From positions 365,899-429,898 of the forward strand of contig BEIQ01000001.1 in NCBI GenBank assembly GCA_002898275.1: a DNA stretch of 64,000 nt, written 5' to 3'. Under the pieces are notes generated by a model. The model did not search any database, was not told the origin of the DNA, and saw only the letters and a list, made by a program, of their open reading frames with translations. Made by a program: the position numbers and the translations under genes. Below are positions 1-64,000 of the stretch, one piece after another (positions within the stretch are counted from its first letter, which is position 1; each line of letters opens with the position of its first letter). The stretch comes from a bacterium HR40. Lineage in GTDB: Bacteria > Pseudomonadota > Alphaproteobacteria > Geminicoccales > Geminicoccaceae.

Positions 1-564
1 GACCTCGAGGCAGAGGCACGGGCGCGGGCCCTCCGCCACCGGTTCGTGCTCGACCCGAGCGTCGCAGACCACCACATCGCCTTTTTTGTAGAAGCCGAAT
101 TCGTCGCGCAGGCAGCCTTCGAGAACGAGCACGAACTCGCGCGCCGCGTGCCGGTGGCGCCCCGGCCCGCATCCTGGGTCCAGGCGCAGGAGGCGGGCTT
201 CGAGTCCGTCGTCGGAAGCGGAGGGAAGGGCAGCCTCGGCGACCCCGTGCCCGACCGGCCGCCAGAACAGGCCGTCGAGCGGCAGCGGCAAGGCAGCGGG
301 ACGCGGCGGCGGGTCGCAAGCCATGGCCAGCGAGTCGTCGGGTTCGTCGAGGCGGGCGAACAGGGCAGCGCGGCGATCCGGGTCGAGTGGTGCCGGCTCG
401 AGGCGCTCGAACCAGAGCCCGGCTACATGTTCCAGCAGACGCAGCTGCCGACGGCTCGCCGCGCGCAGCCGCAGATGGCAGCGGACGAGGAGCGCCAGCG
501 GTCGGGCAAGTCTTCCCGCCGCATGGGCGATCAGGAGGTCGTCGAGGTCGACGCCGCTGGTCAT
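1..564 (-). CDS. ChrR-like anti-sigma factor with C-terminal cupin (3' end outside window)
   Basis: Partial gene: 188 codons are visible and the C-terminus runs off the left edge. Its ATG at 564 overlaps the stop of the upstream ECF sigma gene by 4 bp (ATGA), the standard sigma/anti-sigma arrangement. The N-terminal ~75 residues resemble the sigma-binding ChrR domain (HAAGRLARPLALLV at 14-27). The second half is a cupin with metal-ligand candidates H137, H139, E143 and H173. ChrR proteins hold an ECF sigma at a Zn-binding H-x3-C-x2-C motif and respond to singlet oxygen or peroxides. Here the two Cys positions after H30 are R34 and S37, so the zinc site looks degenerate. Family call from motif pattern and synteny; the signal sensed is inference. 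Confidence 0.8.
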   Translation of the reverse strand, partial: MTSGVDLDDLLIAHAAGRLARPLALLVRCHLRLRAASRRQLRLLEHVAGLWFERLEPAPLDPDRRAALFARLDEPDDSLAMACDPPPRPAALPLPLDGLFWRPVGHGVAEAALPSASDDGLEARLLRLDPGCGPGRHRHAAREFVLVLEGCLRDEFGFYKKGDVVVCDARVEHEPVAEGPRPCLCLEV

Positions 565-1133
565 GGCGGAAGATGGAAATAGGAACGCAGCCGGGCGAGG
601 GCGAGTCTGAGGCGCGACTTCACCGTGCCGAGGGGCAAGCCGAGTTCGTCCGCGATCTCGCCTTGCGCCTTGCCTTCGAGGAAGAAGCGGCGCAGCACTT
701 CCGCCTGCTCGGAGGGAAGATGGGCGATCGCCTCCTCGAGCCGCTCGCGCATCAACCGCGCGTCGCTCGCCTCGATGTCGGCGAGGAAGGTCTCTTCCGG
801 TTCTTCCTCCTCGCCCGCCTCGAGGGCCATGCTCTCCGGCTCCTGACGGCGCAAGAGATCGATGCGGCGGTTGCGGGCAATGGTGAAGATCCAGGTGCTG
901 GCGGTGGCCTTGCGGGGGTCGAACGTGGGGGCTCGCCGCCAAACCGTCAGCATCACCTCCTGGGCGAGATCCTCGGCGCGGTCCGCGGGCAGTCCGGTGC
1001 GCAGCAGATACGACTTGATGCGGGGGGCAAACCAATCGTAGAGACGCGCGAAAGCTTCGCGGTCGCGGTCGCGGGCAACCGCGAGCAGGAGGGCATCGAC
1101 GTCGGGACGCGGGTCTTTTTCCTCGCTCGTCAT
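561..1133 (-). CDS. ECF RNA polymerase sigma factor (RpoE/ECF11-like)
   Basis: A 190-residue sigma-70 family protein with region 2 at about residues 20-95 (includes AEDLAQEVMLTVWRRA and ATASTWIFTIARNRRIDLL) and region 4 at about 125-185 (HTH around GEIADELGLPLGTVKSRLRL). This region 2 pattern is typical of the RpoE sigma factors paired with ChrR in alphaproteobacteria. I chose the ATG at 1133 because residues upstream of it in the same frame are low-complexity Arg/Pro/Ser and lack family similarity. It is translationally coupled to the anti-sigma gene at 564. In related bacteria this pair drives photo-oxidative or oxidative stress genes; the regulon here is not visible. Confidence 0.92.
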   Translation of the reverse strand: MTSEEKDPRPDVDALLLAVARDRDREAFARLYDWFAPRIKSYLLRTGLPADRAEDLAQEVMLTVWRRAPTFDPRKATASTWIFTIARNRRIDLLRRQEPESMALEAGEEEEPEETFLADIEASDARLMRERLEEAIAHLPSEQAEVLRRFFLEGKAQGEIADELGLPLGTVKSRLRLALARLRSYFHLPP

Positions 1134-1307
1134 GGCGGGGAGTGAACCGCGGCCCGATGGTCGGTGCAAGGGTCGCGGTGCCGCGGTGCCGCGGACCGCG
1201 GACGGCAGCGCGGGAAGAACCGACAGGCCGAGGCCGCGCGGGCTCGAAGCGGTGGATCGCGGTCTCGCCTTCGCCATCGTCGGGCCGCTCGAGGGCGAAG
1301 GTGGCGG

Positions 1308-1883
1308 CTAGGGCAGGACTGCTGCAAGGGGGCCGTAGCGAGGCGCGGCGATCCAGCGGTAATAGAGCTGCTCGGGTTGGCGGAAGAGGAGGCCGACGAG
1401 CGGCTCGAAGCGATGGAAGAGTTCGGCCACGATCACGCTCTCGCCGACCTCGAGGCGCAGCGCCCCGAGCTCGGCGGCACCGCCCGGCGGGCCGACGCGG
1501 CTGGAAACCGTCGCTGCCGGCGGCCACACTCGCTGCCAGAGGACGACCGGCCGGATTCCCGTCTCGTTGCGCACCCCGCTCACGATCACCGCGCCGTCGG
1601 CAGCCGGTCCGAACGGAGCGGCGATCGCGGCGGTCGCGCGGAGCGCCTCTTCGAGATCGGCCTCGTGCAGTTCTCGGGCGCGGGCGGTGAGCTCGGCCGC
1701 AGCGGCAGCGGCGCGCCCGAGGCGATACTCGGCGAACAGCCGCCAGCCGAGGTCCAGCACCCCGAGCAGGAGCAGCACGAGCACCGGCGCCACGAGCGCG
1801 AACTCGACCGCTGCCACCCCGCGATCCGAGGCGAGCGAGCGAATGGGGGAGGGCAGGCGGATACGGATGGGCGACCAGGTCAT
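1308..1883 (-). CDS. TadE-like pilus assembly protein
   Basis: A 191-residue protein with a short Arg-rich N-terminus, then a TadE-type hydrophobic segment beginning with the conserved acidic motif (GVAAVEFALVAPVLVLLLLG, about residues 22-41). The rest is a predicted extracytoplasmic domain without recognised motifs. The ATG at 1883 overlaps the stop of the preceding TadE-like gene (ATGA), so the two are translationally coupled. TadE/TadF minor pseudopilins belong to tight-adherence (Flp) type IV pili. The ATPase, secretin and Flp pilin genes are not in this window. Function assigned by family only. Confidence 0.8.
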   Translation of the reverse strand: MTWSPIRIRLPSPIRSLASDRGVAAVEFALVAPVLVLLLLGVLDLGWRLFAEYRLGRAAAAAAELTARARELHEADLEEALRATAAIAAPFGPAADGAVIVSGVRNETGIRPVVLWQRVWPPAATVSSRVGPPGGAAELGALRLEVGESVIVAELFHRFEPLVGLLFRQPEQLYYRWIAAPRYGPLAAVLP

Positions 1884-2497
1884 TCGGTGGGGAAGGGTTC
1901 GTTGCGCACGGCGGTGGCAGCGGCGATGGTGATGGCGCCCTCGGGCGGGAAGAACGCGCCCACGAGAGGGGTGACGAAGCGCCACCGGTAGCGGGCCCGA
2001 TAGAGCACGACCTCGTCGGGGCCACCGGCTCCGGGCCGCCCCATGTCGGCGTCCCATTGGCCATTGCCGTTGACATCGCGGTAGCTCTCGCCCGGGTCGC
2101 GGACGCCATTGCCGTTGCGGTCGTCCCAGGGCTCGGGCTGGCCGATCGAGGAGAAGTCGGGATAGACCAGGGTTTCGAACTCCAGTCGCGCCGGGTCGAC
2201 GAAGGTGCCGGCGCGGGCGGCGAGGACGGCCTGGATCGCCTCCTCGCGGCTCGCGGCGCCGAGCGTGCGGCCGGTGATTCCGAGCCGGGCCGCCTCCGCT
2301 ACCGCGCTCTCGATGGCCATGCGGGCGGTGAAGAAGAGCGCGAACTCGAACACGCCGACGAGCAGGGCGACGAGAACCGGCAGCAGGATGGCGAACTCGA
2401 CGAGCGTGGCGGCGCGCTCGTCGGTGGCGAGGCGCCGGGTTCGCGACCGGCGTCCGCGGGCGACATCGCGCGCCGGGGTCCGCGACCGCGGTCGCAT
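1880..2497 (-). CDS. TadE-like pilus protein with EF-hand-like acidic loops
   Basis: A 205-residue protein. It has a basic N-terminus, then a TadE signature and one transmembrane helix (about residues 31-57, ATLVEFAILLPVLVALLVG). Residues 126-151 contain two Asp/Asn/Gly-rich loops (DRNGNGVRDPGE and DVNGNGQWDAD) like calcium-binding EF-hand or dockerin loops, which is unusual for a minor pilin. It starts 4 bp after the stop of the TadG-like gene and overlaps the next TadE-like gene, so the three form one operon. The ATG at 2497 was preferred over an upstream in-frame start lying inside the TadG-like gene. Confidence 0.8.
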   Translation of the reverse strand: MRPRSRTPARDVARGRRSRTRRLATDERAATLVEFAILLPVLVALLVGVFEFALFFTARMAIESAVAEAARLGITGRTLGAASREEAIQAVLAARAGTFVDPARLEFETLVYPDFSSIGQPEPWDDRNGNGVRDPGESYRDVNGNGQWDADMGRPGAGGPDEVVLYRARYRWRFVTPLVGAFFPPEGAITIAAATAVRNEPFPTE

Positions 2498-2501
2498 CGC
2501 C

Positions 2502-3779
2502 TCATTCCGCGATCCTGAGGGCAGCGAGCTCACTGCCGATCTGCCGGAAGGCGGCGCGCAACTCGGCATTGGTCGGGGAACGGAAGAAGTGCGCCGGGCT
2601 GGTGGCGCATTGCCGCATGATCACGTCCGCCCAGGCGGGAGCCTGGAAGGTAACGGTGTAGACGAGGATGCCCCGCGCCTTCATGTTGTCGCAAAGGACG
2701 AGGAGATTGCGGTCGGCGCCGCTGTCGTTGACCTCGTCGTAGACACGGGTTTCGTTGTCGCCATCGGTCATGATCACCACCGCCTGCAGCACTTCCTCGG
2801 CGCGCGGGTGGCGCGGATCTTCCCCCCACAGCCCTTGCCAACGCCGCGACAGCACCCGCCATCCCCAACGCGCGCCCATATCGATCCGCGTGGTGCCGGA
2901 GGGGGTGAGCGCGGCGATGGTGTCGAGCACCACGCGCTTGGTGCGTCGCAGGGGCAGCAACCGCGGCGGGCAGGGCGGGTTGTAGACGCCGGCACCGCTG
3001 CGGCGATCGCCGCGGTGCAGACCGCCTGCGGCGATTCCTTCGCTCGGCACGAACCAGGCGTTGCCCTCGGGTGGCCGGTCGCTGAGCGCGTTGGCGTCGC
3101 CCGGTCGCGCCTCGACGCAGCCGCGCCACGGTGACACGTTCCGGTCGGCAGGCAGCAGCCAGTCGCGGTGATGGTTGCCGACGTTGACGCGCGCACTGAA
3201 GGGCACGACCGCGACCCGGAGCAGATCCGACTCCTTTTCGGGGCCGAACACGATCCCGACGAGATCCGTGGCTGCCTGCTTGAGCGCCTGGATCTTGCCG
3301 CAGCAGGCCATGGAGCCGGTGACGTCGAGCACGAGCGCGAGCTCCATGGGTTGAGCAGCACGCGCGACCACCGTCCGCACGGCGAGGGGCACGCTGTCGA
3401 TGCGGGCGAGCCGCATCAGCGTGGTCGGCAGACGGGCTTGCGCTTCCACGGTGATCCGGCCGCTCGCCTCGTCATAGCTGACCTCCACTCGGTCGAGCTC
3501 GACACCGAGAAAGCCGTCGGCGAAGTTGGTACGCAACAGGCGTTCGACCGTCGGCGCGAACTCGCTGGTGCCGAGCCGCGCGCCGGCGGCGAGGGCCGCG
3601 GCATCGGCTGCCTCGGCGAGGCGGCTGCGGGCGAGCCAATAGCGGCCGGCATCGAGCGCGAGCCCGGCCGTGAGGAGCAGCGGCAGGAGGGCGAACGCGA
3701 CGATCGTCGCAACGGCGCCCCGCTCGTCGGCGTAAAGGGCCGGATCGTCCGGATGCGGGGTAGCGGGCGGCGGAACCAT
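2502..3779 (-). CDS. TadG-like pilus-associated protein with von Willebrand factor A domain
   Basis: A 425-residue protein (ATG at 3779; a GTG at 3791 would add four residues). A TadG-type N-terminal membrane segment (ERGAVATIVAFALLPLLLTA) is followed by an Ala-rich region, then a vWA domain from about residue 146. The metal-ion-dependent adhesion site is visible: DVTGSM at about 152-157, with a second element in IVIMTDGDNET-type sequence near residue 335. vWA domains bind protein ligands through a divalent cation, so this is probably a surface or periplasmic component of the Tad pilus. It is first in a three-gene operon with the two TadE-like genes. Confidence 0.85.
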   Translation of the reverse strand: MVPPPATPHPDDPALYADERGAVATIVAFALLPLLLTAGLALDAGRYWLARSRLAEAADAAALAAGARLGTSEFAPTVERLLRTNFADGFLGVELDRVEVSYDEASGRITVEAQARLPTTLMRLARIDSVPLAVRTVVARAAQPMELALVLDVTGSMACCGKIQALKQAATDLVGIVFGPEKESDLLRVAVVPFSARVNVGNHHRDWLLPADRNVSPWRGCVEARPGDANALSDRPPEGNAWFVPSEGIAAGGLHRGDRRSGAGVYNPPCPPRLLPLRRTKRVVLDTIAALTPSGTTRIDMGARWGWRVLSRRWQGLWGEDPRHPRAEEVLQAVVIMTDGDNETRVYDEVNDSGADRNLLVLCDNMKARGILVYTVTFQAPAWADVIMRQCATSPAHFFRSPTNAELRAAFRQIGSELAALRIAE

Positions 3780-4105
3780 GGCGGGTGACACCGGCGTGGG
3801 AGACCCTGCGGACTCGCCCGACCTTTCGCATGCCTTTCTTGCAAATCCGTTAACAGCGGAGCCGCGGTGCGGCGATCGTGCATCATATTATGACCGACGC
3901 TGGCACAGCGATATCGAACCAGCGCTCGAAGAAAACGTTCCATCCCCTTGTCATGGGCCCGTTTCCTGTCCGATGCAGGCGTCCGTCGCAGGGACGTGGC
4001 GAGGGAAAGCGGTCGCTTGACGGTCGGATCCTTCGGCAGGCACATTAGGTCTTGCGTGGCGACGGGTAGTCCGCGCCGCGCAATCCGAGCAGCGGAGGAC
4101 TGCCG
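3780..4105. promoter_or_regulatory. Divergent intergenic region between tadG-like gene and small peptide gene
   Basis: This 326-bp region has no convincing gene. It is AT-richer than its surroundings near 3840-3900. On the minus strand, CATAATATGATG (within 3888-3900) could supply a -10 for the pilus operon, and a TTAAC half-site lies at about 3851. On the plus strand, TTGACG at 4017-4022 followed about 18 bp later by CACATT is a weak promoter candidate for the 4106 gene. All of these are pattern matches only. Confidence 0.35.
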
Positions 4106-4309
4106 ATGACCTCGGAGGCAACCGAGAAGGCCTCGGCCGGCGAGCGCAAGGCGCTCGAGCGGCGGGCTTTCCTGAGGCGGTTTGGAACGGCTGCCGCCGC
4201 CGCGCCGGCCGCCATGGTGCTCCTGTCCTCGCGACAGGGTGCAGCGTTCAGCAACGGCGGCAATAAGGGCGGTCGGAGAGGCAGCCCTGGCCTCGGCTTC
4301 TCCGGCTGA
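4106..4309 (+). CDS. Small Tat-leader-like peptide with Gly-rich C-terminus
   Basis: A 67-residue protein preceded by a good Shine-Dalgarno (GGAGG at about 4095). The N-terminal 20 residues are charged; residues 19-26 (RRAFLRRF) resemble a twin-arginine motif and are followed by an Ala-rich hydrophobic stretch (GTAAAAAPAAMVLL). The remainder is short and Gly/Asn/Ser-rich (AAFSNGGNKGGRRGSPGLGF). After signal cleavage only about 20 residues would remain, too few for an enzyme. A strong hairpin follows 9 nt after the stop, then a putative kinase gene. It could be a peptide substrate for that neighbour, a small secreted peptide, or an unrelated Tat-signal protein. I do not recognise the family. 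Confidence 0.65.
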   Translation: MTSEATEKASAGERKALERRAFLRRFGTAAAAAPAAMVLLSSRQGAAFSNGGNKGGRRGSPGLGFSG

Positions 4310-4317
4310 GCCGCGTG

Positions 4318-4348
4318 GGCTGGGCTCGGGGCTTGCCCGGGCCCAGCC
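4318..4348 (+). terminator. Strong intercistronic hairpin (partial terminator or attenuator)
   Basis: GGCTGGGC at 4318-4325 pairs with GCCCAGCC at 4341-4348, extended inward by five more pairs (one G-U) around a 5-nt loop, giving a 13-bp stem. Only a weak pyrimidine tract follows (TCTCCC). It lies between the small peptide gene and the kinase-like gene, so it could lower read-through into the kinase or stabilise the upstream mRNA. Confidence 0.6.
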
Positions 4349-4447
4349 TCTCCCGGCTGCGTCTTCGCAGTGGAGGCGCAGTCCACTCCGTCGACCGCAG
4401 CGCGGTATCGAATCCATCCCCAATAGCGGCAGAGGTCATGCTCGGCG

Positions 4448-5668
4448 ATGCCTGCCAACCCGCCGTCGGACCGTTTCGCGCTCGTGGACTTCGACGATCT
4501 CGGGCTCGCCTGTCATCTGGCGAGCGGGCGAGTGGCGGTCGTCGACGGGAACCACCGCGAGGCGTTGCGCGCGCTCGCCTCGGGCGGCTCCTGGGCGGCG
4601 GCGGTTCGCCAGCATGCGAGGGTATCCGGGCTCGAGGAGAGGGTGGCAGCGCGTCACCTGCGCCGCTTCCTGCGGCAGCTGACGTCCCCGCTGCTGCCGC
4701 CTAGCCGTCCGGCCCCCGATTCCCACCCAGCGCCAGCTCGCTCGGAGCGCACCTACGCGCCAGGGCCCCGACCGGTGCGACTGCGGATCGACGGCCTGCC
4801 CAACCTCGCCATCTGCCTCGAGAGCATGCTCGAGCCCTGCCGGACCGATGCGACGGCCGCGGTCGAGCTTGCCGCGGTGCGAATAGGGCGGCGTATCCGG
4901 CTGCTGCGCGACGGGGTGGCGCATGCCGAAGTGACGACGCTGGCCGACGCCCGCGGCCTGCTCGTCTTGGAGCTGCTCTTCGCCTCCCACGCCGACACGG
5001 CCTTTCTCGCGGTGTTGCACGCCGCCGGCATCGCCGTGGACGGCGACGCCTGGCTGCTCGCCGGCGAGAGCGGCTCGGGGAAGAGCACCCTTGCCGCCGC
5101 TCTGCTGGCCGTCGGGCATGGTTTCGTGACCGACGATTATGCGCCGCTTGCCGCCGCCTGCGGTCGGCTCGTGCCGGTGCCCTTCGGCCTCTCGGTGAAA
5201 AACGGGTCGCTTCCCCTGCTGCGTGCCCATTTCCCCGACCTCGAGCGCGCCCGCGAGCTGCGCTGGGGCGGGCGGCGGCTACGCTATGTCGTGCCGCCCA
5301 ATCGGGTTCGAGCGCCCCTCGCGGTCAGCCGGTTGCTCTTTCCGGTCTACGATCCGCTCTCGCCGCCGGAGCTCGTGCCGCTCTCGCCGCGGGACGCCTT
5401 CCTGCTCGCCGCCGCAGCGGGCGGCTGGTACGCGGGCGAACCCGCGCGACTCGCCGAACTGGTGGCTTGGTTTCGGGCGCGTCCGGCGCACATGCTCGTC
5501 TATCCCGACACCGCTACCGCTTTGCGGCTGCTCGAGCAGCTGGCGGGCAGGCCGCTCAGTGCAACGTCTCCACCGCCAGCCGCAGATACCAGCCCGCTCC
5601 GGACAGATCCTCCTCGAGCTTCAACGTCACCATGGGTGTCGGAAGCCTCTCCCTCAGCCGCCAGCTGA
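4448..5668 (+). CDS. HPr-kinase-like protein with putative N-terminal PqqD-like domain
   Basis: A 406-residue protein. Residues 206-214 form a Walker A loop (GESGSGKST) and 226-230 a FVTDD element matching the second acidic motif of HPr kinase/phosphorylase. The catalytic core spans about 110-370. Residues 18-80 look like a PqqD-type fold pattern (LASGRVAVVDGNHREAL through HLRRFLRQL), a peptide-binding chaperone domain in peptide-modifying systems; this part is weak. The last ~45 residues are Ser/Pro-rich and overlap a convergent gene. HprK-like kinases outside sugar transport can phosphorylate peptide precursors, as in some lasso peptide clusters. The preceding 67-residue peptide is the obvious candidate partner, which is inference. 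Confidence 0.75.
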   Translation: MPANPPSDRFALVDFDDLGLACHLASGRVAVVDGNHREALRALASGGSWAAAVRQHARVSGLEERVAARHLRRFLRQLTSPLLPPSRPAPDSHPAPARSERTYAPGPRPVRLRIDGLPNLAICLESMLEPCRTDATAAVELAAVRIGRRIRLLRDGVAHAEVTTLADARGLLVLELLFASHADTAFLAVLHAAGIAVDGDAWLLAGESGSGKSTLAAALLAVGHGFVTDDYAPLAAACGRLVPVPFGLSVKNGSLPLLRAHFPDLERARELRWGGRRLRYVVPPNRVRAPLAVSRLLFPVYDPLSPPELVPLSPRDAFLLAAAAGGWYAGEPARLAELVAWFRARPAHMLVYPDTATALRLLEQLAGRPLSATSPPPAADTSPLRTDPPRASTSPWVSEASPSAAS

Positions 5669-6128
5669 TCTGGCGCTCGCCCCGGGCGAAGACGAAGCTC
5701 TCGCCGCGCTGCCAGCGCAGCGGGTACCAGACAGGTGCGGCGAGACAGAGATCGATGTCCCGTGCCAATCGCGCGTAGGCTGGCTCGAGGGAAACCGGGT
5801 CGAAGGCACCCTCGGGGTGGCCGCGGCAGGCGTAGACGGCTCCCGGATAGCCCTCGCCTTCGATCTCGCAGCGGTCGAACCCGGGCAAGAGCGACTGCGC
5901 CGCCCAGTGTCGTTCGGCAAGTGGATGGTCCCGCAGATCGGCGAAGCCCGACCTCCGGACTTCGACCAACCGGGCGAGGGCATGGCAGAGCGCGGGCGCG
6001 GTTCTTTCGCCAGGCGGCACCGGCGTGGCCTCGTGCGTTGCGGGTGGCGGCACGATCGCGGGTTCCGGGGGTGCGGGCTGCGGCGCACAGGCGGCGCACA
6101 GCGAGGCCGTGATCAGGACGCGGCGCAT
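5556..6128 (-). CDS. Exported protein of unknown function (possible lipoprotein)
   Basis: A 190-residue protein with a short signal peptide (MRRVLITASLCAAC, lipobox-like) and a Pro/Ala-rich linker. A Trp/Arg/Cys-containing domain follows (about residues 45-190) that I do not recognise. The ATG at 6128 lies 6 bp after the stop of the FNR-type regulator gene, so the two are probably co-transcribed. Its last 113 bp overlap the 3' end of the kinase-like gene on the opposite strand. Cys residues in the mature part (about 111 and 118 downstream of the linker) could form a disulfide. No function is assigned. Confidence 0.7.
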   Translation of the reverse strand: MRRVLITASLCAACAPQPAPPEPAIVPPPATHEATPVPPGERTAPALCHALARLVEVRRSGFADLRDHPLAERHWAAQSLLPGFDRCEIEGEGYPGAVYACRGHPEGAFDPVSLEPAYARLARDIDLCLAAPVWYPLRWQRGESFVFARGERQISWRLRERLPTPMVTLKLEEDLSGAGWYLRLAVETLH

Positions 6129-6134
6129 CGCCGG

Positions 6135-6854
6135 CTAGAGGCCGGCGATGGCGGCGAGGCGGGAGGGATCCAGGATCCGCACACTCGAGCGGCCTTCGAG
6201 GCGGATCAGACCCTCGCGCCGCAGGACGGTGAACGTGCGGCTCACCGTCTCGATGGTGAGCCCGAGATAGTCGGCGATCTCCAAGCGTCCCATCGGCAGG
6301 TCCAAGCGTTCGCCCGGTGGCACCCCACGGCGTTCGGCGAAGCGGAGCAGGAAGGTGGCGACGCGCTCTTTGGCCGACTTGCGGCCAAGCACCAGCATAT
6401 GTTCGTGACTGGCGGCGAGCTCCGTCGACGCGCGGGCGAGCAGGTTCTGTTCGAGATGCGGATATTCGCCGAGAAGGACGATGAAAGGGGCGCGACGGAA
6501 GGCGCACAAGCGCGTCGCCGTCACCGCTTCGGCGGAATAGACATAGTGATTGCCAAAGGCGAGGCCGATGAAGTCGCCCGCGACGAGGAAGCCGACGATC
6601 TGCCGCCGCCCGTCCTCGAGCAGCTTGTAGAGCTGCACCACACCCTCGACGACGGTGAACACGTCCTCGGCCGGATCGCCCTCGTGGAAGAGGGTGTGAC
6701 CGGGAGTGGCGTGCACCGAGCGCGCGATGCGCGTGAGGCGGGCGAGCTCGCTCGCCGAGAGCACGCTGCAGATGGCGGTGTCCCGCACCATGCACAGGTC
6801 ACAGCGGACCTGGGCCCCCCCGCAGAAGGTCGCGACGTCGGGTCGTTCGCTCAC
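6135..6854 (-). CDS. fnrL: FNR-type oxygen-sensing transcriptional regulator (Crp/Fnr family)
   Basis: A 239-residue Crp/Fnr protein. The N-terminal Cys cluster C11, C18, C21 and C29, plus one internal Cys in TATRLCAFRR, matches the four-ligand pattern of oxygen-labile [4Fe-4S] FNR proteins. A cyclic-nucleotide-binding-like beta roll spans about 40-150. The HTH recognition helix (LTIETVSRTFTVL) carries the E, S and R residues that in FNR contact TTGAT half-sites. An exact FNR box lies 72 bp upstream, suggesting autoregulation, and an identical one lies in the nirI-nirS intergenic region. FnrL is the usual alphaproteobacterial name; FixK-type proteins lack the N-terminal cysteines. Confidence 0.9.
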   Translation of the reverse strand: MSERPDVATFCGGAQVRCDLCMVRDTAICSVLSASELARLTRIARSVHATPGHTLFHEGDPAEDVFTVVEGVVQLYKLLEDGRRQIVGFLVAGDFIGLAFGNHYVYSAEAVTATRLCAFRRAPFIVLLGEYPHLEQNLLARASTELAASHEHMLVLGRKSAKERVATFLLRFAERRGVPPGERLDLPMGRLEIADYLGLTIETVSRTFTVLRREGLIRLEGRSSVRILDPSRLAAIAGL

Positions 6855-6925
6855 GCTGCGACCTCCGAGCCATGGCTCCCGGCTAGCAGTCCCTCCGGAG
6901 CCGAGAGTTGTGCTAGCAGGGCTCT

Positions 6926-6939
6926 TTGATCCAGGTCAA
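6926..6939. promoter_or_regulatory. FNR box TTGATCCAGGTCAA
   Basis: TTGAT-N4-GTCAA matches the FNR/Anr consensus TTGAT-N4-ATCAA at 9 of 10 positions. It lies between the divergent fnr-type gene (start 6854) and the plus-strand gene starting near 6993, so it could control both. The identical 14-mer recurs at 60093-60106. Confidence 0.8.
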
Positions 6940-6992
6940 TGCCGTACGTCCTGCAGGCTGCGCGGTGGGGAGAGCAATCGCGGTTCGGGTCC

Positions 6993-7583
6993 ATGCCTTT
7001 GGCGCTCGCTTGGCGGATCCGCCAGCTTTCGCCGAACTCTTTGCGCGATCTCTGGCCGGTGGTCGAGGCCGGCGGCGAGAGCACGCCGCGCGCCGTGTGG
7101 CTGGACCGCTGGCGCGCCTGGCTGCGACGCGCTCCGCTGCGCCGGCGAGCGGTAGCCCTCGTCCCGGCCGGCAGCACCCTGGCGCTCGCCGCCTGGTTCG
7201 CCGAGCATCGAGCCGCGACCGACGGTCTGTCCACCTACCTCGTCGTCCGGCTCTGGTGGGTGGAACCGGGACGGCCGGGTACCGTCCTCGCCGCCTGTCT
7301 TGCCGCCCTGCGCGAGGACGCCGGGCGGGGCAGCTGCCCACGGGTGAAGCTCCCCACCACCGCCCTCGCCACTCCCCTCTCTGGCGAGGTCACCTGGGAG
7401 GTCGCGGGCGCGGCGGGCTTCCGACCGGACGAGGAGGGTTGGTGGGCGCCGTCCGGCGATCCATGTTGGCAGCGGGAAGCATCGGGAGGGGACGACGAGA
7501 GATGCGCCGCTTCGCTATCGGGATCCTGCTCGTTGGCCTCGTCTCCGGTCTCTCGGGACCGGCGCGGGCCGCGGAACTCGTGA
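6993..7583 (+). CDS. Hypothetical protein (possible acetyltransferase-like fold)
   Basis: A 196-residue open frame with codon use like its neighbours and no signal peptide. It is rich in Trp, Arg and Leu. The middle part (RAVALVPAGSTLALAAW, then LVVRLWWVEPGRPGTVLAAC) has an alternation loosely like GNAT acetyltransferases, but no acetyl-CoA loop is clear. I prefer ATG 6993 because the in-frame ATG at 6939 overlaps the FNR box. The 3' end overlaps soxS by 82 bp, which is long, so the last ~27 codons are suspect. Position after an FNR box suggests oxygen-responsive expression. Function unknown. Confidence 0.55.
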   Translation: MPLALAWRIRQLSPNSLRDLWPVVEAGGESTPRAVWLDRWRAWLRRAPLRRRAVALVPAGSTLALAAWFAEHRAATDGLSTYLVVRLWWVEPGRPGTVLAACLAALREDAGRGSCPRVKLPTTALATPLSGEVTWEVAGAAGFRPDEEGWWAPSGDPCWQREASGGDDERCAASLSGSCSLASSPVSRDRRGPRNS

Positions 7584-7882
7584 TGTTCGAGAGCGCGTTG
7601 TGCGAGTGGTGCCGGGCCTGGCACGCGGAAATCGGCCCGATCTATCCGAAGACGCCGGAGGGCCGACTGGCGCCCCTGCGCCGGGTCGACATCGCGCAAG
7701 CGCGGCCGGCAGATCTCGACTTCATCGAGGGGGTCCGCTACACGCCGACCTTCGTGCTGGTGGACGCCGGCCGCGAGATCGGGCGGATCGTCGGTTATGC
7801 GGGGGAAGAAGCGTTCTGGGGGCAGCTCGCCGAACTGGTGCAGAGGCTCGCCCCACCGACGGGACAACGGGCGACGGATTGA
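7502..7882 (+). CDS. soxS: SoxS, periplasmic thioredoxin-like protein of sulfur oxidation
   Basis: A 126-residue protein with a signal peptide (to about A24) and a CxxC redox site C34-E-W-C37. The following sequence (AEIGPIYPKTPEGRLAPLRR, then YTPTFVLVDAGREIGRIVGY) is characteristic of SoxS, the thioredoxin that in Paracoccus keeps the SoxY cysteine reactive. A Shine-Dalgarno (GGGAGGGG at about 7484) supports ATG 7502. Reductant probably comes from the ccdA-like membrane protein at the end of the sox locus. It sits upstream of soxY, separated by a 278-bp promoter region. Confidence 0.88.
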   Translation: MRRFAIGILLVGLVSGLSGPARAAELVMFESALCEWCRAWHAEIGPIYPKTPEGRLAPLRRVDIAQARPADLDFIEGVRYTPTFVLVDAGREIGRIVGYAGEEAFWGQLAELVQRLAPPTGQRATD

Positions 7883-7898
7883 GGGCGCATTTCGGCTC

Positions 7899-7937
7899 TT
7901 GCAATATTAACGATCGCGAATATGATGGTCTTATCAT
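7899..7937 (+). promoter_or_regulatory. Candidate sox promoter with inverted-repeat operator
   Basis: TTGCAA (7899-7904), a 16-bp spacer and TATGAT (7921-7926) form a good sigma-70-like promoter in an AT-rich patch upstream of soxY. Overlapping the -10 is a perfect inverted repeat ATGAT-N6-ATCAT (7922-7937), a plausible operator for an ArsR-type repressor such as SoxR; no such repressor gene is in the window. The region from 7883 to 8160 otherwise shows no gene. Confidence 0.5.
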
Positions 7938-8160
7938 GATGCCGGGCCCTGCCGCTCGACGATGTGGCCGGTTGGCGGGTCCGTGGCCTCGAGCCGCGGG
8001 ATATCCACGCATGGTACGCGAGGACGAGGGAATGGCCCGGTCCCGGGTGCCCGAGACGGAAGGTTCGTCGGTCGATGGCCGGCCGTGCGCGGGTGCCCGG
8101 CGGATCCGGAACGGGGTCGAGACAGCGGGGACGGGGCAGCGGCTCCACGAGGAGGAAGGG

Positions 8161-8634
8161 ATGACGTTCGCGGTCGATATGCGGCGTTCGCGTCGCGGGT
8201 TTCTTCTGGCGCTCTGCGCCGGCACGGCGACAATGACGGTGTTCGCCCTCGGTCGGCCGGCCGCCGCGGACTTGGCGGCGGTGCAGAAAGCCATGGCCCA
8301 GGTCCTGGGGGAGCGCAAGCCGCAAGAGGGACGGGTCCAGCTCGATGTCCCCGAGATCGCCGAAAATGGCAACATGGTGCCGGTGACGGTCGCGGTCGAC
8401 AGCCCCATGACCGAAACCGACTATGTCAAGGCGGTGTACGTCTTCGCCGACGGCAATCCGCGTCCCGAGGTGGCGACCTTTCACTTCTCTCCGGTGAACG
8501 GCGAGGCCGTGGCGTCGACGCGCGTTCGCCTCGCCAAGACCCAGACAGTTTACGCGATCGCCGAAATGAGCGATGGGTCGCTGTTCATGGCGACGCGCGA
8601 GGTCAAAGTGACAATCGGTGGCTGCGGCGGTTGA
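8161..8634 (+). CDS. soxY: SoxY, thiosulfate carrier subunit
   Basis: A 157-residue periplasmic protein. A Tat signal (RRSRRGFLLAL) is followed by a mature domain ending in the diagnostic GGCGG, where C155 is the residue to which sulfur substrate is covalently attached. The ATG at 8161 has a strong Shine-Dalgarno (GAGGAGGAAGGG). SoxY pairs with SoxZ, encoded 55 bp downstream, and is exported as a complex. SoxB, further downstream, hydrolyses sulfate from the SoxY-bound intermediate. Confidence 0.96.
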   Translation: MTFAVDMRRSRRGFLLALCAGTATMTVFALGRPAAADLAAVQKAMAQVLGERKPQEGRVQLDVPEIAENGNMVPVTVAVDSPMTETDYVKAVYVFADGNPRPEVATFHFSPVNGEAVASTRVRLAKTQTVYAIAEMSDGSLFMATREVKVTIGGCGG

Positions 8635-8689
8635 TCGCGGCTATCCTCGAGCATTGGCGGTCAAGGGACAAGCGAAGGGACAGTTCTCG

Positions 8690-9022
8690 ATGGCAGAGGC
8701 GAAGCCGCGCGTTCGCGTACCGAAATCCGCCCAGAAGGGCGAGATCATCGAAATCAAGACCCTCATCTCGCACGAGATGGAATCGGGTCAGCGAAAGGAT
8801 CGCGAAGGCAATACAATTCCGAGGAAGATCATCAACCGGTTCGAAGCTTATTACAATGGCAAGCTCGTGTTCGCGATGGATTTGTTCCCAGCGATCTCGG
8901 CCAATCCCTATATCGCCTTCAAGGTGAGAATCGACGAACCGGGCGAGTTCGAGTTCCGTTGGGTCGATGACGACGGCTCGGTATACACCGAAAAGGCCAC
9001 GGTGAAGATCGAGGGCGCCTGA
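8690..9022 (+). CDS. soxZ: SoxZ, sulfur carrier partner of SoxY
   Basis: A 110-residue protein with no signal peptide, as expected since SoxZ is co-exported with SoxY through the Tat system. The family pattern is clear (KPRVRVPKSAQKGEIIEIKT, then HEMESGQRKD, then DDDGSVYTEKATVKIEG). ATG 8690 was chosen over an upstream in-frame ATG lying within soxY. It stabilises SoxY and presents the carrier arm to Sox enzymes. Confidence 0.96.
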   Translation: MAEAKPRVRVPKSAQKGEIIEIKTLISHEMESGQRKDREGNTIPRKIINRFEAYYNGKLVFAMDLFPAISANPYIAFKVRIDEPGEFEFRWVDDDGSVYTEKATVKIEGA

Positions 9023-9067
9023 GCGCCCGCAGCGAACGCCGAGGCGGATCCGGAAGATCTCGCCGCT

Positions 9068-9086
9068 CCTGTCCGGCGCGGACAGG
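9068..9086 (+). repeat. Intercistronic hairpin between soxZ and soxB
   Basis: CCTGTCC and GGACAGG form a perfect 7-bp stem with a 5-nt loop (GGCGC). No T-tract follows, so it is more likely an mRNA processing or stability element than a terminator. A second small inverted repeat (CTGCCG/CGGCAG) lies near 9130-9146. Confidence 0.4.
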
Positions 9087-9171
9087 GGAAGATCGCGGAG
9101 GGTCGCGGTCGTCCGCGGCCCGGACTTCCTGCCGCCTCCGGCAGCTGGTCGGTTCGAAGGGGATGCAACCG

Positions 9172-10863
9172 ATGCCGAGTCGCCGCGAGTTCCTCCATTT
9201 CCTCGCCGGGGTGGCGCCGCTCGTCACGGCTTTCGCCGACTTGCCGCGGGCCTTGGCGCAGCAAAAGCTGAGCTTTGACGACATTCTCGCGTTCCCACCG
9301 AAAGGACAGGTGACGATCCTCCACCTGACCGATCTCCACGCCCAGTTGGTGCCGATTTACTATCGAGAACCAGCCGTCAACCTCGGCGTCGGCGAGGCGG
9401 CGGGGCGTCCGCCGCACATCACCGGTCGCCAGCTGCTCGACCATTTCGGTATCGTTCCCGGCAGCCCGGAGGCCTATCTGCTCTCGAGCGACGACTTCGA
9501 TGCCCTCGCCAAGGCCTATGGGCGGGTAGGCGGGCTCGACCGCCTCGCGACGCTGGTCGAGGCGATCCGGGCGGAGCGCGGCGATCGGGTGTTGCTGCTC
9601 GACGGCGGCGACAGCTGGCAGGGCTCGTGGACGGCGTTGCGCACTCGCGGCCAGGACGTCATCGAGGCGATGCGGCTTTTGCGGCCGGATGCGATGACGG
9701 CACACTGGGAATTCACCCTCGGCGCCGAGCGGATCGAGGAGGTGCGCAAGACCCTCGGATTCGCCTTTCTCGCGGCGAACGTGCGGGACACCGAATGGCA
9801 AGAGCCGGTCTTCGAGGGTTTCGCCCGCTTCGAGCGGGGTGGCGTGGCGATCGGTGTCATCGGCCAGGCCTTCCCCTATACGCCGGTCGCCAATCCACGT
9901 TGGCTCATCCCCCAGTGGTCCTTTGGCATCCGCGAAGAGGAGCTGGCCGAGCTCGTCCGCAAGCTCCGCGAGGAGGAAAAGGTCCAGCTCGTGGTGCTGC
10001 TCTCCCACAACGGCTTCGATGTCGACTACCGGCTGGCGAGCCGGGTCGAGGGCATCGACGTCATCCTCTGCGGTCACACCCACGACGCGCTGCCCAAGCC
10101 TGTGGTGGTGGGACGTACTCTGCTCGTCGCCACCGGATCCAACGGCAAGTTTCTCTCGCGACTGGACCTCGAGGTCGGCGCCGACGGCATCCGCGACTAT
10201 GCCTTCCGGCTCCTGCCGGTTTTGGCCGACGTGGTGCCGCCGCAGCCGCAGGTCGCGGCGCGCATCGCGGAGCTGAGGCAGCCTTTCGTCGCCGAGCTCT
10301 CGGAAGTGGTGGCCGAGACCGAAATCCCGCTCTACCGCCGCGGCACCTTCAACGGGACGTTCGACGACGTCATCTGTGCCGCGTTGCTCGCGCGGCGGGA
10401 AGCCGAAATCGCCCTGTCGCCGGGTTTCCGCTGGGGCACAGCGCTGCCTTCGGGGATGCCGATCACGCGCGAGTTCGTCTGGAACCACACCGCCATCACC
10501 TATCCCGCCGTCTACCGCGTCGCCATGACGGGCGAGCAGATCAAGGCGATCCTCGAGGATGTCGCCGACAATCTGTTCAACCCGGATCCCTACTACCAAC
10601 AGGGTGGCGATATGGTGCGGGTGGGCAATCTGGCCTACCGCATCGATCCCGGCGCCCGCGCCGGCTCGCGCATTTCCGACCTCCGTCTGTTGTCCACCGG
10701 CGAACCTCTCGAGGCTGGTCGCTCCTACGTCGTGGCTGGCTGGGCGTCGGTCAACGAAGGGGTGGAAGGGCCGCCGGTGTGGGAGCTCGTGTTCGAGCAT
10801 CTGCGGGAGCGTCGGGTGGTGGTGCCGGAACCGGTGAGCCGGATCGAGGTCGTCGGGCGCTGA
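9172..10863 (+). CDS. soxB: SoxB, sulfate thiohydrolase
   Basis: A 563-residue periplasmic metallo-phosphoesterase-family enzyme that releases sulfate from the SoxY-bound thiosulfonate. A Tat signal (SRREFLHFLAG) is present. Metal and active-site motifs seen are TDLHAQ near residue 55, GGDSWQGS near 145, LLSHNGFDVD near 275 and CGHTHD near 300. A 5'-nucleotidase-type C-terminal domain follows. ATG 9172 has AAGGGG at a 9-nt spacing, whereas ATG 9163, three codons upstream, directly abuts it. SoxXA and SoxCD genes are absent from the window. Confidence 0.95.
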   Translation: MPSRREFLHFLAGVAPLVTAFADLPRALAQQKLSFDDILAFPPKGQVTILHLTDLHAQLVPIYYREPAVNLGVGEAAGRPPHITGRQLLDHFGIVPGSPEAYLLSSDDFDALAKAYGRVGGLDRLATLVEAIRAERGDRVLLLDGGDSWQGSWTALRTRGQDVIEAMRLLRPDAMTAHWEFTLGAERIEEVRKTLGFAFLAANVRDTEWQEPVFEGFARFERGGVAIGVIGQAFPYTPVANPRWLIPQWSFGIREEELAELVRKLREEEKVQLVVLLSHNGFDVDYRLASRVEGIDVILCGHTHDALPKPVVVGRTLLVATGSNGKFLSRLDLEVGADGIRDYAFRLLPVLADVVPPQPQVAARIAELRQPFVAELSEVVAETEIPLYRRGTFNGTFDDVICAALLARREAEIALSPGFRWGTALPSGMPITREFVWNHTAITYPAVYRVAMTGEQIKAILEDVADNLFNPDPYYQQGGDMVRVGNLAYRIDPGARAGSRISDLRLLSTGEPLEAGRSYVVAGWASVNEGVEGPPVWELVFEHLRERRVVVPEPVSRIEVVGR

Positions 10864-10866
10864 CCC

Positions 10867-11607
10867 GTGTATGGCATCGAGATCAGCGAGATCGCCGCCT
10901 TGCTGGGTGGTCTTTCCGGCTTCGCCAGCCCTTGTGTGTTGCCCCTCGTCCCGCTTTGGCTCTGCTATCTCACCGGCCTCACCCTCGACCAGCTGACCGG
11001 CGAGCGGAGGCTGGATCCCGCGCTTTCTCGGCGGCTGCTGGTGGCGGCCTTGGCCTTTGTCTCGGGCTTCGCGATCGTGTTCGTGGCGATGGGCGCGAGC
11101 GCGAGCGTCATCGGCCGTTGGCTGGCTTCCCATGCGGAGATGCTGGCGCGGCTGTCGGGGCTGCTCTTTGTCCTCTTCGGCCTCCAGTTTCTCGGCGTCC
11201 TGCGACTGCCGTGGCTCTCCCGCGAGCTGCGTGTCGATCCCGGAGGTGCCCGGGGGCTTCTCGGTTCCTTCCTCTTCGGTGTCGCCTTCGCCTTCAGCTG
11301 GACGCCCTGCGTCGGACCGGTATTGGCGGCGATCCTCGCGCTTGCCGCGCGCGAGCCCACGGCTGCCGAAGGAGCGTGGTTGCTCGCCCTCTACGCCGCC
11401 GGCCTCGGCTTTCCGTTTCTCGTCGCGGCGTTCGCGATTCGCCCGTTTCTCGGACTGGTCGCGCGCTTTCGCCGCCATCTCCGCATCGTCGAGCGGCTCG
11501 CGGGAGCGGTGCTCGCCTTCGCAGGGGCGTTGCTGGTGAGCGGCCAGTTCGACGAGCTGAGCGCTCTCGTGCTGCGGCTCTTTCCGGATCTTCCGCCAGT
11601 CGGCTAG
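10867..11607 (+). CDS. CcdA/SoxV-type membrane thiol-disulfide transporter
   Basis: A 246-residue protein with six predicted membrane helices. The two redox cysteines are in the conserved positions GFASPCVLPLVP and SWTPCVGPVL. It starts at GTG 10867, 3 bp after the soxB stop, so it is coupled to the sox operon. In Paracoccus, SoxV carries electrons across the membrane to the periplasmic thioredoxins SoxS and SoxW; here soxS is upstream. A role in cytochrome c maturation (CcdA) cannot be excluded by sequence. Confidence 0.88.
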   Translation: MYGIEISEIAALLGGLSGFASPCVLPLVPLWLCYLTGLTLDQLTGERRLDPALSRRLLVAALAFVSGFAIVFVAMGASASVIGRWLASHAEMLARLSGLLFVLFGLQFLGVLRLPWLSRELRVDPGGARGLLGSFLFGVAFAFSWTPCVGPVLAAILALAAREPTAAEGAWLLALYAAGLGFPFLVAAFAIRPFLGLVARFRRHLRIVERLAGAVLAFAGALLVSGQFDELSALVLRLFPDLPPVG

Positions 11608-11728
11608 AGAGACGCGAGGGCCCGCGAGGACTCCGCCTTGCCGCCCCGAGTGGGCAACCTATAGAGAGGCGTCGACACCGAGTTCGGCGGACGATCTGCC
11701 TGCTCGCCGGCCTTGCCGGGAGGAAGCC

Positions 11729-13210
11729 ATGGCCACGGCGCTCGAGGACCTTCGCGTCCAGCTGCGCGATCCGGATCTCTTCCGCGAACAGTGCTATGTC
11801 GATGGTGCCTGGATCGATGCCGACGATGGCCGGCGGTTGTCGGTCACCGATCCGGCGACGGGCCGGGAGATCGGCAGCGTCCCACGCCTGGGCGCCGAGG
11901 AAACGCGCCGGGCCATTGCCGCGGCGGAACGGGCCTTCGGGTCGTGGCGCGCCAAGACGGCCAAGGAACGGGCGGCGATCCTGCGCCGCTGGTACGAGCT
12001 GATCGTCGCCAACGCCGACGACCTCGCCTACATCATGACGCGCGAACAGGGCAAACCGCTCGCCGAGGCCAAGGGGGAGATCGCCTACGGCGCCTCCTTC
12101 GTCGAGTGGTTCGCCGAAGAGGCCAAGCGCGTCTACGGCGACGTCATCCCGCAGACGGTATCGTCTCGTCGCATCCTCGTGCTCAAGCAGCCGGTTGGGG
12201 TGTGCGCCGCGATCACGCCGTGGAACTTCCCCAATGCCATGATCACGCGCAAATGCGCGCCGGGCCTTGCGGTCGGCTGTACCATGGTGGTGAAGCCGGC
12301 AAGTGCCACCCCGTTTTCGGCCCTCGCGCTCGCGGTGCTCGCCGAACGCGCAGGCATGCCCAAGGGAGTGTTCAATGTCGTGACCGGCCCGGCTGCGGCG
12401 ATCGCCGACGAGCTCTGTGCCAGCAAGAGCGTGCGGAAGCTGTCGTTCACCGGGTCGACGGAGACCGGGAAGTCGCTTTTGCGCAAGTGCGCCGACACGG
12501 TGAAGCGCGTCTCGATGGAGCTCGGTGGGCACGCCCCCTTCATCGTCTTCGACGACGCCGACCTCGAGGCAGCCGTGCAGGGTGCGATCCTGTGCAAGTT
12601 TCGCAATGCCGGTCAGACTTGCGTGTGCACCAATCGCATTTACGTCCAAGCGAGGATCTTCGATGCCTTCGCCGAACGTTTCGCCGCCGAAGTGCGCAGG
12701 CTTCGCGTGGGGCCGGGGACGGAGCCCGGTGTCGTGATCGGTCCGCTCATCGACGAGCTGGCGGTGCGCAAGGTCGAGGAGCACGTCGCCGATGCCCTGG
12801 AAAAGGGTGCGACCCTGGTGGTTGGCGGCAGGCGGCATGCCCTGGGCGGCTGTTTCTTCGAACCGACCGTGCTCGCCGGCTGTCACGCGGGTATGCGCAT
12901 CGCGCACGAGGAGACCTTCGGTCCCGTCGCCCCGCTCTTTCGTTTCGAGACAGAGGAGGAAGTGGTGGCGATGGCCAACGCTTCCGATGTCGGGCTTGCC
13001 GGCTACTTCTATGCGCGCGATCTCGGTCGCGTCTTTCGTGTCGCCGAGGCCCTCGAAGTGGGGCTCGTTGGGGTCAACGACGGGGTGATCTCGGTCGAGG
13101 TGGCGCCCTTCGGGGGTGTGAAGCAGAGCGGCCTCGGTCGCGAGGGCTCGAAATACGGCATCGACGAATATGTCGAGATCAAGTACGTGAGCCTTGGCGG
13201 GATCCAGTAG
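11729..13210 (+). CDS. gabD: Succinate-semialdehyde dehydrogenase, NAD(P)-dependent
   Basis: A 493-residue aldehyde dehydrogenase. It shows the cofactor region (ITPWNFPNAMITRK), the substrate/Glu motif (SMELGGHAPFIVFDDADLE; many relatives have N in place of this H) and the catalytic Cys in FRNAGQTCVC, followed by the C-terminal FGGVKQSGLGREGSKYGID typical of GabD. It oxidises succinic semialdehyde to succinate, from 4-aminobutyrate breakdown, feeding the TCA cycle. It is followed after 3 bp by glutathione reductase. No GABA transaminase is adjacent, so the in vivo aldehyde is uncertain. Confidence 0.9.
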   Translation: MATALEDLRVQLRDPDLFREQCYVDGAWIDADDGRRLSVTDPATGREIGSVPRLGAEETRRAIAAAERAFGSWRAKTAKERAAILRRWYELIVANADDLAYIMTREQGKPLAEAKGEIAYGASFVEWFAEEAKRVYGDVIPQTVSSRRILVLKQPVGVCAAITPWNFPNAMITRKCAPGLAVGCTMVVKPASATPFSALALAVLAERAGMPKGVFNVVTGPAAAIADELCASKSVRKLSFTGSTETGKSLLRKCADTVKRVSMELGGHAPFIVFDDADLEAAVQGAILCKFRNAGQTCVCTNRIYVQARIFDAFAERFAAEVRRLRVGPGTEPGVVIGPLIDELAVRKVEEHVADALEKGATLVVGGRRHALGGCFFEPTVLAGCHAGMRIAHEETFGPVAPLFRFETEEEVVAMANASDVGLAGYFYARDLGRVFRVAEALEVGLVGVNDGVISVEVAPFGGVKQSGLGREGSKYGIDEYVEIKYVSLGGIQ

Positions 13211-13213
13211 CCC

Positions 13214-14602
13214 GTGGCCGAATACGACCTCTTCGTCATCGGTGGCGGTTCGGGTGGCATAGCCTGCGCGCGGCGTGCCGCCTCCTATGGCGCCCGCGTG
13301 GCGCTTGCCGAAGCCGGACGGCTCGGCGGAACCTGTGTCGTCCGCGGCTGCGTGCCGAAGAAGCTCACCTGGTTCGCCGCCCAGCTCCGGCGTGCCCTTT
13401 TCCTGGCGCCGGGCTATGGTTGGCGGACCGGCGAGATCGGCTTCGATTTCGCCGCCCTGCTCTCCGCCCGCGACCGTGAAGTGGCGCGGCTCCAGGGCGT
13501 CTATCGCCGCCTGTTGAGGGAAGCCGGTGTCCATCTCTACGAGGCGCGGGCCCGCATCGTTGCCGGCGGCCCTCCCCATGTGGTCGAAGTCGCTGGCGAG
13601 CGGGTACGGGCCCGGCGGGTCGTCGTCGCGGTGGGCGGCCGACCCAGCCTCCCGGATCTGCCCGGAATCGAGCATGCGGTGACCTCCGACTGGGTGTTCG
13701 AGGGCCATTACCCCCTGCCGCGAGAGCTCGCGGTGGTGGGGGCCGGCTACATCGGGGTCGAGGTGGCGAGTATCTTCCGCGCTCTCGGTAGTCGCGTCCG
13801 CCTCGTCTATCGCCGCGAGCTGCCGCTGCGCGGCTTCGATCTCGAGCTCAGAAAGGAGCTCGCTTCGGCGCTCGAACGCGAGGGCGTGGACTTGCTTCCC
13901 GGGACCCGGATCGAGCGGCTGGAGCGGGCGGGCCAGCGCCTGCGGCTCGTCACCAGCATGGGGGAGCTCGAGGCGGACCTCGTCGTCTATGCGACCGGCC
14001 GCCATCCGGTGCCGAATACCCGCGGCCTCGGCCTGGAGGAGCTCGGGGTACGAATGAACCGCGAAGGGGCGATCTACGTGGATATCGGTTACGAGAGCAA
14101 TGTGCCGGGTATCCACGCTGTCGGGGACTGCTCCGATCACGCGGGACACGGGCTCGATGCCAGCCAGCACGATCTCACGCCGGTCGCCATCGCCGAGGGC
14201 CGGGCGCTCGCCGAGCGGCTGTTCCACGACAATCCCGAGCTCGTCGCCTACGAGACGGTGCCGACCGCGGTGTTCGGCATTCCCCAGGTGGCGAGCGTGG
14301 GCTACTCGGAAGAGCGGGCGCGCGAGCTCGGTTTGGATGTCGTGGTCTTTACCACGGCCTTCCGGCCGATGCTCTATACGCTTCCCGACCTGCCGGCGCG
14401 CACCTTCATGAAACTCGTAGTCGACCGCGCGAGCGACCGCGTGCTGGGCTGTCACATGATCGGCGACGATGCCGCGGAAATCGTCCAGGGCCTGGCGGTC
14501 GCCTTGACAGCAGGAGCCAAGAAGGCCGATTTCGATGCCACGGTCGGAATCCATCCGACCGCCGCGGAAGAGTTCGTCACAATGTACAAGCCCCGGGTGT
14601 GA
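13214..14602 (+). CDS. gor: Glutathione-disulfide reductase
   Basis: A 462-residue FAD- and NADPH-dependent pyridine nucleotide-disulfide oxidoreductase starting at GTG 13214. It has an N-terminal FAD motif ([16 protein letters not shown]), the redox pair in [13 protein letters not shown], a second dinucleotide fold ([19 protein letters not shown]) and the C-terminal catalytic [12 protein letters not shown]. It reduces GSSG to GSH in the cytoplasm. The 3-bp gap from gabD suggests one transcript. A glutathione S-transferase lies in the same run of genes at 17274. Confidence 0.93.
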
Positions 14603-14624
14603 TCCGGGACGGGAGCGAATGGGG

Positions 14625-15995
14625 ATGTCGCTGGAGTGGAGTCCCGGGAGCTGGCGCGGCAAACCGGCGCAGCAAATGCCGGACTATGACGATCCGGAGC
14701 TGCTCGCCGAGGTCGAACGGCAGCTGGCCACTTGGCCGCCCTTGGTCTTCGCGGGCGAGTGCCGGTCGCTGCAGGCGAAGCTGGCCGAGGTGTGCGCTGG
14801 ACGCGCCTTCGTGCTGCAGGGCGGTGACTGTGCCGAGGCGTTTGCCGATTTCCGCGCCGACAAGATTCGCGACACGCTGCGGGTGCTGCTGCAGATGGCG
14901 GTGGTGCTCACTTACGGGGCTGGCATGCCGGTCGTGAAGGTGGGCCGGATGGCCGGCCAGTTCGCCAAGCCCCGCAGCTCGCCGACCGAAGTCCGGGACG
15001 GGGTGGAATTGCCGGCCTATCGCGGCGACATCGTGAACGGGCTGGAATTCGACCCCGAGAGCCGCAGGCCCGATCCGCGGCGGCAGCTACAGGCCTATGC
15101 GCAAGCGGCGGCGACCCTCAATCTCCTCCGAGCCTTCACCGAGGGTGGCTACGCCTCGCTCACCCGGGTCCATCAGTGGAACCTGGGCTTCGTCGAGAAG
15201 TCGCCGCAGGGCGAGCGCTACCGCGATCTCGCCGATCGCATCAGCGACGCCCTCACCTTCATGCAGGCGTGCGGGATCACCGATCTCAATACGCCACAGA
15301 TCACGCGTACGAGTTTTTATACCTCGCATGAATGTCTGCTGCTCGGTTTCGAGCAGGCGATGACCCGTGTCGATTCCACGACCGGCCTGTGGTACGACAC
15401 CTCGGCCCATCTGTTGTGGATCGGCGACCGGACCCGCCAGCTCGATGGGGCGCATGTCGAGTTCTGCCGCGGGATCGCCAATCCCATCGGCGTCAAAGCC
15501 GGGCCATCGATGCGGCCGGACGAGCTGCTGCGCCTGATCGACATCCTCAATCCGAAGAACCTTCCCGGCCGGCTCATGGTCATCTCGCGCATGGGGGCAG
15601 ACAAGGTGGAGCGGCATCTGCCGCCTCTGGTGCGGGCCGTCCAGCGCGAGGGCCGTGCCGTGGTCTGGTCGTGCGATCCCATGCATGGCAACACCATCCG
15701 CGCGGCGAGCGGCTACAAGACACGGCCGTTCGACCGCATCCTCGAGGAAGTGCGGCGGTTCTTCGCCATCCATCGGGCGGAAGGCACGCACGCCGGCGGC
15801 ATCCACATCGAGATGACCGGCGAGGATGTCACCGAGTGCACGGGCGGGGCGCAGGCGATCACCGAGGCGCGGCTGTGCGACCGGTACCACACCCACTGCG
15901 ACCCCCGGCTCAACGCCCAGCAAAGTCTCGAGCTCGCCTTCCTTGTCGCGGAAGCCCTCAAGGAAGAGCGGGCCGGGCTGCGCGCCGCCTGTTGA
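14625..15995 (+). CDS. aroG: Class II 3-deoxy-7-phosphoheptulonate (DAHP) synthase
   Basis: A 456-residue class II (plant-type) DAHP synthase, the first step of aromatic amino acid biosynthesis from phosphoenolpyruvate and erythrose 4-phosphate. Diagnostic motifs are [27 protein letters not shown] and the C-terminal [18 protein letters not shown] 14625 has GGGAG at a 9-nt spacing; ATG 14619 is a possible alternative two codons earlier. The frame is open further upstream but that part overlaps gor. The next gene starts 5 bp after the stop. Confidence 0.93.
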
Positions 15996-15999
15996 CGCC

Positions 16000-17208
16000 A
16001 TGGACGGACCGCTGTTCCCGCCGCCGCAGGAGATCGCGCGCTACACCGACAAATATTTCTCGAAGACGCGGGCGATCATCGAGCGGTTCGGCGATTGCCG
16101 GGTCACCTACGCGGTGTTCATGCGCCGCCCCGTGCTGTGCACTCCGCGCCTCGCCGTCAGCTGGCTCGAGGGCATGGCAGAAGCCCGCGGCGCCGAGATC
16201 GAGGTCGAGCTGCTCTATCCGGAAGGGGCGTGGGTCGGGGCAGGCGAGCCCATGATGTATATCCATGGCTCCTTCCGCCATCTCGTCGACCTCGAGACCA
16301 TCTTCCTCCAAAAGCTCGGTCCAGCCTGTGTCGCCGCGTTCAACGCCTGGACCATGTGCACCGACCTGCCCTACGTCGGATTTCTCGCCATGGACGCGCG
16401 CCACTGCGCCGGCTCGGAAATGGCGGAGATGATGGCCTATGCGGCGAGCGTGGGTTCCGCCAAGGCGCAGCGCGAGGCCGGTGCTGTCGGGTTCATCGGC
16501 AATGCCACCGATGCCACCGCCCACTACTTCGGCCGCGAGCGTGGTCTCGGGACCATGCCGCACGCGCTCATCGGCTATGCCGGCAGCACCGTGCGGGCGG
16601 CCGAAATGTTCCACGAGACCTTCCCTGACGACCCGCTCTATGTCCTCGTCGACTATTTCGGCCGCGAGGTCACCGATTCGCTGGCGGTCTGCGAGCGCTT
16701 TCCCGAACTCGCGGCCGAGGGGCGACTCGGCGTGCGCCTCGACACTCACGGCGGCCGTTTCGTCGAGGGACTCGACGTCGCGGCCTCTTATGCCGTGCTC
16801 GAGCGTCATGCCCCAGAGGCGATCCGCACCTACCGCACCGAAGAGGAGTTGCGCTGGTTGACCGGCACAGGGGTGACGGCAGCGGCCATCTTCCACGTCC
16901 GCGAAGCGCTCGATCGCGCCGGCTTCCCCAAGGTCAAGATCATCGCCAGCTCCGGCTTCAGCCCGCAGAAATGCAAGCTCATGGCGAGCGTTCGCGCGCC
17001 GATCGACATCATCGGCACCGGCAGCTATCTGCCCGAGCGCTGGAGCGAGACCTACGCTACTGCCGATGTCATCGCCTACGATGGCGTCTATCGCGTGAAG
17101 GTCGGTCGCGAGTTCCTGTTGCCGCCGGAGGCTCGCCCGAAGGACGCGGAAGGGGGATATGCAGCGAGCCCAGCTGCGTTGACGCCACCGCGCGGCCTCC
17201 CCACCTGA
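16000..17208 (+). CDS. pncB: Nicotinate phosphoribosyltransferase-family protein
   Basis: A 402-residue protein of the nicotinate/nicotinamide phosphoribosyltransferase superfamily, which makes nicotinate mononucleotide for NAD salvage. Family features are the N-terminal YTDKYFSKTRAII, the central GFIGNATDATAHYF and the phosphate-binding C-terminal part IIASSGFSPQKCKL with DIIGTGSYLPE. ATG 16000 lies 5 bp after the DAHP synthase stop. The last ~25 residues are Pro/Ala-rich and probably unstructured. Exact substrate preference cannot be read from sequence. Confidence 0.82.
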   Translation: MDGPLFPPPQEIARYTDKYFSKTRAIIERFGDCRVTYAVFMRRPVLCTPRLAVSWLEGMAEARGAEIEVELLYPEGAWVGAGEPMMYIHGSFRHLVDLETIFLQKLGPACVAAFNAWTMCTDLPYVGFLAMDARHCAGSEMAEMMAYAASVGSAKAQREAGAVGFIGNATDATAHYFGRERGLGTMPHALIGYAGSTVRAAEMFHETFPDDPLYVLVDYFGREVTDSLAVCERFPELAAEGRLGVRLDTHGGRFVEGLDVAASYAVLERHAPEAIRTYRTEEELRWLTGTGVTAAAIFHVREALDRAGFPKVKIIASSGFSPQKCKLMASVRAPIDIIGTGSYLPERWSETYATADVIAYDGVYRVKVGREFLLPPEARPKDAEGGYAASPAALTPPRGLPT

Positions 17209-17273
17209 GGCAGGCGGGATGGCGTATCCACGGGTCGAAGTTCCATCGCTCGCCACACCAGAGGGGAGGTCCC

Positions 17274-17891
17274 ATGCGTCTGCACACCAATCCTGCATCG
17301 CCGTTCGGTCGCAAGGTGATGGTGACGGCCCACGAGCTCGGGCTCGCCGACCGCATCACCGTCGAGAACCGTGCGGTCACGCCGGTCCAGCCGAACGAGG
17401 CGGTGGTCGCCGACAATCCCCTCGGCAAGCTGCCCACCCTCGTGCTCGACGACGGCACGCCGCTCTATGACTCGCGGGTGATCTGCGAATATCTCGATTC
17501 CCTGGCGGGCGGGGGGAGGATCTTGCCGCGCGACGGCATGGCCCGCTTCCGCACCTTCAGGTTGCAAGCGCTCGCCGACGGCATGATGGAAGCCGGGGTG
17601 CTCACCCGCTACGAGACCTTCCTGCGCCCCGAGGAGCTGCGCTGGCACGCTTGGGTCGAGCATCAGAAGCTCAAGATCACCCGGGCCCTCGACTGGCTCG
17701 AGGCGCATCCCGCGGAGTATCGCGGCGAGGGAGTGGATCTCGGCCGCATCGCCCTCGGCTGTGCTTTGGGCTATCTCGACTTCCGCTTCGGCGCCGACCG
17801 TTGGCGCGACGGGCGACCGCAGCTCGCCGCTTGGTTCGAGGGGTTCGCGACCCGGCCCTCCATGCAGGCGACGATCCCGCACCAACTCTGA
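17274..17891 (+). CDS. Glutathione S-transferase family protein
   Basis: A 205-residue two-domain GST. The N-terminal thioredoxin fold begins MRLHTNPASPFGRKVMVTAH, with the cis-Pro region GKLPTLVLDDGTPLYDSRVI that binds the gamma-glutamyl moiety, and an all-helical C-terminal domain follows. The strong Shine-Dalgarno GAGGGGAGG supports ATG 17274. A Ser (S9) in the SPFGRK segment is the likely thiol-activating residue, as in beta/omega-related bacterial GSTs. Substrate unknown. Confidence 0.88.
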   Translation: MRLHTNPASPFGRKVMVTAHELGLADRITVENRAVTPVQPNEAVVADNPLGKLPTLVLDDGTPLYDSRVICEYLDSLAGGGRILPRDGMARFRTFRLQALADGMMEAGVLTRYETFLRPEELRWHAWVEHQKLKITRALDWLEAHPAEYRGEGVDLGRIALGCALGYLDFRFGADRWRDGRPQLAAWFEGFATRPSMQATIPHQL

Positions 17892-17941
17892 CGGCGAGGC
17901 GGAGCGGGCGCGGGTGACGACGGGACCGGCTGCCGCCGCGG

Positions 17942-19252
17942 CTAGAGGATGAAGCGCGACAGATCGGCACCGGTGAGCAGCGAGCCCACCTGTTGGCGCA
18001 CATAGTCGCGGTCGATGACGAACCGCTCGCCCGGCCGATCGGAGGCGGTGAAGCTGATCTCTTCGACCAGCTTCTCCATCACCGTCTGCAGACGACGAGC
18101 GCCGATGTTCTCGACCCGGCTGTTGATCTCGTGGGCGAGCTTGGCGATTTCGTCGAGCCCGTCGTCGGTGAACACGAGCTCGACTCCTTCAGCGGCGAGC
18201 AGAGCCGTGTACTGACGCACCAGACTGGCTTCGGGTTCGACCAGAATGCGCCGCAGGTCCTGCTGCCCGAGCGGCTCCAGCTGCACCCGAATCGGCAGCC
18301 GGCCCTGCAGTTCCGGCAAGAGGTCGGAAGGTTTGGCGAGGTGGAAGGCACCGGAGGCGATGAAGAGGATGTGATCGGTGGCGACGGGGCCGTAACGGGT
18401 CGCGACGGTGGTCCCTTCGATGAGGGGGAGGAGATCGCGCTGCACGCCCTCGCGGCTGACGTCGGCACCCATCCGGCCCTCGCGCCCGGTGATCTTGTCG
18501 ATTTCGTCGAGAAACACGATGCCCTGCTGCTCGGTCGCGGCGATCGCCTCGCGCACGACCCGGTCCTGGTCGATCAGCTTGTCCGCCTCCTCGACGACGA
18601 GGAGATCGTAGCTTTCCGCCACCGTCATCCGCCGCTTCTTCGTCCGCTGGCCAAAGGCGCGGCTCAAGATCTCGCTGAGATTGACCATCCCGACCTGGGC
18701 CCCGGGCAATCCCGGAACATCGAAGGTCGGAAACGCCGGGCCGCCGGCATCCAGGAGTTCGATCTCGATCTCGCGATCGGCGAGCGCTCCCTCGCGCAGC
18801 ATGCGGCGGAACTTGTCGCGCGTTTCCCGGTGGGCACCGCTGCCGACGAGAGCGTCGAGGAGTCGCTCTTCGGCATTGCGCTCGGCCTGGGCGGCGACCT
18901 CGCGCCGCAGGCGCTCGCGGGTCATCTTGATCGCCACCTCGAGGAGGTCGCGCACGATGCTCTCGACGTCGCGGCCGACATAGCCGATTTCGGTGAACTT
19001 GGTCGCCTCGACCTTGAGGAAGGGGGCTTGGGCGAGCCGTGCGAGGCGGCGCGCGATCTCGGTCTTGCCGCAACCCGTGGGCCCGATCATCAGGATGTTC
19101 TTCGGCAGCACCTCCTCGCGCAGGCCTTCCTCGAGCTGCTGGCGCCGCCAGCGATTGCGCAGGGCGATCGCCACCGCGCGCTTGGCCGCCTGCTGGCCGA
19201 CGATGTGGCGGTCGAGCTCGTGCACGATCTCGCGCGGGGTGAGCGCCGTCAT
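17942..19252 (-). CDS. hslU: HslU (ClpY), ATPase subunit of the HslUV protease
   Basis: A 436-residue AAA+ unfoldase. Walker A is [14 protein letters not shown] and Walker [11 protein letters not shown]. The family pore segment GYVGRDVES follows Walker A, and the protein ends in the conserved hydrophobic tail LSRFIL that docks into HslV. Its ATG overlaps the hslV stop by 4 bp. It unfolds substrates for the HslV proteolytic chamber in the cytoplasm. It is convergent with the GST gene. Confidence 0.97.
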
Positions 19253-19800
19253 GGCAGGTCGATCTTCTCGAGCACCAGGGCGTGGTTGGTGTAGACGCAG
19301 ATGTCGGCGGCGATGGCCATCGCCTTGCGGGCGATGGCTTCCGCCGTCAGTCCCTCGATGTCGAGCAGCGCACGGGCCGCGGCAAGCGCATAGATGCCGC
19401 CCGAGCCGATGCCGATGAGCCCATCTTCCGGCTCCAGCACGTCGCCGGCACCGGTCACGAGCAGGGACACTTCGGCGTCGGCGACCGCCAGCATCGCCTC
19501 GAGCCGGCGCAGATAGCGGTCGGTCCGCCAGTCCTTGGCCAGCTCCACGCAGGCGCGGGCGAGCTGATTGGGATGCCGCTCGAGCTTGGCCTCGAGGCGC
19601 TCGAGCAGGGTGAAGGCATCCGCGGTGCTGCCGGCGAAGCCGGCGATGATCGAGCCGTCACCGAGGCGACGGACCTTGCGGGCGTTGCCCTTGACGATCG
19701 TCTGGTCGAGGGTGACCTGACCGTCGCCCGCGATCACCACCTGTCGGCCCTTGCGCACGGAGAGGATCGTGGTGCCGTGCCAGCGATGGGGGGTGTGCAC
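19249..19800 (-). CDS. hslV: HslV (ClpQ), proteolytic subunit of the HslUV protease
   Basis: 183 residues from GTG 19800, which has GAGGG about 8 nt upstream. No ATG start is available near the family N-terminus, and the frame extends far upstream only by chance. After removal of nine residues the mature N-terminus would be the catalytic Thr of [10 protein letters not shown]. Also visible are [14 protein letters not shown] and [13 protein letters not shown], typical of the proteasome-beta-like fold. It is coupled to hslU by a 4-bp overlap. Confidence 0.95.
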
Positions 19801-19971
19801 CGGGCGTTCCCTCGGGACGTTCTCGGATGCGGACGAGCGCGATGTGGCGGTAGGCGGCCATGGGGTCAAGGCCGGCGTCGAGCGCGGCAAATCACCACCT
19901 GTCGCTACCCCTGTTTGCCGGCGTAGCTGTCCAAAGCGTTGAGGCGAGGAGCGCGATCCGGAGGCCGGGAC

Positions 19972-20349
19972 ATGTCGGGCAAGAGGGTGCTCATCGTCGA
20001 CGACGAGCCGAACATCGTGCTGTCGCTCGAATTCCTCATGAAGAAGGCAGGCTTCGAGGTCGAGGTGGCGCGCAACGGCCGCGAAGCGCTGGCCGCCCTC
20101 GACCGGGATCCGCCCGACCTCCTCTTGCTCGATGTCATGATGCCGGAGATCGACGGTTTCGAGGTGTGCGAGCGCATCCGCGCGCGGCCCGAGTGGCGGC
20201 GCACCCGGATCGTCATGCTGACGGCCCGGGGGCGCGAGAGCGAGCGCGAGCGCGGCCTCGCCCTCGGCGCCGATGCCTACGTGACCAAGCCCTTCTCGAC
20301 CCGGGAGTTGGTGGACAAGGTGCGGGGGATGTTGGAAGGGGAGGGGTGA
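19972..20349 (+). CDS. Stand-alone receiver-domain response regulator
   Basis: A 125-residue single CheY-like receiver without output domain. The phosphoacceptor is D54 ([10 protein letters not shown]), with the acidic pair D10-D11, T84 and K106 (YVTKPFS) all in place, so it should be phosphorylatable. ATG 19972 follows GGAGG. Its stop overlaps the GTG start of the next gene (GTGA). Genes that follow encode a degenerate kinase/exonuclease and an SLC5-type kinase; the latter is the likely phosphodonor by proximity. The downstream target of this receiver is unknown. Confidence 0.9.
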
Positions 20350-22442
20350 ACCGCAGCCGTCGCACGCTCTGGCTCGTCGCGACGATCCTCGGCGGGTCCA
20401 TCGCGCTGCCGGCGTTCGTCTTGGCGGCCCAGTTCTTCGCGGCCGATCCACAGCTCGCCCGCTGGCTGGGGCTGCTCGGCCTGTGGGCGGCCGGGCTGGT
20501 CGGCGTCGGCTTTCTCCTGCTCGACCGCCGACTGCTCTCGGGATTTGCGGAGTTTGCCCGTGCCCTCGACCACGCCTTGGTCGCCGACCCACCCCGCCGC
20601 GATCGCTTGCCAGCGGCAGCGCCGGGGCTCGAGCCCATCGCTGCTCCCCTCGGGCGTCTGCTCGACCGGCTGGACGAGGCGGAGGCGCGGCTCGCTCACG
20701 AGCGACAGCGGGTGGAGCGCGAGCTCGAGGAGCAGCGGCGGCGTCTGGCAGCGATCCTGCGCGATCTCGCTGACGGCCTCGTGTGCTGCGGCATGGACGG
20801 CCGTATCTTGCTCTACAATGACGCCGCCCTCGCCACCCTCGGCGAGGTGGGACCGGTAGGACTCGGGCGATCGCTTTTCGGTCTGGTGCAGCGCAGCGTG
20901 GTCGTCCACCATCTCGCCCTCTTGCGGCGCGCGGCGCTCCGCCATGCCGCGGCGCCGGTGAGCGAGCCGTTCGTGGCCGGCACGGTGGGCGGCGAACGCA
21001 TCCTGCGTTGCCGCCTGTCTTTGATCATGGAACCGGGAGCGCTGCCCGAGGGCTTCGTGTTGGTCTTCGAAGACGCAGGAGCGGACGCGCTTCGCCTCGG
21101 CGGTGAGCTGTTCCTCGAGCGGGCGACGAGTCGCTGGCGCGGTCCGCTGGCCAGCCTGCGGGCAGCGGCGGAGGTCCTGCAGGAGCGGCTGGCTGCCGAC
21201 GACGAGGCCACCGGCTTTCTCAGGATCGTGCTCGAGGAGAGCCTCCGCCTCGACCGCGAGCTCAACGCGCTCGGCGATTCGGCGCGGCGATTTTTGCTCG
21301 ATCGCTCCCCTCTCTACGACGTCGAAGTCGGGGATGTGGTCGAGCTTTTGCGCGAGCGTCTCGAGGAGGGTCGCCGCGGCCCCGAACTGTCGGCGCCAGC
21401 GGCGCCGCTTTGGCTCGCGGCCGACAGTTTCGCCCTCTGCGAGTTCCTCGCCGCTTTCCTCCTCTGGCTCGCCGGCTTCGGTGTCGAACGGGTGCGTATC
21501 GAAGGCCGACGCGCCGACGAGCGCGTCCTGCTCGAGGTTTCCTGGCGAGGGCCGGTGCCCGGTTCGCGCGCCTTCGAAGAGTGGCTCGACCGCCCCCTCT
21601 TCCCGCGGCTGGGCTTGACCGCCCGCGACCTCGCGGCACGCCACGGCAGCACCCCATGGATCGCCCCCGATGCCGGACGTTCGGGCGGCTTTCTGCGGCT
21701 CGACCTGCCGCCCCCGCGCGGCCTGCACCCGGTCGACCGGCGGTTCGTCCTACCACCGCGGCCGGAGTTCTACGACTTCCGTCTTCTGGAACAGCCTCCC
21801 GCCAATCTCGCCGATACGCCGCTCGACCGCTTGACGTGCGTGGTCTTCGACACCGAGACCACCGGCCTCGACCCGTCGCAGGACGAGCTCGTCCAGATCA
21901 GCGCCGTACGCGTCGTGAGCGGCCGGATCCTGCGCGGCGAGACCTTCGATGCCCTCGTCGATCCGGGCCGTCCCATCCCCCTCGCAGCGAGCCGCATCCA
22001 CGGGATCACCGACGACATGGTAGCCGGCCGACCGCCGCCGCCCCTGGTCGTCGCACGCTTCGCCGAGTTCGCCCGCGATGCCGTGCTCATCGCCCACAAT
22101 GCGGCCTTCGACCTCGCCTTCCTGCGTCGCTGGGAGGGCGAGGCCGGCGTCCGCTTCGACCAGCCGGTGCTCGATACCCTCCTCTTGTCAGCGGTTCTGC
22201 ACGAGGATATCGACGATCACAGTCTCGACGGCATTGCCGAACGGCTTGGCGTGGAGATCCGTGCCCGGCACAATGCGCTCGGCGATGCCGTGGCGACGGC
22301 GGAGGTGTTCGTGCGGCTGATCGAGCTCTTGCGCCATCGCGGGATTCGCACCCTCGGCGAGGCCCTCGCGGCCAGCCGGCGGGCGGCCCTGCGCCGACAG
22401 CGGCTCGCCGCCGACCGGGAAGCGGCGGCAAGGGGTGAATGA
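20346..22442 (+). CDS. Degenerate sensor-kinase module fused to DEDDh 3'-5' exonuclease (DnaQ-like)
   Basis: A 698-residue protein starting at GTG 20346 with a strong Shine-Dalgarno. Two N-terminal membrane helices (about 10-32 and 40-60) are followed by a coiled coil (105-135), a PAS-like domain (135-245) and a DHp-like helix pair (255-320). In the last, the phosphoacceptor His is replaced (S262 in [12 protein letters not shown]). The next part (350-455) lacks clear ATP-binding boxes. Residues 497-680 are a DnaQ-family exonuclease with all catalytic residues: D502 and E504 ([10 protein letters not shown]), D589, H642 and D647. So a membrane-anchored, probably kinase-dead sensor is tethered to an apparently active nuclease. 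Similar exonuclease genes neighbour SLC5-type kinases elsewhere. Confidence 0.85.
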
Positions 22443-22644
22443 GACGACCCGCAACCGGCTCGTCGTGCTGGCGATCGTTGCCGCGTTGCTGTTCGGCTAT
22501 CCGACATTCGCCGTGTTCGATGCCTTCGGGCGCTGTTGCCTCGCGGGTGCCCTGCCCCTCTGGATCTTCCTCGCCTGGGCGACGGTGATCGCCTGTACCT
22601 TCGCGATCGTCGGCGGCCGGACGGGGGAACGGAGACGGCGATGA
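22435..22644 (+). CDS. Small two-helix membrane protein
   Basis: A 69-residue protein with two hydrophobic helices (about residues 8-28 and 38-60) and a basic C-terminus. It starts at GTG 22435, overlapping the exonuclease stop by 8 bp, and its stop overlaps the ATG of the SLC5-type kinase. It resembles the tiny membrane proteins encoded beside sodium:solute symporters and may be an accessory subunit of the following transporter-like sensor. No catalytic residues. Confidence 0.75.
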   Translation: MNETTRNRLVVLAIVAALLFGYPTFAVFDAFGRCCLAGALPLWIFLAWATVIACTFAIVGGRTGERRRR

Positions 22645-25370
22645 TCGCGGTCTCGGTCGGAGTCGCCACCGCGATCCTCTATCTGGCGCTGCTCTTCGCG
22701 CTGGCGAGCTGGGGCGACCGACAGGCCGATCGCGGCCAGAGTGTCATCGATCATCCACTGATCTACACGCTTTCCCTCGCGGTCTATTTCACCGCCTGGA
22801 CCTTTTTCGGCAGTGTGGGGTTGGCGCAGGGCGCCGGGATCGCCTTCCTGCCCATCTATCTCGGCCCCACCATCGTCGCTCTGCTCTTTCCTGTCCTGCT
22901 CGCGCGGATGCTGCGCATTGCGCGGGCTTATGGCATCACCTCGATCGCCGACTTCATCGCTGCCCGCTACGGCAAGAGCAGCCTGCTCGGCGGCCTCGTC
23001 ACCTCGGTGGCGATGATCGGCATCGTGCCCTATGTGTCGCTGCAGCTCAAAGCGGTGGCAAGCAGCGTCGATGCGCTCTTCGGGCCGTCGGTGAGCCACA
23101 CTCTCGCTGGCTGGGGTCCGGATACAGCGCTGCTCGTGACCCTCCTGCTCGCCCTTTTCAGCATCCTCTTCGGCACCCGCCACATCGACGCCACCGAACA
23201 CCACCAGGGAATGGTGCTGGCGATCGCCTTCGAGAGCGTGGTCAAGCTCGCGACGTTCCTCGCCGTCGGCGCCTTCGTGACGTGGGGCCTTTACGACGGC
23301 ATCGGCGACCTGGTGGTGCGGCTCGAAGCCATCGGCCGGACGGAGTTGCTCACCTTCGCCGGCACCGGCATGACCTATCTCGACTGGTTCGCCCACACGC
23401 TGCTCGCCGCTCTGGCGTTCGTCGCGCTGCCCCGCCAGTTCCAGGTCGCGGTGATCGAGAACGTCGATCCCGACCATGTGCGTACCGCGAGCTGGCTATT
23501 CCCCCTCTACACCCTCGTGATCAACGTGTTCGTGCTGCCCGTCGCCATCGCCGGTGTGCTGAGCGGGGTGAGCGGCGATATGACCATGGTCCGTTTGCCG
23601 CTCGCCGAGGGTTTCCCCTTGATCGCCTTCCTCGCCTTCGTCGGTGGCCTGTCGGCTGCGACTGCCATGGTCATCGTCGAGACCATCGCGATCTCCACCA
23701 TGATCTCCAACGATCTGGTGATGCCGGTGCTGCTGCGCATCGAGCGCTTGCGGCTGGCTCGACGTCCCGATCTCACCGGGCTCGTGCTGGCGATCCGCCG
23801 GCTCTCGATCTTCGGCATCCTGCTCGCTGGCTATGCGTTCTTCCATCTCGTGGCCGAACAGTTCCAGCTGGTGTCGATCGGCCTCATTTCCTTTGCCGCG
23901 GTGGCCCAATTCGCGCCCCTCATCCTCTTCGCCCTGTACTGGCGGGAAGCGAGCCGCGCGGGTGCGGTGGCAGGCCTGCTCGCTGGCTTCGCGATCTGGC
24001 TCTACACCCTCGTGGTGCCGGCCTTCGCTCTGGCGGGTTGGCTCGACCCGCAAATCCTCGAGGCCGGGCCGTTCGACATCGCCTTGCTCCGGCCCCAAGC
24101 GCTGTTCGGCCTCGAGGGCTTGGCTCCCGTGACCCATGCCGTGCTGTGGAGCCTCGGCACCAATCTCGTGGTGTTCGTGACCGTGTCGCTGCTCTCCCGC
24201 CGCAGCGATCTCGAGCGCTTGCAGGGCATGCTCTATGTCGACGTCGACCAGGCCGAGCGCTCGACTCGGCTGTGGCGCGGGGAGACGCGAGTCGCTGCCC
24301 TCAAGGAGCTGCTCGTGCGCTTCCTCGGTCAGGAGGCGACCGCGGCCCTGTTCGCGCGCGAGGAACGACGGCGAGGCCATCGGCTCGAGGCTGGCGATCG
24401 CGCCGACGCCGAACTCGTCCAGCTGGCCGAACGCCAGCTCGCGCGGGCGATCGGTGCCGCCTCGGCGAGGATCGTCGTGGGTTCGGTGGTGCGCGGCGAG
24501 GTGATCGGCCCCGATGCGCTTTTGGAGATCCTCGACGAGACCTCGCAGGCGATCGAAGCCAGCCAGCGCCTCGAGCAGAAGTCGCGCGAGCTCGAACGCC
24601 TTGCCGCCGAACTGCGGGAGGCCAACGAGCGCCTGCGCCAGCTGGACCAGCTCAAGGACGATTTCATCGCCACCGTGAGCCACGAGCTGCGCACGCCGCT
24701 GACCGCGATCCGCTCGTTCTCCGAAATCCTGCTCGACAATCCCGACCTCCCCCAAGAGGAGCGGCAGCGTTTCGTCGAGATCATCGTCCACGAAACGGAG
24801 CGTCTCACCCGCCTCATCGACGATGTGCTCGATTTGTCGCGGATCGAATCCGGTCGCATGGAATGGCAAGTCACGGAGTGCGACCTGCGGGCCATCGTCG
24901 AGGATGCGATCCGACGCTGCGAGGGTCTTTTCCGCGAGCATGGGATCGAGGTCACGGCCGACTTCGGCGTCTCCCGGGCGCCGGTGCGCTGCGACCGCGA
25001 CCGCATCGTCCAGGTGCTCCTGAACCTCTTTTCCAACGCTGCCAAATTCGTCCCTGCGGGTCAGGGGCGGATCCACATCGAGCTGCGCAACCTCGGTACC
25101 GACTATCTCGTCCGCGTCGAGGACAACGGCCCGGGTGTGCCGAAGGAGATGCGGGAGGCCATCTTCGAGAAGTTCCGCCAAGTGACCTCGGCCCTCACCG
25201 ACAAGCCCCGCGGCAGCGGGCTCGGGCTCGCCATCTGCCGCGAGATCGTCCAGCACTTCCGCGGCCGCATCTGGTGCGAGGAGTCCCGCCTCGGCGGGGC
25301 TGCCATCTGCTTCACCCTGCTGCAGGCGGCGGCAGCTGCAGAAGCGGAGCCGCGGCGGCGGGTCGCCTGA
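22641..25370 (+). CDS. SLC5 (sodium:solute symporter)-type sensor histidine kinase, CrbS-like
   Basis: A 909-residue protein. Residues ~1-550 form a 12-13 helix sodium:solute symporter domain (ALPRQFQVAVIENVDPDHV is typical). A linker resembling the STAC domain (about 570-640) and a coiled coil follow. The kinase core has phosphoacceptor H681 (VSHELRTPLTAIRSF), an N-box (NLFSNAAKF), G1 (DNGPGVP) and G2 (GSGLGLAI). CrbS/MxtR proteins of this layout control acetate use in gammaproteobacteria through response regulator CrbR. The ligand here is unknown. The only receiver in the cluster is the stand-alone one at 19972. Confidence 0.9.
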   Translation: MIAVSVGVATAILYLALLFALASWGDRQADRGQSVIDHPLIYTLSLAVYFTAWTFFGSVGLAQGAGIAFLPIYLGPTIVALLFPVLLARMLRIARAYGITSIADFIAARYGKSSLLGGLVTSVAMIGIVPYVSLQLKAVASSVDALFGPSVSHTLAGWGPDTALLVTLLLALFSILFGTRHIDATEHHQGMVLAIAFESVVKLATFLAVGAFVTWGLYDGIGDLVVRLEAIGRTELLTFAGTGMTYLDWFAHTLLAALAFVALPRQFQVAVIENVDPDHVRTASWLFPLYTLVINVFVLPVAIAGVLSGVSGDMTMVRLPLAEGFPLIAFLAFVGGLSAATAMVIVETIAISTMISNDLVMPVLLRIERLRLARRPDLTGLVLAIRRLSIFGILLAGYAFFHLVAEQFQLVSIGLISFAAVAQFAPLILFALYWREASRAGAVAGLLAGFAIWLYTLVVPAFALAGWLDPQILEAGPFDIALLRPQALFGLEGLAPVTHAVLWSLGTNLVVFVTVSLLSRRSDLERLQGMLYVDVDQAERSTRLWRGETRVAALKELLVRFLGQEATAALFAREERRRGHRLEAGDRADAELVQLAERQLARAIGAASARIVVGSVVRGEVIGPDALLEILDETSQAIEASQRLEQKSRELERLAAELREANERLRQLDQLKDDFIATVSHELRTPLTAIRSFSEILLDNPDLPQEERQRFVEIIVHETERLTRLIDDVLDLSRIESGRMEWQVTECDLRAIVEDAIRRCEGLFREHGIEVTADFGVSRAPVRCDRDRIVQVLLNLFSNAAKFVPAGQGRIHIELRNLGTDYLVRVEDNGPGVPKEMREAIFEKFRQVTSALTDKPRGSGLGLAICREIVQHFRGRIWCEESRLGGAAICFTLLQAAAAAEAEPRRRVA

Positions 25371-25382
25371 CGCCAGGCCGGT

Positions 25383-27179
25383 TCAGCCCACCTTGAGGGC
25401 GGCGAGGAAGGCCTCCTGCGGGATTTCGACCCGTCCCACCTGGCGCATGCGCTTCTTCCCCTCCTTCTGCTTTTCGAGCAGCTTGCGCTTGCGGGTGACG
25501 TCGCCGCCATAGCACTTCGCGGTGACGTCCTTGCGGAACGGCCGGATGGTCTCGCGCGCGATGATGCGCGAGCCGATCGCCGCTTGGATGGCGATCTGGA
25601 AAAGCTGTCGGGGGATGAGCTCCTTGAGCTTCTCGCACATGGCCCGACCGCGAGACTCGGCCGCCGAGCGATGGACGATGGTGGCGAGGCTCTCCACCGG
25701 CTCGCCATTGATCAGGATGGACAGCTTGACGAGGTCGCTCGCCTCGTACCCGTCGAGCTGATAGTCGAAGCTGGCGTAGCCGCGGCTCACCGACTTGAGC
25801 TTGTCGTAGAAGTCATACACCACCTCGTTCAGGGGTAGTCGGTAGACCAACATCGCTCGGCTACCGACCCAAGTGAGGTCGAGTTGGCGGCCCCGCCGCG
25901 CCTCGCAAAGCTCGAGGACCGCACCGAGATAGTCCTCGGGGACGAGGATGGTGGCTCGGATCCACGGCTCTTCGATCCTGGCGATCCGGGTGGGATCGGG
26001 ATAATCGGCAGGATTGTGCAGCTCGCGCATGGTACCGTCGGTCAGATGGACCCGGTAGACCACCGACGGGGCGGTGACCACGAGGTCGAGACCGAACTCG
26101 CGCTCGAGCCGCTCCTGAACGATCTCGAGGTGGAGGAGTCCGAGAAAGCCGCAGCGAAAGCCGAGGCCGAGGGCCGTCGAGGTCTCCGGTTCGTAGACGA
26201 AGCTGGCATCGTTGAGCCGGAGCTTGGCGAGGCTGTCGCGCAGATGTTCATAGTCATTGGTGTCGGTGGGGAAGATGCCGCAAAAGACCACGGGCTGACT
26301 CGGCCGGAAGCCGGGAAGGGGCACAGCCGCGGGTCGGCGTTCGTCGGTGATGGTGTCTCCCACCCGGGCATCGGCGATCTCCTTGATGCCGGCGGTTATG
26401 AACCCGATCTCTCCCGGACCGAGCTCCGCGACGTCCCGCGGCTTGGGCGTGAACACGCCGACGCGATCGATCTGGTGGACCGCTCCGGTTCCCATGAAGC
26501 GGATCTTCTGGCCACGACGGAGCACGCCATTGCGGACGCGCAAAAGGGTGACCACTCCGACGTAGGGGTCGTACCAGCTGTCGACGACCAGCGCTTGCAG
26601 GGGTGCGGTGGCGTCGCCGCGCGGCGCGGGCAGGCGGCGGACGATAGCCTCGAGCACCGCCTCGACGCCCTCCCCGGTTTTGGCCGAGATCAGGAGCGCT
26701 TCGGAGGCATCGAGGCCGACGATGTCCTCGATCTGCGCCTTGACCCGCTCCGGGTCGGCCGCCGGCAGGTCGATCTTGTTGAGCACCGGCACGATCTCGA
26801 GGTCCGCGTCGATGGCCTGATAGGCGTTCGCCAGCGTCTGGGCCTCGACGCCCTGGGTGGCGTCGACCAGCAGCAGCGCCCCTTCGCAGGCGCGCAGCGA
26901 GCGGCTCACCTCGTAGGAGAAATCGACATGCCCCGGCGTGTCGACGAGATTGAGGACGTAGGACCGACCGTCCTGCGCCCGGTACTCGAGACGCACCGTC
27001 TGCGCTTTGATGGTGATTCCCCGTTCCCGCTCGATGTCCATCGAATCGAGCACCTGGCTCGTCATCTCGCGGGCGTCGAGCGCGCCGCAGCGCTCGATCA
27101 GGCGATCGGCAAGAGTGGACTTGCCGTGATCGATGTGGGCGATGATGGCGAAATTGCGGATACGCGACAGTTCGACCAT
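25383..27179 (-). CDS. lepA: Elongation factor 4 (LepA), back-translocating GTPase
   Basis: A 598-residue translational GTPase. The G1 motif is AHIDHGKST, with VDTPGHVDF (G3) and [13 protein letters not shown] (G4). The LepA-specific C-terminal domain is seen in [20 protein letters not shown]. It binds ribosomes and promotes recovery of stalled or mistranslocated complexes. It lies 30 bp downstream of pheT in the same direction and is convergent with the sensor kinase, only 12 bp apart. Confidence 0.97.
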
Positions 27180-27209
27180 GCCTCGCCAGAAGGCTCCACG
27201 CAGGATGCG

Positions 27210-29609
27210 TCAGCGGCGCAGCGCGGCGCCGCAGCGGCGGGCTGCCGCGTCCACGATATGGCGCGCCACCTCCTCGATCTCACCCTCTGACAGCGTGCGA
27301 TCGGCTGCCTGCAGCCGCACTGCGACGGCGAGCGACTTCTTCCCTTCGGGGATGCCGGGGCCGGTATAGATGTCGAACAGTTTGACGTCGCGCACGAGCT
27401 TGCGGTCGGCGGCGCGAATGGCCTCGAGGAGCTCGGCGGCCGGCAGGTCGGCGTCGACCAGGAAGGCGAAGTCGCGATCGGCGGGCGGGAAGGGCAGGGG
27501 CTCGAGTGGCGGTCGCCCCTTGCGCGGGCGCGCCTTGGGTTTCGGCAGGAGATCGAGATCGAGCTCGAAGGCGGCAACCGGCACGTCGATGTCGAAGGCA
27601 GCGAGCACCGCCGGATGGAGTTCGCCGAAGGCCCCGAGGAGATTGGGCCCGAGGGCGATGGTGGCGGAACGCCCTGGATGATACCAGGCTGGAGCGTTGC
27701 GGGCGAGCCCGAGAGCTTCCGTGCGCACGCCGAGTTCGGCGAGGATGGCGTAGAGATCGGTCTTGGCGTCGATGGCATCGACCGCGCGTGGTCGTTCCGC
27801 CCAATGCCGGTCGCTTGCTTCGCCGAAGCGCACACCGGCGATCGCCCAGCGCTGGTCGCCCGGTTGCGGGCCGAGGAAACGCGGCCCGACTTCGAACACA
27901 GCGCCCCGTCCGAGGTTGCGGGCGAGATTGCGCGAAGCGGCGCGCAGCAGTCCGGGGAGCAGCGACGGCCGCAGCGTGTCGAGATCGGCGGAGAGGGGAT
28001 TGGCCAACCGGATCGGTCGGTCGGCTCCGAAGCGACGGGCATCCGCCTCGGGCACGAACGACCACGTGACCACCTCGAAAAGACCCTGGGCCGCCGCTGC
28101 ACGCCGGGCGATGGAACGCTGCCGTTGCTCGGCGGTGAGCACGCCCGTGCCGACCGCTTCGGTGCGTGTCACCGGCACCGGCGGAATCTGGGCATAGCCG
28201 TGAATCCGCGCGAGTTCCTCGACGATACAGGCCTCGGTCGCGATGTCGCGCCGCCAGCTGGGGACGACGAGGTCGAAAACGTCCGGCCCGCCCGTCACCT
28301 CGAAGCCGAGAGCCCGCAGGATCCGCTCGACTTCGACGGGCTCGAGACGGATGCCGGCGAGCCGCGGCAGCTGTTCCAGATGGAAGCGAAGCGCTCGCCG
28401 CTCCGGCTCCGGCCGGCCGGCGATCACCGTCTCCCCCGGCTCGCCTCCACAGAGCTCGAGGATCATGCGCGTCGCGAGCTCCGCGGCAGCGAGCACGAAG
28501 CCGTGGTCGAGGCCGCGCTCGAAGCGGGTGCGGGCATCGCTCTCGATGCCGAGGCGGCGACCTGCCCGCGACACCAAGGTGGGGTCGAAGATCGCCACCT
28601 CGAGCAGGACATCGGTGGTGGCCTCCGAGACCGCCGTGCTCTCGCCGCCCATGATGCCGCCCAGCGCCACCGGGCCCGTGGCATCGGCAATCACCACCAT
28701 CCGTTCATCGAGGACATACTCGCGCCCATCGAGGGCGAGCAGCCGTTCGCCCTGCCGGGCGAAGCGGATCGTCAGGTCGCCGGCGAGCTTGCGAGCGTCG
28801 AAGACGTGCAGCGGCCGGCAGAGGTCGAAGGTGAAATAGTTGGTGATGTCCACGAGAGCCGAAATCGGCCTCTGCCCGATCGCCTTGAGCCGACGCTGGA
28901 GCCATTCCGGGCTCGGCCCATTCTCGACCCCGCGGATGATGCGGCCGACGAAGACCGGGCAGGCATGGCCGTAGTCTTCCGGAAAGTCGAGCCGGATCGC
29001 GGGACCGCGCGGACCGCGTGCTGGCACCTCCCGCACCTCGAGCGGCCGCAGCCGTCCCTTGCCGGCCGCCGCCAGGTCGCGGGCGATGCCACGCACACCG
29101 AGGCAGTCCGCGCGGTTGGGAGTGATGGCGAGGTCGAACACTGGCGCCTCGATCCCCAGAACCTCGGCAGCTGGAGTCCCGACCGGAACCTCGACCTTCA
29201 CCTCGACGATCCCGTCGTGGTCCTCGCCTATGCCCAGCTCGCGGGCGGAAAGCAGCATCCCGCGGCTCTCGACGCCCCGGATCACGGCCCGCTTGAGCTG
29301 CGCGCCGGTGCCGGGAATGCGCGCCCCTTCGGGAGCGAAGATGGCGAGCATGCCGGCTCGCGCATTGGCGGCGCCACAGACGACCTGCACCACCCCCTGT
29401 CGGGTCTCGACCTCGCAGAGCTTGAGCCGCTCGGCATTGGGATGAGGCCGTGCCTCGCGCACCCGGACGACCTGAAAGGGGGCGAGATCGGCCACGGGAT
29501 CGTCGAGCCGTTCGACCTCGAGACCGAGATCGGTGAGGGCCTGGGCCAGGGTCGGGGCGTCGAGGTCGGTGTCGAGATGGGTGCGCAGCCAAGGCAGGGT
29601 GAACTTCAT
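27210..29609 (-). CDS. pheT: Phenylalanyl-tRNA synthetase beta subunit
   Basis: A 799-residue class II aaRS subunit. It has an N-terminal tRNA-binding OB domain (about 40-150), the B3/B4 editing domain, B5, a catalytic-like core and a C-terminal anticodon-binding (FDX-ACB) domain ending near GEIEEVARHIVDAAARR. It starts with MKFTLPWLRTHLDTDLD and overlaps the pheS stop by 4 bp, ensuring equal synthesis of the alpha2-beta2 enzyme. Confidence 0.97.
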   Translation of the reverse strand: MKFTLPWLRTHLDTDLDAPTLAQALTDLGLEVERLDDPVADLAPFQVVRVREARPHPNAERLKLCEVETRQGVVQVVCGAANARAGMLAIFAPEGARIPGTGAQLKRAVIRGVESRGMLLSARELGIGEDHDGIVEVKVEVPVGTPAAEVLGIEAPVFDLAITPNRADCLGVRGIARDLAAAGKGRLRPLEVREVPARGPRGPAIRLDFPEDYGHACPVFVGRIIRGVENGPSPEWLQRRLKAIGQRPISALVDITNYFTFDLCRPLHVFDARKLAGDLTIRFARQGERLLALDGREYVLDERMVVIADATGPVALGGIMGGESTAVSEATTDVLLEVAIFDPTLVSRAGRRLGIESDARTRFERGLDHGFVLAAAELATRMILELCGGEPGETVIAGRPEPERRALRFHLEQLPRLAGIRLEPVEVERILRALGFEVTGGPDVFDLVVPSWRRDIATEACIVEELARIHGYAQIPPVPVTRTEAVGTGVLTAEQRQRSIARRAAAAQGLFEVVTWSFVPEADARRFGADRPIRLANPLSADLDTLRPSLLPGLLRAASRNLARNLGRGAVFEVGPRFLGPQPGDQRWAIAGVRFGEASDRHWAERPRAVDAIDAKTDLYAILAELGVRTEALGLARNAPAWYHPGRSATIALGPNLLGAFGELHPAVLAAFDIDVPVAAFELDLDLLPKPKARPRKGRPPLEPLPFPPADRDFAFLVDADLPAAELLEAIRAADRKLVRDVKLFDIYTGPGIPEGKKSLAVAVRLQAADRTLSEGEIEEVARHIVDAAARRCGAALRR

Positions 29610-30700
29610 CGCGACAGGCCGCTCCAGCTCGTCGGAAAGTCGAGGGGTGAAAATCCGTAGTGGCCGCTCCAGCGCAGATCGCCCTCGAAGAAGGTGCGCA
29701 GGTCGGGAATCCCGTACTTGAGCATGGCCAGGCGGTCGATGCCCATGCCGAAGGCAAAGCCCTGCCAGATGTCGGGCGACAATCCGACACCCTCGAGCAC
29801 CCGCGGATGGACCATGCCGCAGCCCAGGATCTCGAGCCAGTCGTTACCGGCGCCGACCACGAGTTCGCCTTCCCCCCGTCGGCAGCCGACGTCCATTTCC
29901 GCCGACGGCTCGGTGAAGGGAAAGAAGCTCGGCCGGAAGCGCACGGGAATGTCGTCGCGCTCGAAGAAGGCGCGGACGAAATCGACGAGACAGCCCTTGA
30001 GATGACCCATATGGGTGCGACGGTCGATCAAGAGTCCCTCGACCTGGTGGAACATAGGGGTGTGGGTCATGTCATAGTCGCGCCGATAGACCCGTCCGGG
30101 CGCGACGATGCGGAAGGGCGGCCGACCGGCCTGCATGGTGCGGATCTGCACCGGGCTCGTGTGGGTGCGCAGCAAAAGCGGCAGGCCGTCCTGCTCCGCC
30201 TCGAGATAGAAGGTGTCCTGCATCTGCCGCGCGGGATGGTCGGGCGGGATGTTGAGGGCGGTGAAATTGTGCCAGTCGTCCTCGACATCCGGCCCCTCCG
30301 CCACGGTGAAGCCCATCTCGGCGAAGATGGCGATCACCTCCTCGGTGACCTGGCTCACCGGATGAATGCGCCCTTGCGGCCGCTCCCGCGGCGGCAGGGT
30401 GACGTCGATCCACTCGCGCGCCAGCCGCTCGGCGAGCTCGCGTTCCTCGAGCTCCTGCCGGCGTCGACGGAGCCGCTCCTCGATACGCTCCTTGAGGGCG
30501 TTGATCGCCGCCCCGGCTGCGGGGCGTTGGTGGGGTGGCAACCGGCCGATGGCCTTGGCGAGCTCGGTGAGCCGGCCTCTGCGGCCGAGCGCCGCCACCC
30601 TGAGCTCCTCGAGCTCGCGGGTGTTCGCGCAACCGTCGATGCGGGCGATCAGCTCCGCCTCGAGCTGGTCGATGTCGGAAACGAAGCTCCTCTCGCTCAT
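29606..30700 (-). CDS. pheS: Phenylalanyl-tRNA synthetase alpha subunit
   Basis: A 364-residue catalytic subunit with class II motifs. Examples are HPARQMQDTFYL, RTHTSPVQIRTM, the phenylalanine-pocket region FRPSFFPFTEPSAEMDV and the C-terminal FAFGMGIDRLAMLKYGI. ATG 30700 is preceded by GGAAGGCCAGGAG, with the nearest AGGAG abutting the start and GGAAGG at a more usual distance. It lies downstream of rplT, separated by two hairpins. Confidence 0.97.
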   Translation of the reverse strand: MSERSFVSDIDQLEAELIARIDGCANTRELEELRVAALGRRGRLTELAKAIGRLPPHQRPAAGAAINALKERIEERLRRRRQELEERELAERLAREWIDVTLPPRERPQGRIHPVSQVTEEVIAIFAEMGFTVAEGPDVEDDWHNFTALNIPPDHPARQMQDTFYLEAEQDGLPLLLRTHTSPVQIRTMQAGRPPFRIVAPGRVYRRDYDMTHTPMFHQVEGLLIDRRTHMGHLKGCLVDFVRAFFERDDIPVRFRPSFFPFTEPSAEMDVGCRRGEGELVVGAGNDWLEILGCGMVHPRVLEGVGLSPDIWQGFAFGMGIDRLAMLKYGIPDLRTFFEGDLRWSGHYGFSPLDFPTSWSGLSR

Positions 30701-30731
30701 CTCCTGGCCTTCCGTCGACGGCAGCCGAGCG

Positions 30732-30758
30732 CCAAAGAGAAAGGGGCCCCGGGGCCCC
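30732..30758 (-). terminator. Terminator/attenuator between rplT and pheS
   Basis: A perfect 16-bp palindrome (GGGGCCCCGGGGCCCC, 30743-30758) is followed on the minus strand by TTTCTCTTT. This is a good intrinsic-terminator arrangement in the rplT-pheS gap. No Phe-rich leader peptide was seen, so the mechanism of any attenuation is unclear. Confidence 0.6.
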
Positions 30759-30776
30759 TCTCGTGGCAGACGAGTG

Positions 30777-30800
30777 CGACGCGGACCTCGGGGTCCGCGT
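30777..30800 (-). repeat. Hairpin immediately downstream of rplT
   Basis: GACGCGGACC and GGTCCGCGTC form a perfect 10-bp stem with a 4-nt loop, starting 5 nt after the rplT stop on the minus strand. Together with the next palindrome it makes a tandem structure before pheS. Confidence 0.5.
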
Positions 30801-30804
30801 CTCT

Positions 30805-31164
30805 TCAGACGCCGAGAGCGGCCCGCGCTTCCCTGACGAGATCGGCGAAGCCGGTCTGGTCGCGCACCGCCAGATCCGCCAGCATCTTCCGATCGAGCTC
30901 GATGCCGGCGAGTTTGAGACCCTGTACGAAGCGACCATAGGTCAGGCCGTTCTGCCGCGCTGCAGCGTTGATACGCTGGATCCACAGCCGGCGGAAGTCG
31001 CGCTTGCGCTGACGACGGTCGCGGTAGGCATATTGCATCGCCCGCTCGACCGCCTGGCGAGCGGTCTTGATGCAGTTCTTCCGGCGACCCCGGTAGCCCT
31101 TCGCCAGCTTGATGATCTTTTTGTGCTTGGCGTGGGCGGTGACACCCCTTTTGACGCGCGCCAT
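30805..31164 (-). CDS. rplT: 50S ribosomal protein L20
   Basis: A 119-residue L20 with the conserved start [19 protein letters not shown], the Arg-rich central part ([20 protein letters not shown]) and the [20 protein letters not shown] segment. It binds 23S rRNA early in 50S assembly and in many bacteria autoregulates the rpmI-rplT operon. It follows rpmI by 29 bp. The usual upstream infC is absent. Confidence 0.97.
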
Positions 31165-31193
31165 GGGTGATGCTCCCCAAGTGTCCGTGTCGC

Positions 31194-31394
31194 TCACGCC
31201 CCGTAGGGCAGCATCCGGCGGATCAGCTTGGCGTCTGCCGCCGCGGCGATGGTCGTTCCCCGCGTGCCGCGCTTGGTCTTGCGCGAGCGGTGGCTGAAGT
31301 TGTGGCGATGGTAGGCATGCGCCCGCCGCACCTTGCCGCTGGCGGTGAAGCGGAAGCGCTTGGCGGCCGAGCGCCTGGTCTTGAGCTTGGGCAT
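31194..31394 (-). CDS. rpmI: 50S ribosomal protein L35
   Basis: A 66-residue L35 ([20 protein letters not shown], then the basic core [13 protein letters not shown]). The frame extends upstream without further ribosomal similarity, so ATG 31394 is the start. It normally follows infC; here the upstream neighbour is the Wzz/kinase gene, 177 bp away, so the operon has been rearranged relative to the common order. Confidence 0.96.
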
Positions 31395-31571
31395 GGAACG
31401 GAAACTCCGGAAACCTCGGACCGCCCCGATCGGCGGAAGCCCGCGTTTCGTAGCAGCCCCGCAAGCCACCTGCAACACCGGCCGGACGCCGCAGGTGCCG
31501 ACAGGCAAGCCTAGATAGGCGTGCCGGGGCACGCGTCCAGAGCCACGGCCGCACCCGCCCGGGCTGACCCG

Positions 31572-33713
31572 TCAATCCGCATAGTAGACGGAGAGTCGGC
31601 GGGCAAGGCGGCCGCCGGCACCGTCCCCGTAGCGCGCTTGGATCGGTACGCGCACCCGGGTGAGCACTGCCCCGAGCACCCGCGCGCGGGCCGAGCCCAA
31701 GGATTCGAGGGCGTCGCGGGCGACCGGCCCAGGTACCCACCGCGCCCGCACCACGAAGAGAATGCCATCGGCTTCACGGGCGAGCAGCTGGCCGTCGGCG
31801 ACCGCCGCCAGCGGGGCGCTGTCGACCAGCACGAGATCCGCGGTAGCCCGCAACCGGACGAAGAGGTCGCGCAGGCGAGTGCCGGCGAGAAGGCGCGCTG
31901 GCCGGAGGTGGCGCGCACTGCCGGGCAGGAAGACGAAACCGGTACGGTCCTCTCGGCGCACGACCTCCTCGAGCGGCCGTTCGCCCGCCAGAACCTCGGC
32001 GAAGCCCGGACCGTGCGGGCTCGCAAGCCGACCAGCGAGCGACGGCTTGCGCAGATCACCGTCCACCACCACCACCCGCAGCCCTTCGAGGGCGGCGAGT
32101 CCGGCGAGGGCGAGCACGAGGCTGCTCTTGCCCTCGTCCGGCAGGGCCGAGGTGACGAGCAGCACCCGGCTGCCGGTCTGGCCATCCGTGAGGCGGGCGA
32201 GCAGTTCGCGGACCGCTTCGGCGAGACGCGAGCGCGGATGTTCGGCCACCTGCCAATGGGGTGGCAGCTTGCTCGCGCGCCGACGGGGGAGTTCGGGGAT
32301 CAGGGAAAGCGTGGGCAGCCCGAGCTCGCGGGCGATATCGCGGGCGGTGGCGAGCCTGCGATCCAGGCGCTCGCGCAGGAACAGGCCGAGGAGGCCGAAG
32401 CCGAGGCCGGTCGCGGTGGCGAGGGGGAGGACGATCTGCGGCTTGGGGAAGAAAGGGGTGGTCGGTGGCTGGGCTTCGGCCAGGACTCGAGCGTCCGGCT
32501 GTTCCACGGTCTCGGCATCGCTCGTCGCTTCGAACCGGCCGGCGAAGCTCTCGTAGAGCTTGCGGTCGAGCTCGACCTCGCGCTCGAGGCGCCGCTTTTC
32601 CAGCTCTGCCTGGCGGGCCTCGGCGGCGATCCGGCGGATGCGCTCGAGTTCCGCGGCGAGCGCGCTCTCGCGGGTACGGGCTTCGGCGAGCTCGGCATCG
32701 AGCCGCGCCAAGATCGACCGTCGTTCTTCCACGATGCGTCGGCGCAGCTCCTGCTTTTCCCGCTCGACCTCCGCCACCTGCGGGTGCTTGGCACCGTAGA
32801 GGCCGCGGAGTTCGGATTCGCGCCGCAACAGATCGGCTTCCGCGGTCTCGAGAGCGGCAAGGAGCGGGGTCGAGAGGCCCAGTGCCACCGCCTCGCTACC
32901 CTCCTCGGTGCGGCGGCGCAAATGCTGCAGACGGGTCTCGAGCGCCTGCCGGTTGGCACGAGCGAGCAAGTGCTCGCGCTCGAGATCGGCGAGCCGATCG
33001 TTCGCGTGGGCGAGCGCGGTGTCGAAGAGATGCGCGTTCTCTTCTCGGAAGGCGACGAGCTTCGCTTCGGCTTGCGCCACCTGGCGCTCGAGCGCACGCA
33101 GCTTCTCGGCGAACCAGCCCGAGGTGCGGCTGACGTTGGAGAACTTGCCGGCCAGCTGCGCGACGAGCCAGGTCTCGACCAAGAGATTGGCGATGCGCGC
33201 AGCCCGCACGGGATCGCGGTCGCGCACCCGTACCGCCACGACGCGACTCTTGCCCTGGCGCTCGACCTCGAGTGCGGCAAGAAGACGGTCGGCCGCTTCC
33301 GGCAGAGGCTCCATACCCTCGCCACCCTTTTCGGCCTGCAGCCGTGCCAGGACCTCGGAAGCCAGGCCGCGGGAGGCCAGGAGTGCCACCTGGGTATCGA
33401 TCGCGAGACTGTCCCGCTCGGCCGGCGGGGCGTTGTCGACCGCCGAGCTCGCCGGGGACGCGCGGGGGTCGATGACGACCAGGGCCTCGGCGCGGTAGAC
33501 GGGCGGCACGAACATGACGACGAGCCACCCGACCGTCGCGCCGGCGACGGTGGCGCCCACGAGCCACCAGCGCCGCCGCCACAAGAGCCGCAGCAGCTCG
33601 CCCAGGGTGATGCCGTCGTCGTTGGCTGCGCTCGAGGCTCCGGGGGCGATGGACGGGCTCCGCCAGCCGATCGGTCCGCCGCGTTTATAACCGCGGGTTG
33701 AGAATCGGCGCAA
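31572..33713 (-). CDS. Polysaccharide chain-length regulator/tyrosine autokinase (Wzz-CpsD fusion, ExoP-like)
   Basis: A 713-residue inner membrane protein. A Wzz domain with first TM helix at about 45-68 ([20 protein letters not shown]) leads into a long periplasmic coiled-coil region (about 190-400) and a second TM near 430-450. The cytoplasmic BY-kinase domain follows: Walker A-like [13 protein letters not shown]' [22 protein letters not shown]. It would polymerise and export capsule or exopolysaccharide. The C-terminal Tyr cluster is short (SVYYAD). The start is uncertain: TTG at 33713 is the first codon of the frame and no good ATG lies near the N-terminus. No glycosyltransferase genes are adjacent. 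Confidence 0.87.
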
Positions 33714-33887
33714 GAGTTGCCACCGCGCGACCTCCGGCAGGATAGAAGTCCTTGCCTGCGACGACGGGTCCCAATGCCGCGAGCCGTCGCGCCCTTGTGT
33801 GGCCCGGACGTTCCCCTAGAGTGTGCGCGGCAGGCAAGGGATCCGGGTATTTCTCGCGCCAGCGGCAGAGCGGGAGGACGGGAGCGG

Positions 33888-35105
33888 ATGCGCTACGAGA
33901 AGTGGTTCGAGGACGCGGTCGCGCGGGTGAAGGCCGAAGGACGCTACCGGATCTTTGCCGATCTCGCCCGCCAGGTCGGGCGCTTCCCGCGTGCCCTGCA
34001 CTACGGGCCGCGAGGGGTGCGGGAGGTGACCGTTTGGTGCTCCAACGACTATCTCGGAATGGGTCAGCATCCGGCAGTGCTGCAGGCGGCACGCGAGGCG
34101 CTCGAGTCCTATGGCGCAGGGGCAGGCGGCACCCGCAACATCTCCGGTACCACTCATCTGCACGTGTTGCTCGAGCGAGAACTCGCCGCTTTGCACGGCA
34201 AGGAAGCGGCATTGTTGTTCACCTCCGGCTATGTCGCCAACGAGGCGGCGATCAGCACCATCGCCCGGCTGCTGCCCGACTGCGTCGTCTTCTCCGATGA
34301 GCTCAACCACGCCTCCATGATCGCCGGCGTGCGTCACTCGGGCTGCGAGAAACGGATCTTCCGGCACAACGATCTCGCCCATCTCGAACAGCTGCTCGCC
34401 GCTGAGCCGCGCGAGCGGCCGAAGCTCGTGGTGTTCGAGAGCGTCTACTCCATGGACGGGGATTTCGGACCGATCCGCGAGATCTGCGATCTGGCCGAGC
34501 GTTACGGCGCCATGACCTATCTCGACGAGGTCCATGCCGTGGGGATGTACGGGCCGCATGGCGCCGGGGTCGCCGAGATGCTCGGCGAAATGCCGCGCAT
34601 CGATGTGATCCAAGGGACGCTCGCCAAGGCCTACGGCTGTATCGGCGGCTATATCGCGAGCTCGCGGGCGGTGGTCGACGCCGTGCGCTCCTACGCTCCG
34701 GGTTTCATCTTCACGACCTCGCTCACGCCGGCGACCGTGGGCGGAGCTCTCGCCTCCGTGCGGCTCCTCGCAGGGCCCGAGGGCGAGAGCCTGCGCGCCC
34801 GTCATCAGGAGCGAGCGCATAGCCTCAAGGCACGACTCCGGGCGGCCGGGCTGCCGGTGATGCCCTCGGTCACCCACATCGTCCCCGTACTCGTGGGCGA
34901 CCCGGTGCGCTGCAAGCAAGCCTCGGACATGCTGCTCGAGGAATTCGGCATCTACATCCAGCCGATCAATTTCCCCACCGTGCCGCGCGGCACCGAACGG
35001 CTGCGCATCACCCCCTCGCCGTTGCACGACGACGCGGAAATGGACCGGCTGGTCGACGCCCTGAGCGAGATCTGGCGGCGGCTAGAGATCCGGCGGGCGG
35101 CCTAG
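33888..35105 (+). CDS. hemA: 5-aminolevulinate synthase
   Basis: A 405-residue PLP enzyme of the alpha-oxoamine synthase family condensing glycine and succinyl-CoA (C4 or Shemin pathway), a hallmark of alphaproteobacteria. Conserved regions are [30 protein letters not shown], the PLP-binding Lys in [14 protein letters not shown] and the C-terminal [15 protein letters not shown] 33888 follows GGGAGGACGGGAGCGG. Succinyl-CoA would come from the TCA genes at 43018-51674, and the haem product is needed for cytochrome cd1. Confidence 0.97.
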
Positions 35106-35119
35106 GCTCGGGGCGGCTC

Positions 35120-35788
35120 TCAGCCCTTGTCGCTGTTCTCTTCCCGGCGTGCGTTGGCGCTCCGTACTCCGAGCGCCTCCAGCTGATCCTCGAGCTCGGC
35201 CAGACGTGCCTTGAGCGCTGCGACTTCGGCGCCGAGATCGGCGCGTTCGGCTGGCCGAGCGCGTTCCGCCTGGGCCGCGCTTTCCTCCTTCGCCGGCCGT
35301 GGCGCGAGCGGGTTGAACATCGCCATGGCTTGCTGGAAGAGGGCCATGTTCTGGCGGGTGAGTTCCTCGAACTGGCGAACCGGCAGGAAGCCGGCAAAGG
35401 CGCGCTCGACATACTCGCGCATCTGGTCCTGGTGGCGCGCGAAGGTCTCCATGCTGAGTTCGAGATAGCGCGGCAGAAAGGCGCGCAAGCTGTCGTCGTA
35501 AAAGGCGATGAGCTGGCGCAAAAAGCCGATCGGCAGCAGGTTGCGACCCTTGCTGTCCTCCTCGAGGATGATCTGGGTGAGGACCGAGCGGGTGATGTCT
35601 TCGCCGGTGCGAGCGTCCTGGACGACGAACTCCTTGCCCTCGCGGATCATCCGCGCCAGCTCCTCGAGGGTCACGTAGCTGCTCGAGGCGGTGTTGTAGA
35701 GCCGGCGGTTCGCGTATTTCTTGACGATCGCGACTCGGCCGGCCTGCTGCTGGCCGGACTCTCCCGAACGTCCCTCGTCCCCACTCAT
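35120..35788 (-). CDS. phaR: PhaR, polyhydroxyalkanoate synthesis repressor
   Basis: A 222-residue regulator with the PHB/PHA accumulation DNA-binding domain (IVKKYANRRLYNTASSSYVT, about residues 21-70) and the accumulation C-terminal region (about 85-150, FLPRYLELSMETFARHQDQM). An acidic/coiled-coil tail rich in Ala, Glu and Arg follows. PhaR senses polymer by binding granules and represses phasin genes. It is convergent with hemA (14-bp gap). A perfect inverted repeat sits 25-51 bp upstream of its start. Confidence 0.93.
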   Translation of the reverse strand: MSGDEGRSGESGQQQAGRVAIVKKYANRRLYNTASSSYVTLEELARMIREGKEFVVQDARTGEDITRSVLTQIILEEDSKGRNLLPIGFLRQLIAFYDDSLRAFLPRYLELSMETFARHQDQMREYVERAFAGFLPVRQFEELTRQNMALFQQAMAMFNPLAPRPAKEESAAQAERARPAERADLGAEVAALKARLAELEDQLEALGVRSANARREENSDKG

Positions 35789-35812
35789 CCCCTGCTCCCG
35801 GTCGGCGTCTTG

Positions 35813-35839
35813 GGTTCACACCTCCATCGCGTGTGAACC
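35813..35839. repeat. Inverted repeat GGTTCACAC-N9-GTGTGAACC upstream of phaR
   Basis: A perfect 9-bp inverted repeat with a 9-nt spacer between rplI and phaR. It has no T-tract on either side, so an operator for phaR is as likely as an rplI terminator. Confidence 0.5.
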
Positions 35840-35885
35840 ATGGCCGAAATGGCGATGGGGGAGCCGCGGCACAAGATCCGGACTC

Positions 35886-36431
35886 TCAGTCCTCCTCGAC
35901 CTCGCTCTCGATCCGCTCGAGCAGCTCGCCGAGATCCGACGCCTGAGCGACCTGCGGCGTGCCGCCGGCTTGGACCGCTGCCTCGTCTCCGCTGCGGGCG
36001 ACGTTCACCTCGAGCTCGACTTCGACCTCCGGATGCAGCGCCACCCGCACCCGGTAGACGCCCAGCTGCTTGATGGGATGGTCGATGAGCACCTGCTGGC
36101 GGCTCAGGGTGATTCCCTCGGCGGTGAAGGCCTCGGCGATGTCGCGGGCGGTCACCGAGCCGTAGAGTTGTCCCGTCTCGCCCGCCTGGCGAATGATCAC
36201 GACGCTGCGACCGCGGATCTGTTCGGCGATCTTCTCGGCCTCGGATCGGCGCTCGATATTGGCAGCCTCGAGCTGTTTGCGGCGGGCCTCGAAGGCGGCG
36301 AGCGCCTCCTTGGTGGCATAGAGTGCCTTGCCCTTGGGGACGAGAAAGTTCCGGGCATAACCCGGTCGGACGTCGACGACGTCGCCCATTTGGCCGAGCT
36401 TGGGCACCCGTTCGAGCAGAATCACCTGCAT
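35886..36431 (-). CDS. rplI: 50S ribosomal protein L9
   Basis: A 181-residue L9: N-terminal domain [19 protein letters not shown] then [16 protein letters not shown], a long helix rich in charged residues, and a C-terminal domain with [10 protein letters not shown]. The tail after about residue 150 is acidic and longer than in E. coli L9 (149 residues), a common alphaproteobacterial feature. It is last in rpsF-rpsR-rplI. Confidence 0.97.
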
Positions 36432-36558
36432 CCTGGACCTCCGTTCGGGCCATGTCGGCGTGGCGCGATCGGCGAACGGTCGAGCAGCCGGCTGCGACCA
36501 GATCGGCCCTCTCTCCCCACCGTTCGAGCCGTCGGCGACGCGCCCATGGCCAGACGCC

Positions 36559-36876
36559 TCAGCGACCCGTCGTGAACGGCAACAGCGCGAGGATGCGCGC
36601 GCGCTTGATGGCGCGCGCCAGCGCCCGCTGCTCCTTGGCGGTGACAGCCGTGATGCGCCGCGGCACGATCTTGCCGGTCTCCGAAATGAAACGCTGCAGC
36701 AGCTTGACGTCCTTGTAATCGATCTTCGGCGCATCCGGAGCGGCGAACGGGCTCGCCTTTTTGCGCCGGAAGAACGGCCGCCGGATCACCACCGTCGGCG
36801 GCTCCCCGGCCCGCTCGCGCGGCTCGCGGCCCTCGCGCGCCGGCCGCTCCTGCATCTGTGTGCTGTCTTCGGCCAT
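36559..36876 (-). CDS. rpsR: 30S ribosomal protein S18
   Basis: A 105-residue S18. The family core is [20 protein letters not shown] and [24 protein letters not shown] 36876 has GGGAG at a 9-nt spacing; a GTG two codons upstream is possible. The N-terminus (first ~45 residues, rich in Glu, Arg and Pro) is longer than in most S18. It lies 17 bp after rpsF and 127 bp before rplI. Confidence 0.96.
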
Positions 36877-36893
36877 CGTCACCGGCTCCCGTG

Positions 36894-37241
36894 TCAGCGC
36901 CTGCGCTCGTCACGCCCGCTGCGCGCCTGCATCACCGCGCTCGGGCCCTCCTCGAACCGCTCCACCTTGACGGTGAGGAAGCGCAGCACGTCCTCGTTGA
37001 TCCGCTCGAGACGCTCGAGCTCGTCGACCACCTTGGCGGGACCCTCGACCTCGAAGTGCACATAGTGCCCCTTGCGGTGCTTCTTGATCCGATAGGCAAG
37101 GGTCTTGAGGCCCCAGTACTCGACCTTGCCGATCTGGCCTCCGAGCTCGGCGACGGCGCGGCCGAGCTGCTCGGCGAGCCCCTGCGCCTGCTGCGGGGTG
37201 AGATCGGGTCTGGCGATGAATGTGTGCTCGTATCGTGGCAT
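36894..37241 (-). CDS. rpsF: 30S ribosomal protein S6
   Basis: A 115-residue S6 ([20 protein letters not shown], then [20 protein letters not shown] and [20 protein letters not shown]). First gene of the rpsF-rpsR-rplI operon. The frame is open far upstream but without similarity, so ATG 37241 is the start. S6 and S18 form a heterodimer on the small subunit platform. Confidence 0.97.
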
Positions 37242-37511
37242 CGAGCGCCTTCGTCCCTCCGGGTTCGCGCGCGAAGCGGACAAGAGATGCCGTTTCCGGC
37301 TCTCCGGTCCGCGAAGTCGCGCCTTGATGGAAGCCGGTTGCGGTCCGGCGTGTCGAAACGGTGGGCGGAATATACGGACGGCGCCGGCGCTGGCAAGGCC
37401 TAAAGGCACCGCGCCCGGTGACTGCGAAAGATGGTCGCGCGCAGGGCGCAGCCCTTTGCCCCTCCTGCCCTCCGCCCTAGATCCCGGACGACCGCGCGTC
37501 GAGGCCGACCC

Positions 37512-38141
37512 ATGCGGCGATCCGTTCTGGCGGTGCTCTGGCTCCTCGTCCTGATCGCCATCCTCGCGGCGCTCGGCTCTTGGTGGTTCCTCGCGCGCCC
37601 CTCGGGGGAGGGCGAACCCGCGGGTCGAGAGGAACGCGGCGAGGTGGGCGGGCCTTTCCAGCTGACCGACCACACTGGCCGGCGAGTGAGCGATGCCGAG
37701 TTCCGCGGCCGTTGGCTCCTCCTCTTCTTCGGCTACACCTCCTGTCCCGACGTCTGCCCGACTGCGCTTGGCACGGCAGCGGTGGCGATGGAGGAACTCG
37801 GACCTCTCGCCGAGCGCCTGCAGCCGATGTTCGTCACCCTCGATCCCGAGCGCGATACGCCTGACGTCCTCGCTGCCTATGTCGCCCAGTTCCATCCAGC
37901 CATCCTCGGCCTCACCGGCACGCCCGACGAAATCGCCTCCGTAGCCAAGGCCTATCGCGTCTTCTACCGCAAGGCGGTGCCGGAAGGGGGGAAGGAGTCC
38001 GACTATCTGCTCGATCATTCCGCCTACCTCTATCTCGTGGACCCCGAGGGCAAGTTCGTGCGCGTTTTCACCCATACTCAGAGCGCCGAGGATATCGCCC
38101 AGGCGATCCGCGCGGCGATGGGCGAAGCGACCTCGGGGTAA
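37512..38141 (+). CDS. SCO1/SenC family copper-binding thioredoxin-like protein
   Basis: A 209-residue membrane-anchored protein: one N-terminal TM helix (VLAVLWLLVLIAILAALGSW), then a thioredoxin fold. Copper-ligand cysteines are in GYTSCPDVCPTALG and the distal His in LLDHSAYLYLVDPEG. SCO proteins deliver copper to the CuA centre of cytochrome oxidase or to other cuproenzymes, facing the periplasm. It lies 7 bp upstream of a small secreted protein and near a PCuAC chaperone, making a copper-handling set. Confidence 0.93.
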   Translation: MRRSVLAVLWLLVLIAILAALGSWWFLARPSGEGEPAGREERGEVGGPFQLTDHTGRRVSDAEFRGRWLLLFFGYTSCPDVCPTALGTAAVAMEELGPLAERLQPMFVTLDPERDTPDVLAAYVAQFHPAILGLTGTPDEIASVAKAYRVFYRKAVPEGGKESDYLLDHSAYLYLVDPEGKFVRVFTHTQSAEDIAQAIRAAMGEATSG

Positions 38142-38148
38142 GGGCGGG

Positions 38149-38574
38149 ATGAGAGAACGGTGGCGAGGGCAGGCGGCGGCTCTCCGCACTTGCCTGGTCC
38201 TCGTCCATTGGCTCGCTCTGCTGCTCCTCCAGGCTCCGCTCGCACCGGTGGCGGCTGCGCGGCACGGCGGCGACCGTGCAGTCCCGACGTGCACGGCGAC
38301 GGGCATCCTCTCGGTCGATCCGGGAGCCCGCGCCCCCGGTCCGGATTCCCCGTCGCGCGAGGATTGCTGCCTGTTCCACCATCGAGCGCCGGGACTGCCC
38401 CATCCCCACGCCCTGCCGCCACTCTTTCCGGGGCCGGCAGCACGCCCGCGGTCGCGGCGATCGGTGGCCGGCCGATCACGGGAAGCACGAGGAACGACCC
38501 GCACTCGTGCACCTCCGCCCTCTCCCGCGTTGGCTGTCGCGACAGAAGGGGAGGTCCGCACCTCCCGGCGGTGA
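38149..38574 (+). CDS. Small exported protein, possibly DUF2946-like
   Basis: A 141-residue protein with a hydrophobic N-terminal segment (LRTCLVLVHWLALLLLQAPLAPVAAA), then a short region with Cys/His residues (TCTATG and DCCLFHHRAPGLPHPHAL) reminiscent of the small DUF2946 proteins found in copper clusters. The C-terminal third is Arg/Pro-rich and weakly conserved in appearance. It sits 7 bp after the SCO gene and 24 bp before the PCuAC gene, supporting a role in metal handling. Family assignment is tentative. Confidence 0.55.
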   Translation: MRERWRGQAAALRTCLVLVHWLALLLLQAPLAPVAAARHGGDRAVPTCTATGILSVDPGARAPGPDSPSREDCCLFHHRAPGLPHPHALPPLFPGPAARPRSRRSVAGRSREARGTTRTRAPPPSPALAVATEGEVRTSRR

Positions 38575-38598
38575 GAGGTCTTTTCACGGAGACGGGTC

Positions 38599-39135
38599 AT
38601 GACCATCCGCACCACCCGCAGGTTCGTGCTGCTCTCGGCCGCGCTCGGCACAATCGCCACCCTCGCCGCTGGCAAGGCCATGCGAGCTGTCCGCGCCGGC
38701 GACAGTCTGCGCATCGATCGTCCGTGGGCACGGGCTGCGATCGCCGGCGGGAACAGCGCCGTCTACATGCAGATCGTCAACGACGGCTCCCATCCCGATC
38801 GGCTGATCGGGGTCGAAACCGAGCTTGCCGCCCGCGCCGAGTTGCACCGGATGGCGGTGGAGGGCGGAGCGATGCGGATGCAGCCAGTCCCGGCGGTCGA
38901 GATCCCTGCAGGCGGCCGGATCGCGCTCGCTCCCGGCGGTCTCCATGTGATGCTCCTCCACCTCCGCCGGCCGCTGCGCGAGGGCGAGACGTTGCCCTTG
39001 CTGCTGCGCTTCGCGCACGCCGGCGAGAAGCGGCTCGCGGTGCCCGTGCGAGCGGCGGGCGCTGTCGACGACGGGCAGGAGCAGGTGGGGCGAGAAGGGG
39101 GCAAGCATCGAGGCCACAGCGCCGGCCACGACTGA
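38599..39135 (+). CDS. PCu(A)C periplasmic copper chaperone
   Basis: A 178-residue exported protein. An N-terminal signal (RRFVLLSAALGTIATLAAG) precedes the PCuAC domain. The Cu(I) site H-M-x10-M-x21-H-x-M is recognisable in AELHRMAVEGGAMRM followed by APGGLHVMLL. The C-terminal tail is His/Gly-rich (GGKHRGHSAGHD), possibly an extra copper site. PCuAC works with SCO proteins to load the CuA centre. A strong operon link with the SCO gene upstream. Confidence 0.9.
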   Translation: MTIRTTRRFVLLSAALGTIATLAAGKAMRAVRAGDSLRIDRPWARAAIAGGNSAVYMQIVNDGSHPDRLIGVETELAARAELHRMAVEGGAMRMQPVPAVEIPAGGRIALAPGGLHVMLLHLRRPLREGETLPLLLRFAHAGEKRLAVPVRAAGAVDDGQEQVGREGGKHRGHSAGHD

Positions 39136-39738
39136 GGCCAGGACGGCGATAGGCGCTGCGCCGCAGGCCTGCCCTCGCAGGTCGCGATCCGGCAAAGCCC
39201 GAGGCTCGCAGGGGCGCGCGCGAAATGCCGTGCGAATGTCGGTGCGGCAGGCGGTCGGGGCTGCCGGTCGCGAATACCGCCGAACGCACGGCAGTGGGCG
39301 CACTTCCGGTCCTTCGCCTGTCGGCCGGCACCGACCAAGCCTGCACCCCGCCCCGATCGGACCAAGGCGGCGTCGTCCGACGTCGCGTGGCCCAGGCGGT
39401 AATCCCGGCGCCGCACGCGAACCGGGTTCCTGGAACTGGTGGTGGCGGCGCGAGGCCAGGAACGATGGCCGAAGTGAGAGCGCTCTTTTCGCTCGTCGCC
39501 GCGTCCGGAAAGGACACCCAGGACCTACCTCGGGGAGATACCGCGGGAGCGCTCGCTGGACGACTCGGGGAAGGCTCGCGACGGAGGGATGTCCTGCCAA
39601 CTCCAGGAGGGATCGCACAGCTCGGAGGGGCATGCGGCACCGCGGACCGCTCGCATTCCCGTCCCGATGCGCATTCGCGGCGCGGTCAGGCGAGCGATGT
39701 CCCCTCGACCGACCGGCTGCCGCGCCGTGCGCTACCGA
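39136..39738. other. Gene-free 603-bp region
   Basis: Several open frames cross this region on both strands, but none has a plausible start with Shine-Dalgarno, a recognisable domain or neighbour-like codon bias. It lies between the end of the copper set and the 3' end of the RHH-PAS gene (the two are convergent), so it may hold terminators or decayed coding sequence. No tRNA or repeat was recognised. Confidence 0.4.
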
Positions 39739-40338
39739 TCAGTTGCGCCCGGCCAGGGTCTCGAACATGACGACGAAACCGCGATGCTCGCCTTCGCCGC
39801 CGATCGCCACCGCTATGGCTTGGGAGGTGCGGACCTTGCCGGGGGACACGTAGGTGGCGTTGAACACCCCGCGCTGCAGCCGTCCCTGCTGCAAGTTGGT
39901 CCACATCTCCCGCATCCCGGCGCCGCGCAGGATCATGATGTTGTCGAGCCGATGGCCGACCGTCGCCTTGGGATCGAGGTTGAGCCACTGCGCGAAGGCG
40001 CGGTTGAGCTGACGGATCGCCCGCTCGGCGTCGAGCACGAGAGCGGGCAGTGGGCAGGCCTCGAGCACGCGCGCGAGATCGGGGGCATTGCCGGTGAGTG
40101 CGAGCTTTTCGAGCTCCTCTTTGAGGGTTTCGGCGCGCGTGCGGGCGTGGACGAGACAATAGGTGCGCAAGAGCGAGGCGAGATTGCTGTGGCCGACACG
40201 GGTGCGTGCGACCTCGTTCACCACGCCCGCGAGGCGCACGCCGCGTTCGTCGGCGATCCGCCGCAGGTAGTCCCAAAACTCCGGCTCGAGCTTGATCGAC
40301 GTCCGGATGTCGCCGACGCGCATGGTCTTGCGGATCAT
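39739..40338 (-). CDS. Ribbon-helix-helix/PAS domain regulator
   Basis: A 199-residue protein. The N-terminus (about 8-70) is a ribbon-helix-helix-like DNA-binding region (VGDIRTSIKLEPEFWDYLRR, with IADERGVRLAGVVNEVART). Residues ~85-195 are a PAS domain (PALVLDAERAIRQLNRAFAQ to GGEGEHRGFVVMFETLAG). It could sense a small ligand and control a nearby promoter. It is divergent from the RTX gene (166 bp apart), the obvious target candidate. No signal peptide or membrane segment. Confidence 0.82.
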   Translation of the reverse strand: MIRKTMRVGDIRTSIKLEPEFWDYLRRIADERGVRLAGVVNEVARTRVGHSNLASLLRTYCLVHARTRAETLKEELEKLALTGNAPDLARVLEACPLPALVLDAERAIRQLNRAFAQWLNLDPKATVGHRLDNIMILRGAGMREMWTNLQQGRLQRGVFNATYVSPGKVRTSQAIAVAIGGEGEHRGFVVMFETLAGRN

Positions 40339-40445
40339 GGCGCGGCTCCCGCGATGGGAGTGTGGCTTCGATGTACCATGATGCCAGCCTCACGGCAGTT
40401 TCCGGTTGAGCGGGAGGAATGCACGCGATAGGTTTCGATCCGGTA

Positions 40446-40483
40446 AAAAAACGGTAACCCAAAGGTTAAAGGCGCCGTTTTTT
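40446..40483 (+). terminator. Terminator-like hairpin in RTX leader
   Basis: AAAAAACGG (40446-40454) pairs with CCGTTTTTT (40475-40483), and inside it TAACC pairs with GGTTA around a CAAA loop, with a 6-nt bulge. A-tract and T-tract make it a bidirectional terminator by form. It ends 20 bp before the RTX start with no plus-strand gene for 1.3 kb upstream, so it may act as an attenuator. Confidence 0.55.
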
Positions 40484-40503
40484 CGTCGCTACGGAGAGTG
40501 GAA

Positions 40504-42858
40504 ATGCCGGAGCTCGCCCTCGCCGGGTCGCTGCAGACGAGCGCCGCCGATGCCCGCGTCCTGCTGGCCCAGGCCCAGTCCGGGGCCCCGGCGGAAGGCC
40601 GCAGCGCCGAGGTGGGAACGGCTAGCAGCGGGTCCGGGTCGCCTGCTGGACAGGGGGCTCCTGCGCCCCAGCCGGTGGCAGCCCCGCAGCCGACCGCCGC
40701 ACCTCTCGCCCTCCATCTCGAGCCGCCGTCGGCGGGCGAGACACGCATTGTGCCCGTGCCGGCCGGAGCGGCGGTGGTGCTCACGGATCGGGCCTTCGAT
40801 CCGGATGTCGCACGATATGTGGTGGACGGCGACGATCTCGTGATCAGCCTCGGCAATGGCGCCATCCTCCGGCTCGACGGCTTTTTCGCCCATGCCGAGT
40901 TGCCGCCCTCGCTCTCGGTCTTGGGCGGTCCGGCACAGCCGGCCACTCAGCTCCTCGCTGGCGCCGAACAGCTGCCGCAGGTCGAGCCCGCCGCTGGTCC
41001 CGCCGCCGCGGCGCCGGCACACGGCGGTGGCGCCGGCTTTTCGCCGTTCGATGTCGGCGACATCGGCGAGGGTCTCCCGCCCACTGGCCCGCTCGCGCCC
41101 ACCGCCCTCGCCTTCGGCGCCGAGTTCCCGTCGCCGTTGCCAGGCGGTCTGGCTGGCGGCGGTGCCGGTCCGCAGCCCAGCGAACCGCCGGTGATCACGG
41201 TCGTGGGGTCGATCTCCGGCACTCTGGCCGAGCGAAGCCTCGGTTTCCAGCCCCATTCCTCGCGGGAGCTGCCGGCGCTGCGCGAGGGGCGCGAGGTCGC
41301 ACCCAATGGTGTCGATCCGCGCAATCTGCGCCTCGATGCGGCACGCGAAGTGACGGTGATCTTCGATGAGGAGGGGGCGAGTTTCCACAATTCCCTCGGT
41401 TTCTTCGTCGTGCGCGGGGATGGCACCCTCGACCGGGTGCGGATGGTGTTTCCCGACGTCAACGGCAGCCAGTTCGACCCTGCTTTTCCGAGCGAGCGCG
41501 ATGGCAGGGGACCGCTCGTCGAGGATGTGAGTTCGGTGTCCCTCGGCGTGCTCCCGGCCGGGACACGGTTCGGCTTCTTCTTGCTGCCGAACGGCTTCAA
41601 CCGCAATCCCGGTCTCGAGCGGCTGCTCGCCGAGGGGCATTTCGAACTGCGGGATGCGCGCACGGGGAGCCGCCTCGATGTCGACGATCCGACGAGTGTG
41701 CCGCAACTCGTGCACGTCGCCGAGGACGGCACCGTGACAGTATTGCGGGGCTCGCCCTTCCTCACGGTCGATCCCACTCCCGGCACGCCGGCCGAGAACC
41801 CACTGCATCCGGACCGTGCCGGCAAGACGGTCTCGGGCTGGAACGGGACCGAAGGGGAGTACGTGATCGGCTTCGAGGATCTGCGCCGCGTCCATTCGGA
41901 CCAGGACTTCAATGACGTCGTGTTCCGGGTGCATTACGGCCCGGTGCGCGAGCGTTTCGTGTTCTGGGAGAGCGCGCTTGGCGACGGCTTCGGGGTGCGG
42001 ATCGTCGATCCCGACAGCACGCATCTCTCGGAGGCGCGAGTGTTCTTCGCCGCAGGGCAACAACCGGGCGATCGGCTGTTGCCGGTGGGCCTTGTCGACG
42101 CCGACGGCGATGGCCGCATCGATGGCACCAACATCGCCATGACGGTCAATCCCGACGGCAGTCTGAGCTTCTCCGGCCGCGACACCCTCGCGAACTACGA
42201 GGGCGTGCTCAATCGGCTGATCTTTGACACCACGAGCACCGTCGTGGGTGAACGGCAGATCAGCTTCCAGGTGACCGACGGCGAGGGGAACTCGTCGGTC
42301 GTCGCCTCGACCCGCGTGACGCTGTCCGACAATCTCCTCCTCGGCAGCAACAGCGGCGACACCCTCCTCGCCGGCTCCGGTGTCGCTGCCCTTTCCGGCC
42401 GCAAGGGCAACGACACGCTGATCGGCAACGATCTCGACAATTTCCTCGACGGCGGCGACGGTGACGACCTGCTGCTCGGCGGCGCCGGCGACGATGTGCT
42501 GAACGGCGGTCCGGGCAATGACCGGCTGCGCGGCGGCGAGGGCGCGGACACCTTCATGGTCACGGCCTTGGGCGACGGTCGCGACCTCATCCTCGATTTC
42601 AACCGCAACGAGGGGGATCGCATCGACCTCGATCGGCTGCTCGCGGGCAGCGGCTGGGGCGGCCCAGGCGCTCCCGGTGCCAGCGATTTCGTGCAGGTCA
42701 GTCGGATCGACCGCGACGGCGATGGGATCCAAGACGATCTGCGCGTGAGTGTGGATCTCGACGGCGGTGGCAGCCTGCACGTCTTCCATCCGGTCTTCGT
42801 CCTCAACGATCCGTTGGGGATCGGCAGCGGTCCGCTCACCATTTCCGATCTCGCCTGA
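40504..42858 (+). CDS. RTX/DUF4114 calcium-binding secreted protein
   Basis: A 784-residue protein without a Sec signal, as expected for type I secretion. The N-terminal ~200 residues are Ala/Pro/Gly-rich with a conserved-looking segment near 100-125 (DGDDLVISLGNGAILRLDGF). DUF4114 ends near 480 with FEDLRRVHSDQDFNDVVFRV. A cadherin-like strand region (QISFQVTDGEGNSS) precedes about five RTX nonapeptides (GRKGNDTLIGNDLDNFL, then GGAGDDVLNGGPGNDRLRG). The C-terminal ~100 residues probably carry the secretion signal. ATG 40504 has GGAG at a 7-nt spacing; GTG 40498 is possible. Likely a surface or biofilm protein. No ABC transporter or membrane fusion gene is nearby. Confidence 0.88.
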   Translation: MPELALAGSLQTSAADARVLLAQAQSGAPAEGRSAEVGTASSGSGSPAGQGAPAPQPVAAPQPTAAPLALHLEPPSAGETRIVPVPAGAAVVLTDRAFDPDVARYVVDGDDLVISLGNGAILRLDGFFAHAELPPSLSVLGGPAQPATQLLAGAEQLPQVEPAAGPAAAAPAHGGGAGFSPFDVGDIGEGLPPTGPLAPTALAFGAEFPSPLPGGLAGGGAGPQPSEPPVITVVGSISGTLAERSLGFQPHSSRELPALREGREVAPNGVDPRNLRLDAAREVTVIFDEEGASFHNSLGFFVVRGDGTLDRVRMVFPDVNGSQFDPAFPSERDGRGPLVEDVSSVSLGVLPAGTRFGFFLLPNGFNRNPGLERLLAEGHFELRDARTGSRLDVDDPTSVPQLVHVAEDGTVTVLRGSPFLTVDPTPGTPAENPLHPDRAGKTVSGWNGTEGEYVIGFEDLRRVHSDQDFNDVVFRVHYGPVRERFVFWESALGDGFGVRIVDPDSTHLSEARVFFAAGQQPGDRLLPVGLVDADGDGRIDGTNIAMTVNPDGSLSFSGRDTLANYEGVLNRLIFDTTSTVVGERQISFQVTDGEGNSSVVASTRVTLSDNLLLGSNSGDTLLAGSGVAALSGRKGNDTLIGNDLDNFLDGGDGDDLLLGGAGDDVLNGGPGNDRLRGGEGADTFMVTALGDGRDLILDFNRNEGDRIDLDRLLAGSGWGGPGAPGASDFVQVSRIDRDGDGIQDDLRVSVDLDGGGSLHVFHPVFVLNDPLGIGSGPLTISDLA

Positions 42859-43965
<1,107 letters not shown>

Positions 43966-43978
43966 CGGGTCTTCGGCC

Positions 43979-45148
43979 ATGAACATTCACGAATATCAGG
44001 CGAAGGAATTGCTTCGCCGCTACGGCGTACCGGTACCGCCTGGCCGCGTCGCCTACACGCCGGAGGAGGCGGAGGAGGCAGCGCGCGAGCTCGGCGGGGA
44101 GCTATGGGTCGTCAAGGCGCAAATCCATGCCGGCGGCCGTGGGAAGGCTGGCGGGATCAGGCTCGCGCGATCGGTGGAGGAAGTGCGTCAGGCGGCGTCC
44201 GATCTCCTCGGTCGCACCCTCGTCACCCACCAGACCGGGCCGGCCGGTCGTCTCGTCAAGCGGGTCTACGTCGAACAGGGCTGTGCGATCGCGCGCGAGC
44301 TCTATCTGGCGGCTCTGGTCGATCGGCAGACGGCGCGCGTGACCCTGGTCGCCTCGACGGAGGGTGGGGTCGAGATCGAGGAAGTGGCGGTGCGCTCGCC
44401 CGAGAAGATCCTCAAGGTGGCGATCGACCCGGTCACCGGCTTCATGCCGCACTACGGGCGGGAGCTGGGCTTCGGACTCGGGCTCTCGGCGCAGGAGGTG
44501 CGCCGGGCCGTCGGCTTGATGAAAGGGATCTATGACTGTCTCGTCGACAAGGACGCAAGCCTGGTCGAGATCAATCCCTTGGTCGTGACCCGCGATGGCG
44601 AGTTCCTCGCTCTCGATGCCAAGATGAATTTCGACGCCAACGGCCTGTTCCGCCATCCCGACATCGTCGAGCTGCGCGACCTCGACGAGGAGGATCCGAT
44701 GGAGGTCGAGGCGAGCCGCCACGAACTCAACTATGTGAAGCTCGACGGCAATATCGGCTGCATGGTCAATGGCGCCGGGCTCGCCATGGCGACCATGGAC
44801 ATCATCAAGCTCTATGGCGGCGAGCCGGCGAACTTCCTCGATGTGGGTGGCGGTGCCAGCAAGGAACGGGTGGCGGCGGCCTTCCGACTGTTGCTGGCGG
44901 ATCCCAAGGTGGAGGGCGTGCTCGTCAACATCTTCGGGGGCATCATGCGCTGCGACGTCATCGCGGAGGGCATTGTCGCGGCGGCACGGGAGGTCAACAT
45001 CGACCTCCCGCTGGTCGTCCGACTCGAAGGCACCAATGTCGAACTCGGGCGCCGGATCCTGCAGGAATCCGGACTGCCGATCGTGCCCGCCACCGACCTC
45101 GCCGATGCCGCCCAAAAGATCGTCGCCGCTGTGCGGGGAGCCTGCTGA
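43979..45148 (+). CDS. sucC: Succinyl-CoA ligase beta subunit
   Basis: A 389-residue ATP-grasp subunit ([20 protein letters not shown], nucleotide loop [34 protein letters not shown] and the [16 protein letters not shown] ligase segment). It binds nucleotide and succinate in the ADP- or GDP-forming TCA step. It starts 13 bp after mdh, and its stop overlaps the sucD ATG by 1 bp (TGATG). Confidence 0.97.
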
Positions 45149-46035
45149 TGGCGATTCTCGTCGACCGCAATACCCGCGTCATCTGCCAGGGGTTCACCGG
45201 TGCCCAAGGCACGTTCCATTCCGAGCAGGCGATCGCCTATGGCACGCGCATGGTGGGCGGGGTCACGCCCGGCAAAGGCGGCACCACCCATCTCGGGCTT
45301 CCGGTCTTCGATACGGTCAAGCAAGCGGTGCGCGAGACGGGAGCGGATGCCACCGTCATCTACGTGCCCGCACCGTTTGCCGCCGACGCCATTCTCGAGG
45401 CGATCGAGGCGGAAGTCCCGCTCGTCGTCTGCATCACCGAGGGCATCCCGGTGATGGACATGGTGCGGGTCAAGAGGGCGTTGCAGGGCTCCAAGAGCCG
45501 GCTCATCGGCCCCAACTGCCCAGGCATCATCACCCCGGGCCAGTGCAAGATCGGCATCATGCCGGGCCACATTCACATGCCCGGCCGCATCGGCATCGTC
45601 TCCCGCTCCGGCACCCTCACCTATGAGGCGGTGGCGCAGACCACCGCCCTCGGTCTCGGCCAATCGACCTGCGTCGGCATCGGCGGCGATCCGGTGAAAG
45701 GGATGGAGTTCGTCGATGTGCTCCGGCTCTTCCTCGAGGATCCGGAGACCGAGGGCATCATCCTGATCGGCGAGATCGGCGGCACTGCCGAAGAGGAGGC
45801 GGCGGCGTTCCTCGCCCAAGCCCCCGTCCACAAGCCGGTGGCGGGCTTCGTCGCCGGCCGCACAGCTCCGCCCGGCCGACGCATGGGCCATGCCGGTGCC
45901 ATCATCGCGGGCGGCCGCGGTGCGGCCGAAGACAAGATTCGGGCCATGCGCGAAGCGGGCATCGTGGTGGCCGAGAACCCCGCGCACATGGGCCTCGCCA
46001 TGCTGGAGGCGCTGAGGCGGGCCGGAAGGGCCTGA
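45148..46035 (+). CDS. sucD: Succinyl-CoA ligase alpha subunit
   Basis: A 295-residue subunit with a CoA-binding Rossmann start ([19 protein letters not shown]), [14 protein letters not shown] and the phospho-His region [14 protein letters not shown]. It works with SucC. A 91-bp gap follows before sucA, containing TTAAC and GCATAAGG elements that could be a secondary promoter. Confidence 0.97.
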
Positions 46036-46126
46036 ACCCGCGATGGACAGATGGAGGGAAGCCGTTAACTCTGCATAAGGGCTAAGAGGTCACAATCCGC
46101 GCCGCTCGCCCCGGAGGTGGTGCCCG

Positions 46127-49003
46127 ATGACCACGATTGCCGAGCTGGAACGCACCTCGTTCCTCTACGGTGCCAATGCGCCGTTCATCGAGGAGCTCTT
46201 CCTGCGCTTTCTGCAGGATCCCACGAGTGTCGACCCGTCTTGGCGGGTCGTCTTCGAGGAGCTCGACGGCGACGCCCGCGGTCTCTTCGAACGCCTGCGC
46301 GAGGCCAGTCGACCGCGCCCGCCGGCGTCCGGTCGCGCCGCTGGACCGGCGTGGACGCCGACGGTCCACGACGATGCGGTGCGCAGCCTCATCCGCGATC
46401 ACCTGCGAGTGATCATGCTGATTCGCGCTTACCGGGTGCGCGGTCACCTCATCGCCGACCTCGATCCGCTCGGACTGACCGAGCGCGCCTACCATCCCGA
46501 GCTCGACTATCGGACTTATGGCTTTACCGAGGCCGACCTGGAGCGCGAGTTCTATCTCGACTTCGTGCTCGGGCTCGAGCGGGCGACGCTCGCCACCATC
46601 CTCGACGTGCTGAGGCGCACCTATAGCGGCACCGTCGGGGTGGAATTCCTGCACATCCAGGACCCGGAGCAGAAGGCCTGGATCCAGGCCAAGATCGAGG
46701 GGCGAGGAGGGATCTGGGACGCGAGCGCCGAGGACAAACGCGAAATCCTCCGCCAGCTCACCCTCGCCGAGGGCTTCGAGACCTTCCTCCATCGCCGCTT
46801 CCCCGGCACCAAACGCTTCGGCATCGACGGCGGGGAGAGTGCCATTCCGGCACTCGAGGCGATCATCCGCACCTATGCCGAGCTCGGCGCCGAGGAAGTG
46901 GTGTTGGGCATGGCCCACCGCGGCCGCCTCAATGTGCTCGCCAACGTCATGGGCAAGCCCTATGCCGCCATCCTCTCGGAATTCCAGGGCGAGGCGGTCT
47001 ACGACGCGGTGCAGGGTTCGGGCGACGTCAAATACCATCTCGGGACCTCGACCGATCGGGTGTTCGGGGATCGTCGCATCCACTTGTCGCTTACCGCCAA
47101 TCCTTCCCACCTGGAGGCCGTCGATCCGGTGGTGATGGGCAAGGCCCGAGCCAAGCAGCGACAGAAGGGGGACATCGAGCGTACCCGGGTCGGCAGCGTA
47201 CTGGTCCACGGCGATGCGGCCTTCATCGGCCAGGGGGTCGTGCACGAGTGCCTCGAGATGTCGGCCCTGCGCGGCTATCGCGTCGGCGGCACGGTGCACC
47301 TCATCGTCAACAATCAGATAGGCTTCACTACCAGCCCGGCTCAGGCGCGCAGCTCGCCCTACCCCTCCGACGTGGCGCGCGGCGTGCAGTGCCCGGTCTT
47401 CCACGTCAACGGCGACGATCCCATCGCGGTGGTGCAGGTGGCTCGGCTGGCCACGGAGTTCCGGCAGCGCTTTCGCAAGGATGTCGTCATCGACCTCTGG
47501 TGCTACCGGCGCCACGGGCACAACGAAAGCGACGAGCCGAGCTTCACCCAGCCGCTCATGTACCGGCGGATCGCCCAGCACCCGACGGTCCGGCAGATCC
47601 TCGCCGAGCGGCTGGAGGCCGAGGGTTTGCTCGCTCCCGGCGAGGCGGAGGAGATGCTGCAAGCGGTCTACCGCACCCTCGAGGAAGCGCACGAGGCCTC
47701 GCGCAGCTATCGGCCCAACAAGCTCGACTGGCTCGAGGGGGCATGGTCGGGTCTGCGGCCGGCACCGGTGGTCTATGTCCGGGGCACCACGGGCGTCCCG
47801 GTCGAGCGGCTGCGCGAGCTCGGGGTCAAACTCACCGAGCTGCCCCCCGAACTCAACGTCCATCCGCGGCTGCGGCGCATCATCGCCCAACGCCGCCGGA
47901 CGATCGAAGAAGGCGAGGGCATCGATTGGGCGACGGCCGAACAACTCGCCTTCGCCACCCTCCTCGTCGAGGGTTTTCCCGTCCGCCTGTCGGGCGAGGA
48001 TGTCGGTCGTGGCACCTTCTCGCAGCGCCATGCTGTCATCGTCGATCAAGTGACCGAGGAACACTACATTCCCCTCGCTCATCTCTCGCCCGATCAGGCC
48101 CCGGTCGAAATCGTCGACAGCATGCTGTCGGAGGAGGGTGTGCTCGGTTTCGAATACGGCTATTCGTTGGCCGACCCCAACTGTCTGACGATCTGGGAAG
48201 CGCAGTTCGGGGATTTCGCCAATGGCGCGCAGGTTTATTTCGATCAGTTCATCAGTTCAGGTGAAGCGAAATGGCTCAGGATGTCGGGGCTCGTCTGCTT
48301 GTTGCCCCACGGTTACGAAGGCCAAGGACCGGAACATAGTTCGGCGCGGATCGAACGGTTCCTGCAGCTTTACGCAGAGAACAATATTCAATGTGTCAAT
48401 TGTACGACACCTGCCAATTTTTTCCACGTCTTGCGGCGTCAGCTGCACCGCGATTTCCGCAAGCCACTGATCGTCTTCACCCCGAAGTCGCTGCTCCGGC
48501 ACCGTCGCTGCGTCTCCTCGCTCGCCGACATGGGGGTCGGCACGAGCTTCCACCGCGTGCTCTACGAACGTCCACCGGGCGAAGCCGATCAGCGGGTCGA
48601 GCGGGTCGTTCTGTGCAGCGGCAAGGTGTATTACGAGCTCCTCGAAACGCGCGCGGCGCTGGGCCTCGACGAGCGGGTGACCTTGGTGCGGCTCGAGCAA
48701 CTGGCGCCGTTTCCCGAGGAACCGCTGGTGGAGGAGCTCCGACGCTATCCCGAGGATGCGGTCTATGTCTGGTGCCAGGAGGAACCACGCAACATGGGCC
48801 CGTGGTTCTTCGTCGCACCGCGTATCGAGAACATCCTCGAACAGCTGGGCAAACGGTACAGCCGGCTCGCCTATGTCGGGCGCCCGCCGTCGGCCGCGAC
48901 CGCGACCGGCTTCGTGGCACAACATGAGCGCGAGCAGACGGCCCTTTTGCAGGCGGCCTTCACCGTCGCGCCGGGCGGTCGCTTTCCGGGAGACGAGCGA
49001 TGA
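46127..49003 (+). CDS. sucA: 2-oxoglutarate dehydrogenase E1 component
   Basis: A 958-residue thiamine diphosphate enzyme. The N-terminal SucB-binding segment ([17 protein letters not shown]) is followed by the active-site HRGRLNVL, the ThDP-Mg motif region around [17 protein letters not shown], and the conserved [15 protein letters not shown] and [14 protein letters not shown]. It decarboxylates 2-oxoglutarate and passes succinyl to SucB. Its stop overlaps the sucB ATG by 4 bp. Confidence 0.97.
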
Positions 49004-50244
49004 CTGTGGACATCGTGGTGCCGGCACTCGGCGAGTCGGTCAGCGAAGCCACTGTCGCGCGCTGGCTCCGCAAGGCTGGGGAGACGGTGGCGCGCGACGA
49101 GCCGCTCGTGGAACTGGAGACCGACAAGGTGAGCCTCGAGGTGCCCGCACCCGTCTCGGGACGGCTCGTCGAAGTCCTGGTGCCGGAAGGCCGCGAGGTG
49201 GCGGTGGGTGCGGTCATCGGGCGCATCGAGGAGTTGAGCGAAGAGGCGGCGGCGCTGGGGGCCAAAGGGGCGCCGACTGCTGCGGCGGTGGAAGCGGCAC
49301 CGGCGGTCGCGGCCGAACCGGCTTTGCCGCCGCGACCCACGACCGAGGTGCGGGCGGGCCCGGCCGCCAGGCGTGTGGCCGCTGAGCTCGGGGTCGATCT
49401 CGCCGCGGTGACGCCCGGCGGGCCGCGGGGTGTGGTCACCAAGGAGGATGTCATGGCGCACGCGCGCACCGCCGCGCCCGCGGCGCCGCAGCCGGAGGTT
49501 CGCGCCGAGGCTCCCGGCGCGCCGACGACCGTGGCTGCGGACCGGCGGGAGGAGCGGGTGCGCATGACGCGCCTGCGCAAGCGCATCGCCGAACGCCTGA
49601 AACAGGCCCAGAACACCGCGGCCATGCTCACCACCTTCAACGAATGCGACATGAGCGCGGTCCTGGCGCTGCGCGAGCGCTATCGCGAGAGCTTCGAGAA
49701 AAAACACGGCGTGCGCCTCGGTCTCATGTCGTTCTTCGTCAAGGCGTGCATCGATGCGCTGCGTGCCTTCCCGGCGGTCAACGCCGAGATCGACGGCGAC
49801 GACATCGTTTTCAAATACTACTACGACATTGGCGTCGCGGTGAGCACCGATCAGGGTCTGGTGGTGCCGGTCCTGCGCGATGCCGACCGCATGTCGTTCG
49901 CCGAGATCGAGAAGGCGATCGCCGACCTCGGTCGCCGTGCGCGCGAGGGTCGGATCACGGTCGAGGAACTCACCGGTGGCACCTTCACCATCACGAACGG
50001 GGGCGTGTTCGGCTCGCTCATGAGTACACCCATCCTCAACCCGCCCCAGGTCGGGATCCTCGGCATGCACAAGGTGCAGAAACGCCCGGTGGTGGCGGAG
50101 GATGGTAGCATCGTGGTGCGGCCCATGATGTATCTCGCCCTGAGCTACGACCACCGCATCATCGACGGCCGGGAAGCGGTGTCCTTCCTCGTGCGGGTCA
50201 AGGAGTGCATCGAGCAGCCGGAACGGCTGCTGCTCGAGGTCTGA
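49000..50244 (+). CDS. sucB: Dihydrolipoyl succinyltransferase (E2 of 2-oxoglutarate dehydrogenase)
   Basis: A 414-residue E2: lipoyl domain with the lipoylated Lys in [11 protein letters not shown] (about K43), a Pro/Ala linker, a peripheral subunit-binding domain ([20 protein letters not shown]) and a catalytic domain ending with the HxxxDG motif in [14 protein letters not shown]. It transfers succinyl to CoA and forms the cubic core of the complex. Upstream overlap with sucA; lpd starts 17 bp downstream. Confidence 0.97.
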
Positions 50245-50261
50245 GGCTGACGGAGAGGGCG

Positions 50262-51674
50262 ATGACGCAACCGGATTACGACGTCGTCGTCGTCGGCGGC
50301 GGCCCCGGGGGCTATGTCTGTGCCATTGCCGCGGCCCAGCGCGGCCTGCGCACGGCGTGCGTCGAGGCGCGCGACAGACTGGGCGGCACCTGTCTCAACA
50401 TCGGTTGCATCCCGTCCAAAGCGTTGCTCCACTCCTCCCATCTCTTCGAGCTCGCCCGCCAGGGACTGGCGGACCACGGCATCGAGGTGGGAGTGCCGCG
50501 GCTCGACCTCGCCCGCATGATGGCGCGCAAGGACAGAGTGGTCGCCGATCTCACGCGCGGCATCGCCTATCTTTTCCGCAAGAATGGGGTCGAACATGTG
50601 CACGGCCACGGCCGGCTCTCCGGACCCGGACGGCTGACGGTCACGGCTCCCGACGGCAGCACGCGCACATTGACCGCTCGTTCCATCGTGATCGCCACAG
50701 GCTCCGAGCCGGCCACGCTTCCCGGTGTGGAGTTCGACGAGGAGCGCATCCTTTCCTCCACCGGTGCCCTATCCCTCGACCGCGTACCGGACCATCTGGT
50801 CGTTGTCGGAGCTGGCTACATCGGTCTGGAACTCGGGACCGTCTGGCGGCGGCTCGGGGCGCGCGTGACGGTGGTCGAGTATCTCGACCGGATCCTGCCG
50901 GGAACCGACGGCGAGGTGGCGGGCCAGCTGCAACGCATCCTCGCGCGCCAAGGCCTCGTCTTCCGCCTGGGTCGACGGGTCGAGGCAGTGGAACGGACGG
51001 CAGAAGGGGTGCGGGTCGCGATCCGGCCGTCGGCGGGGGAGGGCGCGGTCGAGGTGCTCGAGGGGGATGCGGTTTTGATCGCCATCGGCCGGAGGCCGTT
51101 CGTCGCGGGACTCGGCCTGGAGACGGTAGGGCTCGCACCCGATGAGCGCGGCGCGATTCCCGTGGACGAGGAGCTGCGCACCCCCGTCCCAGGCATCTGG
51201 GCGATCGGCGATGTGGTGCGCGGGCCCATGCTCGCCCACAAGGCCGAGGAAGAGGGTATGGCGGTAGCCGAGCGGATCGCAGGCGGGTTCGCGCCCGTCG
51301 ATTACGGCGTCATTCCCGCCGTCGTCTACACCGCTCCGGAAGTGGCGTCGGTCGGTCGCACCCAAGAGGAGCTCCAGTCCTCCGGCATCGACGTCCGCGT
51401 GGGCAAGTTTCCTTTCAGCGCCAACAGCCGCGCCCGTACCACCGGGGATACCGAGGGCTTCGTCAAGATCCTCGCCGATGCCGCGAGTGACCGGGTGCTC
51501 GGCTGCCATATCCTCGGCCCGGAAGCCGGGATCCTGGTGGCCGAGGTGGCGATGGCCATGGCCTTCGGAGCGACGAGCGAGGACATCGCCCGCACCTGCC
51601 ACGCCCATCCGACCCTCGAGGAAGCGGTCAAGGAAGCGGCTTTGGCCGCCTTCGCGAAGCCGATCCACATCTAG
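50262..51674 (+). CDS. lpd: Dihydrolipoyl dehydrogenase (E3)
   Basis: A 470-residue FAD/NAD flavoprotein: FAD motif VVVVGGGPGGYVCAIAAAQ, redox disulfide in GGTCLNIGCIPSKALLHSS, NAD motif [15 protein letters not shown] and C-terminal catalytic HAHPTLEEAVKEAAL. It reoxidises dihydrolipoamide for the 2-oxoglutarate complex and perhaps pyruvate dehydrogenase. ATG 50262 follows GGAGAGGG. Last gene of the TCA operon. Confidence 0.97.
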   Translation: MTQPDYDVVVVGGGPGGYVCAIAAAQRGLRTACVEARDRLGGTCLNIGCIPSKALLHSSHLFELARQGLADHGIEVGVPRLDLARMMARKDRVVADLTRGIAYLFRKNGVEHVHGHGRLSGPGRLTVTAPDGSTRTLTARSIVIATGSEPATLPGVEFDEERILSSTGALSLDRVPDHLVVVGAGYIGLELGTVWRRLGARVTVVEYLDRILPGTDGEVAGQLQRILARQGLVFRLGRRVEAVERTAEGVRVAIRPSAGEGAVEVLEGDAVLIAIGRRPFVAGLGLETVGLAPDERGAIPVDEELRTPVPGIWAIGDVVRGPMLAHKAEEEGMAVAERIAGGFAPVDYGVIPAVVYTAPEVASVGRTQEELQSSGIDVRVGKFPFSANSRARTTGDTEGFVKILADAASDRVLGCHILGPEAGILVAEVAMAMAFGATSEDIARTCHAHPTLEEAVKEAALAAFAKPIHI

Positions 51675-52593
51675 CGCCCCGAACCGAAGGCGCGATGGCG
51701 CGGGCTGCGCGAACGCGGAATTCGCCGCGCAGCCAGGATCGCGAGGGGGACCGCGAGGGGGATGCGACCGACTCGGCAGCCGGTGGGATGTCGCGCTGGC
51801 GCCGAGAGCGCCCAGGGCGCATCTCCGAGTGGTAGCGGGGGACTGACCACGCCTGGCGACGGCTCCCCGACCATCCCCCCCGTTGGCGCGAACGGAGGAC
51901 GGATCCTCGCCACCCCGCTCGCCTTCGCAGGAGACCGGCGCGAGGGCGAACTGGGGCCCGCAGACGAAGCGGAGGCTGGGGCCCCTGCGCGACGCTCCCA
52001 GCCATGACCGGGCAGCTGCACCGTCACTCGGCGAAGGCCGAAGGCCCGCTCCCGCGGCGCGAGACGGGTCGCCAGGTGGGTACGAATCCGTACCCAAGCG
52101 CCGTCCCGGCTTCGGCATAGGACGACCAGACGCGCGGGGCGGTCGCCCGGCCCGTTCGCCGGCATCCGGACTCCTCCCCCGCAGGCGACCTGTCCGCGAG
52201 ACGGGGCTAGGGGCCGTGGCGGCCCCGGCTTTGGGGGGTGCCTAGGTCCGTGGCCGTGGCAACGGAGGCAGCGATTCCGGCCGGCACGCCATGGTACCGG
52301 GGCTGGTGCAGGAGCGGTACGACCGTCCACCGGCCGATCGATCTCCGTACCCGCAGAAGTTGTGTCCGGCGTCGCGCGCGGGTGCGCTCCGCTGTTCGCC
52401 GCGGTCGCCAGAGAGGTGGAAGGCAGCATCCTCGCCCGCGGCGGCCGCTCGGGGAATAGCGGTCAGGGATCGCGCTCGGGCGTGGAGAAGCCACGGCAAA
52501 CGAGGTCCGCTAGCCGCTCGACCAGCGCGGCACCTTTCGGATGGCGCATGCCGACCGCGCGACCCGTCGTCCGCGAACCCGACTCGGAGGTGT
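51675..52593. other. Gene-free 919-bp region
   Basis: Open frames on both strands are long only because of high GC and give Arg/Pro/Ser-rich translations without domains, good starts or neighbour-like codon use. A perfect hairpin (GGGTACG/CGTACCC, 4-nt loop) lies at 52078-52095, not in a tRNA context. The region separates the TCA operon from a convergent minus-strand cassette. No mobile element or RNA gene was recognised. Confidence 0.4.
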
Positions 52594-53277
52594 CTATCTG
52601 GGGCCGCTTCGCTCGGCGGTCCTCGATCGGGCGATCTGCGCTGGTCGGCTGCCCGCAAGGGGAGCGTCGAGGAGGCGCTCCAGCTGTTCCTCGAGCCCAG
52701 CCGCACGCGCCCAGCCCACGAGCCAGCCGTCGCGACGGCGCGCGAGCGCCTGCAGGTCTCGCCGGAGGTGCGGCAGGATGCTGGGATCCGGAGGCTTCGC
52801 GAGGAGAAGTGCGAGGGGCGCGCGGACTCGGACAAGCGAAGGACTGACTGGTCCCGTTCGATAGGAGAGGGCGAGTGCCCGTCTGGCCGTCTCCGGCTCG
52901 CCCAGCGCCAGATGGACGTGGGCGAGGAGGGCCCAGGCGAAGGGCTGCGCCGGATCGCGGGCAAGCCCGCGCTCGAAATGACGGGCAGCGTCCGCGAAGA
53001 GCGGGAGGGCGTCGGCGGTCGAGGAGGCGACGAGCCGGCGGGCACGCGCGAGAGCCAACAGGCCGAGATCGACTTCTGCCGGGCTCGAGTCGCCGAAGGC
53101 GACAGCCAGCGCCCGCGAGGCCTCGAGTCGGGCTTCTCCGCCAGCCGCGGGCTGGAGCCCATGGACGAGAGCGGCCCTCGCCGGGTTGCCGGCGGTCAGG
53201 GCGATTTCGAGGATGGCCGCAGGAACGGCGACAGCCAGCAACAGCAGCGACCCGACCAGGAGCAGCGCCTGCACCAT
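52594..53277 (-). CDS. Membrane-anchored TPR-like protein, function unknown
   Basis: A 227-residue protein. One N-terminal helix (VQALLLVGSLLLLAVAVPAAIL) anchors an all-helical domain with TPR-like periodicity, best seen in FERGLARDPAQPFAWALLAH followed by LALGEPETARRALALSYRTG. It is the last gene of a three-gene minus-strand set encoding envelope-type proteins and probably acts outside the membrane as a scaffold. The C-terminus is Arg-rich. No catalytic motif seen. Confidence 0.75.
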   Translation of the reverse strand: MVQALLLVGSLLLLAVAVPAAILEIALTAGNPARAALVHGLQPAAGGEARLEASRALAVAFGDSSPAEVDLGLLALARARRLVASSTADALPLFADAARHFERGLARDPAQPFAWALLAHVHLALGEPETARRALALSYRTGPVSPSLVRVRAPLALLLAKPPDPSILPHLRRDLQALARRRDGWLVGWARAAGLEEQLERLLDAPLAGSRPAQIARSRTAERSGPR

Positions 53278-53379
53278 CGCCTCACTGCCCTGCCTGACGA
53301 CCGTTCGACGGAGGGGCCCGATGTCGTTCTATCCCCAGCTATCCGGCCAGGCCGTCGGGTGGCTCCAACGCTCGCCCAC

Positions 53380-54096
53380 TCAGCTCGGGCTTGCCGGCAC
53401 ATCGCCCGGGCGGTCGGGCGAGACGGCGGCGGGAATCCCTCCGAGGTTGCCAAAAACGTCGGTTCCGAAACTCGCGCCACCGCCTCCGGCGCTGCCGCCG
53501 TCCTGATTGCCCGCGCTGCCGCTGTCGGTGGGATCGGGGCTCGCGAGTATCCCCTGCTGTTGTGCGGCACTGGCGACGATATTGCGGGTCTCCGGGTCGA
53601 GGCCAGGCGTCTCGAGGGCTCCCGCCAATGCCGCTGGAAGACCGACCGCATGGGGAGAGGTGCCGCTGGCAGCCTCGACGGCCACGGCCTGCACCAACGA
53701 CTCGAGGAAGGCCGGGAAACGCGAACCGAGCTCCAGGGCAGCCGCGAGAAAGGCCTGCGCCGCCTGCGCTGCCGTCACGCCAGCTCCCGGAACCGTCCCG
53801 ACCGCTTCTGCCGCCCCGACGGCAGCGAGCACGGCGTGACGGGCCAAAACCTCCGGGTCGGACGTGCCTCCCATCAGCGCGGCGATGAGCTCCTGGGCGG
53901 TCACCGCCATCGCCCGACCCGCCCGAAGTTCTCCAGCCACGAGTGCGATGACCGCGGCGCGCAACGCGGTATCCCCTCGCGCCGCCGCTTCCTGCAGCGC
54001 TGCCCGTTGCGCCTCGTCGAGCGCCAGTCCGGCGGGCGAACCGGCGAGACCGAAAGCGAGCACCGCGCAACCGAGCAACCCGAGCGATCGCCGCAT
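53380..54096 (-). CDS. Secreted protein of unknown function, Ala/Gly-rich
   Basis: A 238-residue protein with a clear signal peptide (MRRSLGLLGCAVLAFGLAGS) and an excellent Shine-Dalgarno (GGAGGAGG). The mature part is Ala-rich and helical to about residue 190. A flexible Gly/Ser/Asp-rich tail follows (GSAGNQDGGSAGGGG), with a Phe-Gly patch near the end. It starts a likely transcript with the TPR-like gene 102 bp downstream. No family recognised. Confidence 0.75.
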   Translation of the reverse strand: MRRSLGLLGCAVLAFGLAGSPAGLALDEAQRAALQEAAARGDTALRAAVIALVAGELRAGRAMAVTAQELIAALMGGTSDPEVLARHAVLAAVGAAEAVGTVPGAGVTAAQAAQAFLAAALELGSRFPAFLESLVQAVAVEAASGTSPHAVGLPAALAGALETPGLDPETRNIVASAAQQQGILASPDPTDSGSAGNQDGGSAGGGGASFGTDVFGNLGGIPAAVSPDRPGDVPASPS

Positions 54097-54464
54097 GATC
54101 CTCCTCCTCTCTCGGCGTCTTACGACCGTGGCCCGCGCGACGGGACGACACCATAGGTACAAAAAACCCGGAGAGCGAGCAAGCGTTGGTTGAGTTGCCC
54201 GCTCGCCGCTGTCCCGACGGTACCGCGCAACCGTTGCCAGGCCGTTAAGGGGGACCGTCTCCAGGCCAGCTACCCCTCTCTCGAAAGTCGCCGCATGCGA
54301 TCGGTCGCGGTCTGTCGTCAGCGGCGAGGCCTCGAGCTCCGCGGCGGTTGGGCGGGCATCGCGCGCCGGGGACTCGGCGCTCGGATGCGCTCCTCTGGCT
54401 GGCTGGCCGTTCCGCTGGAGCGTCCCGTTCATGCTGGTGAGCGGGTCCTGCGACGGGAAGGTTC
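54097..54464. other. 368-bp intergenic region
   Basis: No gene is supported here. It contains an AT-richer patch (GGTACAAAAAACCCGG near 54157) about 60 bp upstream of the secreted-protein gene that may be its promoter, and a TTAA half-site near 54245. Confidence 0.3.
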
Positions 54465-55370
54465 TCACGACAGGGGAAGGGCCGGAGGCGTAGCCATCGC
54501 CGCGCCACTGACGAGGGCGGCGAGCGCCGCGGCAGCCAGGACGAGCGGATCCATGGCGATCGGTCGTCGGCCGCGGGCACTCCGAACCAGTGCGAGCGCG
54601 AGGGCGAGTCCGAGGGTCGCGAGCGCCGACCAGCCGCTCAGTCCCAGGATCGCCACCGTGCCCGGTCGGTTGGAGAGCACCGCGAGATGCGCGAGGATCG
54701 CGAGGAGCGCGGCGAGGGCGAGCGCGGCGTCGCGGGCGAGATCGCCGAAGCCCGGCCGCCGACGCGGGGCTGGGTTGCGAGCGAGCAGGAGCGTCGGCCC
54801 TTCGTCGACGAGACGGCCGAACAAAGCGAGGGCTGCCCCGAGGACCACGAGCTCGAGCCCGCGGCCGGCGGCGAGGGCAATGCTGCCGATGTCGGTGGCG
54901 AGCCCGCCGCAGAGCCCGGTGATCGCCAGGTCGAGGGCGAGCGGCTGGCGCGGGCCCAGAACGGACACGACCCTGAGGCCGGCGAACAGCGCCACAGCGA
55001 GGACCGCGCCCGGACCCTGCGGGAGCAGGGCCGCGATCGCCGCCACCAGGAGGGCTGCGACAAGGCCGCGCTGGCGCAGCGACGAACGGCGGTTGCCCAC
55101 GAGATCGACGAGCAGGGCGACGCAACCGATGCCCAGCCAAGCGGCGCAGAGTGCGAGCGCACCTCGGGCGGAAAGCGGTTCGCCGGTGGCAAAGGCCGGA
55201 AGGAGAGCCGGAAGCCCGGCTGCGAGACTTGGCGCTCGCCAAGCGGTCAGCGATCCATCCGCTGGCGCGACGCGATTTCGGTCGCCATTCGCCAGCCGGG
55301 GCTCGAGCGGGCGGAATCGATCCTTCGGGTGTGGGAGGAATGGGCGAAGGCTCGCGACCGTAGCTGGCAT
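54465..55370 (-). CDS. Polytopic membrane protein, distantly UbiA-like
   Basis: A 301-residue protein with about 7-9 hydrophobic helices. The layout recalls UbiA prenyltransferases, including a basic loop after helix 2 (LVDLVGNRRSSLRQRG) and FGRLVDEG between later helices. The canonical Asp-rich metal motifs (NDxxDxxxD) are absent, so catalysis of that type is doubtful. ATG 55370 was chosen because upstream residues in frame are Arg/Ser/Pro-rich. A CtrA-like box lies 51 bp upstream. First gene of the minus-strand cassette. Confidence 0.65.
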   Translation of the reverse strand: MPATVASLRPFLPHPKDRFRPLEPRLANGDRNRVAPADGSLTAWRAPSLAAGLPALLPAFATGEPLSARGALALCAAWLGIGCVALLVDLVGNRRSSLRQRGLVAALLVAAIAALLPQGPGAVLAVALFAGLRVVSVLGPRQPLALDLAITGLCGGLATDIGSIALAAGRGLELVVLGAALALFGRLVDEGPTLLLARNPAPRRRPGFGDLARDAALALAALLAILAHLAVLSNRPGTVAILGLSGWSALATLGLALALALVRSARGRRPIAMDPLVLAAAALAALVSGAAMATPPALPLS

Positions 55371-55420
55371 GGCGGCGCTCCCGTACGCTTGGGAACCGCG
55401 GAGAGGATCGCAGCCTTTGG

Positions 55421-55436
55421 TTAAAGGAAGGTTAAC
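55421..55436. promoter_or_regulatory. CtrA-like box TTAA-N7-TTAAC
   Basis: TTAA (55421-55424), 7-bp spacer, TTAAC (55432-55436), an exact match to the full-length CtrA consensus of alphaproteobacteria, 51 bp upstream of the polytopic membrane protein gene. On the other side the nuclease gene starts 134 bp away. No ctrA gene is in the window. Confidence 0.55.
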
Positions 55437-55569
55437 CCTGCGCGCCCATCGACCCGCCACACGGACCCGCTGACGTGCCGGTACCCAGATATGCGCGGTC
55501 GCGCGAACGACTTGCCTTCCGACCGTTCGGTCGCTGCTTTGGGGGCGGACGCCTCCAGACGTCGGGACC

Positions 55570-56019
55570 ATGGGATCCATGTGGCGAATCGCAGCCGGGC
55601 TGTTGCTCGCTGCGGCAATCCCGGTGGCGGCTGCGGAGCCGTTTTCCGGAACGGTGACGAGGGTGCGGGACGGGGACACCATCGAGGTCGACGGTCGTCC
55701 CGTCCGCCTCAAAGGGATCGCGGCGCCGGAACGTCGCCAACCTCTCGGCGAGGTCGCGAGCCGCGCCATGCGCGCCTTGGCCCTCGGCCAGAGGGTGGTC
55801 TGCGCGCCAGACGGCAGCCGCTCCTACGAGCGAATCGTTGCCATTTGCGAGCTGTCCGGCGTCGATCTGGCGGCCTTTCTCGTCGCCCGCGGCTTGGCCC
55901 GCGACTGCCCGCGCTTTTCCGGCGGCCGCTATGCCGCGCTCGAGGCTGCCCTCGGGACGGATGCGCGGATTCGCAAGGAGTACCCGTTGCCCGCCTACTG
56001 CCGGCCGAAGAGCCGCTAG
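55570..56019 (+). CDS. Secreted thermonuclease-like (SNase) protein
   Basis: A 149-residue protein: signal peptide (WRIAAGLLLAAAIPVAAA), then an SNase OB fold (VTRVRDGDTIEVDGRPVRLK, GIAAPERRQPLGEVASRAMR). The catalytic Asp (GDT), Glu (APE) and a later Arg-containing segment (YERIVAICELSGVDLAAFLV) are present, so it is probably an active periplasmic or secreted nuclease. A second in-frame ATG at 55579 is an alternative start. Confidence 0.88.
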   Translation: MGSMWRIAAGLLLAAAIPVAAAEPFSGTVTRVRDGDTIEVDGRPVRLKGIAAPERRQPLGEVASRAMRALALGQRVVCAPDGSRSYERIVAICELSGVDLAAFLVARGLARDCPRFSGGRYAALEAALGTDARIRKEYPLPAYCRPKSR

Positions 56020-56192
56020 GCGGTATTCCCACGAGGGGCCGCGCTCGGGCTTGACGAAGGCCAGGCGCGTCGGCGACTGGTCGAGTGGCACGGGCGAGGG
56101 ATGGGGGATGCCGACCGGACACCAGGCCCGAGCGGGGACCACAATCGCCCACATGTGCCCTCCCTCTGCGCCGACGCCCGAAGGAGACGCCC

Positions 56193-56621
56193 ATGTTCCG
56201 CGACATCCTCGTTCCCGTCGATCTCCACGACCCGGAGATCTGGCAGAAAGCTCTCGAGACCGCCGTTACCTTGGCGGAGACTTTCGGCGCGCGTCTGCAC
56301 CTGCAGACGGTATTGCCGGATGTCGGCATCGCCTCCCTCGCCCAATATTTTCCCCCCGACTGGGAAGAGAAGATGCGGGCGAGCGCGCTCAGCGAGCTCG
56401 AAAAGTTGGCCCAGCGCGCGGTACCCGAGACGGTCGAAGTCAGCCTCCTGGTGTCGGCCGGTAGCATTTGGCGGGAGATCGTGCGCGCTGCCGAGGAACG
56501 TGGCTGCGATCTCGTGGTGATGGGTTCCCATCGGCCGGGTCTGCGCGACTATCTCATCGGGGCCAATGCCATCAAGGTGGCCGAACACGTTCCCTGTTCG
56601 GTGATGGTGGTCCGCGGCTGA
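56193..56621 (+). CDS. Universal stress protein (UspA family)
   Basis: A 142-residue UspA domain (MFRDILVPVDLHDPEIWQKA). The ATP-binding signature G-x2-G-x9-G(S/N) is approximated by GSHRPGLRDYLIGANAIKVA near the C-terminus, followed by PCSVMVVRG. AAGGAG precedes ATG 56193. It is convergent with the PRPP synthetase gene (6-bp gap). Single-domain Usp proteins often accumulate under growth arrest or anoxia; regulation here is not visible. Confidence 0.92.
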   Translation: MFRDILVPVDLHDPEIWQKALETAVTLAETFGARLHLQTVLPDVGIASLAQYFPPDWEEKMRASALSELEKLAQRAVPETVEVSLLVSAGSIWREIVRAAEERGCDLVVMGSHRPGLRDYLIGANAIKVAEHVPCSVMVVRG

Positions 56622-56627
56622 GCCCCT

Positions 56628-57632
56628 CTATACCCGCAGCTCCGGGAAAGGTCCTTCGCTCGCGAGGGGGGTGAGGGGCAGATCGGCGTGCAACCGGCGG
56701 ATCGCCTCGGCGAGAAGCGGCGCCGTCTCCACCGGCTCGACGCGGCTGCGCACCGGCCCTTCCGGCAGTCGGAAGGGGGGAATGGTGTCGCACACCAAGA
56801 GGCTCTCGAATACCCCGCTCTCGAGCACTTCGCGGGCGCCCTCGGTGAACAGGCCGTGGGTGGCACAGGCGATCACCCGCTTTGCGCCCTGCGCGTGGAG
56901 AGCCTCGGCGGCCCGGCGCAGGGTGGTGCCGGTGGCCACGATGTCGTCCACGATCACCGCGAACCGGCCCGCCACTTCGCCCACCACTGCGTCGCCGCTC
57001 ACCACTCCGCCGCTGCGTTTCTTCTCGAGGAAGGCGAGGGGCACCGCGCGCTGCAGTCGGCGCTCGAGCAACTCGCGGAAGGCTTCGGCGCGCTTCGCCC
57101 CTCCGGCATCGGGGGAGACTACCACCGCCTCCTCCCCCGACAAGCGCGGCAGGAGGCGTTGCAGGAACAGGGGAGCGGCGGTGAGGATCACGGTCTCGAT
57201 GCGGAAGGCATTCTGGAAGGCCGCGGGATTGTGCACGTCGAGCACCACCATGCGGTCGATGCCGACCGCCTCGCACAATTGGGCCACGTAGCGGCTGGTC
57301 ACCGGATCGCGCGGCTTGGTCTGGCGATCCTTGCGGGCGTAGGCGAGATAGGGGGAGATGACCGTCAACCGACCCGCGCCATTCTGTCGGAGCGTGGCGC
57401 AGAAAAAAAGCAGTCGGCAGAGCTTGTCGTTGGCCGAGGCGCCGGGCTCGCCGTAGAGATTGTGGTAAACGTAGCAGTCGCGGCCGCGCACCGACTGCAG
57501 CGGCCGCGCCTTGTGTTCGCCGTCCTCGAACTCGCGCTCCTCGTGGTCCGCGAGCCCGGTGCCGAGATGCGCGGCGATCCCCAGGGCGAAGTCGCGACTG
57601 CGGCCGAGCGCGAAGAGCAGCAAGTCTGACAT
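56628..57632 (-). CDS. Ribose-phosphate pyrophosphokinase family protein (divergent)
   Basis: A 334-residue PRPP synthetase-like protein with two type I phosphoribosyltransferase folds. The PRPP-binding loop VIVDDIVATGTTLRRAA and the N-terminal ATP region (SPYLAYARKDRQTKPRDPVT) are present. The usual DLHAxQIQGFF motif reads VLDVHNPAAFQNAF, so it belongs to a divergent subgroup rather than the standard Prs. ATG 57632 starts MSDLLLFALGRSRDFALG; the frame is open far upstream through nirI without similarity. It lies 38 bp downstream of rpmF. Product PRPP is inferred. Confidence 0.85.
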   Translation of the reverse strand: MSDLLLFALGRSRDFALGIAAHLGTGLADHEEREFEDGEHKARPLQSVRGRDCYVYHNLYGEPGASANDKLCRLLFFCATLRQNGAGRLTVISPYLAYARKDRQTKPRDPVTSRYVAQLCEAVGIDRMVVLDVHNPAAFQNAFRIETVILTAAPLFLQRLLPRLSGEEAVVVSPDAGGAKRAEAFRELLERRLQRAVPLAFLEKKRSGGVVSGDAVVGEVAGRFAVIVDDIVATGTTLRRAAEALHAQGAKRVIACATHGLFTEGAREVLESGVFESLLVCDTIPPFRLPEGPVRSRVEPVETAPLLAEAIRRLHADLPLTPLASEGPFPELRV

Positions 57633-57670
57633 CCCGGGCCACCTCGGGAGCGGGCGTCGCGGGGCGACGC

Positions 57671-57874
57671 TCACTCCTCCTCTTGGGCTTCCTTCTCTTC
57701 CCGGCGGATCAGCACCTGCCTTCCCCGATACATCCCGGTCTTGAGGTCGATGTGGTGAGGACGCCGGAACTCGCCCGTGTCCTTGTCCTCGACGACGGTG
57801 GGCGGGGTCAAGCCGTGGTGGGTCCGGCGCATGTCGCGGCGAGACTTCGAGACCTTTTTCTTGGGTACGGCCAT
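57671..57874 (-). CDS. rpmF: 50S ribosomal protein L32
   Basis: A 67-residue L32 ([20 protein letters not shown]). It lacks the C-terminal CxxC zinc pair, like many alphaproteobacterial L32, and ends in an acidic tail (KEAQEEE). It usually precedes plsX-fabH; here it precedes the PRPP synthetase-like gene instead. Confidence 0.95.
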
Positions 57875-57979
57875 CGGCGGACTCCCTTGGACTGCACGCC
57901 CCGTCCGCGGACGCGAACGGACCTCGCGCCGGGAAGCCGGGGACGACCGCCGCGCAGATAGGGGGCACGGCCTCGGCCG

Positions 57980-61924
<3,945 letters not shown>

Positions 61925-61930
61925 CGGAGC

Positions 61931-61960
61931 GGCTGCCGGATGGGCCCCCATCCGGCAGCC
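61931..61960 (+). repeat. Long hairpin between nirS and nirE
   Basis: A perfect 14-bp inverted repeat (GGCTGCCGGATGGG with CCCATCCGGCAGCC, 2 nt between arms) starting 7 nt after the nirS stop. No T-tract follows, so it probably stabilises the nirS message and allows partial read-through to nirE. Confidence 0.65.
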
Positions 61961-61995
61961 CGCGGTCGGCAGGGACCGCAGGCGGAGGGCGGGAG

Positions 61996-62787
61996 ATGAC
62001 GGAACGACCCCTCGTCCATCTCGTCGGCGCCGGACCGGGTGATCCGGAGCTCCTCACGGTCAAGGCCTGGAGACTGCTCGAGCGGGCCGATGTGGTGGTC
62101 CACGATCGGCTCGTCGGCGAGGGCGTGCTCCGGCTCGTTCCTGGCTCGGCGCTTCGCATCGATGTCGGCAAAAGGCCGGGCTGCCACCGATTCCGGCAGG
62201 AGGAGATCAACGAACTTCTCGCCCGGCTGGCGGCACCGGGGCGAACGGTGGTGCGCCTCAAGGGTGGGGACCCCTTCGTCTTCGGTCGCGGCGGCGAAGA
62301 GGCGTTGTTCCTCCTGGAGCGGGGGATCGATGTCGAAGTGGTCCCCGGCGTGACCGCGGCGTTCGCCGCAGCCGCTTCCCGACGAGTGCCGCTCACCCAT
62401 CGCGGGGTGGCGAGCAGTGTGCGCTTCTTGACGGGACACGGTCGCGACGGCTGGTGGCTCGATGTCGACTGGCGAAGCGTTGCCGATCCCGCCACCACCC
62501 TCGTTCTCTACATGGCGCTCCAAGCGATCGGTGCGATCGCAGCCCGATTGATCGAGGGCGGGCTCGATCCGGCGACCCCGGTACTGGCGGTCGAGAACGC
62601 GAGCTTGGACGAGGAGCGGAGCCTGCGCTCCACCTTGGGCGCCATCGAGACGGAGGTGCGGCTCGCGGGCTTCGACACTCCGGTTCTCTTCATCGTCGGC
62701 ACGGTCGTCGAGGTGCTACCGGATCGACCGAAGGCTCGGGCTGTGGCCCGGGCGATGCGGGGCACGGAGCCGCTCCTCCATGCCTAG
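61996..62787 (+). CDS. nirE: Uroporphyrinogen-III C-methyltransferase for haem d1 (NirE)
   Basis: A 263-residue SAM-dependent methylase (HLVGAGPGDPELLTVKAWRL, with VVRLKGGDPFVFGRGGEE and VVPGVTAAFAAAASRRVPLT) that makes precorrin-2 from uroporphyrinogen III. It is of the CobA/SUMT type; location right after nirS identifies it as NirE, first committed step to haem d1. No siroheme ferrochelatase domain is fused. It overlaps nirC by 8 bp. Confidence 0.93.
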   Translation: MTERPLVHLVGAGPGDPELLTVKAWRLLERADVVVHDRLVGEGVLRLVPGSALRIDVGKRPGCHRFRQEEINELLARLAAPGRTVVRLKGGDPFVFGRGGEEALFLLERGIDVEVVPGVTAAFAAAASRRVPLTHRGVASSVRFLTGHGRDGWWLDVDWRSVADPATTLVLYMALQAIGAIAARLIEGGLDPATPVLAVENASLDEERSLRSTLGAIETEVRLAGFDTPVLFIVGTVVEVLPDRPKARAVARAMRGTEPLLHA

Positions 62788-63097
62788 AGGTGCGAGCCTC
62801 GTTGCCGTCCTGGTGCTGGCAGCGGCCGCAGCCGGGGCGGAGGAGCCCGATCCGGCGCGGCAGGCGGAGCTGTTGCACATGCTGCGCCAGGACTGCGGTT
62901 CCTGCCACGGCATGCGCCTCTCGGGCGGCCTCGGCCCGCCACTCTCGCCGCAAGCGCTTGCCGGAAAGGACCGGGAGGCGCTCGTTGCCATCGTCCTCGA
63001 TGGCGTTCCGGGTCGACCGATGCCTCCGTGGCGGCCGTATCTCTCGGAAGGGGAGGCCTTTTGGCTCGTCGACCGGCTGCGGGAGGGGCTGCGGTGA
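62780..63097 (+). CDS. nirC: NirC-like c-type cytochrome
   Basis: A 105-residue exported cytochrome c: signal peptide (ASLVAVLVLAAAAAGAEE), haem site CGSCHG near residues 39-44, and a C-terminal GRPMPPWRPYL providing the Met ligand. Its size and position fit NirC (cytochrome c55x), an electron donor or haem d1 maturation factor for NirS. Its stop overlaps the GTG start of nirF. Confidence 0.9.
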   Translation: MPRGASLVAVLVLAAAAAGAEEPDPARQAELLHMLRQDCGSCHGMRLSGGLGPPLSPQALAGKDREALVAIVLDGVPGRPMPPWRPYLSEGEAFWLVDRLREGLR

Positions 63098-64000
63098 AGG
63101 GCTGGCCGGTAGTCGTCCTCGTGGGGCTTGCGTTCGTCGGTGTCGCGGCGGCTGAGCCGCGGGGGAGCGGCGACCTCGGGATCGTCATCGAGCGCGCCGA
63201 CGGCTCGGTGCTCGTCGTGGACACGAGCGCGCGCCGCGTTCTCGGCCGCATCGCAGGTCTCGGCGATCTCAGCCACGCGGCGGCAGTGTTCTCGCCGGAC
63301 CAGCGCTACGCCTATGTGTTCGGTCGCGATGGCGGCCTGAGCCGCCTCGACCTTCTCGAGCAGCGCCTCGATCGGCGCATCGTGCAAGCGGGCAACTCCA
63401 TCGGCGGAGCCATCTCGGGCGACGGGCGGCTCGTCGCGGTGGCGAACTATGAACCGGGGGGTGTGCGCATCTTCGACGCCGCGACCCTGGAGCGGGTGGC
63501 CGATATCCCCGCGATCGGAAGGGACGGGACGCGCTCCAAGGTGGTGGGGCTCGAGGACTATGGTCGTCGTCGCTTCGCGTTCTCCCTCTACGACGCCGGC
63601 GAAATCTGGCTCGCCGATCTCGCCGATCCGCAAAGCCCTCGGATCGCCCGCTTTTCCGGGATCGGCCGGCTCCCCTATGACGGCCTGGTCACGCCCGACG
63701 GACGCTATTACCTGGCGGGTCTTTTCGGGGAAGACGGCCTCGTTTTGCTGGATCTGTGGCAACAGCCGCCGCAGCCGCGCCGCATCCTCGAGGGCTACGG
63801 GCGTGGCGAAGAGCCGCTTCCGGTCTACAAGATGCCGCATCTCGAGGGCTGGGCGCAGGCGGGTGACCTGCTTTTCTTACCCGCCGTCGGCCGGCACGAG
63901 CTGCTCGTGGTCGATCGCCGGCAGGGATTTGCCGAAGTCGCCCGCATCGCCGTCGACGGTCAGCCGGTCTTCGCCGTGGCCCGTCCCGACGGTCGCCAGG
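63094..64000 (+). CDS. nirF: NirF, haem d1 biosynthesis protein (3' end outside window)
   Basis: 302 codons are visible from GTG 63094 and the frame is still open at the window edge. A signal peptide (VVVLVGLAFVGVAAAEP) and a propeller fold related to the NirS d1 domain are seen (VFSPDQRYAYVFGRDGGLSR, GISGDGRLVAVANYEPGGVR-type repeats, PHLEGWAQAGDLLFLPAVGR). NirF dehydrogenates a late haem d1 intermediate in the periplasm. It is coupled to nirC by a 4-bp overlap; other nirDLGHJN genes would lie beyond 64000. Confidence 0.92.
   Translation, partial: MKGWPVVVLVGLAFVGVAAAEPRGSGDLGIVIERADGSVLVVDTSARRVLGRIAGLGDLSHAAAVFSPDQRYAYVFGRDGGLSRLDLLEQRLDRRIVQAGNSIGGAISGDGRLVAVANYEPGGVRIFDAATLERVADIPAIGRDGTRSKVVGLEDYGRRRFAFSLYDAGEIWLADLADPQSPRIARFSGIGRLPYDGLVTPDGRYYLAGLFGEDGLVLLDLWQQPPQPRRILEGYGRGEEPLPVYKMPHLEGWAQAGDLLFLPAVGRHELLVVDRRQGFAEVARIAVDGQPVFAVARPDGRQ

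Follow-up and report, generated by a model that had tools for sequence, protein, structure and literature searches.

A precursor-like peptide and an RRE-fused HprK-like kinase as a probable minimal phosphopeptide system in the alphaproteobacterium HR40

Introduction

What a 67-residue peptide with a leader-like N terminus does beside an HprK-like protein is the question raised by a locus of bacterium HR40; the window analyzed here, meaning the whole stretch of 64,000 nucleotides, carries the two genes in the same orientation (Table 1). The preliminary description of this DNA proposed an undescribed peptide-kinase system, and that proposal is supported, the outcome of each of its three refuting conditions (N-terminal fold, adjacency in relatives, and nature of the peptide homologues) being in its favor. 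The word “undescribed” needs a qualification: the fused form with a Tat-like leader does differ from what has been recorded, but an “HPr-rel-A system” (TIGR04352 kinase, TIGR04353 PqqD chaperone) is already held in NCBIfam, and the linear polyphosphorylated peptides (LPP) of Bacillota, with the lpp cluster of Paenibacillus alginolyticus, were published in 2026 (PMC13381572). In the reading that we consider probable, the pair constitutes a minimal RiPP-like phosphopeptide system, in which the RRE would bind the leader, the kinase would phosphorylate a core Ser, and Tat would export the product.

Table 1. Features of the peptide-kinase locus, in window positions
Feature	Positions	Strand	Basis or remark
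Precursor-like peptide, 67 aa, FSNGGNKGGRRGSPGLGFSG	4106..4309	+	RR leader R19R20 to A47, short Gly-rich core
Leader block E18-A47	4157..4246	+	Tat-like RRxFLR, hydrophobic stretch, and AP; precursor alignment
Intergenic gap, two strong hairpins	4310..4447	+	between peptide and kinase genes
RRE-HprK-like kinase fusion, 406 aa	4448..5668	+	TIGR04352, Hpr_kinase_C, AlphaFold
Predicted RRE (PqqD-like) domain, residues 10-79	4475..4684	+	AlphaFold, Foldseek, profile matches
HprK/PEPCK-fold kinase domain, residues 97-365	4736..5542	+	Foldseek; H191, K212, D229, D230
C-terminal tail, residues 369-406, disordered	5552..5668	+	without counterpart in close relatives
Lipoprotein-like ORF, 190 aa	5556..6128	-	overlaps kinase tail; sits where relatives have the NTase gene

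The peptide gene, its leader, and its core

The translation of the small ORF bears out the leader-like N terminus and the Gly/Asn/Ser tail described earlier: an RR pair at positions 19 and 20 is followed by a hydrophobic stretch and a tail rich in Gly, Asn, and Ser, and a Shine-Dalgarno-like GGAGGA lies 5′ of the ORF. Because the peptide aligns over its full length with orthologues from three genomes of another genus of the same family (L031 to L033), and because pairwise dN/dS values among these four peptides range from 0.16 to 0.50, the ORF is judged to be a real gene under purifying selection. No Pfam or NCBIfam family was matched above its cut-off by the peptide, and the TAT_signal_seq model scored 10.6 against a cut-off of 16.7. 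The best FNR-box sites 5′ of the gene were no better than those in shuffled sequence, despite the nearby Fnr-type gene. The 138-base gap that separates the peptide gene from the kinase gene folds at -72.4 kcal/mol (z, -2.7; a fold as stable arose in 5 of 200 shuffles), and its predicted hairpins could damp read-through, so that more peptide than kinase would be made.

Six residues (R19, R20, A33, P34, L39, and A47, in the numbering of the window peptide) are invariant across all eight aligned precursors. Pairwise identity within the set of the window peptide plus its three nearest orthologues is 0.81 in the leader, 0.56 in the core, and 0.34 in the N-terminal tail; that a leader outlasts its core in conservation is a usual sign of RiPP recognition but is uncommon in plain signal peptides. 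The RR pair is required by Tat, whereas RREs are not known to depend on it. In close relatives the leader contains YTAPAM, an instance of the [Y/W]xxPx[hydrophobic] pattern that lasso and LPP RREs bind in leaders (PMC13381572); the window peptide has Ala instead of Tyr. As an unbiased check on the leader, sphingomonad-type precursors were gathered by their C-terminal core alone, and RR plus a hydrophobic stretch was present in all 19 that have a complete N terminus.

Since the cores of the window's branch end in GFSG, GFSA, or FS, S66 in the C-terminal GFS appears to be the best candidate for the phosphorylation site of the window peptide. Cores vary widely among relatives, and because they differ and some (L034 and L041) end without Ser, a universal phosphorylation site is not evident. 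The HPr-rel-A precursor family (L111-L113, L118-L120, L122-L126, L129, L130, L132, L133, L135, and L142, mostly Sphingomonadales, and also L085) combines an RR leader with a core that has a conserved Cys and a near-invariant C terminus like GFTC[YF]ASLQMPR. The scanned precursors of loci outside this mainly sphingomonad set matched no curated family.

Structure and family assignment of the fused kinase

The 406-residue protein had been described as a PqqD-like peptide-binding domain fused to an HprK-like kinase, and structure prediction agrees on both counts. The AlphaFold2 model, calculated from ten family sequences (mean pLDDT, 84), consists of a βββ-ααα unit at residues 10 to 79, a loose linker, the kinase domain, and disorder from residue 369. 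In Foldseek searches, the whole model matched PEPCK and HprK/P structures, as expected for the HprK fold, and the best PDB matches of the N-terminal part alone were TbiB1 with its leader peptide, followed by TfuB1 and ThcOx, all of which are RRE proteins. A profile of RRE-like sequences matched TbiB1 with an E value of 2.4e-8, the full kinase profile matched it at positions 15 to 81 (E, 4.2e-5), and sister fusions in L039, L044, and L078 exceed the Pfam PqqD cut-off. Given that hhalign comparison of the fused N-terminal profile with the discrete PqqD profile, built from few sequences, returned a weak 31% probability, the assignment relies on comparing folds and on profile searches of the PDB; by these, residues 10 to 79 are a predicted RRE with the winged-helix fold of PqqD and lasso B1 proteins.

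The P-loop and TDD motif noted in the preliminary description are in place (G206 to S213, including K212, and T228-D229-D230), as is H191. Judged by alignment, H191, K212, D229, and D230 make up the full H-K-D-D set of lasso-peptide kinases, in which this motif is conserved and essential by mutagenesis (PMC9266682); the HPr-rel-A kinases that have a separate PqqD show H-K-D-E in the motif table. Profile searches place the kinase among HprK-related families: HprK_rel_A (TIGR04352) matches residues 147 to 365 with an E value of 4.7e-18, at 65.3 bits against an equivalog cut-off of 200, and Pfam Hpr_kinase_C matches the ORF with an E value of 1.7e-5. The model of canonical HPr(Ser) kinases, TIGR00679, reaches 26.4 bits against a cut-off of 240. 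An HPr-kinase or sugar-control function of the protein is very improbable in view of the model scores and the gene context.

Compared with its relatives, the window kinase has dN/dS values of about 0.5 to 0.63, with dS near saturation, and may thus be under somewhat relaxed constraint. Its residues 369 to 406 run into the opposite-strand lipoprotein-like ORF, which had no Pfam or NCBIfam match and no homologue in the retrieved relative loci and is probably outside the peptide-kinase system.

Gene neighborhood and cassette architecture

Relatives of the pair were found by an alignment-based scan of genome contigs; a single-protein query gave none. At L031, L032, and L033 the peptide and kinase genes are neighbors in the same setting as in the window, with TadE, TadE, and TadG divergent on the 5′ side and an Fnr-type gene on the 3′ side, and directly 3′ of the kinase stands a third gene that is absent from the window locus. 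In L032 this gene encodes an NTP_transf_5 protein (PF14907; E, 2.9e-40), and an NTP_transf_5 nucleotidyltransferase (NTase) is the third gene in most relatives of the window cassette. The full set of precursor, fused kinase, and NTase genes, though with other cores, is also present in L034, L035, and L036 as well as in L039 and L078, which come from other families of the class; L041 has all three, with an RTX gene separating kinase from NTase. Loci with a separate RRE (L040, L042, L043, L084, L085, L089, and many Sphingomonadaceae) keep the order precursor, PqqD_rel_X, kinase, NTase. The kinase tree groups every fused form in one clade (97/88), sister to the separate-RRE clade; the fused clade includes two NTase-RRE-kinase proteins and the kinase of a Bacteroidota locus that has an RR precursor. 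The branches separating the fused clade from the HprK_rel_A clade have supports of 97/88 and 94/84.

Compared with this three-gene cassette the window locus is reduced, and because it lacks the third gene, the NTase partner was invisible to the preliminary description. No convincing NTase remnant was found at window positions 3501 to 8000, and among the gene calls no separate PqqD-like gene was made beside the window kinase. The absence of an adjacent cyclase or protease, noted earlier, also holds: no cyclase was called near the pair, no SpI-like leader peptidase or MsbA-like exporter was apparent among the calls around the window locus or its orthologues, and the lasso leader-peptidase family (PF13471) had no match genome-wide. 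TatC is encoded in the genome. HPr was rightly said to be missing from the neighborhood, with the correction that the genome does encode one, about 770 kb from the pair. The single NTP_transf_5 domain of the genome lies about 105 kb upstream of the pair (L077, 4581-6782; contig C1, 265080-267281), in a 733-residue NTase-RRE-pseudokinase fusion whose kinase domain has lost its catalytic residues (H to D, K to S, and the second D to R). This protein may act in trans on the window peptide. A counterpart with an intact P-loop occurs in G030 (L044, 7876-10200), where it adjoins a Gly-rich RR precursor; no RR-type precursor was found beside L077, L037, or L079.

These features bear on an alternative that we consider unlikely, namely, that the pair is a degenerate remnant left without a product after loss of the NTase. 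Such decay would account for a locus without the NTase, for a kinase C terminus that enters the opposite-strand ORF, and for a second genomic copy that is a dead kinase, but it agrees poorly with the intact catalytic residues and RRE fold, with a peptide that keeps its leader and GFS, and with a peptide dN/dS below 1. Moreover, in the LPP cluster, deletion of the NTP transferase gene left the phosphorylated products unchanged (PMC13381572).

Proteins of the RTX calcium-binding-repeat type are encoded at L034 (7520-8743), L035 (1917-3113), L041 (4803-6065), and L164 (5226-6326), adjoining the cassette at the first three loci and a precursor-like gene at the last, which suggests a secreted partner in this one branch of relatives. 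On this basis, the peptide bound by the RRE could have a regulatory or carrier role while the kinase phosphorylates another protein, such as the RTX-repeat neighbor. The lack of a single universal Ser/Thr motif in the cores also speaks for this idea, which we nevertheless consider unlikely, since no RTX gene is called beside the window cassette or L031 to L033 and since the characterized RRE-partnered kinases of the family act on the precursor itself. Phosphorylation of the peptide is the reading retained below.

Further features of the neighborhood are the TadE, TadE, and TadG/vWA genes of the window (1308-3791, minus strand), which are divergent from the peptide gene; the conservation of these surroundings in another genus (L031 to L033) points to a possible connection with Tad-type pilus assembly. 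Downstream of the pair lies the Fnr-type regulator gene (6135-6854), 3′ of which are sulfur-oxidation genes on the plus strand (7502-11607) for a thioredoxin-like protein, a probable SoxY, SoxZ, SoxB, and a CcdA/SoxV-like protein.

Co-occurrence of peptide and kinase

Of 32 genomes of the order that were searched with a profile built from eight precursors, 10 gave a match, and every one of these carries a fused RRE-kinase; conversely, the peptide was found in 10 of the 11 genomes counted as carriers of the fused kinase and in none of the 21 other genomes (Fisher P, 1.7e-7), the eleventh carrier (G026) having just a kinase fragment at a contig end. Since eight of the matching genomes supplied the profile, the informative part of this result is the absence elsewhere together with the finds in G009 and G030, which did not contribute to the profile and yielded two new kinase-adjacent precursors. 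In G003, one precursor-like gene has no kinase nearby; this genome contains, in addition, a cassette that no precursor adjoins. This gene excepted, the peptide homologues stand beside RRE-kinase cassettes and match no known Tat family, which sets them apart from ordinary Tat-signal proteins. That the peptide is nonetheless an ordinary small Tat protein lying by chance beside an HPr-type sugar-control enzyme is very improbable: the leader is Tat-like and the genome does encode HPr, but an RRE fold at the kinase N terminus, adjacent co-occurrence in ten genomes, an HPr gene 770 kb away, and a canonical HPr(Ser) kinase score of 26 bits against a 240-bit cut-off all stand against it.

Comparison with known systems

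The LPP set comprises a precursor, a discrete RRE, the HprK-like kinase LppK, the NTP transferase LppN, the SpI-like LppS, and an exporter, and LppK was shown experimentally to place several phosphates onto a single Ser in the core of a linear precursor that is bound by an RRE (PMC13381572). The window system shares with it the combination of precursor, RRE, and HprK-like kinase and the lack of a macrolactam cyclase in the neighborhood, the lasso B2 family being absent genome-wide; an uncharacterized NTP transferase is likewise shared, but by the orthologous loci and not by the window locus, and the [Y/W]xxPx-type leader motif is shared by the close relatives of the window peptide. Unlike in LPP, where the RRE is discrete and the cluster has an SpI-like leader peptidase and an MsbA-like exporter, here the RRE is fused to the kinase, the leader is Tat-like, and the host belongs to the Alphaproteobacteria rather than the Bacillota.

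To the HPr-rel-A set the locus is linked by a homologous kinase, a PqqD-like domain, an NTP_transf_5 neighbor, and an RR-leader precursor on the 5′ side. In that set, the RRE has a gene of its own and the kinase carries H-K-D-E, whereas here the RRE is fused and the motif is H-K-D-D; in addition, the window kinase stays below the 200-bit cut-off and falls into a sister clade. No papers on HPr-rel-A, NTP_transf_5, or Tat-leader RiPPs were found in the literature searched.

The tailoring enzymes of paeninodin and pseudomycoidin (PadeK, ThcoK, PsmK, and PsmN) offer a further parallel. HprK-like kinases of lasso clusters, which have the same H-K-D-D motif, phosphorylate the C-terminal Ser of the precursor, and the hexoses carried by phospho-Ser require PsmN, a protein with a nucleotidyltransferase annotation (PMC9266682); this NTase homologue acts after phosphorylation. 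The fold and the sequence profile of residues 10 to 81 resemble the lasso RREs TbiB1 and TfuB1 (PDB 5v1u and 6jx3), but those stand alone and serve lasso synthetases, and in contrast to lasso systems the genome lacks B2 and the neighborhood lacks a cyclase. The best reading is that the window system is a fused, Tat-leader variant of the HPr-rel-A set and of Bacillota LPP.

Proposed mechanism

From the domain architecture, intact catalytic motif, adjacency, co-occurrence, and leader conservation observed here, we infer the substrate, its modified residue, and the order of steps as follows. The N-terminal RRE would bind the conserved hydrophobic part of the peptide leader, and the attached kinase would phosphorylate, or perhaps polyphosphorylate, a core Ser, for which S66 of the short Gly-rich segment is the likeliest candidate. 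As the leader would also act as a Tat-type signal, the modified peptide would then be exported by Tat, and a signal peptidase would remove the leader. In most relatives, the NTP_transf_5 enzyme may add a further group after phosphorylation; in the window, either the system would do without this role or the distant RRE-bearing NTase-pseudokinase would fill it in trans. Weighing against this reading are the wide variation of the cores, the Ala in place of the motif Tyr, the missing NTase, the possibly relaxed constraint on the kinase, the low hhalign probability, the stray precursor-like gene of G003, and the TAT_signal_seq score below its cut-off.

A more specific and more tentative proposal, to which we give slightly less than an even chance, is that one leader doubles as the recognition sequence of the RRE-fused kinase and as the Tat export signal. 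With such a dual-role leader, the phosphorylated peptide, further decorated in relatives, would reach the periplasm without a dedicated leader peptidase or exporter.

Precursor peptides are now indicated for the HPr-rel-A gene set, and the linear-phosphopeptide logic of Bacillota is extended to Alphaproteobacteria and one Bacteroidota locus. In a compact two-gene system, leader binding, kinase specificity, and Tat export are directly testable, and a kinase with its own RRE could prove handy for phosphorylating peptides at chosen sites. A separate HprK-related branch (L080, L081, L082, L086, L087, and L090) has small RR proteins adjoining the kinase at two loci, L080 (8820-9206) and L090 (5540-5785), whose leaders carry YLAPSV and YAAPTL, the YxxPx pattern of RRE-bound leaders.

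Follow-up and report, generated by a model that had tools for sequence, protein, structure and literature searches.

What governs an exonuclease that is joined, in one predicted membrane protein, to a histidine kinase core without its catalytic residues? This question is raised by a gene at positions 20346–22442 (+ strand) of the window, that is, of the whole 64,000-nucleotide stretch of DNA that was analyzed. The gene starts with GTG and codes for a 698-residue fusion of a membrane pseudo-histidine kinase and a DEDDh exonuclease; the reading frame and the positions of S262, D502, E504, D589, H642 and D647 agree with a preliminary description made from the sequence letters. That description proposed that a sensor which has lost phosphotransfer and carries a nuclease would degrade a nucleic acid or nucleotide at the membrane under the control of a signal. 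The lost phosphotransfer, the kept nuclease and the control by a signal are well supported; the signal, however, probably arrives through docking of a phosphorylated receiver and not through pairing with the SLC5-type kinase. The likely mechanism changes because a receiver-only regulator gene, on which the description did not remark, overlaps the fusion gene.

Gene order and family distribution

The fusion gene is apparently the second of four genes in one operon on the + strand. It is preceded by the gene for the receiver-only response regulator (19972–20349, +; 125 residues from its ATG), which matches Response_reg with an E-value of 9.4e-32, has no output domain and shares 4 bp with the start of the fusion gene. 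Downstream are a gene with a GTG start for a small hydrophobic protein of 69 residues (22435–22644, +), which matches no Pfam family above cut-off, and a gene for a 909-residue SLC5 (sodium:solute symporter)-type sensor histidine kinase (22641–25370, +). The long open reading frames that flank the set, 17942–19252 and 25383–27179, are on the opposite strand. The SLC5 kinase has intact HATPase_c (E 4.7e-26) and HisKA (E 1.4e-22) domains, both above cut-off; its SSF match (E 0.0011) is below cut-off, and none of its Pfam matches is to a STAC model between the SLC5 and kinase parts. The small hydrophobic protein is possibly an accessory subunit of the SLC5 transporter part. Similar small hydrophobic reading frames of about 65–75 residues, also without a Pfam family above cut-off, are found 5′ of the SLC5 kinase in six other loci (L114, L117, L119, L120, L145 and L021).

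The AlphaFold2 model of the fusion protein (mean pLDDT 79) consists of N-terminal helices, a PAS domain, a DHp-like hairpin, a CA-like domain and the exonuclease, all encoded on the + strand. Two putative membrane helices occupy residues 2–60 (20349–20525); the model places helices at residues 2–30 and 35–79, and the membrane assignment derives from hydrophobicity and the model. The PAS domain (residues 133–243; 20742–21074) is assigned from weak Pfam PAS/PAS_4 matches below cut-off and from the secondary structure of the model. The DHp-like helical hairpin (residues 245–320; 21078–21305) is formed by model helices 245–281 and 286–320, and it carries Ser262 at the phosphoacceptor place (codon 21129–21131) and a conserved Arg265 at H+3 (codon 21138–21140). 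The degenerate CA (ATPase-fold) domain covers residues of about 324–455 (21315–21710), with Trp400 replacing the Asp of the DxGxG motif. The DEDDh 3′–5′ exonuclease domain comprises residues 499–655 (21840–22310; RNase_T E 6e-33).

The same architecture is seen in many genomes, which rules out a sequencing error or a chance reading frame as the origin of the fusion. Of 398 genomes sampled from the phylum, 51 gave a match with an E-value of 1e-60 or lower, and a long family member is present in 20 of the 31 genomes of the order, in some only in pieces. From 168 relatives the first search kept 80, of which 45 loci were counted; L046–L080, mostly exonuclease-only matches, were left out. Of the 20 genomes of the order with long members, 16 contributed a locus besides that of the window, which is itself among the 20; G008, G020 and G029 were left out. 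Among the 50 matching genomes of the phylum besides that of the window, 30 entered the main counts, and five more of one genus were added later. Genes in GC-rich loci were called by tblastn and codon scoring. The pseudokinase–exonuclease family is real and widespread and apparently undescribed, and no publication on such a fusion was found in the open-access literature searched. A contig record labelled as a Balneolia MAG (L044) holds a full-length but divergent member; a receiver is encoded upstream of it, and acetyl-CoA synthetase, symporter and DUF294 matches are nearby. The genome of the window has a second match to the exonuclease domain (G000:C2:567539-568120, L082), which is 42% identical over residues 496–688 and has no pseudokinase part.

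Kinase core and exonuclease domain

Pfam recognizes little of the kinase core. HisKA is matched in the 698-residue protein at residues 265–309 with an E-value of 0.0084, which is below cut-off, and HATPase_c is not matched; among 24 family members, HisKA was found in one (E 0.01), and HATPase_c is absent from the families listed for them. The loss of the phosphoacceptor histidine, noted previously at S262, is borne out across the family. Among the 42 rows aligned from the first set of relatives, 0 have histidine at this column, and it occurs in 0 of the 81 rows that have a residue there in an enlarged alignment of 92 proteins (11 rows are gapped), so no homologue on the alignment bears it. Judged from these alignments, the loss is ancient and general to the family, because neither set has a single row with the histidine. 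The 81 residues are Asp (27), Glu (26), Thr (8), Ser (5), Arg (5), Pro (4) and others, including Asn. A recent, lineage-specific loss is ruled out by the count of 0 in 81. An active kinase with an unusual acceptor, for which Asp and Glu (53 of 81) could be candidates, is disfavored; the CA motifs are lost along with the histidine, and Ser, Thr, Arg, Pro, Asn and other residues also occur at this place.

The nucleotide-binding motifs are gone as well. In the G1 box, 77 of 83 rows have Trp where DxGxG has its Asp. The N box is lost: Asn is missing from the eight most frequent residues at column 374 and is found in 5 of 83 rows at column 373. The family alignment has no glycine-rich stretch for a G2 box. 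The ATPase boxes had been called not recognizable; this holds for the motifs but not for the CA fold. A profile–profile alignment (hhalign) to the neighboring SLC5 kinases spans the whole DHp and CA region (probability 98.2, E 4.6e-14), and the sequence profile of the core matches histidine kinases in the PDB with a best E-value of 2.5e-11. In a fold search with the whole model, only the exonuclease part was found among the matches listed, and the kinase core was hence modeled and searched alone. The core was predicted with a pLDDT of 92, and this model superimposes on solved CA domains (PrrB CA: Z 15.0, 132 residues, 2.7 Å). Its alignments to whole DHp–CA kinases have a high rmsd, as expected if DHp and CA are hinged. 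The core is a conserved kinase fold without catalytic residues.

The exonuclease domain matches RNase_T with 115.1 bits, against a cut-off of 24, and RNase_T was matched in 24 of 24 family members of one alignment. The five catalytic residues listed in the preliminary description (D502, E504, D589, H642 and D647) are not only present but invariant, each being kept in 92 of 92 family proteins. The preliminary description named two observations that would refute it, close homologues with a functional histidine and exonuclease residues that vary across the family; both were checked on these alignments, and neither was made. At the level of sequence it is certain that a dead kinase core and intact nuclease residues are combined in one protein. 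The closest folds among the matches listed for this domain are PolC (Z 25.3, 190 residues, 1.9 Å), DinG (Z 22.5, 183 residues, 2.7 Å) and DnaQ epsilon (Z 22.2, 164 residues, 1.7 Å), and Orn is not among the best of them. Nothing supports the earlier idea that the enzyme might act on pGpG in the manner of an oligoribonuclease. The domain resembles the DnaQ/PolC/DinG type in its RNase_T fold and in having all five catalytic residues. Those enzymes serve polymerases or helicases, whereas the exonuclease in the window is, by its predicted membrane part, anchored in the membrane behind a sensor-like core.

The receiver-only regulator

Of the 88 longer family members, 53 have a receiver-only gene at most 1.5 kb upstream, and the gap is mostly between about −14 and 46 bp. 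All 53 of these receivers have the phospho-accepting Asp and the Lys, and in the window the complete active site (Asp-Asp/Asp/Thr/Lys) is intact and conserved in relatives. The 35 members without an upstream receiver comprise four that lie at or close to the end of a contig (L023, L031, L032 and L123), 18 of the Accumulibacter type, and L109, L122, L149–L158 and L161. Six Accumulibacter genomes were searched, and all six have one orthologue of the receiver (69–70% identity) beside an SLC5 kinase (64–65% identity) and away from the exonuclease gene. Loci in which the exonuclease gene is split from the receiver/SLC5 kinase pair in this manner include L006, L011, L019, L025, L033 and L045. The genomes G012 and G013 (loci L122 and L109) have a receiver 78–80% identical to that of the window, again beside an SLC5 kinase.

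On the side of the pseudokinase, 77 of 80 rows retain the Arg at H+3, as do 27 of 27 in the core alignment. A similar arrangement is that of DivL and DivK of Caulobacter crescentus (PMC4211667), where a PAS protein with a His-less DHp, an inactive CA domain and a conserved Arg at H+3 has a receiver-only partner. That study describes DivL as having neither kinase nor phosphatase activity, and reports that R553A reduces the binding of DivK~P; R553 (Y550+3) is at the same place as Arg265. DivL (4q20) is among the matches of the core, both by sequence (E 4.8e-8) and by fold (Z 12.4, 198 residues, 12.9 Å, tied with ordinary kinases). The two proteins also differ. A Tyr replaces the His in DivL, whereas the window family mostly has Asp, Glu or other residues, and the receiver link is here one of genetic linkage. 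DivL regulates the kinase CckA; the window protein instead has a covalently attached C-terminal nuclease. We speak of a likeness and make no claim of orthology.

Loss of the DHp part tends to go with loss of the receiver. Rows that have lost DHp are without an adjacent receiver in 16 cases and with one in 3, and DHp-intact rows are without it in 9 and with it in 51 (Fisher p 5.9e-8, the rows being related). For a test on the tree, 15 near-identical or redundant rows were dropped beforehand; of its 82 rows, 3 lay at the end of a contig and could be given no receiver state. The mean was 2.6 concordant and 0 discordant pairs (sign test p 0.25). The joint loss is suggestive and not significant, since supported branches provide just four independent pairs.

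One genus offers what amounts to a natural deletion experiment (L149/L186 and L184). In four of its genomes (G060, G048, G056 and G083) the DHp is intact and a receiver is encoded upstream. In two others, G091 (97% complete, L184) and G195 (75% complete, L149/L186), DHp is cleanly deleted and CA and exonuclease are kept, and a close receiver is found nowhere in the genome; in one the best match is 42% identical, and in the other no match reached an E-value of 1e-25. There are counter-cases. L185, from the same genus (G179, 74% complete), keeps DHp, L161 (G300, a complete genome) keeps a DHp-like part, and L031 keeps DHp, but in each a close receiver was not found in the genome; conversely, L041, L043 and L167 retain the receiver despite a shortened DHp. 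Control of the nuclease by the receiver is the best-supported reading, albeit unproven, and the link to the receiver is drawn from genetic linkage and sequence.

Proposed pathway, alternatives and metabolic setting

The usual outputs of bacterial two-component systems are transcription, second messengers and protein binding. We propose that here the output of a two-component pathway is a nuclease. The SLC5 kinase would sense a small organic acid, with acetate or pyruvate as likely candidates, and would phosphorylate the stand-alone receiver encoded beside it. The phosphorylated receiver, having no DNA-binding part, would dock on the DHp-like bundle. The pseudokinase, without residues for autophosphorylation or ATP binding, would serve as a reader of receiver phosphorylation, following the logic of DivK~P on DivL. 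The core would then relay a conformational change to the DEDDh domain at the C-terminus and so alter 3′–5′ exonuclease activity at the membrane. The likeliest substrate may be single-stranded RNA, such as mRNAs of carbon-source genes, although this step is tentative. We rate this gating pathway at slightly better than even. The chances are about equal for and against the broader proposal, a class of two-component systems with an exonuclease output, in which nutrient sensing by an SLC5 transceptor would lead to membrane-localized removal of RNA (or of a nucleotide tag) without a transcription factor. If true, a phospho-receiver that gates a nuclease would be a direct post-transcriptional output, and it would account for the single-domain receivers beside SLC5 kinases.

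The pseudokinase might instead be the partner of the SLC5 kinase, either as a heterodimer or as a competitor for its receiver, and so be a scaffold or brake on phosphotransfer, with the exonuclease constitutive or merely tethered to the membrane. The two kinase cores are indeed close; in all six genomes searched with it, the pseudokinase profile ranks the adjacent SLC5 kinase first after the fusion protein itself, and in the genome of the window this kinase has an E-value of 2.0e-13, the next one 3.8e-9. Their sequence kinship fits a shared partner, as in the pathway proposed above, and it also fits a simple duplication. An SLC5 kinase is matched in 26 of the 31 genomes of the order and adjoins the gene at 33 of 91 loci. 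The receiver is present at all 33, and at 19 further loci, out of 52 with an adjacent receiver, it is found with no SLC5 kinase in the stretch examined (some stretches are short). In Accumulibacter-type genomes, moreover, kinase and receiver are paired apart from the exonuclease. These distributions weigh against such a partnership, which we consider unlikely. A further reading makes the dead core only a dimerization or linker module; the PAS and membrane parts would sense a ligand directly and set the nuclease activity, and the receiver would be a neighbor and not a binding partner. Shortened relatives speak for it. Forms of about 470 residues (L154–L158) keep the membrane and PAS parts without DHp and CA, and in 300-residue forms (L038–L040 and L042) PAS is missing too, so that a membrane start and the exonuclease remain. 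The nuclease can therefore work without the core, and the membrane start and the exonuclease are the irreducible parts, since the short forms keep just these. The core itself looks like a regulatory module. Among the four genomes with short forms, a receiver close to the L009 type is missing from three, and the fourth has only 40–43% matches in larger proteins. A mere linker would not need the phospho-Asp of the receiver or the Arg at H+3, both of which are conserved as given above, nor would it explain that receiver loss tends to accompany DHp loss. We judge this reading to be rather unlikely.

Many family members are surrounded by genes for acetyl-CoA synthetase, an ActP-like symporter, the SLC5 kinase and a CBS/DUF294 nucleotidyltransferase. 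The exonuclease could be an eraser of nucleotides that the neighboring nucleotidyltransferase writes on protein or RNA. CBS/DUF294 genes occur near 20 of 45 loci in one set and 9 of 16 in the other, and Pflu5625 of P. fluorescens, which has cNMP, CBS and nucleotidyltransferase domains and belongs to the CrbS/R regulon, is predicted to act by nucleotidylation (PMC5715377). The genome of the window carries acetyl-CoA synthetase genes and a single strong DUF294 gene at other places, but no DUF294 gene near the fusion; the nearest is about 48 kb off, with no exonuclease beside it. In P. putida, the RNase_T gene pp_0353 shares an operon with pp_0354, a CBS-domain gene known to be controlled by the SLC5-kinase system MxtR/ErdR, and unlike phenotypes of the two deletions on pyruvate are reported (PMC9927547). 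We consider a writer and eraser pair very unlikely.

The pp_0353 deletion impairs growth of P. putida on pyruvate, and the authors speculate on mRNA decay (PMC9927547). This phenotype lends support to a possible RNA-level role for the window exonuclease, insofar as pp_0353 is likened to it through the RNase_T domain. Were the phospho-receiver to gate the nuclease as we propose, the pathway would supply a mechanism for this unexplained role of an exonuclease in a CrbS/R-type regulon in pyruvate growth. The locus resembles the CrbS/CrbR (MxtR/ErdR) SLC5–STAC acetate/pyruvate systems in its SLC5-type sensor kinase, in the acetyl-CoA synthetase, symporter and CBS/DUF294 genes that are often nearby, and in the association with an RNase_T exonuclease. 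The regulator of those systems is of the LuxR family (PMC9100948), whereas that of the window is receiver-only, without an output domain; here, in addition, the exonuclease carries a pseudokinase. In one locus (L001, 809–2434), the neighborhood includes a gene for a short-chain fatty acyl-CoA regulator (PF09856), in agreement with a link to acetate/propionate metabolism. A HisKA match at 158–214 (E 8.3e-08), unusual for a regulator of this kind, is present in it as well.
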